Shown in pieces: positions 1-57,264 of a DNA stretch of 57,264 nt (positions are counted from its first letter, which is position 1; each line of letters starts with the position of its first letter). The stretch is from Bacillota bacterium (GTDB lineage: Bacteria > Bacillota_I > Bacilli_A > RF39 > UBA660): NCBI GenBank assembly GCA_015059155.1, contig SVAX01000005.1, forward strand, positions 1-57,264, given 5' to 3'. A model generated the notes under the pieces. It searched no databases. It had not been told where the DNA came from and saw nothing but the letters and a program-made list of their open reading frames with translations. A program made the position numbers and the translations under genes.

Positions 1-40
1 TAATTAAAGGGTTACTAAATCCTATTAAAGTTTGAAAAGC

Positions 41-72
41 ATAATAAAAGAGAACTAAATTTTAGTCCTCTT
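41..72 (-). terminator. Intrinsic terminator after the 297-aa orphan
   Basis: A 12-bp inverted repeat (48-59 against 61-72, one mismatch) is followed on the minus strand by a T-rich tail. It lies about 75 bases downstream of the minus-strand gene ending at 146. The tail is interrupted by A, so strength is uncertain. Confidence 0.5.
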
Positions 73-145
73 ACCGATTCATTTATCATTAGTTTTTGGT
101 TCCACCAACACTACTTGACATTGAACCTAGATTTCTAATAATTAA

Positions 146-1039
146 TTAATGCATTCTTCTTGCTAAATCTTCATCATATAAATCTTGATTATCAACTTTA
201 ATATTCAAAATTGCACTTTGTTCTATAGCTTTCTTAATCAATTTATTTCTTTCTTTATTATATTCATCATTATCAGTTAAATCATGATCATTACTATTAT
301 CTGTATCATTCATAGCTTTTACTCCTGCTACAATATCAATTTTTTTAGATGAAAAAAATGGGCTATTAATATCATAAGATTTTGTTTTATGATCATCATT
401 ATAGAATAATCCTACTGATGATTCACCTGAACCATTTTCAAAACTATATTTTGTTGTAATATTTTCATAATCATCTATTCCAAAAACTTCACCAACATAT
501 TTCTTTGTTGCTTCAGTAGAATTAGAATGTGCGACTGAATAACCAGTTGTATATATATGTTCATTAACTAATTGTTCTTGTCTTATTAAATTTAAAACTA
601 TTTCAACATTTTCACTTTGAGTAGTTATATCTTTTTTAGAAATAAATGAATTTATTAATTTATTTTGATTAATTAACTCCTTTATTTCTTCTGGAGACAT
701 TAACTCATTTGAAATGTTATATTTTTCAAATAATGACTCATCTACATCATACTTATATAAATCTAAGTCAAATAAATCTTTTGAAATATCAATATATCTT
801 ATTATATTGTTTTCTAAAGATTCTTCACCATAATATTGAACAACTGATTGTCTACGTTTTTGGTCATTTTTATCTATTGCTTTTTTTATAGCAAAAGCTC
901 CACCTACTACTATTGCTGCAACTACTACCGCACTAACTATAAGTTTAAATTTACTATTTTTTTCTTTTGAACGTTTAAAAGCATTTTCATTTATTTGTAC
1001 TGTTTGGCCGTTTAGACTTTTTATTATTTTTGTTTTCAT
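146..1039 (-). CDS. Membrane-anchored protein of unknown function
   Basis: I do not recognise this family. The 297-residue protein has a basic N-terminus, one transmembrane segment at about residues 32-51, and then a long charged, Asn/Asp-rich region with no visible catalytic motif. The topology suggests a single-pass protein with most of its mass on one side of the membrane, possibly outside. An AGGAGT ribosome binding site precedes the ATG. An extended -10 (TGG followed by TATAAT) lies at 1060-1065, just after the uvrC terminator, so it is probably transcribed alone. Confidence 0.6.
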   Translation of the reverse strand: MKTKIIKSLNGQTVQINENAFKRSKEKNSKFKLIVSAVVVAAIVVGGAFAIKKAIDKNDQKRRQSVVQYYGEESLENNIIRYIDISKDLFDLDLYKYDVDESLFEKYNISNELMSPEEIKELINQNKLINSFISKKDITTQSENVEIVLNLIRQEQLVNEHIYTTGYSVAHSNSTEATKKYVGEVFGIDDYENITTKYSFENGSGESSVGLFYNDDHKTKSYDINSPFFSSKKIDIVAGVKAMNDTDNSNDHDLTDNDEYNKERNKLIKKAIEQSAILNIKVDNQDLYDEDLARRMH

Positions 1040-1081
1040 TTATATCAACTCCTACTATAATTATACCAAAGAAAACTAAAT

Positions 1082-1108
1082 ATTAAAAGAATTATTTATT
1101 ATATTCTT
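1082..1108 (-). terminator. Terminator overlapping the uvrC stop codon
   Basis: A 7-bp stem (AAAGAAT/ATTCTTT on the minus strand) begins inside the last codons of uvrC and ends in a T-rich tract. The tail is not a pure T run, so this is a weak to moderate call. Confidence 0.45.
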
Positions 1109-2864
1109 TAAGAAATTCTAATAAATTAATAGCTACATTCTTAGGTAAAATATTTTCTAATTCTTCTATACTTGCTTCTTTCATTTTATTTATAGTTTTA
1201 TATTTTTTTAATAATTCTTTTCTTCTTTTTTCTCCTATACCTTCTACATTATCAAGTATACTAGATAAACTACCTTTGCTTCTTATTTGTTTGTGATAAT
1301 TAATTGTAAATTCATGTACTTCATCTTGCATTCTTTCTAACATATAAAATAAATTGCTTTTTTTATCTATTTTTACTTCTTCTATAGGATCAAAAGCTAA
1401 CAATGACTCTGTTGTATGCTTATCATCCTTCTTAAGCCCTACAACAGGTATATTAAGATTTAAACTATTTATTACATCTCTAGCTACATTTATTTGACCT
1501 ATACCACCATCGACAATTATTAAATCAGGTCTTTCTAAATTATCCTTTAAAACTCTAAAGTATCTTCTATATAAAACTTCTCTCATAGTACCATAATCAT
1601 CATTAGTATCTATACTTATTTTAAATTTTCTATAATTATTTTTACTTGGTCTACCATCTACAAAAACAACCATACCAGATACATTATATGTTCCAAATAG
1701 ATGAGCATTATCAAATATTTCTATTCTAGAAAGTTTATCTAGCTTTAATATTTCTTTTAATTCATCATTTGCCATTACAGTTTTTTCTTCATCTTTTTTA
1801 ATTAGTTCAAATTTTTCATTTAACATTATTTTAGCATTCTCACAAGCATTATTAACTAACTTTAACTTTTCACCTTTCATAGGCTTTTTTACATTCATAC
1901 TTAAGTATTCACTAAGTAATTTATCATCTACTATACTAGGAACAAGTATTTCTTTAGGCTTATTTAAATTAGTATAAAAACGTGCAATGTAGCGTGTTAA
2001 TTCCTCTTCAACATCATCCACTATATCGAATATTTTAGATTTTCTTTCAACTATTTTAGATCCTCTTATAAAAAATACTTGTATACTTAAATACCCTTTA
2101 TCTAAATAGTATCCAAATATATCCCTATCTACATTATCTTTTAACTCTACTTCTTGATTAGTTAAAGTTATATTAATATAATCAAGTAATTCTTTATATT
2201 CTTTTGCTTTTTCGAAGTGTAGTAAATTACTCTCATACTCCATTTTTTCTTTTAATTTTTTTGTTACTATAGTGTGATCTCCATTTAAAAATTTTATTAT
2301 TTCATTTTTCATTTCTATTATTCTACTATCTTCTATTTTATTAGCACAATATCCTAGACATTCTCCTATGTGGTAATACAAACATGGCCTTTTTTGATAA
2401 GTATTACATTTTCTTAAAGGATATATTCTATTTAATAAATTTACTGTGTTTCTAGCAGCTGTAACATTAGGATATGGCCCATATAAGTATTTTGCTTTTT
2501 TCTTTCTATTTATATTTCTTACTACTCTTAAAGTAGGTACATGCGTTTCAGTAAGTTCTATATATGGATATGTTTTATCATCTCTAAGTAATATATTATA
2601 TTTAGGATCATATTTCTTTATTAAGTTTATTTCAAGTATTAAAGATTCTATTTCACTGTTAACTACTATGTATTCAAAATCAGCTATCTCACTAACAAGT
2701 TTAGCGGTTTTTCCATAGTGTTTACCTCTAAAATATGAATTAACTCTATTTTTTAACTTTTTAGCTTTACCTACATAAATAATAATACCATCTTTATTTT
2801 TCATTAAATAACATCCTGGTAATTGAGGTAATAAAAGTAATTTATTTTTTAAATTTTCATTCAT
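1092..2864 (-). CDS. uvrC: Excinuclease ABC subunit C
   Basis: UvrC makes the two incisions on either side of a bulky DNA lesion after UvrA and UvrB recognise it. The GIY-YIG nuclease is at the N-terminus (IIYVGKAKKL at about 27-36). It is followed by a UVR motif at about 200-235, the RNase H-like second nuclease (FDNAHLFGT, then IIVDGGIGQ) and C-terminal helix-hairpin-helices (VEGIGEKRR). At 590 residues it is full length. An upstream GTG at 2873 lies within the AGGTGA ribosome binding site, so I start at the ATG at 2864. A TATAAT at 2882-2887 (minus strand) suggests its own promoter. uvrA and uvrB are not in the window. Confidence 0.97.
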   Translation of the reverse strand: MNENLKNKLLLLPQLPGCYLMKNKDGIIIYVGKAKKLKNRVNSYFRGKHYGKTAKLVSEIADFEYIVVNSEIESLILEINLIKKYDPKYNILLRDDKTYPYIELTETHVPTLRVVRNINRKKKAKYLYGPYPNVTAARNTVNLLNRIYPLRKCNTYQKRPCLYYHIGECLGYCANKIEDSRIIEMKNEIIKFLNGDHTIVTKKLKEKMEYESNLLHFEKAKEYKELLDYINITLTNQEVELKDNVDRDIFGYYLDKGYLSIQVFFIRGSKIVERKSKIFDIVDDVEEELTRYIARFYTNLNKPKEILVPSIVDDKLLSEYLSMNVKKPMKGEKLKLVNNACENAKIMLNEKFELIKKDEEKTVMANDELKEILKLDKLSRIEIFDNAHLFGTYNVSGMVVFVDGRPSKNNYRKFKISIDTNDDYGTMREVLYRRYFRVLKDNLERPDLIIVDGGIGQINVARDVINSLNLNIPVVGLKKDDKHTTESLLAFDPIEEVKIDKKSNLFYMLERMQDEVHEFTINYHKQIRSKGSLSSILDNVEGIGEKRRKELLKKYKTINKMKEASIEELENILPKNVAINLLEFLKEYNK

Positions 2865-2904
2865 AGAAATCACCTGTAGTTATTATAACATTAATTTAAT
2901 AAAA

Positions 2905-2932
2905 GAAAAAGATAGAACAATCTATCTTTTTA
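2905..2932 (-). terminator. Terminator between the coiled-coil gene and uvrC
   Basis: A 9-bp perfect stem AAAAGATAG/CTATCTTTT (2907-2915 and 2922-2930) is followed on the minus strand by TTTCTTTT. It ends the gene at 2944-3642. The same stem sequence recurs in the ftsQ terminator. Confidence 0.8.
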
Positions 2933-2943
2933 AAATGCACAAA

Positions 2944-3642
2944 TTATTTTTCTTTTACTTTTACTTTTTGTTTTTCATTATCTTTTGTAAAAGTTTTATA
3001 ACCTTTGTTTAATAGTCTATCTAACTTTTTATTATCTTTTAGGTAATCATCTATTATATCTTTTCTTATATTTTTAATATTTTCTCTTTCAATAGAAAAT
3101 AATTGTATTTGATTTTTTAGTTCTTTTTTATTATTTAATAATTCGATTAATTCTTCATCAATTGCATTTTTCTTTTTTTTATTTAAAGATAAATCTTTTT
3201 CATTTTTCTTAATTTCTTCTTCAATATCTTCCAGCCTATGTGTTTTTAAATATTTTTTATTTGAATAATAATTATTATTTTCACCACAAAGCAGTGCAGA
3301 TGGAATAAGAATTAAACTTGGAATTATAACATTAGAAAAACTAATATTTTTTTCAACAGATAAATATAGTGTTGCCATTATAATTGTAAAAAGTATTAAA
3401 TATCCTATTGTTCCTAATATTGTATTTCTTTTCCATTTTTTTATATTTTTTTGTTTATATTGTAACTCATTTCTATTTGAATTAAGTTCATCTATTTTAC
3501 AATTTAAATCTTCTTGATTTTTATTTAATTGCATTTGTTGATTAGATTTTATTCTTTCTTCTTTTTCAAGTTCATACACTCTATTTAATAATTTTTCTAT
3601 TTCATTTGTTAATTCATTTATTTTTTCTAAACCTTTATCCAT
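2944..3642 (-). CDS. Coiled-coil membrane protein of unknown function
   Basis: Unrecognised 232-residue protein. Residues 1-68 and 125-200 are charged heptad-like stretches rich in Glu, Lys and Leu and likely form coiled coils. Two hydrophobic segments at about 72-94 and 100-118 form a transmembrane hairpin, which would place both coiled-coil arms in the cytoplasm. A strong AGGAGG precedes the ATG. It lies downstream of parE-parC but is separated from them by a terminator. No function can be assigned. Confidence 0.6.
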   Translation of the reverse strand: MDKGLEKINELTNEIEKLLNRVYELEKEERIKSNQQMQLNKNQEDLNCKIDELNSNRNELQYKQKNIKKWKRNTILGTIGYLILFTIIMATLYLSVEKNISFSNVIIPSLILIPSALLCGENNNYYSNKKYLKTHRLEDIEEEIKKNEKDLSLNKKKKNAIDEELIELLNNKKELKNQIQLFSIERENIKNIRKDIIDDYLKDNKKLDRLLNKGYKTFTKDNEKQKVKVKEK

Positions 3643-3677
3643 AAAAACTAACCTCCTGTTATATAATCAAAGGAATT

Positions 3678-3705
3678 TAAAAAGATAGACTATTCTACCC
3701 TTTTA
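3678..3705 (-). terminator. Terminator overlapping the parC stop codon
   Basis: On the minus strand AAAAGGGTAGA pairs with TCTATCTTTT with one bulge and one G-T pair, followed by T residues. The parC stop TAG (3695-3697) lies within the 5' arm. Confidence 0.65.
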
Positions 3706-6247
3706 AATCCAGGTCTCCTAAAAAATCATCAATTGTCATCATTCTTTTATCTATGCTTTCTAAAGATATATTTTCTTTTATTATTTCCTTAGATTCGATA
3801 TCTGCTTTTTTCACTTCTTTAGGATTTTCTAAAGTTTTTTCAATAAATACATCAAATATATCATGTTTAGATAAACTTGTACCAGTTGAATGTCTATCAG
3901 CTATAGGTAATTCTGTTAATTTAATTATTTCTATATCTTCTTTAAATTTTAATCCTATATTATGTCTAGAATTAATTACAAAAGATTTAAGAATATAATA
4001 TGGATTAGTTTTAACATCTCTTATAACTTGAATACCTTTTCTTGCTCTTGAAATTCTTTCAAATTCAGATATTTTAACACGTTTACCAGTATTTTTAGTT
4101 GTAACGAGTGTTATATATTCTTCATCACTAATAACAGATCCATTAGCAACTACATCGTTCTTTAAACTTATTCCTTTTACACCACTAGCACGACTACCTA
4201 GTATTGGAATTTCATTTATATCAAACTTAAGTCCAAATCCATTATGAGTAGTTATAAATACATCAGTACCATTATTATATGATATATTAGCAACCATATC
4301 ACCATCTTTAAGTTTTATATAAGGCATTGGTTTAGTATATCTTAATGCTTTTAAATCACTAATTAAAGTACGTTTAATCATACCATTTTTAGTAAATACT
4401 GTAATATATTTATCTGTCTTAAAATCAATTACTGGAATTGAATCAATGATATTTTCGTCTGGATTAATTTTAATTATATTACTTATATGTTTTCCTAAAT
4501 CTTTCCATTTCATATCTGGTATTTCATGTACTGGTACAAATAAATAATTACCAATATCAGTAAACATTAATATTGTATCCATTGTATTTAATTCATACAT
4601 ACCTATAACATAATCTTGATCTTTTAATCCTGTTTTATCTTCACTAGATGCACCATAACTTCTTTTTGATACACGTTTTACATAACCATCTTTAGTTACT
4701 ACTACTATACAATCCTCTTTAGGTATCATAGCAGTTGTATCTATTTTTATTTCTGTTATTTCATCTTTTATTTCTGTTTTACGAGGAGTAGCATATTCAT
4801 CTTTAATTGCTTTTAACTCTTTTTTCATAACTGTTTTAAGTTTTTCTTCATCACTTAAAATACTTTCTAATATTTGAATTACTTTAAGTAAATTAGCATG
4901 TTCTTCTTTTAACACATTAACATCTGTATTAGTTAATCTATAAAGTTGCAAATTAACTATAGCTTCAGCTTGTTTATCTGAAAATTCATACTTTTCAACT
5001 AAATTTTTTATAGCATCACTTTTATTCTTACTAGCGCGAATTGTTTTAATGACTTCATCTAGTATATCTAATGCTTTGATTAAACCTTCTACAATATGCA
5101 TACGAGACTTAGCGTGTTCTAAATCAAATTTAGTACGTCTTGTTATTACTTCTTTTTGATGAGCAATATAAGCATCTAATACTTCAATAATACCTACTAT
5201 CATAGGTCTTCTATTTACAATAGCTACCATATTATATGAATAACTTATTTGTAAATCAGTATTTTTAAATAAATAATTAAGTATATTATCTACGTCAGCA
5301 TCTTTTTTTAAGTCAATAGCAATTCTAACCTTTTCTTCCCTATCTGATTCATCTCTTATTTCAATCATTCCATCTATTTTTTTATCATAGATAATATCAG
5401 ATATCTTTTTAACTAAGTTAGCCTTATTTACTTCGAAAGGAATTTCGTGTATTATTACTTGTTTGCTTTTTTTATCCTCAACTATTTCATATTTAGAACG
5501 AATTATTACTTTTCCTCTTCCTTTTGTAAGGGCTTCCTCAATTTGTTCTTTTCCTTCTACTATAGCGCCAGTTGGAAAATCTGGACCTTTTACTATATCA
5601 AGAATAGTATCTAATCTACAGTTTGGTGAATCTATTCTTTTTATAGTTGCATCTATTACTTCTCCAAGGTTATGTGGAGGTATCTCAGTAGCATATCCAG
5701 CACTTATTCCTTTAGCACCATTTACAAGTAAGTTTGGATACTTAGCAGGTAAAACTATTGGTTCATATAATGTGTCATCAAAGTTAGGTGCCCATTCAAT
5801 AGTATCTTTATCTATATCTTTTAAAAGTTCACCACTTATTTTGGATAGTCTTGCTTCTGTATAACGCATAGCAGCAGCAGAATCACCATCCATAGAACCA
5901 TTGTTACCATGCATGTCTATATAACATTCATTTTGTTTCCACCACTGACTCATATGAACCATAGCTTCATAAATAGATGAGTCTCCATGTGGGTGGTAAT
6001 GGCCCATAACATTACCTACTGCAGTAGCACTCTTTTTATGAGCTTTATCAAATGTATTTTTATCTCTAAACATTGCATATAGAATTCTTCTTTGAACAGG
6101 TTTTAAACCATCTCTAACATCTGGAATAGCACGATTTTGAATAATATCTTTAGCATATTGTCCAAATCTATCACCCATTATTTCTTCTAGAGTATAATCA
6201 TAAATTCTACCTAATATTTCTATTGTCTCTTCTTTCTTCTTTGCCAT
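3695..6247 (-). CDS. parC: DNA topoisomerase IV subunit A
   Basis: ParC is the DNA-cleaving subunit of topoisomerase IV, which unlinks replicated chromosomes. The active-site tyrosine is at about 129 (AAAMRYTEAR). The quinolone-resistance region HPHGDSSIYEAMV is at 85-97 and carries Ser90 and Glu94, the sensitive-type residues. The C-terminal beta-pinwheel repeats span about 500-820. SSIYEAMVHMSQWWKQ favours ParC over GyrA, and the neighbour is clearly ParE-like. The gene begins 9 bases after parE, in one operon. At 850 residues it is full length. Confidence 0.93.
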   Translation of the reverse strand: MAKKKEETIEILGRIYDYTLEEIMGDRFGQYAKDIIQNRAIPDVRDGLKPVQRRILYAMFRDKNTFDKAHKKSATAVGNVMGHYHPHGDSSIYEAMVHMSQWWKQNECYIDMHGNNGSMDGDSAAAMRYTEARLSKISGELLKDIDKDTIEWAPNFDDTLYEPIVLPAKYPNLLVNGAKGISAGYATEIPPHNLGEVIDATIKRIDSPNCRLDTILDIVKGPDFPTGAIVEGKEQIEEALTKGRGKVIIRSKYEIVEDKKSKQVIIHEIPFEVNKANLVKKISDIIYDKKIDGMIEIRDESDREEKVRIAIDLKKDADVDNILNYLFKNTDLQISYSYNMVAIVNRRPMIVGIIEVLDAYIAHQKEVITRRTKFDLEHAKSRMHIVEGLIKALDILDEVIKTIRASKNKSDAIKNLVEKYEFSDKQAEAIVNLQLYRLTNTDVNVLKEEHANLLKVIQILESILSDEEKLKTVMKKELKAIKDEYATPRKTEIKDEITEIKIDTTAMIPKEDCIVVVTKDGYVKRVSKRSYGASSEDKTGLKDQDYVIGMYELNTMDTILMFTDIGNYLFVPVHEIPDMKWKDLGKHISNIIKINPDENIIDSIPVIDFKTDKYITVFTKNGMIKRTLISDLKALRYTKPMPYIKLKDGDMVANISYNNGTDVFITTHNGFGLKFDINEIPILGSRASGVKGISLKNDVVANGSVISDEEYITLVTTKNTGKRVKISEFERISRARKGIQVIRDVKTNPYYILKSFVINSRHNIGLKFKEDIEIIKLTELPIADRHSTGTSLSKHDIFDVFIEKTLENPKEVKKADIESKEIIKENISLESIDKRMMTIDDFLGDLDLKG

Positions 6248-6256
6248 ACTTCACTC

Positions 6257-8167
6257 CTAATTAATTTTATAATTATCCTCTAATGAGAATTCTACATTTT
6301 CTTCTATCCATTCTTTTCTAGGTTCTACTTTATCTCCCATTAAAACTCTAACACGCTTTTCTGCGAGTGCTGCATCATTAATACTTACTTTAATTAAACT
6401 TCTAGTTTTAGGATCCATAGTTGTCTCCCATAGTTGATTAGCATCCATTTCTCCTAAACCTTTATATCTTTGTGTCTTAGTAGATTTTCCTTTATATTTT
6501 TCAAGTAATGCTTTTCTATCTTCTTCTGTCCAAGCATATTCTCCTTCCTTACCACATTCTATTTTATATAACGGTGGCATGGCAATATATAAATGACCTG
6601 TTTCAATTAAAGGTTTCATATATCTATAGAAGAATGTTAATAATAATATCTGAATATGTGATCCATCTACATCTGCATCGGTCATTATTATTACTTTATC
6701 ATAGTTTGAATCATTTACATCAAAATCAGATCCAACACCAGCACCTATAGCATGTATCATAGTATTTATTTCTTCGTTTTTGTATGCTTCATCTAAAGAA
6801 GCCTTTTCAGTATTTAATACTTTACCACGTAATGGAAGTATCGCTTGATATTTTCTATCTCTACCTGTTTTGGCTGACCCTCCAGCAGAATCCCCTTCGA
6901 CTAAAAATAACTCATTAATTTTAGGATTCTTACTTTGAGCAGGAGTTAATTTACCACTAATAATTCTTTCTTTTTTATCTTTATTTTTACCATTTCTAGC
7001 TTCATCACGAGCTTTTCTTGCTGCTTCTCTAGCATTTCTACTCTTAATCATTTTATTTAAAATCGAAGTTGCTATAGCTTTATTTTCTTCAAGGAAAAAT
7101 TTCAATTTTTCTGATACTATACTATCTACTACTGTACGAGCAATAGGAGTACCAAGTTTTCCTTTAGTTTGCCCCTCGAATTGAAGAAGTGCTTCTGGTA
7201 TTTTTAAACTTATAATAGCAGTTAATCCTTCCCTTGTATCAGGACCTTCTAAATTTTTATCTTTAGCTTTTAAATACCCGTTTTCTTTAGCATATTCATT
7301 AAATACTCTAGTAACAGCTGTTTTAAATCCTACTTCATGAGTACCACCATCACTTGTTTTAACATTGTTAACAAATGATATTATATTTTCACTATAACTT
7401 TCTGTATATTGAAAAGCTACTTTAACATCTATTTTATCTTTAGCACCATTCATTACAGTTGCTTTGTGAAGTTCTTTTTTATCTTCGTTTATGTATTCGA
7501 CGAAGGCTTTTAAACCATCATCATAACAAAAACTTTCATGTCTATTATCTTCTTCATCAGTTACTTCAACAGTCAATCCTTCAAGTAAGAAAGCACTTTC
7601 TTGCATTCTTTCACATACTGTAGTAAATGAAAAATTAGTAGTTGAAAATATTTCGTCATCTGGCATAAATCTAACTCTAGTACCAGTCTTACTAGTTTTA
7701 TCTCTTTTAGTAAGAGGAATATCTACTTTACCACCATCTTTAAATCGAATAAAGTGCTCATAGCCTTCTCTTTTAATTGTCACTTCCATCCATTTAGAAA
7801 GTGCATTAACAACTGAAGCACCAACTCCATGTAAGCCACCGGATACAGTATATCCGCTACTTTCAAACTTTCCACCAGCATGAAGTACAGTATAAATTAC
7901 TTCTGGAGTAGACATACCGCTAGAATGTTTTCCTACAGGTACACCACGTCCTTCGTCTTCTACACTTACACTTTTATCTTTGTGTAATATTATTTTAATT
8001 TTTTTACCATAACCATTGATAACTTCGTCTATACCGTTATCAACAATTTCCCAAACTAAATGATGAAGTCCTCTTTTATCAGTTGATCCAATATACATAC
8101 CAGGTCTTTTTCTAACTGCTTCAAGTCCTTCTAATATCTTAATTGAGCTTTCATCATATTTTACCAT
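6257..8167 (-). CDS. parE: DNA topoisomerase IV subunit B
   Basis: ParE is the ATPase subunit of topoisomerase IV. It shows the GHKL ATP-binding motifs EIVDNGIDE (about 41), DEGRGVPVG (about 73) and GGLHGVGASVVNALS (about 112). The Toprim metal site appears as LVEGDSAGGSAK (about 417) and MTDADVDGSH (about 497), and the C-terminus has QRYKGLGEM. The opening KILEGLEAVRKRPGMYIGST and GLHHLVWEIVDN match Bacillus-type ParE better than GyrB. It is the first gene of parE-parC, with a TTGACT-18-TATAAT promoter upstream. Confidence 0.95.
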   Translation of the reverse strand: MVKYDESSIKILEGLEAVRKRPGMYIGSTDKRGLHHLVWEIVDNGIDEVINGYGKKIKIILHKDKSVSVEDEGRGVPVGKHSSGMSTPEVIYTVLHAGGKFESSGYTVSGGLHGVGASVVNALSKWMEVTIKREGYEHFIRFKDGGKVDIPLTKRDKTSKTGTRVRFMPDDEIFSTTNFSFTTVCERMQESAFLLEGLTVEVTDEEDNRHESFCYDDGLKAFVEYINEDKKELHKATVMNGAKDKIDVKVAFQYTESYSENIISFVNNVKTSDGGTHEVGFKTAVTRVFNEYAKENGYLKAKDKNLEGPDTREGLTAIISLKIPEALLQFEGQTKGKLGTPIARTVVDSIVSEKLKFFLEENKAIATSILNKMIKSRNAREAARKARDEARNGKNKDKKERIISGKLTPAQSKNPKINELFLVEGDSAGGSAKTGRDRKYQAILPLRGKVLNTEKASLDEAYKNEEINTMIHAIGAGVGSDFDVNDSNYDKVIIMTDADVDGSHIQILLLTFFYRYMKPLIETGHLYIAMPPLYKIECGKEGEYAWTEEDRKALLEKYKGKSTKTQRYKGLGEMDANQLWETTMDPKTRSLIKVSINDAALAEKRVRVLMGDKVEPRKEWIEENVEFSLEDNYKIN

Positions 8168-8184
8168 ATCTATTCACCTAGTTC

Positions 8185-8214
8185 ATTATAACACATTTTT
8201 CAAATCAAAGTCAA
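8185..8214 (-). promoter_or_regulatory. Promoter of parE-parC
   Basis: On the minus strand -35 TTGACT (8209-8214), an 18-base spacer and -10 TATAAT (8185-8190) lie just upstream of the parE ribosome binding site, giving a very short leader. Confidence 0.75.
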
Positions 8215-8215
8215 A

Positions 8216-8242
8216 AAAAATAAACCTTAAAAGGCTTATTTT
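8216..8242. terminator. Hairpin terminator between the toxin-antitoxin locus and parE
   Basis: AAATAA-CCTT pairs with AAGG-TTATTT at 8218-8241 next to A and T runs. A competing 11-bp repeat AAACCTTAAAA/TTTTAAGGTTT spans 8223-8261. Either could end transcripts arriving on the minus strand from the antitoxin gene. Confidence 0.6.
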
Positions 8243-8295
8243 ATTAACGTTTTAAGGTTTTTATACTTAATTACATTAACAATTATGAATTTAAA

Positions 8296-8420
8296 CTACT
8301 TATTATTTTCATTCTTACTAAATTTAATTAGTTCATCAAAATCAAATAAATAATTTTCATCTTGAATAACTCTATATTTTTAGCAACATTTTCAATTATT
8401 CGAATTTTTCGAATAAATAA
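8296..8420 (-). pseudogene. Decayed ORF remnant
   Basis: The minus strand encodes a plausible C-terminal fragment, YRVIQDENYLFDFDELI, ending at a TAG (8296-8298). A one-base shift upstream gives a compatible stretch ending ENVAKNI, so the two frames together look like a single frameshifted protein end. An in-frame stop closes it further upstream. A 9-bp perfect inverted repeat (TTATTCGAA/TTCGAATAA, 8397-8417) lies inside it. I do not recognise the family. It directly follows the antitoxin gene and could be a lost third gene. Confidence 0.3.
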
Positions 8421-8458
8421 ACTTTCTTATAATTCAATTTTATTAGAATTATTTATTT

Positions 8459-9427
8459 TTATAAAACTATATCGAATGCATAATCATATTCAATCTTTTT
8501 ACCAAACTCAGTTTCAAGAAATGCTTTTTCATTATGAGAAAAATCCGCTATTTCTTTTGAAGTAAATAATTTAAAATAATTTTTTATTTTTTCTAAAGTT
8601 TCTAATTCATCAATTAAAAAAAGTTTTTTATCAAAATTATATTTGCTACTAATTTTATGATTTTCATAATCTTTTTCATATTCAATTTTATAATTTATTA
8701 AACCTTGTTCTACATAAGTACTTATTATTTCATCAAAATTATCAGGCACTGGCCCATGTGTTATTTTGGCATATTCTAGGCCTGTAATAGAAGCACCAGT
8801 GTTTTTATAATATAAAAAATCAGCATAAAACATTTCTTTCAATAATTTTGTTTTTAAAACAAAACCTTGAGAGAAATATAAAATCATATTTAAAACTTTA
8901 TCTTTATTTAATCTTGTATAACCATTATATACTGTAGGTTCAAAATCAGCATCAAAGAATAATTGATTTATATTGTTATTTTGTATAATTTTATCTTGTA
9001 ATTTTAAATATTCTTTTTGTGTGAATTGACCTTTGTTTGATTCAATTAAATTTATTATTAATAACGGATTACATAATAAACTATTCAAGATTATAATATA
9101 ATTATCATTAGGAATTGACGATCCTTTTTCATAGCTTATTAAAGTCTTTTTGGCACACCCAATTATTTTTGCAAATAGGTTTTGAGATAAATTATATTTG
9201 CTTCTAAGTTCAATAATTTTTTCTTTCGGAATACCATATTTTTTATTATAAACGTCTATAGCCTTTTCACTTGATACATTATCCAACAAGTTATCATAAA
9301 CAGCTGAATTACATTCCTCGCAAAAACGTCTATCACTTTCGAATTCTATTGTTTTGCCTTTTATTATATATTGATGTTTGTAATTTTTAATATAAGTATT
9401 TGAACTCCCACAAATATCACATTTCAT
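8459..9427 (-). CDS. Antitoxin: zinc finger, HTH and Panacea domain
   Basis: This 322-residue protein probably neutralises the toxin encoded just upstream and represses the operon. It has an MqsA-like N-terminal zinc finger with CxxC pairs at Cys3/Cys6 and Cys36/Cys39. An XRE-type helix-turn-helix at about 68-125 follows (LRSKYNLSQNLFAKIIGCAKKTLISYEKG). The C-terminal part (about 170-300) resembles the Panacea/SocA (DUF4065) domain, with YFSQGFVLKTKLLKEMFYAD and KITHGPVPDNF. MqsA itself lacks a Panacea domain, so this is a longer composite antitoxin. It begins 14 bases after the toxin gene. Confidence 0.8.
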   Translation of the reverse strand: MKCDICGSSNTYIKNYKHQYIIKGKTIEFESDRRFCEECNSAVYDNLLDNVSSEKAIDVYNKKYGIPKEKIIELRSKYNLSQNLFAKIIGCAKKTLISYEKGSSIPNDNYIIILNSLLCNPLLIINLIESNKGQFTQKEYLKLQDKIIQNNNINQLFFDADFEPTVYNGYTRLNKDKVLNMILYFSQGFVLKTKLLKEMFYADFLYYKNTGASITGLEYAKITHGPVPDNFDEIISTYVEQGLINYKIEYEKDYENHKISSKYNFDKKLFLIDELETLEKIKNYFKLFTSKEIADFSHNEKAFLETEFGKKIEYDYAFDIVL

Positions 9428-9441
9428 AATTACTTTCTCCT

Positions 9442-9774
9442 TTATAATCTATTATCTTCATGAAAAGATATACATACTACTATTTCTTCTTGATTATTAT
9501 TTTTTTCAATTTTTAATTTAATATATGCAATAATACCATTTATTTGTTTTTTAAAAATTAATGTATCAGTATTTTTATAATATGAAGGTCTAGGATCATT
9601 AAAATAAAAATGATTATTTAATTCTAAAATAATATTCCAAGCCTCTGATTCACTAATACCAAGTTTAAGCAAATCTTGTAAATAATCTCTATCTCTTCTA
9701 ATTTGAAACCTTCTTTTTCCTAATTTTATTAATTTTTTCATTTTTGATAAAATTCTCAGTTGTTGATTATTCAC
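9442..9774 (-). CDS. MqsR-family-like toxin
   Basis: This 110-residue basic protein resembles MqsR-type mRNA interferases. The similarity is in DYLQDLLKLGISESEAWNIILEL, the DPRPSYYKNTDTLIF stretch, and a strand ending IVVCISFHED. MqsR belongs to the RelE/YoeB fold and cleaves mRNA. As in mqsRA the toxin comes first and the antitoxin second. The start is GTG with GGAGGTG ten bases upstream; no in-frame ATG is better placed. The family call rests on sequence pattern and gene context. Confidence 0.75.
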   Translation of the reverse strand: MNNQQLRILSKMKKLIKLGKRRFQIRRDRDYLQDLLKLGISESEAWNIILELNNHFYFNDPRPSYYKNTDTLIFKKQINGIIAYIKLKIEKNNNQEEIVVCISFHEDNRL

Positions 9775-9814
9775 TGATACATTACACCTCCAAGATACAA
9801 CTTACTACATTTGC

Positions 9815-9843
9815 ATGGTAACATATGTTACCACTAAAGTCAA
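9815..9843 (-). promoter_or_regulatory. Toxin-antitoxin promoter with embedded operator
   Basis: On the minus strand -35 TTGACT (9838-9843), a 17-base spacer and -10 TACCAT (9815-9820) precede the toxin. The perfect 18-bp palindrome TGGTAACATATGTTACCA (9816-9833) fills the spacer and reaches into the -10. A protein bound there would block RNA polymerase, which fits autorepression by the HTH antitoxin. Confidence 0.8.
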
Positions 9844-9880
9844 TAGTGTTTATACAAAAAATCAACTAAATAAAGTTGAT

Positions 9881-10561
9881 TTAATACTGACTTTCCCCAT
9901 CTTGACTTAATAAGTTAACTTCATTAACTCCTTTAATTTTTAATATCTCTTCTATAAAAGATTTATCTTTTTTTACTTTTAATTCATAAATATAACTAGA
10001 TTCATTACTAGATAAATTTTCTGATTTCAGTTTATATTTTACTTTATGACTACCGAGTATTATTTCTATATCTCTAGTCTTTACATTTTTGAAATATATA
10101 ACAAGTAAATAAGGTAATCTTTTTTCTGGTATTATTTCATAAAATAACATAGCTATTCCAAGTACTATAGCAAGCACCAAAGCCATAGAATAAACTTGCG
10201 CACCTATTATAATACCATTAGAAATACTCCAAAATAAGAATAATAAATCTCTTGGCTCTTTTATAGCAGTTCTAAATCTTACTATTGAAAGAGCTCCTAC
10301 CATACCAAGTGATACAGTAATATTAGCTTGCATAGAAAGCACTATAGCCGCAGTTATTATAGACATAAGAGACATTGAAATATTAAATTTTTTTGAATAT
10401 ATTACATTTTTTGTAGTTAACTTATATATGAAAAACACAAATAGTGATAATAAAAATGTATATATGAGTGTTGTACATATTGTTACTGTCGATATATTTG
10501 ATGAAAAATTATTTAAAAAACTATCTTTAAATATTTCATCAAAAGTTACTTTTAAAATCAT
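9881..10561 (-). CDS. DUF4956 membrane protein
   Basis: This 226-residue protein has about four transmembrane segments between residues 28 and 142 and a soluble C-terminal domain of about 80 residues. The signature VGALSIVRFRTAIKEPRDLLFLFW is typical of DUF4956. The biochemical role of the family is not established. It is the last gene of a CotH-VTC-DUF4956 operon and starts immediately after the VTC gene, which suggests that the three products work together at the membrane. Confidence 0.85.
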   Translation of the reverse strand: MILKVTFDEIFKDSFLNNFSSNISTVTICTTLIYTFLLSLFVFFIYKLTTKNVIYSKKFNISMSLMSIITAAIVLSMQANITVSLGMVGALSIVRFRTAIKEPRDLLFLFWSISNGIIIGAQVYSMALVLAIVLGIAMLFYEIIPEKRLPYLLVIYFKNVKTRDIEIILGSHKVKYKLKSENLSSNESSYIYELKVKKDKSFIEEILKIKGVNEVNLLSQDGESQY

Positions 10562-10562
10562 A

Positions 10563-11240
10563 CTAAAACCTCCTGTTTAAACTATCTATACAATTATTAA
10601 ATTTTGAAAATGAAATTTGCTCTAAATGATTTAATTCTAATTTATATCTTATAAAATCTGGGATTAATTCATTGTATTTTACTTCTAATATTTTATCTTT
10701 TAAATAATATACTTTTTTATTTTTATTAAATAAATCATTATATTTATTAGTATATCTAATATTATAATCTAAGGTTATTCTAACATTCCCTAATTTATAT
10801 ACATAAGGAATTCTATCATATTCTATACATATTATAGGCCTTAATAAATCTTTTTTCATTTTTATAATAAATTCATTTAGTAATTTATCATTATTTTCTT
10901 CTATTCTTATATTATTATTAAGTATGTTATCTAACATTTCTCTTGTTATTCTAACACTTGTTTTATCTGTCAAACCATTTATTTTATGTTTCTTTTCTAA
11001 CTTTATAAAAGAATCATCATAGTTATAAAATCTTATCCTATATTTCCATCTATTACTAATTCCGTTTTTTACTTGATTATATGATGTCTTATTATAATCA
11101 TCAAAATATATACTTGAAATAGTATAAAAATCTCCTTCACAATTAGGATCTTTTTTAATTAAATTATTTAAATTATGTTTGATTAAATAAAAATCAGTAT
11201 TTGTTATATTGTATTTTAATTCTTTTCTAAGATTATTCAT
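10563..11240 (-). CDS. VTC-domain protein, polyphosphate-polymerase-like
   Basis: The 225-residue protein matches the VTC domain, a tunnel-fold domain that in yeast Vtc4 makes polyphosphate from ATP. Visible features are the opening RKELKYNIT, the YFDDYNKTSYNQV segment, and the basic strands KYRIRFYNY and FIKLEKKHKINGLTDKTSVRI, whose Lys/Arg/Glu residues face the tunnel in this fold. Whether this bacterial copy makes polyphosphate is unproven. It overlaps the CotH gene by eight bases and is followed directly by DUF4956. Confidence 0.85.
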   Translation of the reverse strand: MNNLRKELKYNITNTDFYLIKHNLNNLIKKDPNCEGDFYTISSIYFDDYNKTSYNQVKNGISNRWKYRIRFYNYDDSFIKLEKKHKINGLTDKTSVRITREMLDNILNNNIRIEENNDKLLNEFIIKMKKDLLRPIICIEYDRIPYVYKLGNVRITLDYNIRYTNKYNDLFNKNKKVYYLKDKILEVKYNELIPDFIRYKLELNHLEQISFSKFNNCIDSLNRRF

Positions 11241-12759
11241 TTTCTAAATCCTTAATATAACTATCAAAATAATCTAATCTATTATATATCCAAGTTCTAA
11301 TTTCTTCTATTTCTTCTTCAATATCATACTCATACCAAATACTAGAATCTCTTAAAGCTGCTCCCTTATTTAATTGATTTTTATATTTATCAAGTACGTT
11401 ATCAAAATATTCTTTAGTAAGTATGTTTTTTCTAAGTTCCCAATATCTGTCGATTAATAATTTATTTATTTCAGGGCAATCTTCATGATAGAACAATGTA
11501 TATATTTCAGTATAATCATTTAAATTTTTTTCATAAAATTTTTTATTTTCAGAAGCAAACGTTAGTCCATAACTATATTCCATATCCCAAGGTTGAATAT
11601 AAATTTCTTTTGAATTTAAACTATGGGCATAAAAATAATTGTTTTTTGCTAAATTATTGTCACTATTATTTGTAAAAGCATTAAAAATTATTATATCGAT
11701 ATAATTTTTTAAATTAAAAGAATTCTTTATTTTTTCATAAGAATACATGTCAGTATAATAGGTAGATAATTTATTTAAAATTAAATCCCAAGAACTTTCA
11801 TAAAACTCAGAATCATTAGGATATTTTAGCTCATAACCTAAATGTATGGGAATATCTATATTGTAATTTTTCTTTATTTCTTGTGGCATTATCCAATTTA
11901 CTGATTTTATAATTATACTAGTATCAGTAGAATCACTTTTATTTAGATTTAAACGTCTTCTGTTTATTGGCTCTGTAAAGACATATATTCCCTTGTATTC
12001 ATTATTTATAAACACTTCCACAAACTCGCTATAAATATCAACATTATTAAAATCATTAGATATGTCATTCCAAAGTTCTGTAGATAAAACATTTCTTAAT
12101 TTTGATGGATCTCTATATACTGCATCTAAAATAAAAGAATTACCATAATAAAAATTTTCAATATTTACTTCTTCTTCTTTTTTATAACTTTTATTATACA
12201 TATTTATCTTATATGATTTTTTATCAAATTTTTTTGAAGAAGCACCACGAATATGTATCTTACTATTATTTATAAATTGTTTTTCAATATTATTAGTATT
12301 TATATAAGTAAAAATTGATTCTGTATCATTTGTTGTAATATCACTTTCTGAAGTTATGCTTATTAAAGGTAAATTAGTTAATTGTATCTTTGTTTCATAA
12401 TAATATTTATCATTATAAATTATCACTTTTATTTGTTTACTATAATCTACTTTTATTATATTTAAATTTTCCCCAACAATTTTATATTTAAAACCATCTT
12501 TCAAATCTAAATTTAATACATATATATTATTTTCATAATTACTTGGTACCATATAATAATAAATATTTTTATTCTTATCATATATAGCATCTTCATTATT
12601 TATTTTTAACTCATTTATTAAATCTTCTTTTAATTTTCTATCCTTTTTTATTTCTTTACTACTTAAAAAGGATAATGAAGTTCCAAATATTCCATAAAAA
12701 AGAACTATTACAAATGAAATTATTAATAATATAAATATTATAAATTTAAATTTTTTCAT
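11233..12759 (-). CDS. CotH-family surface protein kinase-like protein
   Basis: CotH proteins have an atypical protein-kinase fold; Bacillus CotH phosphorylates spore-coat proteins. This 508-residue copy has an N-terminal membrane anchor (about 5-28), then a beta-rich region and the CotH core from about residue 140. Characteristic stretches are KIHIRGASSKKFDKKSYKI, YGNSFILDAVYRDPSKLRN, EVFINNEYKGIYVFTE and PWDMEYSYG. It is probably outside the cell. An AGGAGG precedes the ATG, and an extended -10 (TGG, TACAAT) lies at about 12793-12801. It is the first gene of CotH-VTC-DUF4956. Confidence 0.88.
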   Translation of the reverse strand: MKKFKFIIFILLIISFVIVLFYGIFGTSLSFLSSKEIKKDRKLKEDLINELKINNEDAIYDKNKNIYYYMVPSNYENNIYVLNLDLKDGFKYKIVGENLNIIKVDYSKQIKVIIYNDKYYYETKIQLTNLPLISITSESDITTNDTESIFTYINTNNIEKQFINNSKIHIRGASSKKFDKKSYKINMYNKSYKKEEEVNIENFYYGNSFILDAVYRDPSKLRNVLSTELWNDISNDFNNVDIYSEFVEVFINNEYKGIYVFTEPINRRRLNLNKSDSTDTSIIIKSVNWIMPQEIKKNYNIDIPIHLGYELKYPNDSEFYESSWDLILNKLSTYYTDMYSYEKIKNSFNLKNYIDIIIFNAFTNNSDNNLAKNNYFYAHSLNSKEIYIQPWDMEYSYGLTFASENKKFYEKNLNDYTEIYTLFYHEDCPEINKLLIDRYWELRKNILTKEYFDNVLDKYKNQLNKGAALRDSSIWYEYDIEEEIEEIRTWIYNRLDYFDSYIKDLENE

Positions 12760-12810
12760 TTTGATAGCCTCCTTTTTGAAATATATGTCTACTATTGTAC
12801 CACAAAAAAT

Positions 12811-12842
12811 AAAAAAATAGAATAAAATTTTATCCTATTTTT
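12811..12842 (-). terminator. Terminator overlapping the prepilin-like stop codon
   Basis: The minus strand forms a long A/T-rich stem (AAAAATAGGATAA with TTTATTCTATTTTT, one G-T pair) followed by T runs. The TAA stop of the prepilin-like gene lies in the 5' arm. Confidence 0.7.
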
Positions 12843-13768
12843 ATTGTTCTTTCTTGAGTAATAGAATTACCACTTGGATCTATAGCTTTATATTCAATTG
12901 TTGTTCCAGTAGAAGTTAATTCATCTACACTAACACTTGGATATTCTATATCACAAAATCCACTATTATCAGTACATATAACATCTTTTTTTATAAATTC
13001 TTCTAATTTACCTTCATCTATACCCTCAATAGATATAGAATTTTCTTCTGGAAAAATTATTGTTGGTACAACAGTATCCCCTATTACAACGCTTAAAGTT
13101 AACGCATTTGCATTTCCAGTATTATCTACTAAACTATAATTTATTTTATATATTCCAAATTTTGAAGTATCTATACTATCTACTATTTTATTATTTAATA
13201 AAATATATTGTTTTATTTTTGAATTTAATTCTTCATTTTCAGCAGTGGCTGATAATTCAACTTCATCATTTAAATTTAAAGGTAGTATATAAATTCCATT
13301 ATTAATAGCTATTTCTTTTTCATTATTTTTCAAAAGAATTTTAGGTGCAGCTGAAGTATCGTTTAGTTTAGATAACTTTAAAGTATATAAATAATTTCCT
13401 TCTATCATATAAGGATCTTCTATATTATTTTCTTCAGATTTTTTTTCTATACTTATAACTAAATTATCTGGAAAAGCTTCATTTGTATTTGGGTTAGTTA
13501 TATTTACATCTATTAAGCCTTCATATTTTAATTCTCCAACAGTAACATAAGTAGTATTAATATTTTTATCTTCATCTGGTAAATAACTAATATTTTTTAA
13601 AGAAAAGTCATAAGCAGCTGTTAAAATGGTATTTATTTGTTTTTTATATATTGTTTCTTTACTTTCTGTTATAATATTAGAAACTGTTGGAGTTATTATC
13701 ATAAATATAACAGCTAATATAATTAATACTCCTAATAATTCTACTAGTGTAAATCCTTGTTCTTTCAT
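12830..13768 (-). CDS. Prepilin-like protein with C-terminal Ig-like domain
   Basis: The N-terminus KEQGFTLVELLGVLIILAV is a type IV prepilin signal, cut after Gly5, with the conserved Glu five residues into the mature protein. The rest of the 312-residue protein is long for a pseudopilin. It ends in an Ig/HYR-like domain (about 230-312) with a Cys pair in CTDNSGFCDI and the IDPSGNSIT turn. It is probably a surface fibre subunit or adhesin. A ribosome binding site GAGGTG favours the ATG at 13768 over one at 13780. No prepilin peptidase or assembly ATPase is in the window. Confidence 0.8.
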   Translation of the reverse strand: MKEQGFTLVELLGVLIILAVIFMIITPTVSNIITESKETIYKKQINTILTAAYDFSLKNISYLPDEDKNINTTYVTVGELKYEGLIDVNITNPNTNEAFPDNLVISIEKKSEENNIEDPYMIEGNYLYTLKLSKLNDTSAAPKILLKNNEKEIAINNGIYILPLNLNDEVELSATAENEELNSKIKQYILLNNKIVDSIDTSKFGIYKINYSLVDNTGNANALTLSVVIGDTVVPTIIFPEENSISIEGIDEGKLEEFIKKDVICTDNSGFCDIEYPSVSVDELTSTGTTIEYKAIDPSGNSITQERTIKIG

Positions 13769-13776
13769 TTTACACC

Positions 13777-14322
13777 TCATTCTTTAGAAAAAACACTTAA
13801 AATTTTTGAAAAATTAAATAATATTTTATTGCTTTTTTTCATGGCATATCCTTTTTCTAAGGCTTTACCACCTATAGTAAGAGCTGAAATTATTCCCATT
13901 ACTATTAAAGTTATAATTAAACTATTAAAACTATAGTGCTCTACTATTTTTATAGCTATTACAGCACCTGTTGATCCTGATACTATACCACATATATCTC
14001 CTACAACATCATTGCAAAAACTAGAAACTTTATCTGCATTCTTTTTCAATTTTAGAGCTATTTTAGCTCCTTTAACTCTTTTAGTTACCATAGAATGAAA
14101 TTGTGCCTCATCAGCAGTAGCTACAGCAATACCCACCATATCAAACACAACGCCTATTAATATAAATACAAAAGTTAAAATTATTCCGATTATTATTCCT
14201 ACATTAGGTATAACTGTCTCTGAAATCAATGTAAATATTACTGATATTAAAAAACTAGAAACCACTATTTTTATTATCCAATTATAATCAATTATACTTT
14301 TTTTCTTATTTGTTTTTGTCAT
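13777..14322 (-). CDS. CorB/CNNM-like small membrane protein
   Basis: A 181-residue protein with about four transmembrane segments (18-40, 43-68, 108-128, 133-153). The central stretch VGIAVATADEAQFHSMVTKR and KNADKVSSFCNDVVGDICGI resembles proteins annotated as CorB-like or DUF21-related, but it lacks the CBS domains of full CNNM transporters. A transport role is therefore only a suggestion. It ends nine bases before the prepilin-like start and is probably cotranscribed with it. Confidence 0.55.
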   Translation of the reverse strand: MTKTNKKKSIIDYNWIIKIVVSSFLISVIFTLISETVIPNVGIIIGIILTFVFILIGVVFDMVGIAVATADEAQFHSMVTKRVKGAKIALKLKKNADKVSSFCNDVVGDICGIVSGSTGAVIAIKIVEHYSFNSLIITLIVMGIISALTIGGKALEKGYAMKKSNKILFNFSKILSVFSKE

Positions 14323-14343
14323 TATATCACCAACAATCCATTT

Positions 14344-14592
14344 TTAATCAAAAATAATTGGTTCTTCATAATCTTCAATGTATGAAGAATTATCTTGAAT
14401 TTCATTATTATTGTGTTCTTTTTCAATATTATTTTGTACTACATCTTTTTGATTTTTTATACCTAATACTAATAATACAGTTAAAATTACTACAATGATA
14501 TAAAGTATTATTACTATAATATAATTTTTGTATTTATTTTCTTTATTTATGTCAGTAAATTCAGTATCAATATTATTATTTTTATCTTCCAT
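14344..14592 (-). CDS. Small single-pass membrane protein
   Basis: This 82-residue protein has an acidic, Asn-rich N-terminus, one transmembrane segment at about 26-47, and an acidic C-terminal tail ending EEPIIFD. I do not recognise it. The AGGTGAT ribosome binding site contains the GTG of a longer reading, so I start at the ATG at 14592. It is followed closely by the CorB-like and prepilin-like genes and is probably first in that operon. Confidence 0.6.
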   Translation of the reverse strand: MEDKNNNIDTEFTDINKENKYKNYIIVIILYIIVVILTVLLVLGIKNQKDVVQNNIEKEHNNNEIQDNSSYIEDYEEPIIFD

Positions 14593-14640
14593 TAATATCA
14601 CCTATTATAATTCTAACATAAAATATTATTTTTAACAACA

Positions 14641-14666
14641 AAAAAAGACTAATGAATAGTCTTTTT
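14641..14666 (-). terminator. Terminator of the large noncoding RNA
   Basis: AAAAAGACTA pairs with TAGTCTTTTT around a five-base loop, followed on the minus strand by an uninterrupted T run. It is placed to end the RNA that begins near 15253. Confidence 0.85.
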
Positions 14667-15253
14667 ATACTTAATAATGGCGTTAATATAATTAACTTTG
14701 CATCTTAGGTCAAGTTGGATTTCCCTAGATTTTACTTATCGTTACCAGTAAGCGGTTCCCCTTTAAAAAATCCAGTATATCGTCACCAAATATACTACTT
14801 GATTGCCACTTAGTATGCACTGCAATCTTATACTAACAACACCCTAGAAGATTTCCTCACCAAATCTTTATTATTAATTCTTTTTTGCAAATAATATTTC
14901 AAATTGCAACTCATATAAGTTCTAGCTATAAACTTACTAAATTGTTAACCAATCATCCCAATTATTCACGCAAGACAAGCTACACTACCCGTAACTTTCG
15001 CCACATGGTAGGTTTAATCCTATTTCGTATTCAGTCCGTCAGTTTGTTCGTATAGGCCAAACACAATAACAGGTCTCCACGAATGGTGGGTCATTTACAT
15101 ATGCCATTATGGATGCCCAACATTCTCATTTCCAGCACTCACCCCAGTTTGGGCAACTAAAGCAAGCACAAGAAGTTTCACAGGTATGCTCTTTAACGGA
15201 TTTTTAGCCCCGTCTTCATAATAAATCTCTGACTAGAATAATGTGCCATCGAT
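14645..15253 (-). ncRNA. Large folded noncoding RNA, class not identified
   Basis: This is the longest gene-free stretch. It has no long ORF on either strand and is visibly richer in G+C than its flanks. A consensus promoter lies at one end and a strong terminator at the other. Many helices can be drawn: a closing helix joins the ends (15245-15249 with 14677-14681); an H-type pseudoknot pairs 14801-14806 with 14822-14827 and 14810-14816 with 14830-14836; hairpins lie at 14774-14796 and 14848-14868; and a GAAA-capped hairpin at 14991-15004 sits inside a CTACC/GGTAG helix. It lacks the tmRNA tRNA-like end and the RNase P core. Size and style recall the ornate large RNAs (ROOL, GOLLD, OLE), but I cannot assign it from memory. 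Confidence 0.8.
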
Positions 15254-15260
15254 AAATATA

Positions 15261-15289
15261 ATTTTAGCAAATTTTAACATATTTGTCAA
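15261..15289 (-). promoter_or_regulatory. Promoter of the large noncoding RNA
   Basis: -35 TTGACA (15284-15289), a 17-base spacer and -10 TAAAAT (15261-15266) on the minus strand. Transcription should start near 15253, at the first base of the folded region. Confidence 0.85.
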
Positions 15290-15332
15290 ATTCATTATAT
15301 TATATGTTTTTTTATAAATTTTATTACAAGTA

Positions 15333-16499
15333 TTAATCACGACTAAAAATATCACGAGTATAAATTTTTTGTTTAACATCATCTAATAAATTATCATTTC
15401 TATTAACTATTATTACATCACTTAAAGCTTTAAACTCATTTATATCTTTTATTACTTTACTATTAAAAAAATGTGTTTCTTTTAAAGTTGGTTCATAAAC
15501 AATTATATTTATTCCTTTTGCTTTTATTCTCTTCATAACTCCTTGAATAGCGCTTGCTCTAAAATTATCAGAATTGCTTTTCATAGTTAATCTATAAACC
15601 CCAACTGTATTAGGATTCTTATCAATAATTGACTGAGCAATATGATCTTTTCTAGTACTGTTACTTTGAACAATAGCACTAATTAAATTCTCTGGAACAT
15701 CTTTATAATTAGCTTTTAATTGTTTTGTATCTTTTGGTAAACAATATCCTCCATAACCAAATGATGGATTATTATAATGATCTCCTATTCTTGGATCTAG
15801 ACATACACCTTCTATAATATCCTTGGTATTTAAACCTTTTAATTCTGCATATGTATCTAATTCGTTAAAATATGATACTCTTAAAGCAAGATATGTGTTA
15901 GCAAATAATTTAACAGCCTCTGCTTCAGTAGGATTCATATATTTTATTACAACATCATCCTTTAAACAAGACTCTTTCAATAAATTAGCAAATTCTTCTG
16001 CTCTTTTGCTTTTTTCTCCAACAATTATTCTAGAAGGATATAAATTATCATATAAAGCTTTTCCTTCTCTTAAAAACTCAGGAGAAAACATAATATTATC
16101 AATATTATATTTATTTTTTATATTTTCTATAAAACCAACTGGTATTGTTGATTTGACAACCATTGTTGTATCAATATTCATTGATATCACTTTTTCAATT
16201 ACATCTTCAACACTTGATGTATCAAAGTAATTTTTTTCTTCATCATAATTTGTTGGTGTGCTTATTATTATAAATTTTGCACCATCAAAAGCTTCTTTAT
16301 AATCTAAAGTTGCTTTTAAATTCAAATTTTTAGTTTTAAAATATTCTTCTATTTCATTATCTTTTATAGGTGAAATTCTATCATTAATCATCTTTACTTT
16401 TTCTGGTATAACATCTAAAGCAACTACTTCATTTTTTTGACTCAATAAAGTTGCTAAAGATAGTCCAACATAACCTGTTCCTGCTACTGCTATTTTCAT
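15333..16499 (-). CDS. ugd: UDP-glucose 6-dehydrogenase
   Basis: This enzyme oxidises UDP-glucose to UDP-glucuronate with two NAD+. The Rossmann motif [16 protein letters not shown] opens the protein. The catalytic cysteine is Cys253 in [15 protein letters not shown], and the dimer region carries [21 protein letters not shown]. At 388 residues it matches the shorter Gram-positive form. It is the last gene of the polysaccharide operon. With the epimerase at 30996-31961 it should supply UDP-GlcA and probably UDP-GalA. Confidence 0.95.
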
Positions 16500-16506
16500 A
16501 TAAACC

Positions 16507-16971
16507 TCACTTTTCTATTATTTCTTTTAAATTTTTTATAAATTTTTGTGTATTGCTTTTATACTTTCTAGGTTGAAATTTTTTTGATTGATCTACTAAC
16601 TTTTGAAAATCTGTATTTTCATCTAATTTTAAAATATATTTTTCATCTGAGAATATATCAACAATTTCTTCTTGATGATTATCCACATGCTCGTCATACT
16701 TACTTAATCTTGGACATGCAATTACTTTTTTACCTTTTTTTAATGGAGATAATATAGAACCTGTTCCTCCATGTGTTATTACAAGATCTGCTTCATCTAT
16801 AAGTTCTTCCATTTTTTCATAATTAACAAAATCCAATATTTCCATTTTTTTTGAATTATATACAGTATATCCAGCTTGTACTATTATCTTATCATTTATA
16901 TTTGAATTTTCAATATAATCTAACAATCTTTTAAATTGTTGTTTTTGAGTTCCTAACGTAACTAAAATCAT
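16507..16971 (-). CDS. Alg13/PssE-like glycosyltransferase catalytic half
   Basis: This 154-residue protein corresponds to the C-terminal nucleotide-sugar-binding domain of the GT28 family, as in eukaryotic Alg13 and streptococcal Cps14G. Visible are [17 protein letters not shown] at the N-terminus and [19 protein letters not shown] at 65-83, where HGGTGS contacts the donor. Such proteins work only with an Alg14-like membrane partner. That partner is encoded 6.8 kb upstream in the same operon (23738-24202) rather than next door. Confidence 0.85.
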
Positions 16972-17000
16972 ATATAATTCCTCCTAAAGTTGAAATGTTT

Positions 17001-18014
17001 CTAATTGTTGTTTTGTATATATTTGTCTTTATAAACGCCTGTTTCTATATTTTTAATCCAATCTTGATTAGTTAAATACCAATCAATTGTATCTTTAATA
17101 CCATTTTCAAAATTATAAATTCTTTGCCAACCAAGTTCTTTTTCAATTTTTGTTGAATTTATAGCATATCTTAAATCATGACCTTTACGATCTTCAACAA
17201 ATTTGATTAATGATTCTGGTTTATTAAGTTCTTTTAATATTAGTTTAACTAATTCTATATTTGTTTTTTCACTATTTCCGCCAATATTATATACTTCTCC
17301 AATTTTTCCTTTATGCATAATTAAATCAACAGCAATATTATGATCTTTAACATGAATCCAATCTCTTACATTTAAACCATTTCCATAAACTGGAATATTT
17401 TCATTTTTAAGAGCTCTACTAATAACTACCGGTATTAATTTTTCTGGAAATTGGTAAGGACCATAATTATTAGAACATCTAGATATTGTTGCAGGTAAAT
17501 TATAAGTTCTTATATAAGCTTGAACAAGCAAATCTGCAGATGCTTTTGAAGCAGAGTATGGGCTTGAAGTGCATAAAGGATTAGTTTCTGAAAATTTTAA
17601 ATCTTTCCTATCAAGAGGTAAATCACCATATACTTCATCAGTAGATATTTGATGATATCTTTTTACATTATTTTTCAATGATGCATCTAATAAAACTTGT
17701 GTACCAATAATATTTGTCATTAAAAATATGTTAGGATTTTTAATAGAATTGTCAACATGACTTTCTGCTGCAAAATTAATTACCCAATCAAATTTTTCTT
17801 CTTCAAATAAATTATTAATAAAATCTCTATCTGTTATGTCACCTTTAATAAATTTAAAATTTTCTTTATCTATTATATTAAGTAAATTTTCATAATTTCC
17901 TGCATAAGTTAAGGCATCCAAACATACGAAATCATAATTTTCATACTTTTCAACCATATAGTGTAAAAAATTACTTCCTATAAATCCTGCTCCACCTGTA
18001 ACTAATATTTTCAT
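17001..18014 (-). CDS. rfbB: dTDP-glucose 4,6-dehydratase
   Basis: It converts dTDP-glucose to dTDP-4-keto-6-deoxyglucose. This is an extended SDR enzyme with GGAGFIGSNF at 7-16, the STDE active-site motif at 124-127 and YSASK at 153-157. The 337-residue length is usual. Its ATG overlaps the last codons of rfbA. No rfbC or rfbD is in the window, so the product is more likely used by the aminotransferase at 18876-19985 than for rhamnose. Confidence 0.96.
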   Translation of the reverse strand: MKILVTGGAGFIGSNFLHYMVEKYENYDFVCLDALTYAGNYENLLNIIDKENFKFIKGDITDRDFINNLFEEEKFDWVINFAAESHVDNSIKNPNIFLMTNIIGTQVLLDASLKNNVKRYHQISTDEVYGDLPLDRKDLKFSETNPLCTSSPYSASKASADLLVQAYIRTYNLPATISRCSNNYGPYQFPEKLIPVVISRALKNENIPVYGNGLNVRDWIHVKDHNIAVDLIMHKGKIGEVYNIGGNSEKTNIELVKLILKELNKPESLIKFVEDRKGHDLRYAINSTKIEKELGWQRIYNFENGIKDTIDWYLTNQDWIKNIETGVYKDKYIQNNN

Positions 18015-18883
18015 TTAATCTCCTCCAATAAAGACAATATATACTTACCATATTCTGTCATTTTTAATTCTTCTCCAATTCTTCTCAATTGTTCATCATT
18101 AATCATTTTTTTTCTCCAAGCAATTTCTTCTATACATGAAATATAATATCCTTGTCTAGATTGTACTGCTTCAATAAATTCAGCTGCCTTTAACATATTT
18201 TCAGGAGTTCCTGTATCAAGCCAGGCAATTCCTCTACCCATCATTACAACCTTTAATTTATTATTGTTTAAATAATCTTGAATTACTGATGTTATCTCTA
18301 CTTCGCCACGAAGAGAAGGTTTTACATTTTTTGCTATTTCTACAACAGAATTGTCAAAAAAATATAAACCCGGAATAGCTAAATTAGATTTAGGATTTTC
18401 TGGTTTTTCCTCTATTGAAACCGGTTTTCCGTCTTTATCTATTTCTATAACACCAAAAGCCTGAGGTTTTTTTACATTACAAGCAAAAATAGTAGCCCCT
18501 TCATTATTAACAGCTTTATTCAACATTTCTGATAAATTACTTCCATAGAAAATATTATCACCTAAAATTAGACAAACGTTATCATCTCCAATAAAATCCT
18601 TACCTAATATAAAAGCATCAGCAAGTCCACGAGGTTGTTCTTGAATTATATATTCAAATTTTACTCCTATTTTTTCCCCAGAACCTAATAATTTTTTATA
18701 GTTATCTAAATCTTCAGGAGTAGAAATTATTAAAATTTCTTTTATTCCAGCTAATAATAAAACAGAAATTGGATAATATATCATAGGTTTATCATATAGA
18801 GGTAACAATTGCTTTGATACAACCTTTGTCATTGGATATAATCTTGTTCCTTTTCCTCCTGCTAATATTATTCCTTTAGTCAT
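18011..18883 (-). CDS. rfbA: Glucose-1-phosphate thymidylyltransferase
   Basis: It makes dTDP-glucose from dTTP and glucose-1-phosphate. The nucleotide-binding loop LAGGKGTRLYPMT is at the N-terminus, followed by KQLLPLYDKPMIYYP, LGDNIFYG and EEKPENPKS. At 290 residues it fits the family. A longer reading uses a GTG at 18895 that lies in the GGTGGTGAT ribosome binding site, so I start at the ATG at 18883. It overlaps the end of the aminotransferase gene by eight bases. Confidence 0.96.
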   Translation of the reverse strand: MTKGIILAGGKGTRLYPMTKVVSKQLLPLYDKPMIYYPISVLLLAGIKEILIISTPEDLDNYKKLLGSGEKIGVKFEYIIQEQPRGLADAFILGKDFIGDDNVCLILGDNIFYGSNLSEMLNKAVNNEGATIFACNVKKPQAFGVIEIDKDGKPVSIEEKPENPKSNLAIPGLYFFDNSVVEIAKNVKPSLRGEVEITSVIQDYLNNNKLKVVMMGRGIAWLDTGTPENMLKAAEFIEAVQSRQGYYISCIEEIAWRKKMINDEQLRRIGEELKMTEYGKYILSLLEEIK

Positions 18884-19985
18884 TATAATCACCACCTTTT
18901 ATTATTATATCACAAATTCTATCAACATTGTCAAAAGATAAATCAGAGTATAACGGTAATGTTAAAACATTTTGTGAAATTTTCTCTGCTATTGGTGTAT
19001 TTAGCTTATACTTTTTATAACACTCAAAATTTGATGTAATTGGATAAAAATATTTTCTAGCAACAATACCATTTTGTTCTAAAATTAATGCAAGTTCATC
19101 CCTATTTAAACCATATTTTTCTTTATCAATAAAAATAGGAAAATATATATAATTTGAGGTTACATCTTGTTGTTTTTCCCAACAAGTAATACCATTTACA
19201 TCTTTCAATTTATCTTGATATCTTTCAACTACCCTTTTTCTTTTTTGTATTTCATCCTCTATATATTTTAAATTACATAATCCCATAGCTGCTTGAAATT
19301 CATTCATTTTACAATTCATGCCATCAACATTAGCTTCTTCTTGTGAAATAAATCCAAAATTTCTAAGACTCTGTATTTTCTTTTTAAGTTCACTATTCTT
19401 AAAAAGAACTGCTCCACCTTCTATTGTATGAAAAACTTTAGTAGCGTGAAAACTCATCATCGATATATCTCCAAAATTAGCAATCGTTTTACCTTTATAT
19501 TTGATTCCAAAAGCATGAGCTGAATCATAAATAACTTTTAAATTATATTTTTCAGCTATTCTTTCTATAGCTTCAACATCACAAACATTTCCATATACAT
19601 GCACAGCAACAATTGCAGAAGTCTTTTCTGTAATTAGTTTTTCAATTTCTTTAGGATCAATTGTACATGTTTGTGGATCAATATCGCAAAAAACAGGAGT
19701 TAATCCATTTTGCACTATTGCATTTGTAGTAGAAATAAATGTAAATGGGGTTGTGATTACTTCTCCTGTTAAATTTAAGCTTTTTATAGCACTATAAAGA
19801 GCCATATGCCCATTATTCATTAATACTACATTATTAATATCTAAATATTTTTCTAAATTAGTTTCTAGCAGATTATGTAAACTACCACAATTTGTTAGCC
19901 ATCTTGTTTCCCATAAAGGTTTTATTTTTTCTAAATATTCATCAAATGGTGGCATAGACGAGCTAGTAACATTTATTTTATTCAT
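18876..19985 (-). CDS. DegT/DnrJ-family sugar aminotransferase
   Basis: A PLP-dependent aminotransferase that adds an amino group to a keto-sugar nucleotide. The Schiff-base lysine is Lys183 in SFHATKVFHTIEGG, and PLP contacts are in YDSAHAFG and TTPFTFISTTNA. Located just before rfbA and rfbB, it probably aminates dTDP-4-keto-6-deoxyglucose at C4, giving a viosamine- or fucosamine-type sugar. With no 3,4-ketoisomerase seen, C4 is more likely than C3; this is inference. 369 residues, full length. Confidence 0.88.
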   Translation of the reverse strand: MNKINVTSSSMPPFDEYLEKIKPLWETRWLTNCGSLHNLLETNLEKYLDINNVVLMNNGHMALYSAIKSLNLTGEVITTPFTFISTTNAIVQNGLTPVFCDIDPQTCTIDPKEIEKLITEKTSAIVAVHVYGNVCDVEAIERIAEKYNLKVIYDSAHAFGIKYKGKTIANFGDISMMSFHATKVFHTIEGGAVLFKNSELKKKIQSLRNFGFISQEEANVDGMNCKMNEFQAAMGLCNLKYIEDEIQKRKRVVERYQDKLKDVNGITCWEKQQDVTSNYIYFPIFIDKEKYGLNRDELALILEQNGIVARKYFYPITSNFECYKKYKLNTPIAEKISQNVLTLPLYSDLSFDNVDRICDIIIKGGDYND

Positions 19986-19998
19986 ACTTCCTCCTTAA

Positions 19999-21264
19999 TT
20001 ATAAAAATTCAAACATATCTATATCAAATACAGGTATATTACAATTTTTACTAACATCTTCTCTTTCTTTAAAAGAATCATCAATAAATATTGATTCCTT
20101 ATCAGTTATATAAGAACTTTTTGGTCTATCCTTTTCAACATTTATTATTTTATCAAATATTTGTCCAATGCAATATTTTTTTAATGTATCAGTAATATCA
20201 TATTTATGTCTTGATAAAAGAATAATTTTTTTATTGCTATTTTTAGCTTTATATATATATGAAATAGCTTCAGGATTAACTTTATCATTGATAATTATTG
20301 TATCATCTAAATCTATGTAAACAGTATTATAATTAAAATTAAATTTAAATTTTCCAGATAAAGCTCTGTCGAATTCAATTTCATAATTATTTTTTATTAT
20401 TTTAGTATCAATCTCTAAAGCATTGTATAAACTTAGCAAAGCTAAATTTACTCCATAACCTCTTTGAAATTCCATTGTTCCAGCTATTCTAGTAGCTATT
20501 TCAAGTAAAACAAATTCTCCATTTTTTCTCCTTTTTAATTGGAAGAACCACGCTCCACTCATATCTATTTTTTCATTTATTAAATTAGCATATTTAATAA
20601 AATTTGGATCATTAAATCTTTTACAATTAACACTTATACCGTTAAGTATTCTATCTCTAATTCTTCCTTCACAATATAATAAATTACCTTTATAATCAGT
20701 AAAGCAATCTATAGTATATTCATCACCAGGAAGATATTCTAAGATTAACAGATCATCAGAAATATAATAATTATTTAATTCTTCTATTGTTTCAATTTTT
20801 TTTGTTCCCTTAGAACCTTGACCTACTGATGGCTTTAAAAATAGAGGTAAATCACATAATTTAACTTCTTCTTTATTATATATTTTAGGTATTGGTAAAA
20901 TATCATTGAAAAGATCATAAGTTTTCTTTTTACTACGACAAACATTACAGGCAAATTCACTCGATGTGACAATTTTCGCACTTATTTTATTAGAATTTTC
21001 AGATAACTTTAAAACTACAGAATCATGTGCTGGAACTATCAAATCTATTTTATGTTCTAATATAATTTGATTAATTTTATTTATAAATTCATCATCGTCT
21101 ACAAAAGGAATATTTTCTATATAATTTTGATACACAAATCTGCCATGATCGTTTACAGAACTACCACCATATAAGACAAAATCTTTATTTTTATTAATAG
21201 CTCGATAAACCTCTAATCCAATTTCAGATCCACAAGGAAAAACAAGAACATTATGTTTTTTCAT
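19999..21264 (-). CDS. ATP-grasp ligase fused to a HAD-like domain
   Basis: A 421-residue two-domain protein. The N-terminal 300 residues are an ATP-grasp enzyme resembling the carbamoyl-phosphate-synthase type, with a pre-grasp Rossmann-like part, FLKPSVGQGSKGTKKI for ATP binding, LEYLPGDEYTIDCF and VLLEIATRIAG. The last 110 residues carry HAD-type motifs: VYIDLDDT, LLSRHKYD and FIDDSFKERED. ATP-grasp enzymes join an acid to an amine or other nucleophile. In this operon it may acylate the 4-amino sugar, but the substrate is unknown. I start at the ATG at 21264; a GTG at 21273 is within the AGGTGAG ribosome binding site. Confidence 0.78.
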   Translation of the reverse strand: MKKHNVLVFPCGSEIGLEVYRAINKNKDFVLYGGSSVNDHGRFVYQNYIENIPFVDDDEFINKINQIILEHKIDLIVPAHDSVVLKLSENSNKISAKIVTSSEFACNVCRSKKKTYDLFNDILPIPKIYNKEEVKLCDLPLFLKPSVGQGSKGTKKIETIEELNNYYISDDLLILEYLPGDEYTIDCFTDYKGNLLYCEGRIRDRILNGISVNCKRFNDPNFIKYANLINEKIDMSGAWFFQLKRRKNGEFVLLEIATRIAGTMEFQRGYGVNLALLSLYNALEIDTKIIKNNYEIEFDRALSGKFKFNFNYNTVYIDLDDTIIINDKVNPEAISYIYKAKNSNKKIILLSRHKYDITDTLKKYCIGQIFDKIINVEKDRPKSSYITDKESIFIDDSFKEREDVSKNCNIPVFDIDMFEFL

Positions 21265-21274
21265 ATAACTCACC

Positions 21275-22723
21275 TCAAAATTTTAATTTATTCTTTAATA
21301 ATTTAATTAAGTAATCAAATGATTCTAATTTAAATAATCTTATTAAAACAAAATATATAAAAGCTCCTACAGATACTTGCATAATCAATAATAAATAATT
21401 GTTTATATTTATAAATTTTAATGAATAAACAACTATAAACATAAAAAGACTTATAAAAAGATTTGGAAAAATATCTTTAAGCTGTTCAAAATAATTATAA
21501 TTTAATAACTTTCTATTTGGATATGCATTAATAAAAGTTGATAAAAATGCAACTCCTACTTGACCTAAAGTCATTACGAAAACTCCATATGGAAGTGTTA
21601 AAATAAGTGTTATAATACCAATAAATTTCTTTATTACTTCAAGTTTTAAATAGCACCCACTTTTACCAAGTGCTTTAATTGCTTGCAAATTAGCTGAATT
21701 AATTGGATATAATGCATAAACTACGCATAATAATTGCATATATGGAACGCAGCCTAACCATTTATCAGTTAGAAGAATTTCTACAACTACCTCAGAAACA
21801 GCTGCTAAACCAAACATCATAGGAAATAACAACAAACTACTTGTCAAAATAGATCTTCTTACCATTTTTTTTATTTTAAGTTTATTATCTTGTTCTTTAG
21901 AATAAGCAGGTAACATAACAGAAGAAATGGTTCCATCTACATTAACAGCTATCAACTTAGGAAATTGCTCCCCTTTGTTGTAATTTCCGAGTGTTTGGCT
22001 AGTATAAAATTTTCCTATTACCAAATTATATATATTAGTGTATACAGTATCTAAAAGAGCAGAACACAAAATTTTCCAACCATATGAGAATAGACTCTTA
22101 ACTCTTTTAAACGAAAATTTCAAACTAGGTTTCCAACCTGATGTAAACCATAAAATTACAGTTGTTGCTAAAGCATTAGATAATTGCTGCCACACTAATG
22201 CCCAAGCGCCATAACCTAGATAAGCCAAAACTATTCCAGTTGTTCCAGAAACTATAATAGCACCTAAACTACTTAAAAATAGTTTTTTAAATTTCATATC
22301 ATTTGAAATTTTGGCGTTTTGAACTGAATTTATTGCTCCGAGGAATAACGTTAATGAAATTACCCTAAGTATACTTGATATCTCGGACATATTATAAAAT
22401 TTAGCTATATATGGTGCAGATACAAAAAGTATTATATAACATATAGTTGCCACAACAAAACTTACATAAAATACCGAAGAAAAATCAGTTTCATCAGCAT
22501 TCTTTTTTTGTATAAGAGCAGTACTAAAACCAGATTGTATAAAAACATTCGCTATAGCTGTAAATACAAGAATCATAGAAACTACACCATAATCACTAGG
22601 CAATAATTTTCTAGCAAGTATTATAGATACGATAAATTGGATCCCTTGGGTCCCAATTCTTTCCATAAATTTCCAAATTAATGAAGAAATAACAGTACTT
22701 CGTAAATTTTCATTATTTTTCAT
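21275..22723 (-). CDS. Polysaccharide flippase, Wzx/MOP family
   Basis: A 482-residue integral membrane protein with about 12-14 transmembrane segments. The start SSLIWKFMERIGTQGIQFIVSIILARKLLPSDYGVVSMI is typical of the WzxC/oligosaccharide flippase branch. It should carry lipid-linked repeat units from the inner to the outer face of the membrane, where the Wzy-like protein encoded at 24241-27861 would polymerise them. It lies one base upstream of the ATP-grasp/HAD gene's longer reading and has AGGTGAA before its ATG. Confidence 0.93.
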   Translation of the reverse strand: MKNNENLRSTVISSLIWKFMERIGTQGIQFIVSIILARKLLPSDYGVVSMILVFTAIANVFIQSGFSTALIQKKNADETDFSSVFYVSFVVATICYIILFVSAPYIAKFYNMSEISSILRVISLTLFLGAINSVQNAKISNDMKFKKLFLSSLGAIIVSGTTGIVLAYLGYGAWALVWQQLSNALATTVILWFTSGWKPSLKFSFKRVKSLFSYGWKILCSALLDTVYTNIYNLVIGKFYTSQTLGNYNKGEQFPKLIAVNVDGTISSVMLPAYSKEQDNKLKIKKMVRRSILTSSLLLFPMMFGLAAVSEVVVEILLTDKWLGCVPYMQLLCVVYALYPINSANLQAIKALGKSGCYLKLEVIKKFIGIITLILTLPYGVFVMTLGQVGVAFLSTFINAYPNRKLLNYNYFEQLKDIFPNLFISLFMFIVVYSLKFININNYLLLIMQVSVGAFIYFVLIRLFKLESFDYLIKLLKNKLKF

Positions 22724-22727
22724 ATAT

Positions 22728-23675
22728 TCACCTACCTATCATTTTTAAATAAATATTATATATAAATTTTATTTTTTTGATTTTTAACTTTAATCTTTTT
22801 TTGAAAGATAATTTTTTATATAACGAATTATACTTCTTTTTATATAATTCATCAAAATTATTAGTTTTTAAGTAGTAATTAAATTCTTTAAGTAAAATTC
22901 TAGATTTTACTAATTCATCATATTTATAATTTGTTTTTTGATTAAACATATTATAAATATTCATTTCCATTTCATGATTTTTTTCTAATTTATCAACATC
23001 TTTTTTTTCTTGTAAAGACCAAGAACCTTTTGATTCAGTACGATAAAATGACATAACTTTATCTATATGGTAACAATTTCCAAGAGATAATAGGTGTAAT
23101 TTTAATGGTAAATCACCAACAGTAGCGCAATGAAAATAATCAGGCAAATTAATAATATCTTTTTTTCTAAACATCATAGATGATGTATGCATACTTTTAG
23201 AATTATTTAAAAACATTTTAATATTTACAATCCCATCAGGATATGCAGAAATATTTTCAATATATTCTCCGTTATCATTTACAATTTTTGTATCATGTGT
23301 ACATAGTGAAATCTCAGAATTTTTATCTAAAATTTTAGCTTGTTCCATTAACTTATCTTTATCTAAAAAGCCATCATCACCATCACATAAAGCAATATAT
23401 TCCCCTCTTGCTTTTCCAAAACAAAATTCTAATATTGAGTTTGGTTTTTTACTATATTGGTTTTCTTTTTGTAGTATAGGAATAATTAAATTTGGATATT
23501 TTTTTGCATATTCCTTTATTATTTTAACAGTATTATCGTTAGAAGCATCGTCATGAATTATTATTTCATAATTAAAAGTTGTTTTTTGATTTACAAATGA
23601 ATCTAATGCTTGTTTTATATATTCTTGTTGATTATATGTAACACAACAAATGCTTACTTTAATTTCATCATTCAT
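22728..23675 (-). CDS. Family 2 glycosyltransferase
   Basis: A GT-A fold transferase of 315 residues. The N-terminal domain has VSICCVTYNQQEYIKQALDSF, the metal/nucleotide motif IHDDASNDNT at about 40-49 and LCDGDDGFLDKD at about 97-108. The C-terminal 80 residues are basic and hydrophobic and may contact the membrane. It is expected to add one sugar to the growing lipid-linked repeat. Donor and acceptor cannot be read from sequence. Confidence 0.9.
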   Translation of the reverse strand: MNDEIKVSICCVTYNQQEYIKQALDSFVNQKTTFNYEIIIHDDASNDNTVKIIKEYAKKYPNLIIPILQKENQYSKKPNSILEFCFGKARGEYIALCDGDDGFLDKDKLMEQAKILDKNSEISLCTHDTKIVNDNGEYIENISAYPDGIVNIKMFLNNSKSMHTSSMMFRKKDIINLPDYFHCATVGDLPLKLHLLSLGNCYHIDKVMSFYRTESKGSWSLQEKKDVDKLEKNHEMEMNIYNMFNQKTNYKYDELVKSRILLKEFNYYLKTNNFDELYKKKYNSLYKKLSFKKRLKLKIKKIKFIYNIYLKMIGR

Positions 23676-23737
23676 ACTTAAACCCTTCTTTATTTTTATA
23701 CATATAACATTTTATAAATATTGTTATATATAATTTA

Positions 23738-24202
23738 TTAATATATTCCACCAAAGTATTTTGCCTTAGGATAAAATTTTAACATTGATTCCCATTGAAC
23801 AATAAATATTGTAGAAATCGGATAAACTAATCTCCCTGACAATGTTGGGCTTGTCCTTTTTGCAAAACTTTCAATAAATATAATTTTTTTACCAAATAAT
23901 TTTCCAATATAACACATTGGTACTGAAGTATGTGCACCTGTTGTAACTATAACATCAGGGCGATATTTGATAAATAAATAAATTGACTTAAATACATTGC
24001 TTAAAAATATGAAAATATATTTAAACAAATATTGTCTCGAACCATATAATAAATATCCCATATTATATTTTTCAATCATGTTCTTAGTAACAGAAGTCTT
24101 TTCTGTTACTAAGACATAATCATAATTTTTAAATATAGAGCTTAACTCTAACAACTGTGTTAAGTGACCTCCAACACTACTTATAAACATAACTTTTTTC
24201 AT
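23738..24202 (-). CDS. Alg14/PssD-like glycosyltransferase membrane half
   Basis: This 154-residue protein is the membrane-anchoring partner of an Alg13-like transferase, as in streptococcal Cps14F. It shows the SSVGGHLTQLLEL motif near the N-terminus, a membrane-associated helix at about 53-72, and DVIVTTGAHTSVPMCYIGKLFGKKIIFIESFAK. The catalytic half is at 16507-16971. The ATG at 24202 has a GAGGT ribosome binding site; a TTG one codon upstream is less likely. Confidence 0.87.
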   Translation of the reverse strand: MKKVMFISSVGGHLTQLLELSSIFKNYDYVLVTEKTSVTKNMIEKYNMGYLLYGSRQYLFKYIFIFLSNVFKSIYLFIKYRPDVIVTTGAHTSVPMCYIGKLFGKKIIFIESFAKRTSPTLSGRLVYPISTIFIVQWESMLKFYPKAKYFGGIY

Positions 24203-24240
24203 CAATTAACCTCATTACTATATTAAATTTTTGTTTTCTA

Positions 24241-27200
24241 CTAAATATTATAAACTTCATCAACTAAATTTTCAATATTTTTATTAAATTCTATATAATC
24301 AAAGTCTTTTTGAATATTATAACCATTTTCTAAAAAATCCTTCATCCCATAGTAAATAGATTCATCGTCATTTTTAACAACAATACCATATTTATTTTCG
24401 ATATCCTTTTTTGCATCACTAACATTTGTAGTAATAATTGGTTTATTTAATATCATTGATTCTATAAAAACTACTGGATAACCTTCTCTAGCAGAAGATA
24501 AAACAAATGCTGATGAATGATTTAAATATTTATAAGGATTTTTTTTCTTCCCAAGCAAATGAATATTTTTTATTTTCAAATCTTTTATTTTACTTTCATA
24601 TAATTTATGATCTTCTCCATCACCAACAAATATTACCTCAAATTTATAACCTTCTTTATTAAGTTTATTAGTAGCATCTATAATTCTTGTTAATCTTTTA
24701 TATTGTTCATAATGTCTAGCAACATTAATAAAATATATTTTATTCTTTTTAAATTTAAAGTCAGTTACTTTTTCTTTAGAATTTTCTAAAATTTTATCTC
24801 CATCAATAATATTATTAATGACATATATATTATTTTTTCTATTTATAAGCTTAACTAATGCATCTTTTCCGTTTTCTGATACACATATAATTTTTTTAAA
24901 CTTTTCATATTTACATTTTTTTAGTCGTTTTTTTAATATTTTTTTATCAATCGCTTCTTTTAAATTACCATGGATATAAACAATATTATTTTCACTACTC
25001 ATCCTTGTTAATGTATTTAAAATAGGATGTTGATACGAATATGAGATTGCTATATCATAACTATTGAAAATTTGATAAATATATCTAAAAATTAAATTTA
25101 TACTGGCTACTAACTTACCAAATATATTCCACTTTATAGGACAAGCTATTATTAATTTTATATTTTTAGGAAGTAAATCAATATAATTCATTTCACCTTT
25201 ATATGTTAAATATAAAGTCAAATTATATTTTTCATTTAATTTTGCGTAATTAATTAAATTTACAAGTGATTTTTCCATACCACCATAAGATAATTTCGGC
25301 ATATAAATTATCATACTTTTCTTTTTATGTGTTAGCTTTTGTAAACCATCAAAATATGATTTCTTATTTCCATCAAAAGATTTTAACACTTCTTTATAAT
25401 CATTATAAATTTCAGGATTATTTATATATTTATTCATACCATCAACTAATCCATCAATAGAATCATCAACTAATAAACCTAATTTGCCATTTTGTAAAGC
25501 TTCGTTTGTTCCAGTAACATTCGTTCCAATACATAATTTTTCCAAACAAATAGCCTCATTTATTACTCTAGGAAATCCCTCATATAAGGAAGAACTAATT
25601 AAACAAGAACAATTTTTCATATAAGGATATGGATTTTTTTGAATACCATGTAATATTACCTTATCATTTAATCCTTTTTTGTTTATCATAGTTAATATTT
25701 CTTCGCCTTCTGGTGTATCATATTTTCCTAAAAAATGCAGTAATATATTATCGTTATTTTTACAAACCCTACTAAATGCCTCAATTAATCTATCATAACT
25801 TTTTTGTTTATTAAATCTTCCTACAGCTAAAAAATTAATTTTATTTTTATCAAACTTATAATCAATTTTTTCTTTCGCTTTTTCTTTTATATCCTCGCAA
25901 TTAAAATAAGTATATATTGTTTTTGTTTTTTCTTTACAAAATGGATATTTTTCTAAAAATTCTTTTGTTGTAAGATCTGAAACAGTATAAATACTATCCA
26001 TTTTTTTATAAGCATTTTTTACCAAATATTCACCCCATGGTAATTTACTTGCTTTTAATTTATGATTTTTTAACCCCACTCTAATAGATGCAATTTTTAC
26101 TGATTCCTTATTATTGCTTGCAGCTATAAAAACAGCAGGATAACCTTCAAGATAAGCTATTTCATTTTTATAGTTGTTTTTGATTGTATTCCTATAAACA
26201 AACCTTATAAAAGGTCCACCAAGAAAATAAAATAAATAATATATTTTTGTTTTTATTTTATTATAGTCTTTATTTAATATTTCATAAACATTTACATTAT
26301 CATTTAATTTAGATAATAATGGGCCTCGCTTTCTTAATAAAACAATATCAACCGATTTTCCTTGACTTGCTAATTCATTTACAACATCGATCATACCAAC
26401 TTCTGCTCCACCAATATTTAAATCATTAATCATAAATAAATAGTCTTTTTCTTTTTTATTGGTGCCAGTTGACCTAAAAATTTCATTTGATAAAACCAAT
26501 AATAACATAAAATAAAATACTGTTTGAGCGAATTGCATAGTATATCCAACATAATAAATTATAAATACTCCTAAAAGAAAACCCACTCCTAAAATCATTT
26601 TGCTGTTTGTTAATTTTTTTAAATTAATTAAACATTTGAAACCATTTAAAACAACAAAACCAATCGGTATTAAAATAATTAATATAAATCCCACGATCCC
26701 ATAGCAATAAAAAATTGTATGTATATCAGTTTCAACCCATGTACAAATAGGCATAACATCATGTCCATAACCTAAAATTTTGTCGCTTGTTGGGCTAATT
26801 TTCCATAAATATCTATTCAAAGTTTTTTGAAGCGTCCTGTTATCAAATACCGAAGAATCTATATCATAATACTTTATTAAAGAATATAACATCCTATCCT
26901 CAAAATTATATAACTTTAATCCATTTTGTTCAACATCTTTATATTTATTTTTTATATCATCATCTTTTAAATTATCCTTTATAAAACTTACTCCGGTTTG
27001 ATCACTTTCTGATATTCCTAATTGTGTTTTAAAGTTATCATATCCAAAAGTAAATTTAAAAGTAAATAATAAAACTAAAGATAAACATATAAAAAATATG
27101 GTTTGGGTATTGATCTTTTTATTAATAATACTATTAATAACTTGAAGACAAGTATAGCATAATATTATAGCTAAAACTGCAAATAAAGGTGCTTTTGTTC

Positions 27201-27861
27201 CAACTAAATAAAAAGCAGGAACAATAACACTGATAATAATTAAATATTTATACCATTTCTTAATATAATTTTTTTCAAATAAAGCATATATAATTATTGG
27301 TAAACTATACACTATAGAATGTCCAACATAATGTGCTGAAACAGACCAACCCTTCCATCCTTGTTTACCTATCGAATATATATATGTTTTTGGAGATGTT
27401 TTAGTCAAAATAGAAATAAAATACAATGTTATCATAATTAGAATAGCATATACTACAGAAAGCAATATCTTTTTTTTCTCTTCTTTGTCTAATATTTTAA
27501 AAATTAAATAAAAATTAATAAACTGTAATATAAAATATCCATAATTACACAAATACCTTATTTCATTACCCATACTTCCATATGATAAATAAAAAAAGTT
27601 GTCTTTAATATTTATTAAATGAAATATACAATACACAGCATATATTACTAGATAGCCAAACGTAATTTTTTTCTGCCTATCTGTAACTTTAAAATTAAAC
27701 AACAACATAATATATATAGATACTGCAACTAAAGGCCTAATAAAAGAAATAAAAGGCAAATTAACATTTAAAACATTGTTTAATAAATAAACAAATATAT
27801 CAAATAAAGGTTGTGTAATTATAAATGCAGTTAAAATTGTAATAAGTGTCTTATTTTTCAT
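24241..27861 (-). CDS. O-antigen-polymerase-like protein fused to two GT4 glycosyltransferases
   Basis: A single uninterrupted frame encodes 1206 residues in three parts. Residues 1 to about 465 are a multi-pass membrane region with a large loop (about 265-380), as in Wzy/O-antigen ligase proteins. Residues about 470-840 are a GT-B fold GT4 enzyme (NDLNIGGAEVGMI; EGFPRVINEA). Residues about 845-1206 are a second GT4 enzyme (MPKLSYGGMEKSLVN; EGYPVVFIES). Wzy proteins usually stand alone at about 400-450 residues, so polymerisation and two transfer steps may be tethered here. Codon use is uniform across the junctions, near bases 26451 and 25326. Assembly-made fusion cannot be excluded but is unlikely, since each part is complete and in frame. 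Confidence 0.85.
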   Translation of the reverse strand: MKNKTLITILTAFIITQPLFDIFVYLLNNVLNVNLPFISFIRPLVAVSIYIMLLFNFKVTDRQKKITFGYLVIYAVYCIFHLINIKDNFFYLSYGSMGNEIRYLCNYGYFILQFINFYLIFKILDKEEKKKILLSVVYAILIMITLYFISILTKTSPKTYIYSIGKQGWKGWSVSAHYVGHSIVYSLPIIIYALFEKNYIKKWYKYLIIISVIVPAFYLVGTKAPLFAVLAIILCYTCLQVINSIINKKINTQTIFFICLSLVLLFTFKFTFGYDNFKTQLGISESDQTGVSFIKDNLKDDDIKNKYKDVEQNGLKLYNFEDRMLYSLIKYYDIDSSVFDNRTLQKTLNRYLWKISPTSDKILGYGHDVMPICTWVETDIHTIFYCYGIVGFILIILIPIGFVVLNGFKCLINLKKLTNSKMILGVGFLLGVFIIYYVGYTMQFAQTVFYFMLLLVLSNEIFRSTGTNKKEKDYLFMINDLNIGGAEVGMIDVVNELASQGKSVDIVLLRKRGPLLSKLNDNVNVYEILNKDYNKIKTKIYYLFYFLGGPFIRFVYRNTIKNNYKNEIAYLEGYPAVFIAASNNKESVKIASIRVGLKNHKLKASKLPWGEYLVKNAYKKMDSIYTVSDLTTKEFLEKYPFCKEKTKTIYTYFNCEDIKEKAKEKIDYKFDKNKINFLAVGRFNKQKSYDRLIEAFSRVCKNNDNILLHFLGKYDTPEGEEILTMINKKGLNDKVILHGIQKNPYPYMKNCSCLISSSLYEGFPRVINEAICLEKLCIGTNVTGTNEALQNGKLGLLVDDSIDGLVDGMNKYINNPEIYNDYKEVLKSFDGNKKSYFDGLQKLTHKKKSMIIYMPKLSYGGMEKSLVNLINYAKLNEKYNLTLYLTYKGEMNYIDLLPKNIKLIIACPIKWNIFGKLVASINLIFRYIYQIFNSYDIAISYSYQHPILNTLTRMSSENNIVYIHGNLKEAIDKKILKKRLKKCKYEKFKKIICVSENGKDALVKLINRKNNIYVINNIIDGDKILENSKEKVTDFKFKKNKIYFINVARHYEQYKRLTRIIDATNKLNKEGYKFEVIFVGDGEDHKLYESKIKDLKIKNIHLLGKKKNPYKYLNHSSAFVLSSAREGYPVVFIESMILNKPIITTNVSDAKKDIENKYGIVVKNDDESIYYGMKDFLENGYNIQKDFDYIEFNKNIENLVDEVYNI

Positions 27862-27871
27862 AAAATTACCT

Positions 27872-28981
27872 CTATTCTTCTAATAATTTTTTTATTTTTT
27901 CTAAATTTATTTTATTTGTTTTTATCCAATTACATTCATTTTTATTATTTTTAGGTTTGTTTTTTAACCATTCATCTATCGCAAATTCAATAGCGCTATC
28001 TTCGTTTGGAAAAATTATTTTATTTTCATAATCACCCAAGATTTCTTCAACACCAGAAACTAAAGATGCGATAATACTTTTATTAAGTACTAAAGCTTCA
28101 ATTAAAACAGTTGGATAAGCTTCAGTTCTAGAGCTTAAAAGAAAAACATCTGCAGCCTTAATATACGGATAAGGATTCTTTTTTAAGCCTAATAGTTTAA
28201 CATTATTAATATTATCTGTGATTATTTGTTTATTTAATTCTTCTTTAAGTGGTCCATCTCCAATAATATTAAACTCAATTTTATCTTCATATTTTTTTGC
28301 AACATTTATTATTCTATCAAAAGCTTTTTCTTCCGATAATCTTCCAACAGAAATTATATTTATTTTTTCATTATTAAAACTTATTTTTTCTAATGATGAT
28401 TTATCAATTATCTTATTTACATCTATGTAATTGTATAAAACCCTCGTTTTAGCATTAGCTTCTGGATATATTTTTTCAAATGCATCCAAACTAGCTTGAC
28501 TAACACAAACAATATGATTATATGAATTACATATATTTAAATATCTTAAATAACCTTTTTCATCAATTTGGGAAATATCAGCATGAATCCAAGAAATTTT
28601 AATACTTTCTTTGTTAGGACTCCTACTTACTATTTCCGAAGGTATCCCTGCTAAATAAGCTATTTCTTTATCATATTTTTCATTTAATGTCTTTTTATAT
28701 ATTTTTTTTACATACCATTTTTGAAATCCTAAATAACGATAGATTAAGCTTAATTTTATTTTATTATATAAAAATTCTATTTTATTTTTGCAAAAACTTT
28801 TATCTTTTGTAAGATATTTTATTTTAACTTTGGGATTTATTAAATCTAATAATTCTCCTTTTTTTTCTATTAATAAGACTGTAATATCAAAATTTTTATA
28901 TATATTATTTATTAAATCTATCATTACGGTTTCAGCGCCGCCTACTTGTAAACTTCCTATCACAAATAGTAATTTTTTCAT
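27872..28981 (-). CDS. Family 4 glycosyltransferase
   Basis: A GT-B fold retaining glycosyltransferase of 369 residues. The N-terminal acceptor domain starts VIGSLQVGGAETVMIDL. The C-terminal donor domain has NIISVGRLSEEKAFDRII, IIGDGPLKEEL and LLSSRTEAYPTVLIEALV, with the Glu-x7-Glu motif of the family. It resembles the first GT4 domain of the downstream fusion, which suggests duplication within the operon. Its ATG overlaps the stop of the upstream ATP-grasp gene by four bases. Confidence 0.92.
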   Translation of the reverse strand: MKKLLFVIGSLQVGGAETVMIDLINNIYKNFDITVLLIEKKGELLDLINPKVKIKYLTKDKSFCKNKIEFLYNKIKLSLIYRYLGFQKWYVKKIYKKTLNEKYDKEIAYLAGIPSEIVSRSPNKESIKISWIHADISQIDEKGYLRYLNICNSYNHIVCVSQASLDAFEKIYPEANAKTRVLYNYIDVNKIIDKSSLEKISFNNEKINIISVGRLSEEKAFDRIINVAKKYEDKIEFNIIGDGPLKEELNKQIITDNINNVKLLGLKKNPYPYIKAADVFLLSSRTEAYPTVLIEALVLNKSIIASLVSGVEEILGDYENKIIFPNEDSAIEFAIDEWLKNKPKNNKNECNWIKTNKINLEKIKKLLEE

Positions 28982-29892
28982 TTTTTCACATCCGTTTTTA
29001 TTTTTTTTAAATCTATATAACTTCCTAAAATTTCATCATATTTATCTGGTGTAAATTTATCTAGCCCAGCCGCATCGAAAAAAGTCATCTCACCAAAATA
29101 AATTTGATCATTAATAATATAGAAGTCAACTCTTACATGCGGTATATTTTTACTTAATTTTTCAGCCAGGTCTACCATTTCATCAAATTGTTTTGGTTTT
29201 TTTATTTTTTTTGTAAAATTAGGATATACTTGTTGCAAATCCAATCTATTAAATTCCATATCATAAAAATTAAGTTTAGTATTATTTCCTCGATCTACAA
29301 CTATAAACATCATTTTTGCTTTCCCATCAAAACAATAAAATTTATAGTCATTTAGTTCTTTAGTATATTTATCCTCCATAAAAGCTTCAACTATTATTCT
29401 AGGCTTAACATTTTTATAAGGCCATTCACGCCATAAAAAGTAATATTTTCTTTTTAATCGTTTAGTTAAATACTTTTTTGCATATTTATAATCAAAATTT
29501 TTTTTATCTTTACAAATTAGAACAGTTCCTGAATCATGTGTAGTTTTCAAAACAAATTTATTTGGTAACTTACCAAAATCTATTTCATCAAATGAATCAT
29601 ATACGCCATAATTTGGAATTAAATATTTCTCCCCAATTGTTTTTTTTATATAATCTTGAACCTCATATTTATCAACTAATTTAGTGTAATCTGCATTTCT
29701 GTTATATAATTTTAACCATTGTAATTTTTCAGTAAATTTTATAGGATCATCTAAATTTAATTCTTCTCCCATTCTTTCTTTATAAACAAATTTTAAATAT
29801 TTTTCATCATTATATTTAATTATTCCTTTAGAAGATAAAAATATTAATACTTTCTTTGGATTTTTTAGAACTTTTAATAGTTTTTTTAACAT
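28978..29892 (-). CDS. TupA-like ATP-grasp enzyme
   Basis: A 304-residue member of the TupA-like ATP-grasp group. Typical stretches are FTEKLQWLKLYNRNADYTKLVDKY, FVLKTTHDSGTVLICKDK, LNDYKFYCFDGK and HVRVDFYIINDQIYFGEMTFFDAAG, which end in the acidic metal site. TupA-type enzymes are associated with adding amino acids or similar acids to surface polymers (teichuronopeptide). Uronic acid donors are made in this operon, so amide linkage to a uronate carboxyl group is a reasonable guess. Confidence 0.83.
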   Translation of the reverse strand: MLKKLLKVLKNPKKVLIFLSSKGIIKYNDEKYLKFVYKERMGEELNLDDPIKFTEKLQWLKLYNRNADYTKLVDKYEVQDYIKKTIGEKYLIPNYGVYDSFDEIDFGKLPNKFVLKTTHDSGTVLICKDKKNFDYKYAKKYLTKRLKRKYYFLWREWPYKNVKPRIIVEAFMEDKYTKELNDYKFYCFDGKAKMMFIVVDRGNNTKLNFYDMEFNRLDLQQVYPNFTKKIKKPKQFDEMVDLAEKLSKNIPHVRVDFYIINDQIYFGEMTFFDAAGLDKFTPDKYDEILGSYIDLKKIKTDVKK

Positions 29893-29901
29893 TATATCAC
29901 C

Positions 29902-30999
29902 TTATTTTTTTATTAAACTATACATATACTCAGTATTTTCTTTGAAAATTCCACATCCGTGAGGTATTTGTGATAACCAAATTGATTGACCAGTTGTATT
30001 GATTTCTATTAATACAACTTTATTATTTTCATCAATAGAGAAATCCCAAGATACCATCTTTAAATGAGGAGTTAATCCATGACAAGTATAAGCTATATTA
30101 ATCATTTCTTTTACCATTGGAATTTGATAATTTTCAAATTCAATTTTTGAGTCAGGATGAACAGTAAACTCTTCACCATATTCCGTATACGCAGTTTTAT
30201 TTAATTTTCCATCATCGCTTACACCAATAAACATTCCGCCGGCATGAGCATTATCAACTCTATTACCCCCACGACCAATTCTTAATAACAACGGTGCATG
30301 ATACATTTTACCTTCAATAGTGTATGTCATCACTCTAAAAGTATTTAAAGAATTAGGGTGTATTTTTTTAATTTCTTCACAATTAGTTACACATTTTTGT
30401 GCTATAAAATTTTCTTTATATTTATCAAAAACTTCCTCTATTGATGCATTAGTAGCTTTATCAATCCCTTTTTCAAATCTATAGATATTAATACTTCTAC
30501 CAGAACAAGAATCAATTGTTGTTTTAAATACAACTTCATCTGTCTTATTAAATAATTTAATTGCTTCATCGTAAGATATTATTTCCCTTTTACTATTATA
30601 ATAAATGCCACTACAATTAATCACAATAGTCTCTGGAATAATTAAACCTTTTACATCCTTGTATAATAATTCAATTAACGATTTATCTTCTAAAAAAGAG
30701 GCTATGTTAATTGGATTTAATTTAGATTCTAATTTTGTACTATATAACACTTCAGGAAAATATGTTTTATCATATTGGCCTGTATATGATTGATATAATC
30801 TGTGCCATTTATTTGAAAAATTTTTACCTAAATTATTTATGAAATATTCTTTTATTTCATTTTCTTCTTTTTTAGAAAAGTTCACCTTTTCATATAAATG
30901 TTTTTTATTCTTTAAATCTTTTAATTCTTTTTTATATCTTCTTCTAGTATTTCTTTTTTGAAGCAAAAAAATAATAAATTTTTTTATATTCTTTCTCAT
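29902..30999 (-). CDS. Sugar-transfer-associated ATP-grasp enzyme
   Basis: A 365-residue protein resembling the sugar-transfer-associated ATP-grasp family. Visible are VVFKTTIDSCSGRSINIYRF for ATP binding, NSLNTFRVMTYT, PLLLRIGRGGNRVDNAHAGGMFIGV, and MVSWDFSIDENNKVVLIEINTTGQS with the Asp/Glu/Asn metal ligands. The N-terminus is very basic and may sit at the membrane. The target is unknown. It overlaps the epimerase gene by four bases (ATGA), so the two are translationally coupled. Confidence 0.82.
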   Translation of the reverse strand: MRKNIKKFIIFLLQKRNTRRRYKKELKDLKNKKHLYEKVNFSKKEENEIKEYFINNLGKNFSNKWHRLYQSYTGQYDKTYFPEVLYSTKLESKLNPINIASFLEDKSLIELLYKDVKGLIIPETIVINCSGIYYNSKREIISYDEAIKLFNKTDEVVFKTTIDSCSGRSINIYRFEKGIDKATNASIEEVFDKYKENFIAQKCVTNCEEIKKIHPNSLNTFRVMTYTIEGKMYHAPLLLRIGRGGNRVDNAHAGGMFIGVSDDGKLNKTAYTEYGEEFTVHPDSKIEFENYQIPMVKEMINIAYTCHGLTPHLKMVSWDFSIDENNKVVLIEINTTGQSIWLSQIPHGCGIFKENTEYMYSLIKK

Positions 31000-31961
31000 T
31001 TATTATCTCCTTTATACCAATCAACAAATTTTTTTATTCCTTCTTTAAACGGAGTTCTTGCTTCATAACCAAGCAATCTTTTTGCCTTACTTACATCTGC
31101 ATAAGTTCTTTCTACATCACCAGCTTGCATAGGCAATATTTCAATATCAGGAATTACACCTAAAACTTCTCCAATTGTATTTATCATTTCAATTAGTGAA
31201 ACTGGACTAGAATTACCTAGATTAATTATTTCATATACATTATCATTATTTTCTACATAATTTGCAGATTTAATAATACCATCAACAATATCATCAACAT
31301 AAGTATAATCTCTCGAAGTTGTTCCATCGCCAAACATTGGTATTTTTTTACCTTCAAGCATTAATCTAGTAAATTTGTTAATAGCTAAATCAGGTCTTTG
31401 TTTAGGCCCATAAACGGTAAAAAATCTAAGCATAATTATATTCATATTATACAAATTATGATATACATGAGCCATTACCTCATTAGCTTTTTTAGTAGCT
31501 GCATAAGGACTAATAGCATAATCCACAATAAAATTTTCTTTAAAAGGCACTTCTTTACAATTTCCATAAACACTACTAGAAGAAGCCATTACTAAATTTT
31601 TTATATTATGTTTTTTTGCTTGCTCTAGAATATTCTGTGTTCCTATTCCATTTACTTCTTGGTATAAAATTGGATTTTCAATAGAAGGTCTTACACCAGC
31701 CATAGCAGCTAAATGAACAACAACATCTATTTTATTTTTGTTAAAAATATTTTCCATTTCAACTATATCCCTTATATCAGCACGATATAAAGTATAATTT
31801 TCATTAGTTAAAATTTTTTTTATATTATTTTCTTTTATATTTGGATCATAAAAATCACAAAAATTATCTATAACAATAACCTTATTATTTTCTTTTAATA
31901 ATCTTTCAGCTAAAGTAGATCCAATAAAACCTGCGCCACCCGTTATTAAATATGTTTTCAT
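30996..31961 (-). CDS. NAD-dependent epimerase, probably UDP-glucuronate 4-epimerase
   Basis: An extended SDR enzyme of 321 residues with GGAGFIG at 8-14, SSS at 127-130, and the catalytic pair Tyr153 and Lys157 in SPYAATKKANE. IDNFCDFYDPNIKENNI is the pattern of UDP-glucuronate 4-epimerases (CapI type), and ugd lies in the same operon. It would convert UDP-GlcA to UDP-GalA. UDP-glucose 4-epimerase activity remains possible. Confidence 0.82.
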   Translation of the reverse strand: MKTYLITGGAGFIGSTLAERLLKENNKVIVIDNFCDFYDPNIKENNIKKILTNENYTLYRADIRDIVEMENIFNKNKIDVVVHLAAMAGVRPSIENPILYQEVNGIGTQNILEQAKKHNIKNLVMASSSSVYGNCKEVPFKENFIVDYAISPYAATKKANEVMAHVYHNLYNMNIIMLRFFTVYGPKQRPDLAINKFTRLMLEGKKIPMFGDGTTSRDYTYVDDIVDGIIKSANYVENNDNVYEIINLGNSSPVSLIEMINTIGEVLGVIPDIEILPMQAGDVERTYADVSKAKRLLGYEARTPFKEGIKKFVDWYKGDNK

Positions 31962-33001
31962 TTATCTTTTTCTCTCCTTTGCTCAAACAATATATCTGTT
32001 CTAAATACAAAAATCATAAGACCAAATAACAGTAGTCCATATATTATATAACCAATTTCTTTATCAACTAGAAGCCAAATTACTGAAGCAGCACTAAATA
32101 AAGCAGTTATTATATAAATAACTATTACAGTACCACTTACTCCATAATTTCTTCTAAGTAATTGATGATGAAAATGACTTTTATCTGGTGTACCTATACT
32201 CTCACCTTTTAATTTTCTTCTTATTATAGCGCATAGTGTATCAAGTATTGGCACTATTAATATACATAAAGGTATTATAATGGATGTACTAATTATTGTT
32301 TTAAATCCTAAAAGAGTTATTACTGATATTATAAAACCTAAAAACATTGATCCAGTATCACCCATAAATATTTTTGCAGGATGAAAATTGTGAACTAAAA
32401 ATCCTAAAGTTGATCCAAACATAATAAATGTTATCACAACAGATAAACCTATTCTACCTTGACAATAAGCAATAATTCCAATAGTTAAGAAGAATATCGC
32501 ACTTATTCCAGATGCAAGCCCATCAAGCCCATCAATTAAATTTAAACAATTTATGCATCCTAAAATAAATATTATTGTTATTGGATAAGCAAGTGCCCCA
32601 AAGTTTATATACATACCAAAAAAACTAATGTCTCTAAGTAGTAAATTACCATATAAAACTACTATCAAAGCAGCAATTAATTGACCTACCAATTTATGAG
32701 AAGCTTTCATTGGCTTAATATCATCTATTATTCCAGTTATTATAAGCACAAAACTACCAATAAGTATTGAATTCATTGTAGCAGTATGCTCTCCAAATAT
32801 CATATATCCTAGTAGAAAACCAGCATATATTCCAAGACCGCCAAGTCTTGGCATTGGAAACTCATGTACCTTTCTTTTATCAGGTATATCCATAGCTCCT
32901 ACATGACTTGCTATTTTTTTAATTATAGGAGTTATTAAAGTAACAAACACAAACGGTATAAATACCATTAAAAGTATTGTCGTTAAATTAATTTTATTCA
33001 T
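31958..33001 (-). CDS. Polyprenyl-phosphate HexNAc-1-phosphate transferase (WecA/TagO type)
   Basis: This integral membrane enzyme starts the lipid-linked repeat by moving a HexNAc-1-phosphate, usually GlcNAc, onto undecaprenyl phosphate. The 347-residue protein has about ten transmembrane segments and the family motifs MPRLGGLGIY, GIIDDIKPM, NCLNLIDGLDGLASG, FMGDTGSMFLG and DKSHFHHQLLRR. It is the first gene of the polysaccharide operon. The AGGTGATG ribosome binding site favours the ATG at 33001 over upstream GTG and ATG codons. A TATAAT lies about 20 bases upstream with a poor -35. Confidence 0.93.
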   Translation of the reverse strand: MNKINLTTILLMVFIPFVFVTLITPIIKKIASHVGAMDIPDKRKVHEFPMPRLGGLGIYAGFLLGYMIFGEHTATMNSILIGSFVLIITGIIDDIKPMKASHKLVGQLIAALIVVLYGNLLLRDISFFGMYINFGALAYPITIIFILGCINCLNLIDGLDGLASGISAIFFLTIGIIAYCQGRIGLSVVITFIMFGSTLGFLVHNFHPAKIFMGDTGSMFLGFIISVITLLGFKTIISTSIIIPLCILIVPILDTLCAIIRRKLKGESIGTPDKSHFHHQLLRRNYGVSGTVIVIYIITALFSAASVIWLLVDKEIGYIIYGLLLFGLMIFVFRTDILFEQRREKDK

Positions 33002-33138
33002 ACACATCACCTATTTAATTATATCATATTTGATCATATTTACAAAGTATTTAAAACTCTTTTTGAAAAAATAGTCAACATTTGTAAACATAACTTTATT
33101 TTTTATAAAATTTGAGTTATAATTATAATGGTGATAGC

Positions 33139-33741
33139 ATGAATAAGAAAAGAATAGATTTGTCTGATATAAAAGAAAACGACTTAGATAAAACTTCTTC
33201 TTTTACAGATTTAATGAGCAGAAGTGAAAGAAGAAAAAGAGAAATAAAAAATGAAGAAAAGTTTTTAGACTCTAATAATAATGATATAGAAGATATGGTA
33301 CAAGAAAAGAAAAAAAGCACAAAAGATTTAACTATAGAACTTGAAAAAGCTAAAAATGAGTATAAAAATCAAATTAATGACAAAAAAGAGGAAGAGCTTG
33401 GTAAAACACAAATACTTGAACTTACCAGACAAATGAAATTTAATTTTGAAGAAACAAAAAAAGAAAATAACGAAAAGAAAAAAAATGGAGTTTCATTTTT
33501 AAATATTATTGGAATAGTTAATTTATTATGTATTGGTTATTATATATATTTGTTAACACTCACTAATTACCAAGATAAGCAAATTAATTATTTAATTACA
33601 GGCGGTATTATAGTTTTGCTAGTATTGTTATTTGGACTTTCAGTGATAACTCCAAAAAAAGTGAGTAAATTTTTTAACATTTTAAATATATTGGCAATCT
33701 TATCTTTCATAAGTTTCAATATTTATATAATTATGTATTAA
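33139..33741 (+). CDS. Charged protein with C-terminal membrane segments
   Basis: One of the few plus-strand genes. The 200-residue protein has a highly charged, probably helical N-terminal 120 residues and three transmembrane segments at about 122-142, 151-170 and 178-198. I do not recognise the family. The ATG at 33139 follows GGTGAT; a TTG at 33112 lies among the promoter elements (overlapping TATAAT hexamers at 33117-33128). It is divergent from the polysaccharide operon and convergent with the surface-protein gene. Confidence 0.6.
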   Translation: MNKKRIDLSDIKENDLDKTSSFTDLMSRSERRKREIKNEEKFLDSNNNDIEDMVQEKKKSTKDLTIELEKAKNEYKNQINDKKEEELGKTQILELTRQMKFNFEETKKENNEKKKNGVSFLNIIGIVNLLCIGYYIYLLTLTNYQDKQINYLITGGIIVLLVLLFGLSVITPKKVSKFFNILNILAILSFISFNIYIIMY

Positions 33742-33768
33742 AAAAAGCGAAGTCAAACTTCGTTTTTC
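33742..33768. terminator. Bidirectional terminator between convergent genes
   Basis: An 11-bp stem (AAAAGCGAAGT/ACTTCGTTTTT, one G-T pair) at 33743-33767 is followed by T runs in both directions. The TGA stop of the minus-strand gene (33753-33755) lies inside it. Confidence 0.85.
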
Positions 33769-35000
33769 TTTTTATTATAACGATTAAGTTCTATAAGCAA
33801 GAATAACATGCTTAAAAAGCATACACAACTAAGAACTATAACCATAGTTAAATATTTATCTTTTTCGTTAGTTAATCTATCTAATAAAGTTGTATCATAT
33901 CTTTGTATAGAATTTTCTTTCATATCATATAAATAATATCCTTCATAACCAGTTGAAGTGTTAGTTCCATAAATTAAATAATAATCTTCAATTCCTTCAA
34001 GTTTATATGCAGTCACACCTACATCATTTATTTTTATACTAACCTTTTTATATTTAGTATCTTTAGTATCATGAATATATAAATTCATCAAATCAAAAGT
34101 AAATTCTTTATATTCTTTATATTCTCCAGTTTTAGAATTATAAGAAAACAAATTTATATTTCCTTCTTCATCCTTTAATCCTACTAAAGTAACATCAGTT
34201 ACTTCATTATGCATTGCTGGTATTTCAAAATTATTAATATTAATACTGGTTTCTTTATAACCATCCTTTAAAGTTAACAATTCTCTTTTCTTAACTACTC
34301 TATAAGTTTTATTATTAATTTTAATTTCTATTGGATCTTTTTCCTCAACATTAGCAGTTATTTTATATGTTCTTTCATTTCCATTTTCAGCTGTTACTAC
34401 TATACTTATCGTATTAGTGCCTTCACTAATTTTAATTTCTCCAGCACCTGTTATTCTAGCGGCTTTTTCTTCAGAAACTGCATTTACGTTTATTTTTTCT
34501 GTTCCAGGTTCAAGTTCTACCGTATACTCCAAAGTATCTTTGTTAAAAGCAGGTGTTAATTCATATCCATCTATACTCAAACTTTTTAAATAATTATTTT
34601 TACTGTATGTCTTGTTTACGTCAATACTAGATTGAGTATTTTTCTTTTTTACATTGATAGTTAAAGACCTAGCTCCACCAGTATATTGTTCGTTATCATA
34701 ATCACCTATTTTTCCTACAGGAGATACTGTTATTGTAGCAGTTCCTGCTGATTTAGCAGAAAAATTAAGAGTAATTGTTTGATTATCATAAAAATCCTCT
34801 GCTCCACCAGATAAAATGCTAGAATCTGATGATGTTATTTTAAATCTACCGGCTATATTATTAAAATTAATAGTAACTTTTACTGTAGAATTAACATATA
34901 CAGAACTACTACCATTAATACTAAGAGAACCCGCATTTACACTACTTATACCAATAAATAAACAAAACATTATAATTAATAAAATTATTTTTTTCTTCAT
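33753..35000 (-). CDS. Secreted, membrane-anchored protein with cadherin-like domain
   Basis: The 415-residue protein has a signal peptide (about 1-23). An Ig/cohesin-like beta domain (about 25-125) follows, with VNSTVKVTINFNNIAGRFKITSSD. Next is a cadherin-like beta-sandwich domain (about 138-218: YLKSLSIDGYELTPAF, then GNERTYKITANV). After an unassigned region there is a C-terminal transmembrane helix (about 386-406) and a basic tail. It should display its domains outside the cell. It follows the dockerin-bearing glucosaminidase by eight bases, so the pair may form a complex. The N-terminal domain resembling cohesin is my suggestion, not a firm assignment. It ends with a genuine TGA. Confidence 0.72.
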   Translation of the reverse strand: MKKKIILLIIMFCLFIGISSVNAGSLSINGSSSVYVNSTVKVTINFNNIAGRFKITSSDSSILSGGAEDFYDNQTITLNFSAKSAGTATITVSPVGKIGDYDNEQYTGGARSLTINVKKKNTQSSIDVNKTYSKNNYLKSLSIDGYELTPAFNKDTLEYTVELEPGTEKINVNAVSEEKAARITGAGEIKISEGTNTISIVVTAENGNERTYKITANVEEKDPIEIKINNKTYRVVKKRELLTLKDGYKETSININNFEIPAMHNEVTDVTLVGLKDEEGNINLFSYNSKTGEYKEYKEFTFDLMNLYIHDTKDTKYKKVSIKINDVGVTAYKLEGIEDYYLIYGTNTSTGYEGYYLYDMKENSIQRYDTTLLDRLTNEKDKYLTMVIVLSCVCFLSMLFLLIELNRYNKKKNEV

Positions 35001-35008
35001 ATTACCTC

Positions 35009-37051
35009 CTATTGTTCTATATCAGCTGTACCCATTATATACTTTCTAATTCTAACATAATCTATCGCATCTACAAATCCATCTTTATTTGCATCACTTG
35101 CTTCTTTATATGCGCCAGATAAATTAGCTGTGCCCATTATATATTTTCTTATTCTAACATAATCTATCGCATCAATAGCTCCATCACCTGTAGCATCACC
35201 ATAAATTACTGTTTCATAAGTTTTAACCTCACTACCAACAGTAATAATTATCTTATTACCAGTTGAAATGATATCATTGTTATCAAATTCTACTATAGCA
35301 TCTTTATTTGCATTTTGAATCTTATTTTTTATTACATCTAATTTAGTTCCAATGCTTAAACCGCTAATATATTTATCTCCATTTTTTATACCTGCGTTAT
35401 TTAAAGTCGTAACTACATCTATAGGATCTTCTATTTTCTGGCCTGTTAAAATAATATTTATTTTATAAGTTTTAGTATTACCGTTTTCTGCAGTTACTAT
35501 TATTTCTTTTGTTGTGTTTTCTGTTATTTCAAATTTTCCTGTTCCAGTTATTTGAGCTTTATTTGAAACTGGTATAGCAGTTATTTCTATTTCTTCAGTA
35601 TTAATATCCAAATAATAATTATATTTTTCAGTTGCACCATCAAATTCAGCTATATTATTATCATTAATACTTATACTAGATAAATAATTATTTGGCCAAC
35701 CACCAGTAGTGGGTCTATTAGTTGAACTTGGCATATCATCATATACAGGTATATAAAATATAAATCCAGTATTAAGTAATCCTGCATTAGAATATGATCT
35801 ATAAGTAGTTGTTGCTTCACTAGAAGGCGCCATTATACTAGTCATATATTGATGATAGAAATTAGTATATGGATCACTTACTTTTCCTGTAGAAATTAAG
35901 TAATTATAAATAACATTCCATTTTTTAAAATAACTTGTATCTTGACCAACACTAATATATTTATCATTCATCCATATAGCGCCACCAACAATAGCTTTAT
36001 TAGGAGTATCCCAAGGTCTTAATGTTGCAATATCAGTTTTTGCTGCATAATTTAACCCATTTATAGCAGGGCTTTCACCACCAGTAGCTCCTATATTATA
36101 AAAATTATACATTCCATTATAAGTACCTGCTATAGCAGTACTAGCAGTTTCACCTATTCCGACTTCTTGTCTAGATAATGAAGCCAAATAAACAGGGCTC
36201 ATATTAGATGTTTTTCCTGCTTCCAGAAAATCTGCCACATAGTTTGATAAATAATCATTCTTAAAAATTTGCAAAATTAAACTTTGGTAATTTTCATCTG
36301 AAATACTATTATCATATGATAATCCTTCAAACTGAAATATATGCATATCAGTTAAAAAATTTCTAGGATCCATATAATAAGCTACCGTATCGTAATTTGC
36401 CTCACACCAAGGATTACTTCCTCCTATCTGATCATATTCTACAAATTTATCATTGTAATAATCAAAAGATTGAGGGTCTATAGAAAAATAAGCATAATTA
36501 TTAGATGAGCTAGTTTGAACCAAAGCATTTCCTGGAATAGATATTTCCCCATTCACTGCATCAGAAAATTTTAATTCTGTATCTATAGCTTTAAAAATCC
36601 AATTAGGATGTGCAGTTTTTAAATAAGCTAAAGATTCAAAATAGCTTTCAGGAAAACCTGCATTAGCAAATTCTTGTTTTAACTCTTCAGTTAAGAAAGA
36701 ATCACTTTTTAAATAAGTATTACAATAATATCCATACTTTTCACCATGTCTTAAACTATTATATTTTGCATAAACATAATTACCTGGACATAAATCACTA
36801 TCTGGGGATGCTATATCATGACCTGTTATAACAGTTACTTTATCTCCATTGTCTAACCATAAAACACCTTGAGTAACTGAAGAAAAAGAAGAATCTTTAT
36901 AAAAACAATAGCCAGTAGAATCATTTCTTAAAGAACACTTTGCATTCTCTCCATTAAAAACAGTAGCTTCATAATCTGCATTTACTTTATTTATAAATAA
37001 AAATGATATGAAGAAAATAATCATAAATAAATATTTATAAATTCTTTTCAT
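35009..37051 (-). CDS. Secreted glucosaminidase with cadherin-like and dockerin domains
   Basis: The 680-residue protein has a signal peptide (1 to about 26), an SH3-like Cys-containing N-terminal region and a LytG/Bax-type glucosaminidase domain (about 230-400). The domain shows YMDPRNFLTD, SPVYLASLSRQEVGIG and YNFYNIGATGG, with Glu in SRQEVG as the likely catalytic acid. A cadherin-like domain follows (about 455-540). Two type I dockerin-like repeats end the protein (DATGDGAIDAIDYVRIRKYI and DANKDGFVDAIDYVRIRKYI), each with a calcium loop. It should cut the glycan strands of peptidoglycan and dock onto a surface partner. GAGGTGAT fits the second of two adjacent ATGs. Confidence 0.85.
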   Translation of the reverse strand: MKRIYKYLFMIIFFISFLFINKVNADYEATVFNGENAKCSLRNDSTGYCFYKDSSFSSVTQGVLWLDNGDKVTVITGHDIASPDSDLCPGNYVYAKYNSLRHGEKYGYYCNTYLKSDSFLTEELKQEFANAGFPESYFESLAYLKTAHPNWIFKAIDTELKFSDAVNGEISIPGNALVQTSSSNNYAYFSIDPQSFDYYNDKFVEYDQIGGSNPWCEANYDTVAYYMDPRNFLTDMHIFQFEGLSYDNSISDENYQSLILQIFKNDYLSNYVADFLEAGKTSNMSPVYLASLSRQEVGIGETASTAIAGTYNGMYNFYNIGATGGESPAINGLNYAAKTDIATLRPWDTPNKAIVGGAIWMNDKYISVGQDTSYFKKWNVIYNYLISTGKVSDPYTNFYHQYMTSIMAPSSEATTTYRSYSNAGLLNTGFIFYIPVYDDMPSSTNRPTTGGWPNNYLSSISINDNNIAEFDGATEKYNYYLDINTEEIEITAIPVSNKAQITGTGKFEITENTTKEIIVTAENGNTKTYKINIILTGQKIEDPIDVVTTLNNAGIKNGDKYISGLSIGTKLDVIKNKIQNANKDAIVEFDNNDIISTGNKIIITVGSEVKTYETVIYGDATGDGAIDAIDYVRIRKYIMGTANLSGAYKEASDANKDGFVDAIDYVRIRKYIMGTADIEQ

Positions 37052-37084
37052 CATATCACCTCTACCTTCATATTACATTATATC

Positions 37085-37113
37085 AAAAAAGAGTGAACTT
37101 GTACACCCCACTC
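37085..37113 (-). terminator. Terminator of the ylbD-ylbE-rsmD operon
   Basis: A GAGTG/CACTC stem (37109-37113 with 37091-37095) is followed on the minus strand by six T residues, about 20 bases after the rsmD stop. Confidence 0.65.
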
Positions 37114-37131
37114 ATGTATATTTCCAAAACT

Positions 37132-37665
37132 TTACAACTCATATATTTTTATTTTTTTACTGCCATATTTTTTATCTTTAATTAATTTTAAATTATTATT
37201 TTCTATTTCTTCAGTTTCATATTCACATACTATTATGCCATCTTTATTTAGTAGATCATATTCTACTATTTTTTCTAAACAATCGTTAATTAAATTTAAT
37301 TTATATGGAGGATCTAAAAATATAATATCAAACTTTATATTACTATTTCTAAATAATTCTAAAGCACTTTTATAATCACTTTTCATAATATGAATTTTAT
37401 CATCCATATTACTTGTATTCTTTTTTATTATATTTATAAGTTCTATATTATTATCTATAAAATATGCTTCACAACTACCATTACTTAAAGCCTCTATACC
37501 AAGAGAACCACTACCAGCAAAAAGATCTAATACTACACTATTTTTTATTTTATTTTGTATTATTCCAAATAAAGATTCCTTTACTCTATCCATAGTAGGT
37601 CTTGTACCATCTATATCAAATCCTATTAAATTTTTACCTTTATATTTACCGCTTATAACTCTCAC
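37132..37665 (-). CDS. rsmD: 16S rRNA (guanine-966-N2)-methyltransferase
   Basis: RsmD methylates G966 of 16S rRNA during 30S assembly. The 177-residue protein has RVISGKYKGKNL at its start, the SAM-binding motif VLDLFAGSGSLGIEALSNG and the catalytic IIFLDPPYKLN. The start is GTG with GGTGAT six bases upstream. It follows ylbD and ylbE in the order known from Bacillus (where rsmD is ylbH), though ylbF and ylbG are absent here. Confidence 0.93.
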   Translation of the reverse strand: MRVISGKYKGKNLIGFDIDGTRPTMDRVKESLFGIIQNKIKNSVVLDLFAGSGSLGIEALSNGSCEAYFIDNNIELINIIKKNTSNMDDKIHIMKSDYKSALELFRNSNIKFDIIFLDPPYKLNLINDCLEKIVEYDLLNKDGIIVCEYETEEIENNNLKLIKDKKYGSKKIKIYEL

Positions 37666-37696
37666 TTTATCACCAATATAATTTTATCACAAAAAC

Positions 37697-37921
37697 TCAA
37701 GAATTTAAAGAAGAAATAATCGCACTAACCATTTCAAAAGTAGAAAGAGCTTTATTAAGTCTGTCACTTGGTCTTAGTTTATATGCAGTTTTCATTTCTT
37801 CAATAAAAGTATTAAACATTTCTGGATTTCTATTTAATGTTTTATACCAATGAGAATTTTCGTGCAAATACTTAATATATAATGGATTACTTTTTAATTT
37901 AAATTGAAGATCTAAAGTCAT
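37697..37921 (-). CDS. ylbE: YlbE-like protein
   Basis: A 74-residue helical protein matching the YlbE family (FKLKSNPLYIKYLHENSHWYKTLNRNP). Its function is unknown. Its ATG overlaps the stop codon of ylbD, so the two are translationally coupled. The gene order ylbD-ylbE-rsmD is conserved with Bacilli. Confidence 0.82.
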   Translation of the reverse strand: MTLDLQFKLKSNPLYIKYLHENSHWYKTLNRNPEMFNTFIEEMKTAYKLRPSDRLNKALSTFEMVSAIISSLNS

Positions 37922-38316
37922 TAATCCTCAAAATGTTTATATAAAGGTCTAGGTTTATATGCTTGCTTTTCCGTATTAGTATTATCCTTTTTAGAGAAAT
38001 CTTGAACTACACCTAGTACCCTTTGAAAATTACCAATACCTTCTTGTAATCCATCTAAATCAACATTTTTAAACCAATTAACAACTTCACTTAAAGTTAA
38101 TCCAGCTATTCCTGCTTTTGACTTATTTTCTATGTTATTATCAGTATTGTTTATAGTATTCTCATCTTTACCAATATAGTCTTTCCATACACTTTCTTCT
38201 TCTCCATATAAATCATACATCTCATAAAATTTTTGCCATGTCATTTCATTATTCTTTACAAATTTAATAAGTTTAGGATTATTCTTTACAAATTGTTTAA
38301 ACTCTTCTTTTTTCAT
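37921..38316 (-). CDS. ylbD: YlbD-like coat-associated protein
   Basis: The 131-residue protein matches the N-terminal part of YlbD (FVKNNPKLIKFVKNNEMTWQKFYEMYDLYGEEESVWKDY). In Bacillus YlbD is listed as a spore coat protein, but the family also occurs in non-sporulating relatives. The C-terminal half has NWFKNVDLDGLQEGIGNFQRVLGVVQDF. It is the first gene of its operon, with AGGTGG before the ATG. Confidence 0.8.
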   Translation of the reverse strand: MKKEEFKQFVKNNPKLIKFVKNNEMTWQKFYEMYDLYGEEESVWKDYIGKDENTINNTDNNIENKSKAGIAGLTLSEVVNWFKNVDLDGLQEGIGNFQRVLGVVQDFSKKDNTNTEKQAYKPRPLYKHFED

Positions 38317-38373
38317 TCTACCACCTATTAAAGTTTATGTTATATTTTAACTTTTATTTATTTTAAATTGAAT

Positions 38374-38400
38374 AAAAAAGAAGTTTACTAAGTAAACCTC
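38374..38400 (-). terminator. Terminator of the secreted SipW/TasA-like gene
   Basis: A 9-bp stem with one G-T pair (38392-38400 with 38380-38388) and a three-base loop is followed by six T residues on the minus strand. It lies 17 bases beyond a TAA (38417-38419) that ends the shifted frame VRPVITVQL, rather than directly after the TAG used by the main frame. Confidence 0.85.
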
Positions 38401-38454
38401 TATATTTTTATTTATATTAAAGTTGTACTGTTATAACTGGGCGTACAGTTACTA

Positions 38455-39576
38455 CTAAATACCGCATGACGAACGACCATCAGACTCAACGCTGCAAGTA
38501 ACACTATCATCACCATAAAGCGAACCCACACTGCCATCAGAATATGCCCAGAACTCAAGATCATACTCAAGACCAGTATCAAAAACATACGCATCGCAAG
38601 AGGAATACGAATCATTGAATCTGCAGCTACCACCAGCAGACACAACATAACTTTCTATATTATGAATTATTTCTTGATTTGATGCATAATATTCTTCACC
38701 TGCTCTTAAGCAGACATCTTTTCTTATTCCATTTTCTGTGTTTGTTATACAAGCATAACTAGTTGTTACTATATTATTTACTATTTCATGTTTTAAATAA
38801 ACATTTTGACTTATGTTTGATAAACTTGTTTCATATTCTGATATTGTATCAATAGAATCGTCTATAGATAGATCTTCTTCTGAATTTCTATATATTACAC
38901 CTGTATATAATGTTCCACTTTCTCCTGTATATTGTTCTCCTTGTCCTGCTACTGTTTCATAGAATAATGATATATCATTAAATTCTACACTAAATGGTCC
39001 ATCTGCTAAAGCTCCTCCACTTAGGTATTCTATTGTTATTTGTATTGGTGTACTTTCTCCTACTCCTATACTTTTTCCTGTTATTCCTGTAGTTGTTTTA
39101 TTATAACTATCATTTCCTACTTTTACTGTTACAGTTATATCTTCACAAGCTTGTCCCACTAATTGAATTGAAGCTCCTTCTCCTGGTGTACAACTCTTAT
39201 TTCCTTTTAATGTTACACTGTTTAGATACGCTATAAATTCTCCTGCATTATATACATATAAATTATATACTGCTTTTTGTCCTGGAGCTGTAAAGTCTGC
39301 TTCTAATCCTGTTAATGTTGGATTTGTTGTATTATTTATTACTCCATCACTCGCACTTATTGTAGTTGGTGTTTTTGTTGGAATTACATTACTTGTATCT
39401 ACAGCATTACTTTTATTTGAAAATACTACTTTAAAATTTGATGCATCTGGACTTACTGATGCACTTGTCTTGATGTTTAAATTACTTGAGAATGCTGCAA
39501 AACCTATTGATATTGTTAATATTGATATTGCTAGTATTCCAAGTGTCATTACTTTTTTTCTTCTTTCACTTCTCAT
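38455..39576 (-). CDS. Secreted TasA/camelysin-like protein with anomalous C-terminus
   Basis: The N-terminus RKKVMTLGILAISILTISIGFAAFSSNLNIKTSASVSP is the SipW-dependent pattern of TasA/CalY-type secreted fibre proteins. Beta-rich regions follow (VYNLYVYNAGEFIAYLNSVTLKG; VGESTPIQITIEYLSGG). The last 60 codons (residues about 313-372; bases 38461-38640) are Cys-, Ser-, Asp-, Gly- and Tyr-rich and differ sharply in composition from the rest. The frame ends at a TAG at 38455. A +2 frame just downstream encodes YLVVTVRPVITVQL and then a TAA next to the terminator, so the original C-terminus has probably been lost by a frameshift. The 373-residue product may still be made. Confidence 0.75.
   Translation of the reverse strand: MRSERRKKVMTLGILAISILTISIGFAAFSSNLNIKTSASVSPDASNFKVVFSNKSNAVDTSNVIPTKTPTTISASDGVINNTTNPTLTGLEADFTAPGQKAVYNLYVYNAGEFIAYLNSVTLKGNKSCTPGEGASIQLVGQACEDITVTVKVGNDSYNKTTTGITGKSIGVGESTPIQITIEYLSGGALADGPFSVEFNDISLFYETVAGQGEQYTGESGTLYTGVIYRNSEEDLSIDDSIDTISEYETSLSNISQNVYLKHEIVNNIVTTSYACITNTENGIRKDVCLRAGEEYYASNQEIIHNIESYVVSAGGSCRFNDSYSSCDAYVFDTGLEYDLEFWAYSDGSVGSLYGDDSVTCSVESDGRSSCGI
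38461..38640 (-). other. Adenine-poor, NNY-codon C-terminal cassette
   Basis: On the coding strand I count 28 A in 180 bases. In the reading frame 48 of 60 codons end in T or C and only three end in A, whereas neighbouring genes use A-ending codons heavily. The boundary with ordinary sequence is abrupt near 38641 and again near 38457. This is what a diversified or recently exchanged cassette would look like. Confidence 0.7.
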
Positions 39577-39609
39577 TTTATCCTACCTTTCTTATTTTTA
39601 TACATTTTT

Positions 39610-39639
39610 ATTGTAACACGTATATAATTATTATTTCAA
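39610..39639 (-). promoter_or_regulatory. Promoter of the secreted TasA-like gene
   Basis: -35 TTGAAA (39634-39639), an 18-base spacer and -10 TACAAT (39610-39615) on the minus strand, about 35 bases upstream of the ATG. Confidence 0.75.
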
Positions 39640-39711
39640 TATTTTTATATTCTTTTTTGTAAACTTTACAAAAAAATATAGTTTTTTTAGCAATTTCTGT
39701 AAACTTCAAAA

Positions 39712-39767
39712 CATTCCTTAGTAATGAATGCTTTTTTAATATAAAAAAGTAGAAAATTTCTACTTTC
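39712..39767 (-). terminator. Tandem terminators after mtaB
   Basis: The first stem AAAGTAGAAA/TTTCTACTTT (39747-39766) overlaps the mtaB stop and runs into six T residues on the minus strand. A second hairpin CATTC/GAATG (39712-39730) follows, with a T run on either side, so it could also act on plus-strand transcripts. Confidence 0.75.
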
Positions 39768-41031
39768 CTAAACAATATGGATATTCTACTTTTTCAATAG
39801 TAACTTGTTTTAATATATTTAAGTCAACTATATTTCCTTTTTTCTTTATTAATAAGTAATTACCGGTATGTCCAATTATATAGCCTTCTTTATATATTTC
39901 AGGTAAGAATTCTATTTCTTTACCAACAAACTTATTAAAGTATTCTTTTTCTAAACTTTCACTAATATTAATTAGTTTTTTAACCCTTTCTTTCTTAGTT
40001 ACATCATCTATATGATTAGGTAATTCTTCTGCTTTAGTACCTTTTCTAAGAGAAAAAGGAAATACATGTATTTTTGAAAATCTTATTTTATTTACTGTTT
40101 CTAATGTTTCATTAAATAAATCTTCAGTTTCACCAGGAAATCCTACTATAATATCTGTAGTTATTGATATATCAGGTCTAATACTTCTGATTCTTTCTAT
40201 TTTATTTATAAAATAGTTTTTATCATATTTTCTATTCATTAATTTTAATATCTCATCACTACCTGATTGAAGTGGTATATGCATGTGATCTACTAGTATT
40301 TTACTATTTTTTAATACATCCATAAAATCATCATCTAATTCAGTTATTTCTATACTAGATATTCTAAGTCTTTCTAACCCATCAATATTAATTAATTCAT
40401 TTAGTAATTTAGAAAAACTATAATTAGCTAAATCAGCTCCATAGTGTCCTGTATGAATACCAGTTAATACTATTTCTTTATGTCCTTCTTTAATTAAATT
40501 TTTTACTTCTTCTATTACTATTTCTGGTTTCTTACTTCTTACTTTACCTCTAGCAAACGGGATTATACAATAACTACAATAGTTTTCACATCCATCTTCT
40601 ATCTTAACGAATGCTCTTGTTTTATTAAAGTTATTTAAACACATATCTTCAAAATCACTGACCATTATATCATCTATTTTTATTATTGGTTTATTATTTT
40701 TCTTATACTCTTCTATATAATCTACAATCTTGCTTTTACCACTATTTCCAAGTATTATAGAAACATTTAAATCATCAAGTAATTTAGAATTTACTTGTGT
40801 CATACAACCTACTACAATTACTATAGAATTTGGATGATTTTTTATTACCCTTCTTACTACTTTCAAAGATTTATTATCACTTGTATTAGTAACAGTACAA
40901 GTATTTATTATATATATATCAGAATCAGATTCATTACCTTCTATATATCCATTATTAATTAATTTATCTTTCATTACATTACTTTCATAAGTATTTACTT
41001 TACAACCTAATGTATAAATATAAAATTTCAT
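39760..41031 (-). CDS. mtaB: tRNA t6A37 methylthiotransferase
   Basis: MtaB converts t6A to ms2t6A at position 37 of tRNAs reading ANN codons. The 423-residue radical SAM enzyme has the N-terminal UPF0004 domain (YTLGCKVNTYES with further Cys in NTCTVTN and VVGCMTQ). The radical SAM cluster motif is CENYCSYCIIPFARG at about 147, and a TRAM-like C-terminal domain completes it. The start TLGCKVNTYES separates MtaB from MiaB and RimO. Confidence 0.93.
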   Translation of the reverse strand: MKFYIYTLGCKVNTYESNVMKDKLINNGYIEGNESDSDIYIINTCTVTNTSDNKSLKVVRRVIKNHPNSIVIVVGCMTQVNSKLLDDLNVSIILGNSGKSKIVDYIEEYKKNNKPIIKIDDIMVSDFEDMCLNNFNKTRAFVKIEDGCENYCSYCIIPFARGKVRSKKPEIVIEEVKNLIKEGHKEIVLTGIHTGHYGADLANYSFSKLLNELINIDGLERLRISSIEITELDDDFMDVLKNSKILVDHMHIPLQSGSDEILKLMNRKYDKNYFINKIERIRSIRPDISITTDIIVGFPGETEDLFNETLETVNKIRFSKIHVFPFSLRKGTKAEELPNHIDDVTKKERVKKLINISESLEKEYFNKFVGKEIEFLPEIYKEGYIIGHTGNYLLIKKKGNIVDLNILKQVTIEKVEYPYCLGK

Positions 41032-41059
41032 ACAATCACTTCCTCAAACAATTATACTA

Positions 41060-41086
41060 GAAAAAGATAGAAAAATCTATCTTTTC
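41060..41086 (-). terminator. Terminator of murG-murB-ftsQ
   Basis: A 9-bp perfect stem AAAAGATAG/CTATCTTTT (41062-41070 and 41077-41085) is followed by T on the minus strand, immediately after the ftsQ stop. Confidence 0.85.
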
Positions 41087-41087
41087 G

Positions 41088-41774
41088 TTAATCAAAAGTA
41101 TCAAAATATTCCCCACTATCTAAATAAAGTATACCTTTTTTATTATTAAATGATTTAACCATACTAATATATTTATTTATAGATAAAAACTTATTTAAAG
41201 TTAAATATACATAATTACCATCATTCATAAGTATAAAGAATCTTTCTTCATCTACGTCATTAGGTGAATATTGTATTTCAGACATTCTATATAAAATTGT
41301 TTTATCTACTTTCTTTAATACATGTATAAATTCATCATATATTGTATTAGGAATTTGGTTTATAACAGTAGGAACAGTAAATTTATCTGTAACTTTATCT
41401 CCATTTAATAAGATAGTTTTATCTTCTACTTGATAATAAACTAAAGGATAATTTTCTTTTATTTCAATAATTACTTTTGTTGTAAAATTATATTTAGTTA
41501 CATTCGCTGATAATATATATTTATTCTTTTTTAATCTTTTTTCGATTGATAAAGACAAATTATTGATACTATTTGGATAATCTTCTAATTTAGCTATATC
41601 TATTATTTCTTGATCAGTTAATAAGTCATTACCTCTTATATAAATATTTTTTATATTGATATTAAGTAATTTATAAATAAAAAGGACTAAAAGAAGAAAA
41701 AACATTAAAAACAGAAAAAATCTTTTTTTATTTAATTTTCTTTTTTTAGTTTTTTTCTTTTTACTTTTAGCCAT
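41088..41774 (-). CDS. ftsQ: Cell division protein FtsQ/DivIB
   Basis: FtsQ links early and late division proteins and regulates septal wall synthesis. The 228-residue protein has a very basic cytoplasmic tail, one transmembrane helix (about 20-41) and a POTRA domain (INIKNIYIRGNDLLTDQEIIDIAKLED) followed by a beta domain. The sequence is diverged, but position after murG-murB supports it. The ATG at 41774 is preferred because the GTG at 41781-41783 lies in the GGTGA ribosome binding site. Confidence 0.85.
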   Translation of the reverse strand: MAKSKKKKTKKRKLNKKRFFLFLMFFLLLVLFIYKLLNINIKNIYIRGNDLLTDQEIIDIAKLEDYPNSINNLSLSIEKRLKKNKYILSANVTKYNFTTKVIIEIKENYPLVYYQVEDKTILLNGDKVTDKFTVPTVINQIPNTIYDEFIHVLKKVDKTILYRMSEIQYSPNDVDEERFFILMNDGNYVYLTLNKFLSINKYISMVKSFNNKKGILYLDSGEYFDTFD

Positions 41775-41784
41775 TTTAGTCACC

Positions 41785-42681
41785 CTATTCTACAAATTCT
41801 TGTTCTACTTTTAGTTCAATATTATATTTTTCTTTTATCTTTTGTTTTATTTCATTAATTAGTTCTTTTACTTCTTCACCAGTAGCAGAACCAGTATTTA
41901 TTATAAAATTAGCATGTTTTTCACTAACACAAGCTCCACCAATACTTTTACCTTTATAACCAATTTCTTCTATTAATCTACCAGCAAAATCTCCTTCTGG
42001 ATTTCTAAATACTGATCCAGCAGAAGGATATTCAAGTGGCTGTGTTTCTAATCTTCTTTTCTTTCTTTCATTTATTAATTCAATTATTTCTTCACTATTA
42101 CCTTTAATAAGACTAATAGTTGCTTCTAAACAAATATAATCTTTGTTATTTTGTAAGAAGGAAGTTCTGTAATGGAAATCTAATTCTTTATTTTTCATAA
42201 CTTTAATTTGATAATCAGGTGTTAAAACTTTAATACTAGTTAAAATATAACCCATATCACTCTTATAAGCACCTGCATTCATGTAAACAGCTCCACCTAC
42301 TGTACCTGGAATACCTGCTGCAAATTCCATACCAGTAAAACCTAATCTAGATACACGTAAAGCAAGTTTATTTAAAGGATAACCTGCACCTACTACTATT
42401 TTATTTCCTGTTATATTTAAATGATTAAAATTATCTAATTTTATAATAACTCCATTATATCCAGAATCATTAAATATAACATTAGATCCATTACCTAATA
42501 CTTTATATTTAATGTTATTATCTCTTAGAAACGATAAAAGAGTTATTAATTTTTTTTCATCTTCAGGAATAACTGCACATATAGCTTTACCACCTACTTT
42601 ATAAGTAGTATGATCTTTTAACTCATAATATTCAATTACTTTACCTACGTGCAACTGTTTTATTTCTTTGACTATATTCAT
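41785..42681 (-). CDS. murB: UDP-N-acetylenolpyruvoylglucosamine reductase
   Basis: MurB reduces the enolpyruvyl group to make UDP-MurNAc, using NADPH and FAD. The 298-residue protein is of the shorter type IIa form. FAD-binding stretches are TTYKVGGKA, LGNGSNVIF and FAAGIPGTVGGAVYMNAGAY. The catalytic serine lies in PSAGSVFRNP, and the C-terminal Glu in VEQEF. It begins two bases after murG and precedes ftsQ. Confidence 0.95.
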   Translation of the reverse strand: MNIVKEIKQLHVGKVIEYYELKDHTTYKVGGKAICAVIPEDEKKLITLLSFLRDNNIKYKVLGNGSNVIFNDSGYNGVIIKLDNFNHLNITGNKIVVGAGYPLNKLALRVSRLGFTGMEFAAGIPGTVGGAVYMNAGAYKSDMGYILTSIKVLTPDYQIKVMKNKELDFHYRTSFLQNNKDYICLEATISLIKGNSEEIIELINERKKRRLETQPLEYPSAGSVFRNPEGDFAGRLIEEIGYKGKSIGGACVSEKHANFIINTGSATGEEVKELINEIKQKIKEKYNIELKVEQEFVE

Positions 42682-42683
42682 AT

Positions 42684-43766
42684 TTACTTCCTATCTATTA
42701 ATTTTTTTATATTTTTATAAATTATTTCTGCGCTGTTGTCTACCTTTAAAGTTTTTAAACCCTTTTTCATGTCATTTAATTTTTTATCATCGTTAATAAT
42801 TCTATCGATATTTCTAACTATGATATCTCCTTCTAAATCTTTTTCTTCGATTAATATAGCAGCATTATTATTTACTAAATCTAATGCATTTTTATATTGA
42901 TGATTGTTTGGTACATATGGGCTTGGAATAAGTATACTAGGTAAATCCAAAGCAATAATTTCACTTAAAGTTGAAGCACCTGCTCTAGTTACTATTAAAT
43001 CTGTATTTTTCATAATACGTGTCATTGAATCTATATAAGGTACTACTTTAACATTACTTGGAAATTTTATTTCTTTTATCTTATCATAGTCTTTATTTCC
43101 TGTTACATATAATATTTCATAATCTTTATTATTAAATAATTTCATAGTATCTATTAAAAATTCATTAACTTTGCTAGCACCTAGTGATCCCATAACAAAC
43201 AATACTAATTTTTTATCTTTACTTAATTTAAATTCACTTTTAGATAAAGCTGTCTTCTTTATAGCATCCTCACTACAAGGATTACCTGTAAATATTGTTT
43301 TTTCTTTAGGAAACTCATCTATACTAGATTTAAAAGATACACCTATTATATCAGCATATCTAGATAAAGTTAAATTAGCTTTACCAGCAACACTATTTTG
43401 CTCATGAATAAATGTTTTAATACCTAATTCATGAGAAGCCATTATTACAGGAACAGTTACATAACCACCTACTCCAATAGCTATATCAGGATTAAATTCT
43501 TTTATCATTTTTTTACAATCTTTTTTAGCTTTTATTAAACATTTTATAGTTTTAAAATTCTTAAGTAAATTTCTTCTATTAAATCCATAAATCTCTATAG
43601 ATTTAAAAGGAATATTATGTTTAGGCACTATATCTTTTTCCATTCTATTATGAGTTCCTATATATAAAAATTCACTATTTGGTTCCATTTCTTTTATTTT
43701 ATTTATAATAGCTAAAGCTGGATAAATATGTCCCCCAGTACCTCCTGCACTTATAACTACTCTCAT
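42684..43766 (-). CDS. murG: Lipid II synthase (GlcNAc transferase)
   Basis: MurG adds GlcNAc to lipid I on the inner membrane face, giving lipid II. The 360-residue GT28 enzyme starts MRVVISAGGTGGHIYPALAI. It has GVGGYVTVP, HEQNSVAGKANL and the donor-site VTRAGASTLSEIIALDLPSILIPSP. A longer frame begins at 43814, but the AGGTGAT ribosome binding site places the start at 43766. It leads murG-murB-ftsQ; the rest of the dcw cluster is not adjacent. Confidence 0.96.
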   Translation of the reverse strand: MRVVISAGGTGGHIYPALAIINKIKEMEPNSEFLYIGTHNRMEKDIVPKHNIPFKSIEIYGFNRRNLLKNFKTIKCLIKAKKDCKKMIKEFNPDIAIGVGGYVTVPVIMASHELGIKTFIHEQNSVAGKANLTLSRYADIIGVSFKSSIDEFPKEKTIFTGNPCSEDAIKKTALSKSEFKLSKDKKLVLFVMGSLGASKVNEFLIDTMKLFNNKDYEILYVTGNKDYDKIKEIKFPSNVKVVPYIDSMTRIMKNTDLIVTRAGASTLSEIIALDLPSILIPSPYVPNNHQYKNALDLVNNNAAILIEEKDLEGDIIVRNIDRIINDDKKLNDMKKGLKTLKVDNSAEIIYKNIKKLIDRK

Positions 43767-43823
43767 TTTATCACCTACATTCATTATACCATAATTATAT
43801 TCAAAAACAATCATTAATATAAA

Positions 43824-43859
43824 TTAAAAGACTCAAATAATGTCAAGTTGAGTCTTTTA
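43824..43859 (-). terminator. Terminator overlapping the mutL stop codon
   Basis: An 11-bp perfect stem AAAAGACTCAA/TTGAGTCTTTT (43826-43836 and 43848-43858). The TAA stop of mutL (43857-43859) touches the stem. Confidence 0.85.
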
Positions 43860-45599
43860 AAAGCCACTTCTTTTAAATAATTTTTCTAAATCACTTTTTG
43901 AATAATATATCGTAGTTGGTCTACCATGTGGACAGTTAAATGGATTTTTACATTTTCTTAAATCATTAATTAAGTTTTCCATTTCTTCCATAGTAATAGC
44001 AGTATTAGCTTTAATAGACATCTTACAAGCCATAGTAGCAGCTACATTGTCATTGAATTTATCTAAATTAAAATTCTTTTCTTTAGCTATAACAAGTTCT
44101 AATATTTTCTTTATAGAATTATCTTCATTACCTTTTGGTAACCAAACTGGATGAGCTTTTACTATTACAGAATTAATACCAAACTCTTCTATATCAAAGT
44201 TTAATTCTTTTAAGAAATCAAAATTTTCTTTTAATATTATATATTCTGAATTAGTATATTCTATAGTTAATGGAAACATCATTGAAATACTTTCTTTTCT
44301 TTTACTATTCAATTTTTCTTTAACTATTTCATAATTTATTCTTTCTTTACAAGCATGTTGATCAAGTAAGTACATTCCTATTTCATTTTGACAAATAATA
44401 TATGTGCCGTGTACTAAACCTATTGGATACATAATAGGAAATTCTACTACATCTTCGTGAATTTGTGTTTCTTCTTCTAATTCTATTAATTCATTGTTAA
44501 CTATATATTCTTCTTCTACATCATTTACTATAGGAGTATCAAAATCTAATTTAATTTCTTCATATTTCTTTGTTTCTTTTACTATGATAGGTTTTTCTTC
44601 TATATGAGGTATTAAAGTTTTTTTCTTTAATTTGTCTTTTATAGTATTTGAAACCAAATCTAATAATTCCTCTATATTACCAAATTTTATATCCATCTTT
44701 GTTGGGTGTATATTAACATCTACTAAAGTAGTATCTACTTCAATATTAAGTACTACTATCGGATAATAATTATCTGGTTTATAAGAGTGGTAAGAATCAT
44801 TTATTGTTCTATTAAGTTCTGTATTTTTTACTATTCTACCATTTACTATTGTTATTATATTATTTCTATTAGTTCTATAAACTTCAGGTAAACTTATATA
44901 ACCATCTATTTTATAATCATTATTACAAGCATTAATATCTATCATTTTTTTAGCTATATTAATCCCATATATATTTTTAATACATTTAAGTAAATTACCA
45001 CTACCATCAGTTTTAAGTAATTCCTTACCATCATTTCTTACTACAAATCTTATTTCAGGATGTGATAAAGCTATTTTATTCATAAAATCCATTATATTAG
45101 ATAACTCTGTATATAAACTTTTTAAATGTTTAAGTCTAGCTGGTGTATTAAAAAATAAATCTTTAACACTTATAATAGTTCCAATTCTAGCATCACTATT
45201 TTCTACAAGTATTACTTTACCACCTTTTATATTTACATGAGTTCCAATATCTCCTTTAGATGTATAAAGATCTATATTAGATACAGAAGCTATACTAGCT
45301 AGTGCCTCTCCTCTAAATCCAAGTGTATGTATGTGGTATAAATCATCTTCATCAATTATTTTACTTGTAGCATGTCTATTAAACGACATAATAGCATCTT
45401 CTTTTTCCATTCCAATACCATTATCTATAACTTTTATTTCCTTTATACCAGATTCTAATAATTCTACTTTAATTTCTGTAGATAAAGCATCTATACTATT
45501 TTCAACTAACTCTTTAACTACCGATGAACACCTTTCTACTACTTCCCCAGCAGCTATTTTATTAGAAAGAATTTCATCCATTATTTTTATTACTGCCAT
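43857..45599 (-). CDS. mutL: DNA mismatch repair protein MutL
   Basis: MutL couples mismatch recognition by MutS to strand removal. The 580-residue protein has the GHKL ATPase with AAGEVVERCSSVVKELVENSIDA, VIDNGIGM, TLGFRGEALASIASV and GRIVKNTEL. The C-terminal domain keeps the metal-binding endonuclease motifs DQHACKERI, CKMSIKAN and CPHGRPT, so it is a nicking MutL. mutS is not in the window. Confidence 0.95.
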   Translation of the reverse strand: MAVIKIMDEILSNKIAAGEVVERCSSVVKELVENSIDALSTEIKVELLESGIKEIKVIDNGIGMEKEDAIMSFNRHATSKIIDEDDLYHIHTLGFRGEALASIASVSNIDLYTSKGDIGTHVNIKGGKVILVENSDARIGTIISVKDLFFNTPARLKHLKSLYTELSNIMDFMNKIALSHPEIRFVVRNDGKELLKTDGSGNLLKCIKNIYGINIAKKMIDINACNNDYKIDGYISLPEVYRTNRNNIITIVNGRIVKNTELNRTINDSYHSYKPDNYYPIVVLNIEVDTTLVDVNIHPTKMDIKFGNIEELLDLVSNTIKDKLKKKTLIPHIEEKPIIVKETKKYEEIKLDFDTPIVNDVEEEYIVNNELIELEEETQIHEDVVEFPIMYPIGLVHGTYIICQNEIGMYLLDQHACKERINYEIVKEKLNSKRKESISMMFPLTIEYTNSEYIILKENFDFLKELNFDIEEFGINSVIVKAHPVWLPKGNEDNSIKKILELVIAKEKNFNLDKFNDNVAATMACKMSIKANTAITMEEMENLINDLRKCKNPFNCPHGRPTTIYYSKSDLEKLFKRSGF

Positions 45600-45652
45600 A
45601 AAATCACCAATTTAATTATATAATAAATAATAATTAAAAACTAGTACTAAAG

Positions 45653-45678
45653 AAAAAATCAAGAAAATTTCTTGATTA
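45653..45678 (-). terminator. Terminator of the suf genes
   Basis: AATCAAGAAA pairs with TTTCTTGATT (45657-45677) and is followed by a T run on the minus strand. It begins at the sufS stop codon. Confidence 0.85.
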
Positions 45679-46869
45679 TATTATTTCTCTTATTATATTA
45701 GGATTATTCAATACTTCAATTAATTTATCTATTTCTTCTTTTGTATTATAGAAGTATAAACTCATTCTACAAGTATTTTTAATACCTAATTCATCTTTTA
45801 ATATTTTAGCGCAATGATTACCTGCTCTTACACATATATTATATTTATTTAAATATATAGCAAGATCTTGAGAGAATATATCTTTTATATTAAAAGTAAT
45901 TATACTACTTTCTGAATTTTCATTATAGATTATTATATCTTTAATAGACTTTAATTTATTTAAAGCATATTCTCTTAATTCTTTTTCATACTTTTCTATG
46001 TTATTCATATTTATTTTATTTAAATAATTTATAACACTTCCAAAAGCAATTATATCTGCTATATTAGGAGTTCCAGCTTCAAGTATATATGGCATTTTTT
46101 TATATTCCTTTTCACCATCAAATGTAAATGATGAATTCATGCCTCCTCCAAATATAATAGGTTTTATATCATTTAGTAATTCTTCTTTACAATACAAAAT
46201 ACCTACACCTGTTGGCCCACACATTTTATGTGCAGAAAAAGCTAAAAAATCCATATCTAAATTATTAACGTCTATTCTCATATGAGGTACTGATTGAGCA
46301 CCATCTATTACTACTTTTATATTTTTACTATGAGCATATTCTATTATTTGTTTTATTGGTCTAATATCTCCTACTACATTAGTAACGTGAGCAATACTTA
46401 TAACTTTTGTATTATTAGTAATGGCTTTTTTTACGTTTTCTAGTGTTACTTTATGATCTTTATCTAATTCAATATAGTTAATCTTAATACCAATATCATT
46501 AGATAATTCAAACCATGGTAATACATTTGAAGCATGTTCTGCTTTAGTAATTAATACTTCATCATTATTGTTTAAATTATGTTTAAAATAACCAAATACT
46601 ATTTTATTTAAAGAATCAGTAGTATTATTAGTAAATACTATTTGATTAGTACTTTTTGCATTAATAAAATCTTTTACTAATTCTCTTGTATTTTCATACA
46701 TAGTATCTACTTTTAAACTAATATCATAATCTCCTCTATGTGCATTAGCACTATAATTATTATAATAATCAGTTAAACTATCACTTAAAATATATGGTTT
46801 TAAAGTAGTAGCACCATTATCAAAATATATTATATCACTTTCTAATATTTTAAAATCTTCTCTATTCAA
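45676..46869 (-). CDS. sufS: Cysteine desulfurase SufS
   Basis: SufS takes sulfur from cysteine as a persulfide for Fe-S cluster assembly. The 397-residue PLP enzyme has YFDNGATTLKP near the start, the Schiff-base lysine in FLAFSAHKMCGPTGVG and the catalytic cysteine in VRAGNHCAKILKDELG. The start is a TTG with GGAGGTGAT seven bases upstream. It is the last of sufC-sufD-sufS. The usual next genes, sufU and sufB, are absent here. Confidence 0.93.
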   Translation of the reverse strand: MNREDFKILESDIIYFDNGATTLKPYILSDSLTDYYNNYSANAHRGDYDISLKVDTMYENTRELVKDFINAKSTNQIVFTNNTTDSLNKIVFGYFKHNLNNNDEVLITKAEHASNVLPWFELSNDIGIKINYIELDKDHKVTLENVKKAITNNTKVISIAHVTNVVGDIRPIKQIIEYAHSKNIKVVIDGAQSVPHMRIDVNNLDMDFLAFSAHKMCGPTGVGILYCKEELLNDIKPIIFGGGMNSSFTFDGEKEYKKMPYILEAGTPNIADIIAFGSVINYLNKINMNNIEKYEKELREYALNKLKSIKDIIIYNENSESSIITFNIKDIFSQDLAIYLNKYNICVRAGNHCAKILKDELGIKNTCRMSLYFYNTKEEIDKLIEVLNNPNIIREII

Positions 46870-46873
46870 AGTA

Positions 46874-47674
46874 TCACCTCCAATACTTTTCTATATTTTT
46901 ATTTATCTCCTTCAACATTTTTTTATCATCAATATCACTATTTAAAAATCCTGTTATTAATAACTTTAATGCACTATTATAATCAATTCCTCTGCTTTGT
47001 AAATAAAACATCTCATCATCACTAAACTTACCTATTAAAGCACTATGAGATGCCTCCACATCTGATGAATCAATATACAAATTAGGCATTATTTCACTTT
47101 TATTATTTGTTAAATTAATTATTCTATTACTTTGATTAACTACACACCCTGTTATATCTTTTGGTACAAAAGATGATACTTGGTAAATAATTAATCCATC
47201 TTTAATACATACTCCATTATTTTTTATATTACTAATAGTATTTTTAGCATCATGGAAAATGTGATAATCATATGTTTCTTTTTTATTACTTATAGTTTTA
47301 AAATTATAATCTATTCTAGCGTTATCACCAGATAGTTTAGCTATTATCATTTCTTTTATACTTTTTACATTTTGAAATTTGAATACATTTACAAAAGAAT
47401 TTTCTTCTAAATTATATCTATATTGTACTTTGCCGTTCTTTCCTTTAGTCACTACATTTAAATTTAGATTAACATTTTCTTTTACATTAATATTGAAATT
47501 CAATTTAGTTTCTTCTTTTAATTTTATTTCTATATCTAAATCTGAATCTTTAGTTACTACTATTTTTACTTCATTTATACCAAATATACATTCTTTTCTA
47601 TAATATTCTATATGTATATTTTTAGATACATTAGCTACTTCTAATATATCATCAACTACTTTTATTTTATTCAT
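46874..47674 (-). CDS. sufD: SufB/SufD-family scaffold protein
   Basis: A 266-residue protein of the SufBD beta-helix family. Recognisable parts are the repetitive beta strands in the middle, IMPNLYIDSSDVEASHSALIGKFSDDEMFYLQSRGID and the helical C-terminus. It is much shorter than Bacillus SufD (about 440 residues) and lacks the N-terminal helical domain. SufD and SufB with SufC form the cluster-building complex. As no SufB is nearby, this protein might form a homodimer with SufC; that is speculation. Confidence 0.82.
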   Translation of the reverse strand: MNKIKVVDDILEVANVSKNIHIEYYRKECIFGINEVKIVVTKDSDLDIEIKLKEETKLNFNINVKENVNLNLNVVTKGKNGKVQYRYNLEENSFVNVFKFQNVKSIKEMIIAKLSGDNARIDYNFKTISNKKETYDYHIFHDAKNTISNIKNNGVCIKDGLIIYQVSSFVPKDITGCVVNQSNRIINLTNNKSEIMPNLYIDSSDVEASHSALIGKFSDDEMFYLQSRGIDYNSALKLLITGFLNSDIDDKKMLKEINKNIEKYWR

Positions 47675-48458
47675 TTTTCAATTTTTCCCTTATGGCACAT
47701 ACACCAATAGAAGTAACTTTTTTTGAATTTATGTTTTGAAATCCTTTTTCTTCAATTTCTTTAACTAAAGAATAATCGCCGGTTTTAACTATTTTACCAT
47801 CACTAATTATATGCACGTGAGTTGGTTTAACATAATCTAATAATCTTTGATAATGTGTTATTAAAAGCATTCCTGGATTATATTGTTTATAGTAATTCAT
47901 AATAGAATCTCCTACTATTTTTAAACTATCTACGTCTAACCCTGAATCTATTTCATCAAGCATAACTAAAGTAGGTTTTAATATATACATTTGAAGTATT
48001 TCATTTTTCTTTCTCTCTCCACCACTAAAACCTTGATTAATACCACGATGAATCATATCTTTTTTCATTTCTAAAGCATCAACTGTTTTATCTAATTCTT
48101 TTATGAATTCAAATAATTTAAAATTTTCTTTTTCTCTAATACTTAAAGCACTACGAAGAAAGTCTGCATTACTAACGCCTTCTATTTCCATAGGTAATTG
48201 CATTCCCAAAAATATACCTAATCTGCTTCTTTCATCGACACTCATTTCATTTATTAAGAGATCATTATAATAAATACAACCTTCTTCTATTATATAGTTA
48301 GGATCACCCATTATAACTTTAGTAAGCGTACTTTTACCTATACCGTTTGGCCCCATTAATACATGGATTTCTCCTTCGTTAATAGTTAAATTAAAATCTT
48401 TTAATATTATTTTATCTTCTACTTTAACAGTTAAATTTTCTATTTTTAATGCATTCAT
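47667..48458 (-). CDS. sufC: Fe-S assembly ATPase SufC
   Basis: SufC is the ABC-type ATPase of the SUF machinery. The 263-residue protein has Walker A (MGPNGIGKST), the signature FSGGERKKNEILQM, Walker B (LVMLDEIDSGLD) and the switch histidine in LLITHYQRLL. The AAGGAG before the ATG at 48458 decides the start. A TATAAT at 48478-48483 suggests a promoter with a very short leader. It overlaps sufD by eight bases. Confidence 0.94.
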   Translation of the reverse strand: MNALKIENLTVKVEDKIILKDFNLTINEGEIHVLMGPNGIGKSTLTKVIMGDPNYIIEEGCIYYNDLLINEMSVDERSRLGIFLGMQLPMEIEGVSNADFLRSALSIREKENFKLFEFIKELDKTVDALEMKKDMIHRGINQGFSGGERKKNEILQMYILKPTLVMLDEIDSGLDVDSLKIVGDSIMNYYKQYNPGMLLITHYQRLLDYVKPTHVHIISDGKIVKTGDYSLVKEIEEKGFQNINSKKVTSIGVCAIREKLKNE

Positions 48459-48578
48459 GAACTTCATCTCCTTAACCATTATACTAAATAAAAGAAAAAA
48501 AAGAAATAATTTAGAATTTTATTTGTTTAAAAAAATTAAATTTAATCATAATATCATGAATATTCGCAGTATTCACCT

Positions 48579-48598
48579 AAGAGCTTAGCTCTTTTTTT
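48579..48598 (+). terminator. Orphan plus-strand hairpin terminator
   Basis: AAGAGC-TTA-GCTCTT followed by seven T residues is a good plus-strand terminator, but no plus-strand gene lies upstream. It could end a short RNA or protect sufC from plus-strand readthrough. It lies just before the antitoxin RNA promoter. Confidence 0.6.
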
Positions 48599-48604
48599 GT
48601 TTAA

Positions 48605-48633
48605 TTGACAACAAATGTATTATTTGTTATAAT
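48605..48633 (+). promoter_or_regulatory. Perfect consensus promoter of the antisense RNA
   Basis: TTGACA (48605-48610), 17 bases, TATAAT (48628-48633). Start of transcription is expected near 48640. This is the only full-consensus promoter I found in the window. Confidence 0.9.
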
Positions 48634-48661
48634 GAATATGTCAAGGAAACTTGAATATAAT

Positions 48662-48703
48662 AAAAAAGGGAATACTTAACTTGGTCATGTTGAGTACTTA
48701 CCC
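48662..48703 (-). terminator. Terminator of the toxin mRNA
   Basis: On the minus strand a long stem (GGG/CCC plus GTTAAGTA pairing with TACTCAAC through one G-T) at 48668-48703 is followed by six T residues (48662-48667). It would end the toxin transcript. Confidence 0.8.
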
Positions 48704-48729
48704 TGTTGTACCAATGGTACTTAGTGTAG

Positions 48730-48764
48730 AGTACTTAATCTATGATTAGATTGAGTACTTTTTA
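48730..48764 (+). terminator. Terminator of the antisense RNA
   Basis: A 13-bp stem with one G-T pair (48730-48742 with 48747-48759) and a four-base loop is followed by T residues on the plus strand. Confidence 0.88.
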
Positions 48765-48776
48765 TATTATAGTTTA

Positions 48777-48860
48777 CTATATTACAACAGTAAAAAGTAA
48801 GGCTATAAGTAATAAGATAATAATGATTAATGAAAAGATTAATAAATCCTTTTTAAACAT
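48777..48860 (-). CDS. Candidate type I toxin, 27-residue hydrophobic peptide
   Basis: A short ORF starts MFKKDLLIFSL and continues as an almost unbroken Ile/Leu/Val segment to its end: a basic N-terminus followed by one membrane-spanning helix. A very strong ribosome binding site GGAAGGAGG lies eight bases upstream. The locus has its own promoter and terminator and an opposing antisense RNA. Small hydrophobic type I toxins (BsrG, BsrE, TxpA, Fst) share these properties, and their overproduction harms the membrane. Sequence identity to any named toxin is not evident to me; the call rests on architecture. Confidence 0.72.
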   Translation of the reverse strand: MFKKDLLIFSLIIIILLLIALLFTVVI

Positions 48861-48921
48861 ACTATCAGCCTCCTTCCTTTGGAAGTTGGCAAGTACTCAA
48901 CTGTTAGTATTCCCTATATAT

Positions 48922-48951
48922 ATTATAGCAAACTTATACCACACATTTCAA
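48922..48951 (-). promoter_or_regulatory. Promoter of the candidate toxin
   Basis: -35 TTGAAA (48946-48951), an 18-base spacer and -10 TATAAT (48922-48927) on the minus strand. The start is expected near 48915, giving a leader of about 55 nt whose 5' end (GGGAATACT...GTTGAGTACTT) repeats part of the antisense RNA. Confidence 0.82.
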
Positions 48952-48985
48952 TAAAATATTCATCATTTGTATAATATTTTAAATA

Positions 48986-49014
48986 GTGACAACAATATAA
49001 ATATTTGATACAAT
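48986..49014 (+). promoter_or_regulatory. Promoter of the HIT-family gene
   Basis: GTGACA (48986-48991), 17 bases, TACAAT (49009-49014), then an AAGGAGATGA ribosome binding site and the ATG at 49033. Confidence 0.75.
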
Positions 49015-49032
49015 AATTAAGGAGATGATTAT

Positions 49033-49428
49033 ATGGATTGTATATTTTGTAAAATAGCGAATGGTGAAATACCTAGTTTTAAAGTTTATGAAGATGATGT
49101 AGTTTATGCTTTTTTGGATGCTAATCCTGATAGTGATGGTCATACACTTATAGTACCTAAAAAACATTTTAAAGATTTAGATGATATAGATTTAGAAACA
49201 CTAAATCATATAAATAAAGTTTCTAAAGAAATTAAAAAATTATTAGAAGAAAAACTAAATTGTGTAGGTTTATCACTACTTCAAAATAATGGAAGTGCTC
49301 AAGAAGTCAAACATTATCATATGCATTTAAAACCATTTTATGAAGGTGTTAAAACTATGGAACTAGTAAAATATCCTGAAAATATAAAAGAACCTAAAGA
49401 TGTTTATGAAAAATTAAAAGAGAATTAA
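49033..49428 (+). CDS. HIT-family (HinT-like) nucleotide hydrolase
   Basis: HinT-type proteins hydrolyse phosphoramidates of purine nucleotides. The 131-residue protein has the histidine triad HYHMHL at 94-99, with His96 the likely nucleophile. It has the zinc-type residues Cys3 and Cys6, as in many Firmicute HIT proteins (MDCIFCKIANGEIPS). It is plus-strand and ends four bases inside the converging ndk gene. Confidence 0.93.
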   Translation: MDCIFCKIANGEIPSFKVYEDDVVYAFLDANPDSDGHTLIVPKKHFKDLDDIDLETLNHINKVSKEIKKLLEEKLNCVGLSLLQNNGSAQEVKHYHMHLKPFYEGVKTMELVKYPENIKEPKDVYEKLKEN

Positions 49429-49443
49429 ATTCTCTTTTGTTTT
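49416..49443. terminator. Bidirectional terminator within overlapping gene ends
   Basis: A 9-bp stem AAAAGAGAA/TTCTCTTTT (49416-49424 and 49430-49438) contains the stop codons of both converging genes in its loop (TTAAA) and has T-rich flanks on both strands. Confidence 0.82.
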
Positions 49444-49856
49444 TGTCTAAAAAATCTATTTATTTCTATCTCAGCATTTTCCTTTGAATCGGATCCATGT
49501 ATAGCATTATATGTTATATCTGTGCCAAATTCTCCTCTAATAGTTCCCTTTTGTGCCTTAGTACTATCAGTTGGTCCCATAAGATTTCTTAATTTATCTA
49601 CAGCATTAACACCTTCCAAAATCATAAGTACAACTTCGCTAGATAACATGTAATTTTCTAATTTAGGATAAAATGGTTTATCTACTATATGAGCATAATG
49701 TTCTTTTAAAATTTCTTCATCTAACATTCTTACTTCATACTTTTCTATTTTTAAACCTTCATTATAAATCATTTCTATTATTTTAATAGCATTCTTTATT
49801 CCATCTGGTTTAATAATAGCTAAAGTTTGTTCTACAACATTTTTATTATCTTTCAT
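49425..49856 (-). CDS. ndk: Nucleoside diphosphate kinase
   Basis: It balances nucleoside triphosphate pools through a phosphohistidine intermediate. The 143-residue protein starts with LAIIKPDGI and has the catalytic His120 in YNAIHGSDSKENAEIEI. TRGEF-type binding residues appear as GTIRGEFG. It converges on the HIT gene with a four-base overlap. Confidence 0.95.
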   Translation of the reverse strand: MKDNKNVVEQTLAIIKPDGIKNAIKIIEMIYNEGLKIEKYEVRMLDEEILKEHYAHIVDKPFYPKLENYMLSSEVVLMILEGVNAVDKLRNLMGPTDSTKAQKGTIRGEFGTDITYNAIHGSDSKENAEIEINRFFRQKQKRI

Positions 49857-49907
49857 ATTCCCACCTCAATTAATGTATATGTTATCACAATACAAATTAA
49901 AAAGCAA

Positions 49908-50909
49908 CTATTTACTTTTCTCTTCTAAATTAATGTAAAGATTTAAATCTTCTTCAGTTGGTAGAGATTCAAGAATGTTAGGTGGTAAAAGTTGATACGA
50001 ACTAATTCCTATTGGATTATTTATATTTTTTAATGAATAATTAGCAGTTATTTTATCTTTTTCCTTACATAAAATTAATCCTACTGATGGATTATCATCT
50101 TTATTTTTTATTAAATCATCTACTGCAGATAAATAGAAATTCATTTTGCCTACATATTCTGGAATAAATTTTGTTACTTTTAATTCTACCACAATATAGC
50201 ATCTTAATTTTAAATGATAAAATAATAAATCAATAAAATAATCTTTATCATCAACTGTTATTTTATACTGATTACCTACAAAACTAAAACCTTTTCCAAG
50301 TTCAATTAATACATCCTTTATTCTATCAATCATTTTATTTTCTAATTGTTTTTCATTATAAGAATCTTTAAGTGTTATAAAATCAAATATATAAGGATCT
50401 TTTATTACATTGTTAACCAAATCACTTTTATCAAGTGGTAAAACATTAGAAAAATTATTAGAACTGTTGCCAATCCTTAAATGATAGTTTGTATCTATTT
50501 GAAATTTTAAAACATTTCTACTCCAGCCATTTTCTATAGTAGTATTTGCATATATTTTTCTAACTTTTTTATCTTTTATTTTTTCTATAAGTAATAAATT
50601 ATGTCCCCAAGGTAATTTGGCAACAAGTTGTTGCCAATTTTCATCATCTTTATAATCTTGATAAAACAATTTCATACTACGTAGATTTCTAGAAGAAAAC
50701 CCCTTTAATTCTGGGAAAGTTAATTTAAGTTCTTTAGAAACATTTTCTATAAATTTATTGCCGTATTTATTATTTTCATATAATATTTTTCCTAATCTAA
50801 AATAAAGCATTATTAAATTCTTATTTGCTTCAAACATAGTTTTTATTTGTGTAGATTTTATTTCATTTTTTATATCGCTTACAACATTTTTAAAACTTTC
50901 TTCAATCAT
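49908..50909 (-). CDS. YhcG/DUF1016 PDDEXK nuclease-domain protein
   Basis: The 333-residue protein has an N-terminal DUF1016 helical domain (NLIMLYFRLGKILYENNKYG; GFSSRNLRSMKLFYQDY; LPWGHNLLLIEK). The C-terminal PDDEXK nuclease-like domain has YFIDLLFYHLKLRCYIVVELK, giving the Asp and Glu-x-Lys residues. Such proteins often accompany restriction or repair genes, but this copy stands alone between ndk and pnp. It may be an accessory gene; its substrate is unknown. Confidence 0.85.
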   Translation of the reverse strand: MIEESFKNVVSDIKNEIKSTQIKTMFEANKNLIMLYFRLGKILYENNKYGNKFIENVSKELKLTFPELKGFSSRNLRSMKLFYQDYKDDENWQQLVAKLPWGHNLLLIEKIKDKKVRKIYANTTIENGWSRNVLKFQIDTNYHLRIGNSSNNFSNVLPLDKSDLVNNVIKDPYIFDFITLKDSYNEKQLENKMIDRIKDVLIELGKGFSFVGNQYKITVDDKDYFIDLLFYHLKLRCYIVVELKVTKFIPEYVGKMNFYLSAVDDLIKNKDDNPSVGLILCKEKDKITANYSLKNINNPIGISSYQLLPPNILESLPTEEDLNLYINLEEKSK

Positions 50910-50985
50910 AATATATTCACCTCATATATATCATTCTACAAAAGTTTTAAATTTCCTTTTTTTATACAAAAATTTTTTAAAATAT

Positions 50986-51012
50986 TAAAAAAGCAACTAT
51001 TTAATAGCTGCC
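50986..51012 (-). terminator. Terminator overlapping the pnp stop codon
   Basis: GCAGCTAT pairs with ATAGTTGC around TAA, followed by six T residues on the minus strand. The stem is formed by the last codons of pnp and its TAG stop. Confidence 0.8.
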
Positions 51013-53126
51013 TTTCTTGAGAAATTAAGTCTTCCACGTTTATCATATCCTAAACATTTAACTATAATTTCGTCTCCTTCTTTAACTATATCAGTTACTT
51101 TTTCTACTCTTTCAGTATTAAGTTCTGAAATATGTACCATACCTTCACATCCAGGCCAAATTTCTACAAAGCAGCCTGAATCAATTATTTTAACTACTTT
51201 ACCATTATAGATTTTTCCTTCTTCTGGAGTTCTTACTATATCTTTAATCATATTAGCAGTTTTTTCAATTATTTCTTTATCAGTGTGATAAATAACTACT
51301 CTACCATCATCTTCTAAATCTACTTTAACTGCGTTTATATCATTAACAGCAGTAACATTACTTGCTTCTAAAATAATTCTAGTAATAGTTTCTCCACCTT
51401 TACCAATAACTTCTTTAATCTTTAATGGATCAATCATAAATGTTACAGTTTTTGGAGCATACTTACTAACTTCTTTACGAGGTTCTGGTATTTGAGTTTG
51501 TATTTTATCTAATATTTCCATTCTTGCTTGTTTAGCTTGAGCAAGAGCTTCTTTTAAGATATCTTTAGTTATGCCTTTAATTTTGATATCCATTTGTAAA
51601 GCACATATACCGTTACGAGTACCTGCTACTTTAAAGTCCATATCTCCTAAATGATCTTCCATACCTTGAATATCTGTTAAAATAGTATAATCATCACCAT
51701 AAGTAATTAATCCCATAGCAATTCCAGCAACTGGAGCTTTAATAGGTACACCAGCAGCCATTAAACTCATACATCCAGCACATATACTTGCTTGAGATGA
51801 TGAACCATTTGATTCAAGTATTTCAGATACTACACGTATTGTATATGGGAATTCTTCTTCAGATGGTATTACTTGAGCTAAAGCTCTTTCACCAAGTGCG
51901 CCATGTCCAATTTCTCTTCTACCTGGAGCACCATATCTACCAGTTTCTCCTACTGAGAATTGTGGGAAGTTGTAATGTAGCATAAATCTTTTTTCTGTTT
52001 CTAAATCAAGCCCATCAAGTATTTGATGTTCACCTAAAGCACCTAAAGTTGTAACACTTAAACTTTGAGTCTCACCACGAGTGAATAAAGCTGAACCATG
52101 CGTTCTTGGAAGTAAATCTATATCAGTTGAAATTGGTCTAATTTCAGTCATTGCTCTTCCGTCTGCTCTTTGCTTTTCTTTAACTACTATAGTTCTAAAT
52201 ATTTCATATTCAATTTCACCAAATACTAATTTTACTGAAGTTAATAATTTTTTTAACTCTTCGTCATCTAAATCACTATTTTCTTCTTCGTATTTAGCAA
52301 CTACTTCTTCTTTTAATGTATCAATAGCATTATATTTAGTTAATTTATCTTTAATACGTAAAGCTTCATCTAATCTTTCAGCACAGTATTCAGTAACACC
52401 TTTTCTCACTTCATCAGTTATTTCAAGTACTTCATATTCCATTTTTTCAAGGCCAACTTCAGCCATTATTTCTTTTTGGAAACTACAAAGTTCTTTTATA
52501 GCTTCATGACCAAACATTAAAGCTTCTAACATATCTTCTTCTGATACTTCTTTTGATCCTGCTTCTACCATGTTAATAGCATCTATAGTACCAGCAACTG
52601 TTAATTCTATATCAGAAAGTTCTGCTTGTTCTACTGTTGGATTAATTATAAATTCTCCATCAACTCTTCCCACTTTAACACCAGCAATTGGTCCATCGAA
52701 TGGTATTTTTGAAATACTTGTAGCAAGTGAAGAACCAAACATAGCTGCCATTTCTGGTGAATTATCTGGATCTACTGATAAAACAGTATTTACTATTTGC
52801 ACTTCATTTTTAAAGTCCTCTGGGAACATAGGTCTCATAGGTCTGTCAATCATACGAGCTGCAAGTGTAGCTGCATCTGTTGGTCTACCTTCTCTTTTTA
52901 TAAATCCACCAGGTATTTTACCTACTGAATATAACTTTTCTTGGTATAAAACCATTAATGGGAAGAAATCACTTAGTACATTTGCAGTTTTACTAACTAC
53001 TACAGTTGAAAGTACTACTGTATCTCCATATCTTACTACAACAGCACCACTAGCTTGTTTAGCAAGTTCCCCAGTTTCTACTACTAATTTTCTTCCTCTA
53101 AAATCTAATTCGAATGTTTTTTTCAT
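50997..53126 (-). CDS. pnp: Polynucleotide phosphorylase
   Basis: A 3'-5' phosphorolytic exoribonuclease that takes part in RNA turnover. The 709-residue protein has two RNase PH-like domains (first with [31 protein letters not shown]; second with [14 protein letters not shown] and the catalytic Asp region DFKVAGT). A KH domain ([11 protein letters not shown], about 575) and an S1 domain ([28 protein letters not shown]) end the protein. It follows rpsO as in many bacteria. Confidence 0.97.
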
Positions 53127-53148
53127 AAATCCTCCCTCTATTCAAATT

Positions 53149-53173
53149 AAAGACACTCAAAAAAGAGTGTCTA
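53149..53173 (-). terminator. Hairpin between rpsO and pnp
   Basis: AGACACTC/GAGTGTCT (53151-53158 and 53165-53172) with a six-base loop. On the minus strand it is followed by TTAATTT, a weak tail, so it may end most rpsO transcripts while letting some read into pnp, or serve as a processing site. Confidence 0.7.
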
Positions 53174-53189
53174 CGTTTTTTCTAAATTT

Positions 53190-53459
53190 TTATTTTCTTA
53201 ATCCTAATTCTTTAACTACTTTAGAATATCTATTAACATCTGTTTTAATTAAATAATTAAGTAAGCTTTTTCTTTGACCAACTTTGTGTAGTAAACCACG
53301 TTTAGAATGATTATCTTGTTTGTGAGTTTTAAAATGTTCAGTCAAAGTATTAATTTCTTCAGTTAAAATAGCTATTTGTACTTCTATAGATCCAGTATCA
53401 TTTTGATCTTTTCCAAACTTTTTAACTAATTCTGCTTTTCTTTCTTTTGTTAAAGCCAT
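53190..53459 (-). CDS. rpsO: 30S ribosomal protein S15
   Basis: S15 binds the 16S rRNA three-way junction early in 30S assembly. The 89-residue protein ([52 protein letters not shown]) is the usual length. A longer frame upstream is not real: the AGGAG ribosome binding site is directly before the ATG at 53459. It is followed by pnp. Confidence 0.97.
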
Positions 53460-53494
53460 ATTTATTCTCCTCTCTTTATATTCGCTTATACCTA

Positions 53495-53519
53495 GTGAAA
53501 AATTGGAGATTTTTCCCAC
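53495..53519 (-). promoter_or_regulatory. Hairpin in the rpsO leader
   Basis: GTG-GAAAAAT pairs with ATTTTTC-AC on the minus strand with one or two bulged bases, 35 bases upstream of rpsO. S15 often represses its own translation by binding leader structures; whether this is such a site is not certain. Confidence 0.45.
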
Positions 53520-53539
53520 CAAGAAATAAGTACATTAAT

Positions 53540-53568
53540 AATATACACTATTTTTTAAGTTTATGCAA
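53540..53568 (-). promoter_or_regulatory. Promoter of rpsO-pnp
   Basis: -35 TTGCAT (53563-53568), a 17-base spacer and -10 TATATT (53540-53545) on the minus strand. Confidence 0.65.
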
Positions 53569-53570
53569 CA

Positions 53571-54740
53571 CTAAACTCTAATTTTTTCATTTTTCATTTC
53601 TATATGTATTCTTTGTATAACTGCAAAAGTCATTATAAGAGATAATGTAAAACTACCACCATAACTTAAGAAAGGAAGTGGTACTCCTGTAAGAGGTATT
53701 ATTCCAAATAATCCACCAAGATTTATTAATATATGTAGGAAAAAGTAAGTAGCTACACCTATACATATATATCTATGACTTAGTCTTTTAGTTTTCATTG
53801 ATAATTTAAGTATTCTGTATATTATAATTAAATAAGCCATAAATATTAAAGAACATACTAACACTCCGTTCTCTTCTGCTATAATTGCAAATACCATGTC
53901 TGTATGTGGCTCTGGTATATATGAATATTTTTGAGTACTTTTTCCTAATCCTACTCCAGTAAGTCCTCCATTATTAATAGCTATAAAAGCATTACAAACT
54001 TGATATCCTGTATCTTCATATTTAGAACATGGATCAAAGAAATTATTAAGTCTTGAAGTTTGTGCTCCTGATAAAATATAACCTGTTATTGAAAGTCTAG
54101 CTACTAATAAAATTGCAAGTATCCCAATTGATATCAAACTTGCTTTAATTTTTTCACTTCTTGATATTGGACTAAATACAAAAAGCACTGCAAATATTCC
54201 AAATAATATAATAGCTGTACCTAAATCTTTTTGTAAGAATACTAGTATTGGAAATATTAATCCAAATCCTATTATTTTCCAAATAATTATATCATGTTTT
54301 TCTCGTACATCTTTTAATCTTTTAAAATACATTTGAAACATTAATGACATAGTAAGAATAAGTGTTGGTTTAGCAAATTCACTAGGTTGAACTTTCATAA
54401 ATCCTAAATCTATCCAGTTATTTGCTCCTCTAGTAGCTACCCCTTTAAGTATTAAAAATAAATTCATACCAAATACTGCAATATATATTAATGGTAACCA
54501 TTTCTTATAATCTTTAGTAGGTATTTTTAGTACTATTAAAAAAGCAACTAAGCTTATAACAAGAATAATAATATGTTTAAAAAAATAATAAAACATATTA
54601 GCATCTGCATTTACTACTGCTTCACGGCTTGATGCGGTTACTATATTTAAAGAACCAAATATTATTAATATTAATGATGTAAAAAATAAAACTTTATCCA
54701 TATCTGAAAAAGTTCTAATAGCTTTTTTTATTGGTTTCAT
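53571..54740 (-). CDS. ftsW: SEDS-family peptidoglycan polymerase FtsW
   Basis: A 389-residue membrane protein with ten predicted transmembrane segments. SEDS proteins polymerise lipid II into glycan strands with a partner PBP. Motifs include NNWIDLGFMKVQPSEFAKP, LQKDLGTAII and GLTGVGLGKSTQKYSYIPEPHTDMVFAIIAEE, plus GVPLPFLSYGGS near the end. FtsW is preferred over RodA by GKSTQKYSYIPEPHTDMVFA, but RodA is possible. The AGGTGAA ribosome binding site sets the start at 54740. Confidence 0.9.
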   Translation of the reverse strand: MKPIKKAIRTFSDMDKVLFFTSLILIIFGSLNIVTASSREAVVNADANMFYYFFKHIIILVISLVAFLIVLKIPTKDYKKWLPLIYIAVFGMNLFLILKGVATRGANNWIDLGFMKVQPSEFAKPTLILTMSLMFQMYFKRLKDVREKHDIIIWKIIGFGLIFPILVFLQKDLGTAIILFGIFAVLFVFSPISRSEKIKASLISIGILAILLVARLSITGYILSGAQTSRLNNFFDPCSKYEDTGYQVCNAFIAINNGGLTGVGLGKSTQKYSYIPEPHTDMVFAIIAEENGVLVCSLIFMAYLIIIYRILKLSMKTKRLSHRYICIGVATYFFLHILINLGGLFGIIPLTGVPLPFLSYGGSFTLSLIMTFAVIQRIHIEMKNEKIRV

Positions 54741-54806
54741 ATATTCACCTACTCTAAATATATAATAGCACATATTTAAAAAATTAACAAGTATGGGTAT
54801 TTTTAA

Positions 54807-54835
54807 TGAACAAAATGTTTAAAATTTAATATGAT
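54807..54835 (+). promoter_or_regulatory. Possible promoter of the truncated YjcZ-like gene
   Basis: TGAACA (54807-54812), 17 bases, TATGAT (54830-54835), upstream of a good GGAGG ribosome binding site and the ATG at 54861. The hexamers are imperfect. Confidence 0.45.
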
Positions 54836-54860
54836 ATATTGACTAGATTGGAGGTAACTT

Positions 54861-54890
54861 ATGTATTATTACGGTGGATACCAAGGATAA
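54861..54890 (+). pseudogene. Truncated start of a YjcZ-like small gene
   Basis: A strong ribosome binding site (GGAGG, 54850-54854) leads to an ORF of only nine codons, MYYYGGYQG, before a stop. The beginning matches the Tyr/Gly-rich start of YjcZ-family small sporulation-type proteins, which continue into a hydrophobic helix. Here that part is missing and the recombinase gene begins 32 bases further on. The simplest reading is that a mobile element inserted into the 5' end of this gene. Confidence 0.5.
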
Positions 54891-54922
54891 CTACGATGTT
54901 CTTTAAAAGTAATCTAAGTTTT
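54876..54922. other. Probable attachment-site junction
   Basis: The interval between the truncated YjcZ-like gene and the end of the recombinase gene should contain one att junction of the element. No direct repeat can be tested, because the other end of the element lies outside the window. Confidence 0.4.
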
Positions 54923-56950
54923 TTAAAAATTCCATAGGAATTCAATATTTCTTTTGTTATTTTCTTTTATACCAATTTTTATTTCACTAATAAATTCATG
55001 AACTATTTCATAAGTTAAAGATTCTATTTTATTATATTTTTTTATTATAGAATCTTTATTTTTTATTTTATACCTTTTTTCATATATTAAGTTTATTTCA
55101 TTATCAATTATAAATAACCTTTCGTTAATTTTTTCAAGTTCTTCTTTATATTCTTTTTTAAATATAAAATATTCTTCAGTATCTATTAATCCATTTAACT
55201 TACTTTCATATAGTTCTTTACTATATTTTTCTTTTTTTATTTTTGATTTTAATAATTCCTTTTTCTCAAGTTCTAAAGCATCTAGCTTTGATTTATAATT
55301 TTCATCATTTAATTTAAATAAATTATATAATTCTTCTATTTTTTCATTATCTTTATATGTTGTTATTAATTTATTTATTTCTTGAATAGTTATACTTTCT
55401 AATTCATCTTTTCTCATTTGTTTATTATTAATACAATTAGAAAACTTAGTTGACCTATCACTACAAACATAATAACTTACTTGATTTTTATCATTACTTC
55501 TTCCACATTTAGTTGATATAAAAGTCTTACCACAATAAGCACACTTAAGTATTCCACTAAAATTATTAACTGTTTTATTTTGACTACATCTTAATCTTTT
55601 ATTTTTTCTATCTTGTACTTTAGTCCAAGTATCCATATCAATTATTGGATCATGTGCATTTTTTACTATATGCCATTTATCTTTTGGTAAATCTATTTTA
55701 GTATGATTTTTATAACTAACTGTAGTTGTTTTTCCTTGTACGAGTGTTCCAATATATACTGGGTTAAATAATATATTTTCAATAGTTCTTTTAGACCATA
55801 GACTCATGTATCTAATTTCTTTTTTAAAGCAATAAATTTTTTCTAAATTTATATAAGCGATGTTTTCTAAATCAATTATACTTCTATCTTGATTTTTTTC
55901 TATATTTAACTCAAAAGAAGTAAATAATTCTTCATACTTTTTTTCAACTTTATAACAACACCAAATATATTTAACATTACTAGGAATAACATTATCTACC
56001 TTAATCCAAATATCTGTATTGAATGAATTTAATATATCTGATTCTTCTATATTATCAGTTGTGTAAAAAATATTAATAGCATTTGATTTGTGTAATTTAA
56101 GTTCTATATTATTTATTAAATTATTATCACAATCAATTTTACAGATATGATTTATAGTAGTCCCAGATTTTAAATTTTCATTAAAATAACTACACTTAAT
56201 AATATAACCACCCGACTTAGAAAGAACTGTATTTTCATATTTTTTTGTTGGAATATTTATATATTCTCCATTATTCCACTTATATTCAGATGGGCTTAAT
56301 ATTTTATCATCATTTAAGCCTTTAGCTATAGTTCTAAGTCCTAATCCATTAATATAATCATTATATATTCTTTTTACTATTTCGCTAGCTATAGGGTCTA
56401 TTATTAAATGAATAACATTATTCATATCTCTTTGTTTTAAATAACCATAAGGCGCAAAACTACCTACAAAATCTCCACATTTTCTTTTAGTATTAAAAGT
56501 TTTTTTAATATTATTAGATAAATCTTCTAAATACCACTCATTTGTAAGTCCTGTTATTTGTCTATTTTTTTTATTACTCGGATCATTAGAATCTGCATGA
56601 TCTACTACAGTTACAAACCTAACCCCCCACTCTATAAATTTATCATGAATATATTTTTCAATTATTTCTATATCACGAGCAAATCTATCTTGTGATTTAC
56701 AAAGTACAACATTTATTTTACCATTTTCACAATCTTTTAACATTCTATTAAATTCTGGCCTTGTTTTATCCGCACCAGAAATATCTTCATCACAGTATAC
56801 ATCAACGATAATCCAGTTACGTTCCATGCACTCTGCTTTTAACATCTTCAATTGATTTTCAATACTTTTACTTAATTGTGCTTTAGTTAATTTTACTTTA
56901 TCTTGTTCAGAAATCCTAACATATAAACCAGCCCTTTCTACTGCATTCAT
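54923..56950 (-). CDS. Large serine recombinase
   Basis: A 675-residue site-specific recombinase. The N-terminal resolvase domain has the nucleophile Ser14 in GLYVRISEQD, DEDISGADKTRPEFNRML and CKSQDRFARD. The recombinase domain follows (GSFAPYGYLKQ; GLGLRTIAKGLND; WSKRTIENILFNPVYIGTLVQGK). A zinc ribbon has two Cys pairs (CAYCGKTF; CSDRSTKFSNC), and a coiled coil lies at about 530-630. An extra stretch of about 130 residues (about 240-370) interrupts the recombinase domain. It should excise and integrate the element it lies in. The ATG follows GGAGGATAT. Confidence 0.9.
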   Translation of the reverse strand: MNAVERAGLYVRISEQDKVKLTKAQLSKSIENQLKMLKAECMERNWIIVDVYCDEDISGADKTRPEFNRMLKDCENGKINVVLCKSQDRFARDIEIIEKYIHDKFIEWGVRFVTVVDHADSNDPSNKKNRQITGLTNEWYLEDLSNNIKKTFNTKRKCGDFVGSFAPYGYLKQRDMNNVIHLIIDPIASEIVKRIYNDYINGLGLRTIAKGLNDDKILSPSEYKWNNGEYINIPTKKYENTVLSKSGGYIIKCSYFNENLKSGTTINHICKIDCDNNLINNIELKLHKSNAINIFYTTDNIEESDILNSFNTDIWIKVDNVIPSNVKYIWCCYKVEKKYEELFTSFELNIEKNQDRSIIDLENIAYINLEKIYCFKKEIRYMSLWSKRTIENILFNPVYIGTLVQGKTTTVSYKNHTKIDLPKDKWHIVKNAHDPIIDMDTWTKVQDRKNKRLRCSQNKTVNNFSGILKCAYCGKTFISTKCGRSNDKNQVSYYVCSDRSTKFSNCINNKQMRKDELESITIQEINKLITTYKDNEKIEELYNLFKLNDENYKSKLDALELEKKELLKSKIKKEKYSKELYESKLNGLIDTEEYFIFKKEYKEELEKINERLFIIDNEINLIYEKRYKIKNKDSIIKKYNKIESLTYEIVHEFISEIKIGIKENNKRNIEFLWNF

Positions 56951-57031
56951 AATACTTTTTATGATATCCTCCTTTTAAAAAGTCTTATAACACATCTAAA
57001 TTATAACGCATATCTTTTATTTTTACAGCCA

Positions 57032-57142
57032 TTATTTTTTAGAACCAGTTTTATATATCAGTCTAGCTAAAATAGTATTTAATTTTTCTTTTCTTTCTTT
57101 TTCATTATTGTTTTTAAATTTGTGTTTAATTATATAGTTCAT
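57032..57142 (-). CDS. Small basic protein of the mobile element
   Basis: A 36-residue ORF (starting MNYIIKHKFKNNNEKER, ending YKTGSKK) with a strong AGGGGGT ribosome binding site seven bases upstream. It is highly basic and helical. Small ORFs of this kind often lie next to serine recombinases in integrative elements. Function unknown; a recombination directionality or regulatory role is only possible. Confidence 0.5.
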   Translation of the reverse strand: MNYIIKHKFKNNNEKERKEKLNTILARLIYKTGSKK

Positions 57143-57176
57143 ATTATTACCCCCTTTTATAAATTAAGTAAATTTT

Positions 57177-57264
57177 TTAATCAATTTTTGATTTCATAAT
57201 AGTATCCAAATTATCAAAAAGATAATCTTTCAATAACTTTTCCATAATAGATTGAATAGTAGTT
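57177..57264 (-). CDS. Partial gene cut by the window edge
   Basis: Only the last 28 codons are present (ending LLKDYLFDNLDTIMKSKID and a TAA at 57177-57179). The frame is open to the window edge and lies about 35 bases before the small basic gene, consistent with one operon. The family cannot be recognised from so short a piece. Confidence 0.45.
   Translation of the reverse strand, partial: TTIQSIMEKLLKDYLFDNLDTIMKSKID

Follow-up and report, generated by a model that had tools for sequence, protein, structure and literature searches.

The role and partners of OLE RNA (Rfam RF01071) have been described in several studies (PMC12265935, PMC11332333, PMC9723947, PMC12286853), with membrane location, dimerisation and stress phenotypes known only for the OLE RNAs of Halalkalibacterium halodurans and Clostridium (PMC12265935, PMC12286853). 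The RNA is nearly always accompanied by OLE-associated membrane protein A, OapA (PMC11332333). Mapped contacts place OapA at P2 and P4a and bS21 at P6, while OapC binds the k-turn next to P5; the OLE dimer resolved by cryo-EM lies in the 5' region (PMC12265935, PMC9723947, PMC12286853). In H. halodurans the GGUAAC loop of P13 is part of the OapB site, and MpfA has been proposed as an OLE substitute, an exchange between OLE and MpfA having been published. A survey from 2024 found OLE in the RF39 and TANB77 gut clades, where OapB and OapC are largely missing and shortened variants of the RNA occur; the presence of OLE in gut clades that lack these two proteins is thus already published (PMC11332333). 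What OLE does chemically has been a question for almost 20 years.

Here we describe an OLE locus in a stretch of 57,264 nucleotides, hereafter the window, from a gut bacterium of the Bacillota (GTDB lineage RF39; UBA660). An earlier note, made from the letters of the window alone, had singled out positions 14641-15289 as an ornate noncoding RNA, to be read as a divergent form within an ornate class, OLE being among the candidates named, or else as a new class.

Results

The window carries a full-length OLE RNA

A scan of the window with 4227 Rfam families returned a single above-threshold match, OLE. The RF01071 model aligned from position 1 to 616, untruncated, with a score of 373.7 bits and an E-value of 2.8e-106 against a gathering cut-off of 50 bits, placing the OLE RNA gene at 14661..15265 on the minus strand. 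The interval first proposed therefore contained a real feature, but its exact ends did not hold, the RNA running closer to 15265-14661. In the window copy, 145 of the 153 drawable Rfam pairs are standard pairs, and conserved OLE stretches such as UAUUCUAGU, GGAAA, ACUAAGUGG and GACCUAAG are intact or near-intact. The hairpins P7 and P8 are both retained, with covariation, and the RNA hence differs from variant 2, the RF39 type, which is recognised by their absence. Neither ROOL nor GOLLD was matched in the Rfam scan of the window, and ARAGORN detected no tRNA or tmRNA in it.

The general properties of the RNA had been read correctly. The longest sense reading frame within it encodes 31 amino acids, below the mean of 40 obtained after base shuffling, and the longest antisense frame encodes 56, in agreement with the claim that no ORF is present. 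Its G+C content of 35.4% exceeds that of the flanks (24.5% and 22.9%), and only 0.35% of the 605-nt stretches in the window reach this value. The predicted folding energy is -164.5 kcal/mol, with a z-score of -4.4 relative to shuffled sequences. The size of the RNA, its isolated G+C peak and its own promoter and terminator could also be taken as signs of an ornate RNA that belongs to a new class, without kinship to those already known; given the full-length OLE match and the adjoining gene for the OLE partner OapA, we regard the probability of this as vanishingly small. The window RNA is a full-length, ordinary member of OLE and not a new class. That the feature is real and its class already known is well supported, and the earlier note had itself foreseen that a strong Rfam match would remove the novelty. 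What stood of its proposal is the ornate class, together with the terminal helix and the autonomous transcription unit described below.

The OLE secondary structure is maintained by compensatory change

We aligned 44 OLE RNAs from the family of the window's bacterium, which share 59-97% pairwise identity, and scored them against the Rfam pairs, which derive from other species. Across these relatives 89.3% of cells were paired, compared with 39-45% in controls in which the partners had been slid by one to three columns, and compensatory changes altering both sides were found in 109 of the 153 Rfam pairs. Double-change cells numbered 956 versus 284 in shuffles, the covariation score was 0.421 versus 0.180, and none of 500 shuffles matched the observed value for any of five measures. 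This confirmed that the OLE consensus secondary structure is maintained in the family. The helix previously drawn between the two ends of the RNA corresponds to the terminal helix P1 of OLE, in which UGGC/GCCA is replaced by the compensatory combination UGGU/ACCA in four relatives.

An H-type pseudoknot that had been proposed at 14801-14836 did not survive comparison with the same 44 relatives, its stems being also inspected by eye in extra loci located via OapA. In stem 1, one pair forms in just six of the 44. Stem 2 pairs frequently, but its bases are near-invariant, and the changes on its 5' side (GGUU, GACU and GGCU) stand unmatched opposite AAUC.

The same data bear on whether the RNA is a non-functional OLE relic, decaying in a shrinking genome. 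Such a reading could draw on the loss of both OLE and OapA from 31 of 98 family genomes, on the absence of OapC from all 98 and the apparent absence of OapB, and on the shortening of the RNA in part of the family. We nevertheless consider it very improbable, as the 145 intact pairs of the window copy, the strong compensatory change among relatives, the promoter retained throughout the genus and the joint rather than piecemeal loss of OLE and OapA all speak for a maintained RNA.

OLE has its own transcription signals downstream of a polysaccharide operon

In a promoter scan, the top promoter-like site of the region was TTGACA-17-TAAAAT, reading from 15289 to 15261 on the minus strand, with 11 of 12 consensus bases and a TG that extends the -10 element. 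This predicted promoter (15261..15289) had been noticed before, and congeners for which upstream sequence is available likewise carry TTGACA and an A+T-rich -10 at about the same position before OLE. At the other end of the RNA lies a predicted AT-rich intrinsic terminator, AAAAAGACTA-TTCA-TTAGTC-TTTTTTT, at about 14639..14666 on the minus strand, visible in the sequence and drawn by RNAfold. It had been called strong; a terminator is supported, both by the RNAfold structure and by congeners, but its stem holds only two G-C pairs and stayed under the threshold of the terminator scan, which did not list it. Most congeners have a stem and T-run of differing sequence at the equivalent place after OLE. 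Because congeners keep TTGACA before OLE and mostly have terminators of differing sequence after it, there is good evidence that OLE would form an autonomous transcription unit across the genus, as the earlier note had supposed for the window.

Immediately upstream, a UDP-glucose dehydrogenase gene (15333-16499) ends the polysaccharide operon, confirming the position ascribed to the RNA directly downstream of it. This gene, together with a glycosyltransferase-like gene upstream of OLE in several congeners, could be taken to mean that OLE serves the synthesis of capsule or cell-wall polysaccharide. We think this unlikely, since OLE has its own promoter, the RNA follows other genes outside the genus (such as a lipase-like gene or recG), and several congeners have ole and oapA at separate places.

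Downstream of OLE, and on the same strand, four genes follow, which encode in order an 81-aa membrane protein, a CNNM protein, a pilin-like protein and one with a CotH domain. The CNNM protein, encoded at 13780..14322 (minus), is 181 aa long with CNNM (DUF21) as its sole domain (PF01595, 34.5 bits, cut-off 28.4), and judged by this domain it is OapA. Its close public relatives are MAG proteins, from isolates named Lapin- (probably rabbit gut) and others from ruminants or elsewhere. Between ole and oapA, at 14344..14589 (minus), lies the gene for the small protein, which has 81 aa from its ATG, a single predicted membrane helix and an acidic tail. Homologues lie immediately upstream of oapA in 12 of 15 OapA-bearing congeners, whether ole is nearby or not, and a search outside the genus yielded no convincing homologue; we therefore predict this protein as a candidate neighbour of OapA. 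As a partner of OLE it was rejected, being genus-specific and travelling with oapA rather than with ole. The pilin-like protein (12830-13780, minus) combines an N_methyl motif with a surface Ig-like domain, and in most congeners, too, oapA is followed by a pilin-like gene.

OLE and OapA co-occur across the family

Among 98 genomes of the family, 63 contain both OLE and OapA, 31 contain neither, two contain OLE only and two OapA only. The p-value for co-occurrence is 8e-21, which is indicative, related genomes being non-independent. In three of the four discordant genomes (G033, G122 and G124) the expected place of the missing partner falls at a contig end. The fourth, G072 (93% complete), carries a full OLE (G072:C19:42076-42678) with no OapA detected nearby or elsewhere in the genome. 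Linkage of ole and oapA is not obligatory, since both genes are present but sit on separate contigs or several kilobases apart in congeners G001, G003, G010, G012 and G018.

Across 296 sampled genomes of the class, 26 of the 38 that belong to the window's family carry OLE, and none of the remainder does. Deletions in OLE considered for G001 and G006 were dismissed, the short copies being contig ends. Genome G063, a MAG with 4% contamination, carries an intact OLE and, elsewhere, a second copy cut by a contig end (G063:C3:69955-70423; L211:1456-1924, plus strand), which could derive from contamination.

The family lacks OapC and MpfA and apparently OapB

The host genome is 70% complete, so that an absence from it alone means little; the negatives given here rest on searches of the family. 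No L7Ae-family protein (PF01248) was detected in any of the 98 genomes, with seven of 14 controls positive, and hence no OapC. Similarly, the CorC_HlyC domain was found in none of the 98, with the positive controls detected, and hence no MpfA. As MpfA is missing also in the 31 genomes without OLE and OapA, it is not a simple replacement for OLE in this family, and the published exchange does not account for the losses.

OapB likewise appears to be absent from the family, a conclusion reached indirectly from the KOW profile and gene order. Of 58 genomes searched with this profile, most have two KOW proteins. Their frames, roughly 105 and 180 aa long, are of the length expected for L24 and NusG, and on that basis we take them to be these two proteins. 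IF1 loci were inspected in four genomes, with map in view in three; in these three (congener G011 and two other family members) only a few bases separate map from infA, and no KOW gene intervenes. By the gene order of B. subtilis, this is where OapB would be expected.

The RNA regions associated with these proteins are nonetheless conserved. The k-turn region before P5 is retained in nearly all of the 44 relatives and the P13 GGUAAC loop in 41, which would be odd were OapB the sole ligand of the loop. With OapB apparently missing and OapC not found, the persistence of both elements points to other reasons for their conservation.

A 380-nt mini-OLE lies directly before oapA in two genera

About a third of the OLE RNAs in the family have a shorter form of ~470-535 nt, one inspected copy of which lacks the P7/P8 stretch. 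A still shorter form, here called mini-OLE, was found in three genomes of two genera: at G073:C2:57162-57542 (L222:1501-1881, plus strand), G382:C9:18515-18892 (L221:1501-1878, minus) and G300:C5:12168-12545 (L215:1669-2046, plus). These RNAs measure 378-381 nt, score 134-139 bits and lack P5-P8, with helix numbers assigned by the order of helices in the Rfam model. The G073 copy is missing about 200 positions of the model (74-277, spanning P5 to P8) but retains P4a, a portion of P9 and the 3' domain (domain 2), and the other two copies align to it almost base-for-base. In all three, oapA starts about 5 nt after the model end and no more than about 7 nt beyond the match itself, whereas the upstream genes differ, being lipase-like in two and recG in one as read from their translations. 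With P4a retained and P5-P8 gone, mini-OLE still has a mapped site for OapA but neither that for OapC nor that for bS21. The OLE literature searched gave us no account of such a form, and it is shorter than the OLE variants that we found described.

These forms would fit a stepwise dismantling of OLE within the family that exposes its core, leading from the full RNA to one without P7/P8, to a 380-nt RNA without P5-P8 set before oapA, and finally to the loss of both genes. We put this order forward tentatively, as somewhat more doubtful than not. It is possible, but a little less probable still, that OLE in the family as a whole has been reduced to an OapA-binding scaffold with P4a and domain 2 as its core and P5-P8, the region of the OapC and bS21 sites, optional. 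The mini-OLEs directly before oapA and the family-wide absence of OapC argue for a scaffold of this kind. Against it, the window RNA retains P5-P8 with covariation, which indicates that the region is still under selection here, and the three mini-OLEs are closely related in their RNA and may represent one event.

Discussion

Taken together, our results very probably describe a full-length OLE RNA whose transcription starts at a promoter and stops at a terminator of its own and which, by homology, would act in stress adaptation as a membrane ribonucleoprotein bound by OapA. By homology with H. halodurans and with the Clostridium structures, the transcript would dimerise, and a pair of OapA molecules, the product of the downstream gene, would tether it to the cell membrane. 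The OLE-OapA particle may then help the cell adapt to metal ions, energy source, cold and alcohol, a tuning of stress responses and metal homeostasis that we carry over from H. halodurans, a distant alkaliphile. In this host OLE would work with OapA, without OapC and apparently without OapB, and with no MpfA transporter in reserve.

A complete OLE with oapA in a gut bacterium of small genome agrees with the 2024 survey, and OLE can evidently persist without OapC and, it appears, without OapB. To what is known of OLE our analysis makes small additions: the separation of ole from oapA in some congeners, the genus-specific protein encoded before oapA, and mini-OLE. The family may serve as a minimal system in which to locate the working part of the RNA, given that OLE and OapA persist or disappear jointly, that OapC and MpfA are absent, and that a natural 380-nt version exists. 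If mini-OLE is functional, OLE could do without the part of the RNA seen by cryo-EM, which forms the dimer and binds OapC and bS21, and its conserved task would fall to domain 2 together with OapA.

Among known systems, ROOL and GOLLD share only size and ornate folding with the window RNA, and ROOL, at least, is largely phage-borne (PMC12286853). The OLE gene of H. halodurans belongs to a polycistronic transcript (PMC12265935), in contrast to the window OLE with its own predicted promoter and terminator. OLE variants 1 and 2 of TANB77 and RF39 (PMC11332333) resemble the window RNA in occurring in gut hosts with reduced genomes that lack OapC and, apparently in the case of the window host, OapB, but variant 2 of RF39 has lost P7 and P8 (PMC11332333), which the window RNA retains. 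Mini-OLE goes beyond these published variants in the loss of P5-P8, and its 134-139 bits fall far under the lowest class of the survey, which started at 235 bits with a different model (PMC11332333). The closest system is OLE RF01071 itself: although the host here is a gut bacterium of ~1 Mb without OapC and MpfA and apparently without OapB, the window RNA is like it in length, in all Rfam helices, in the conserved stretches and in the presence of oapA downstream.
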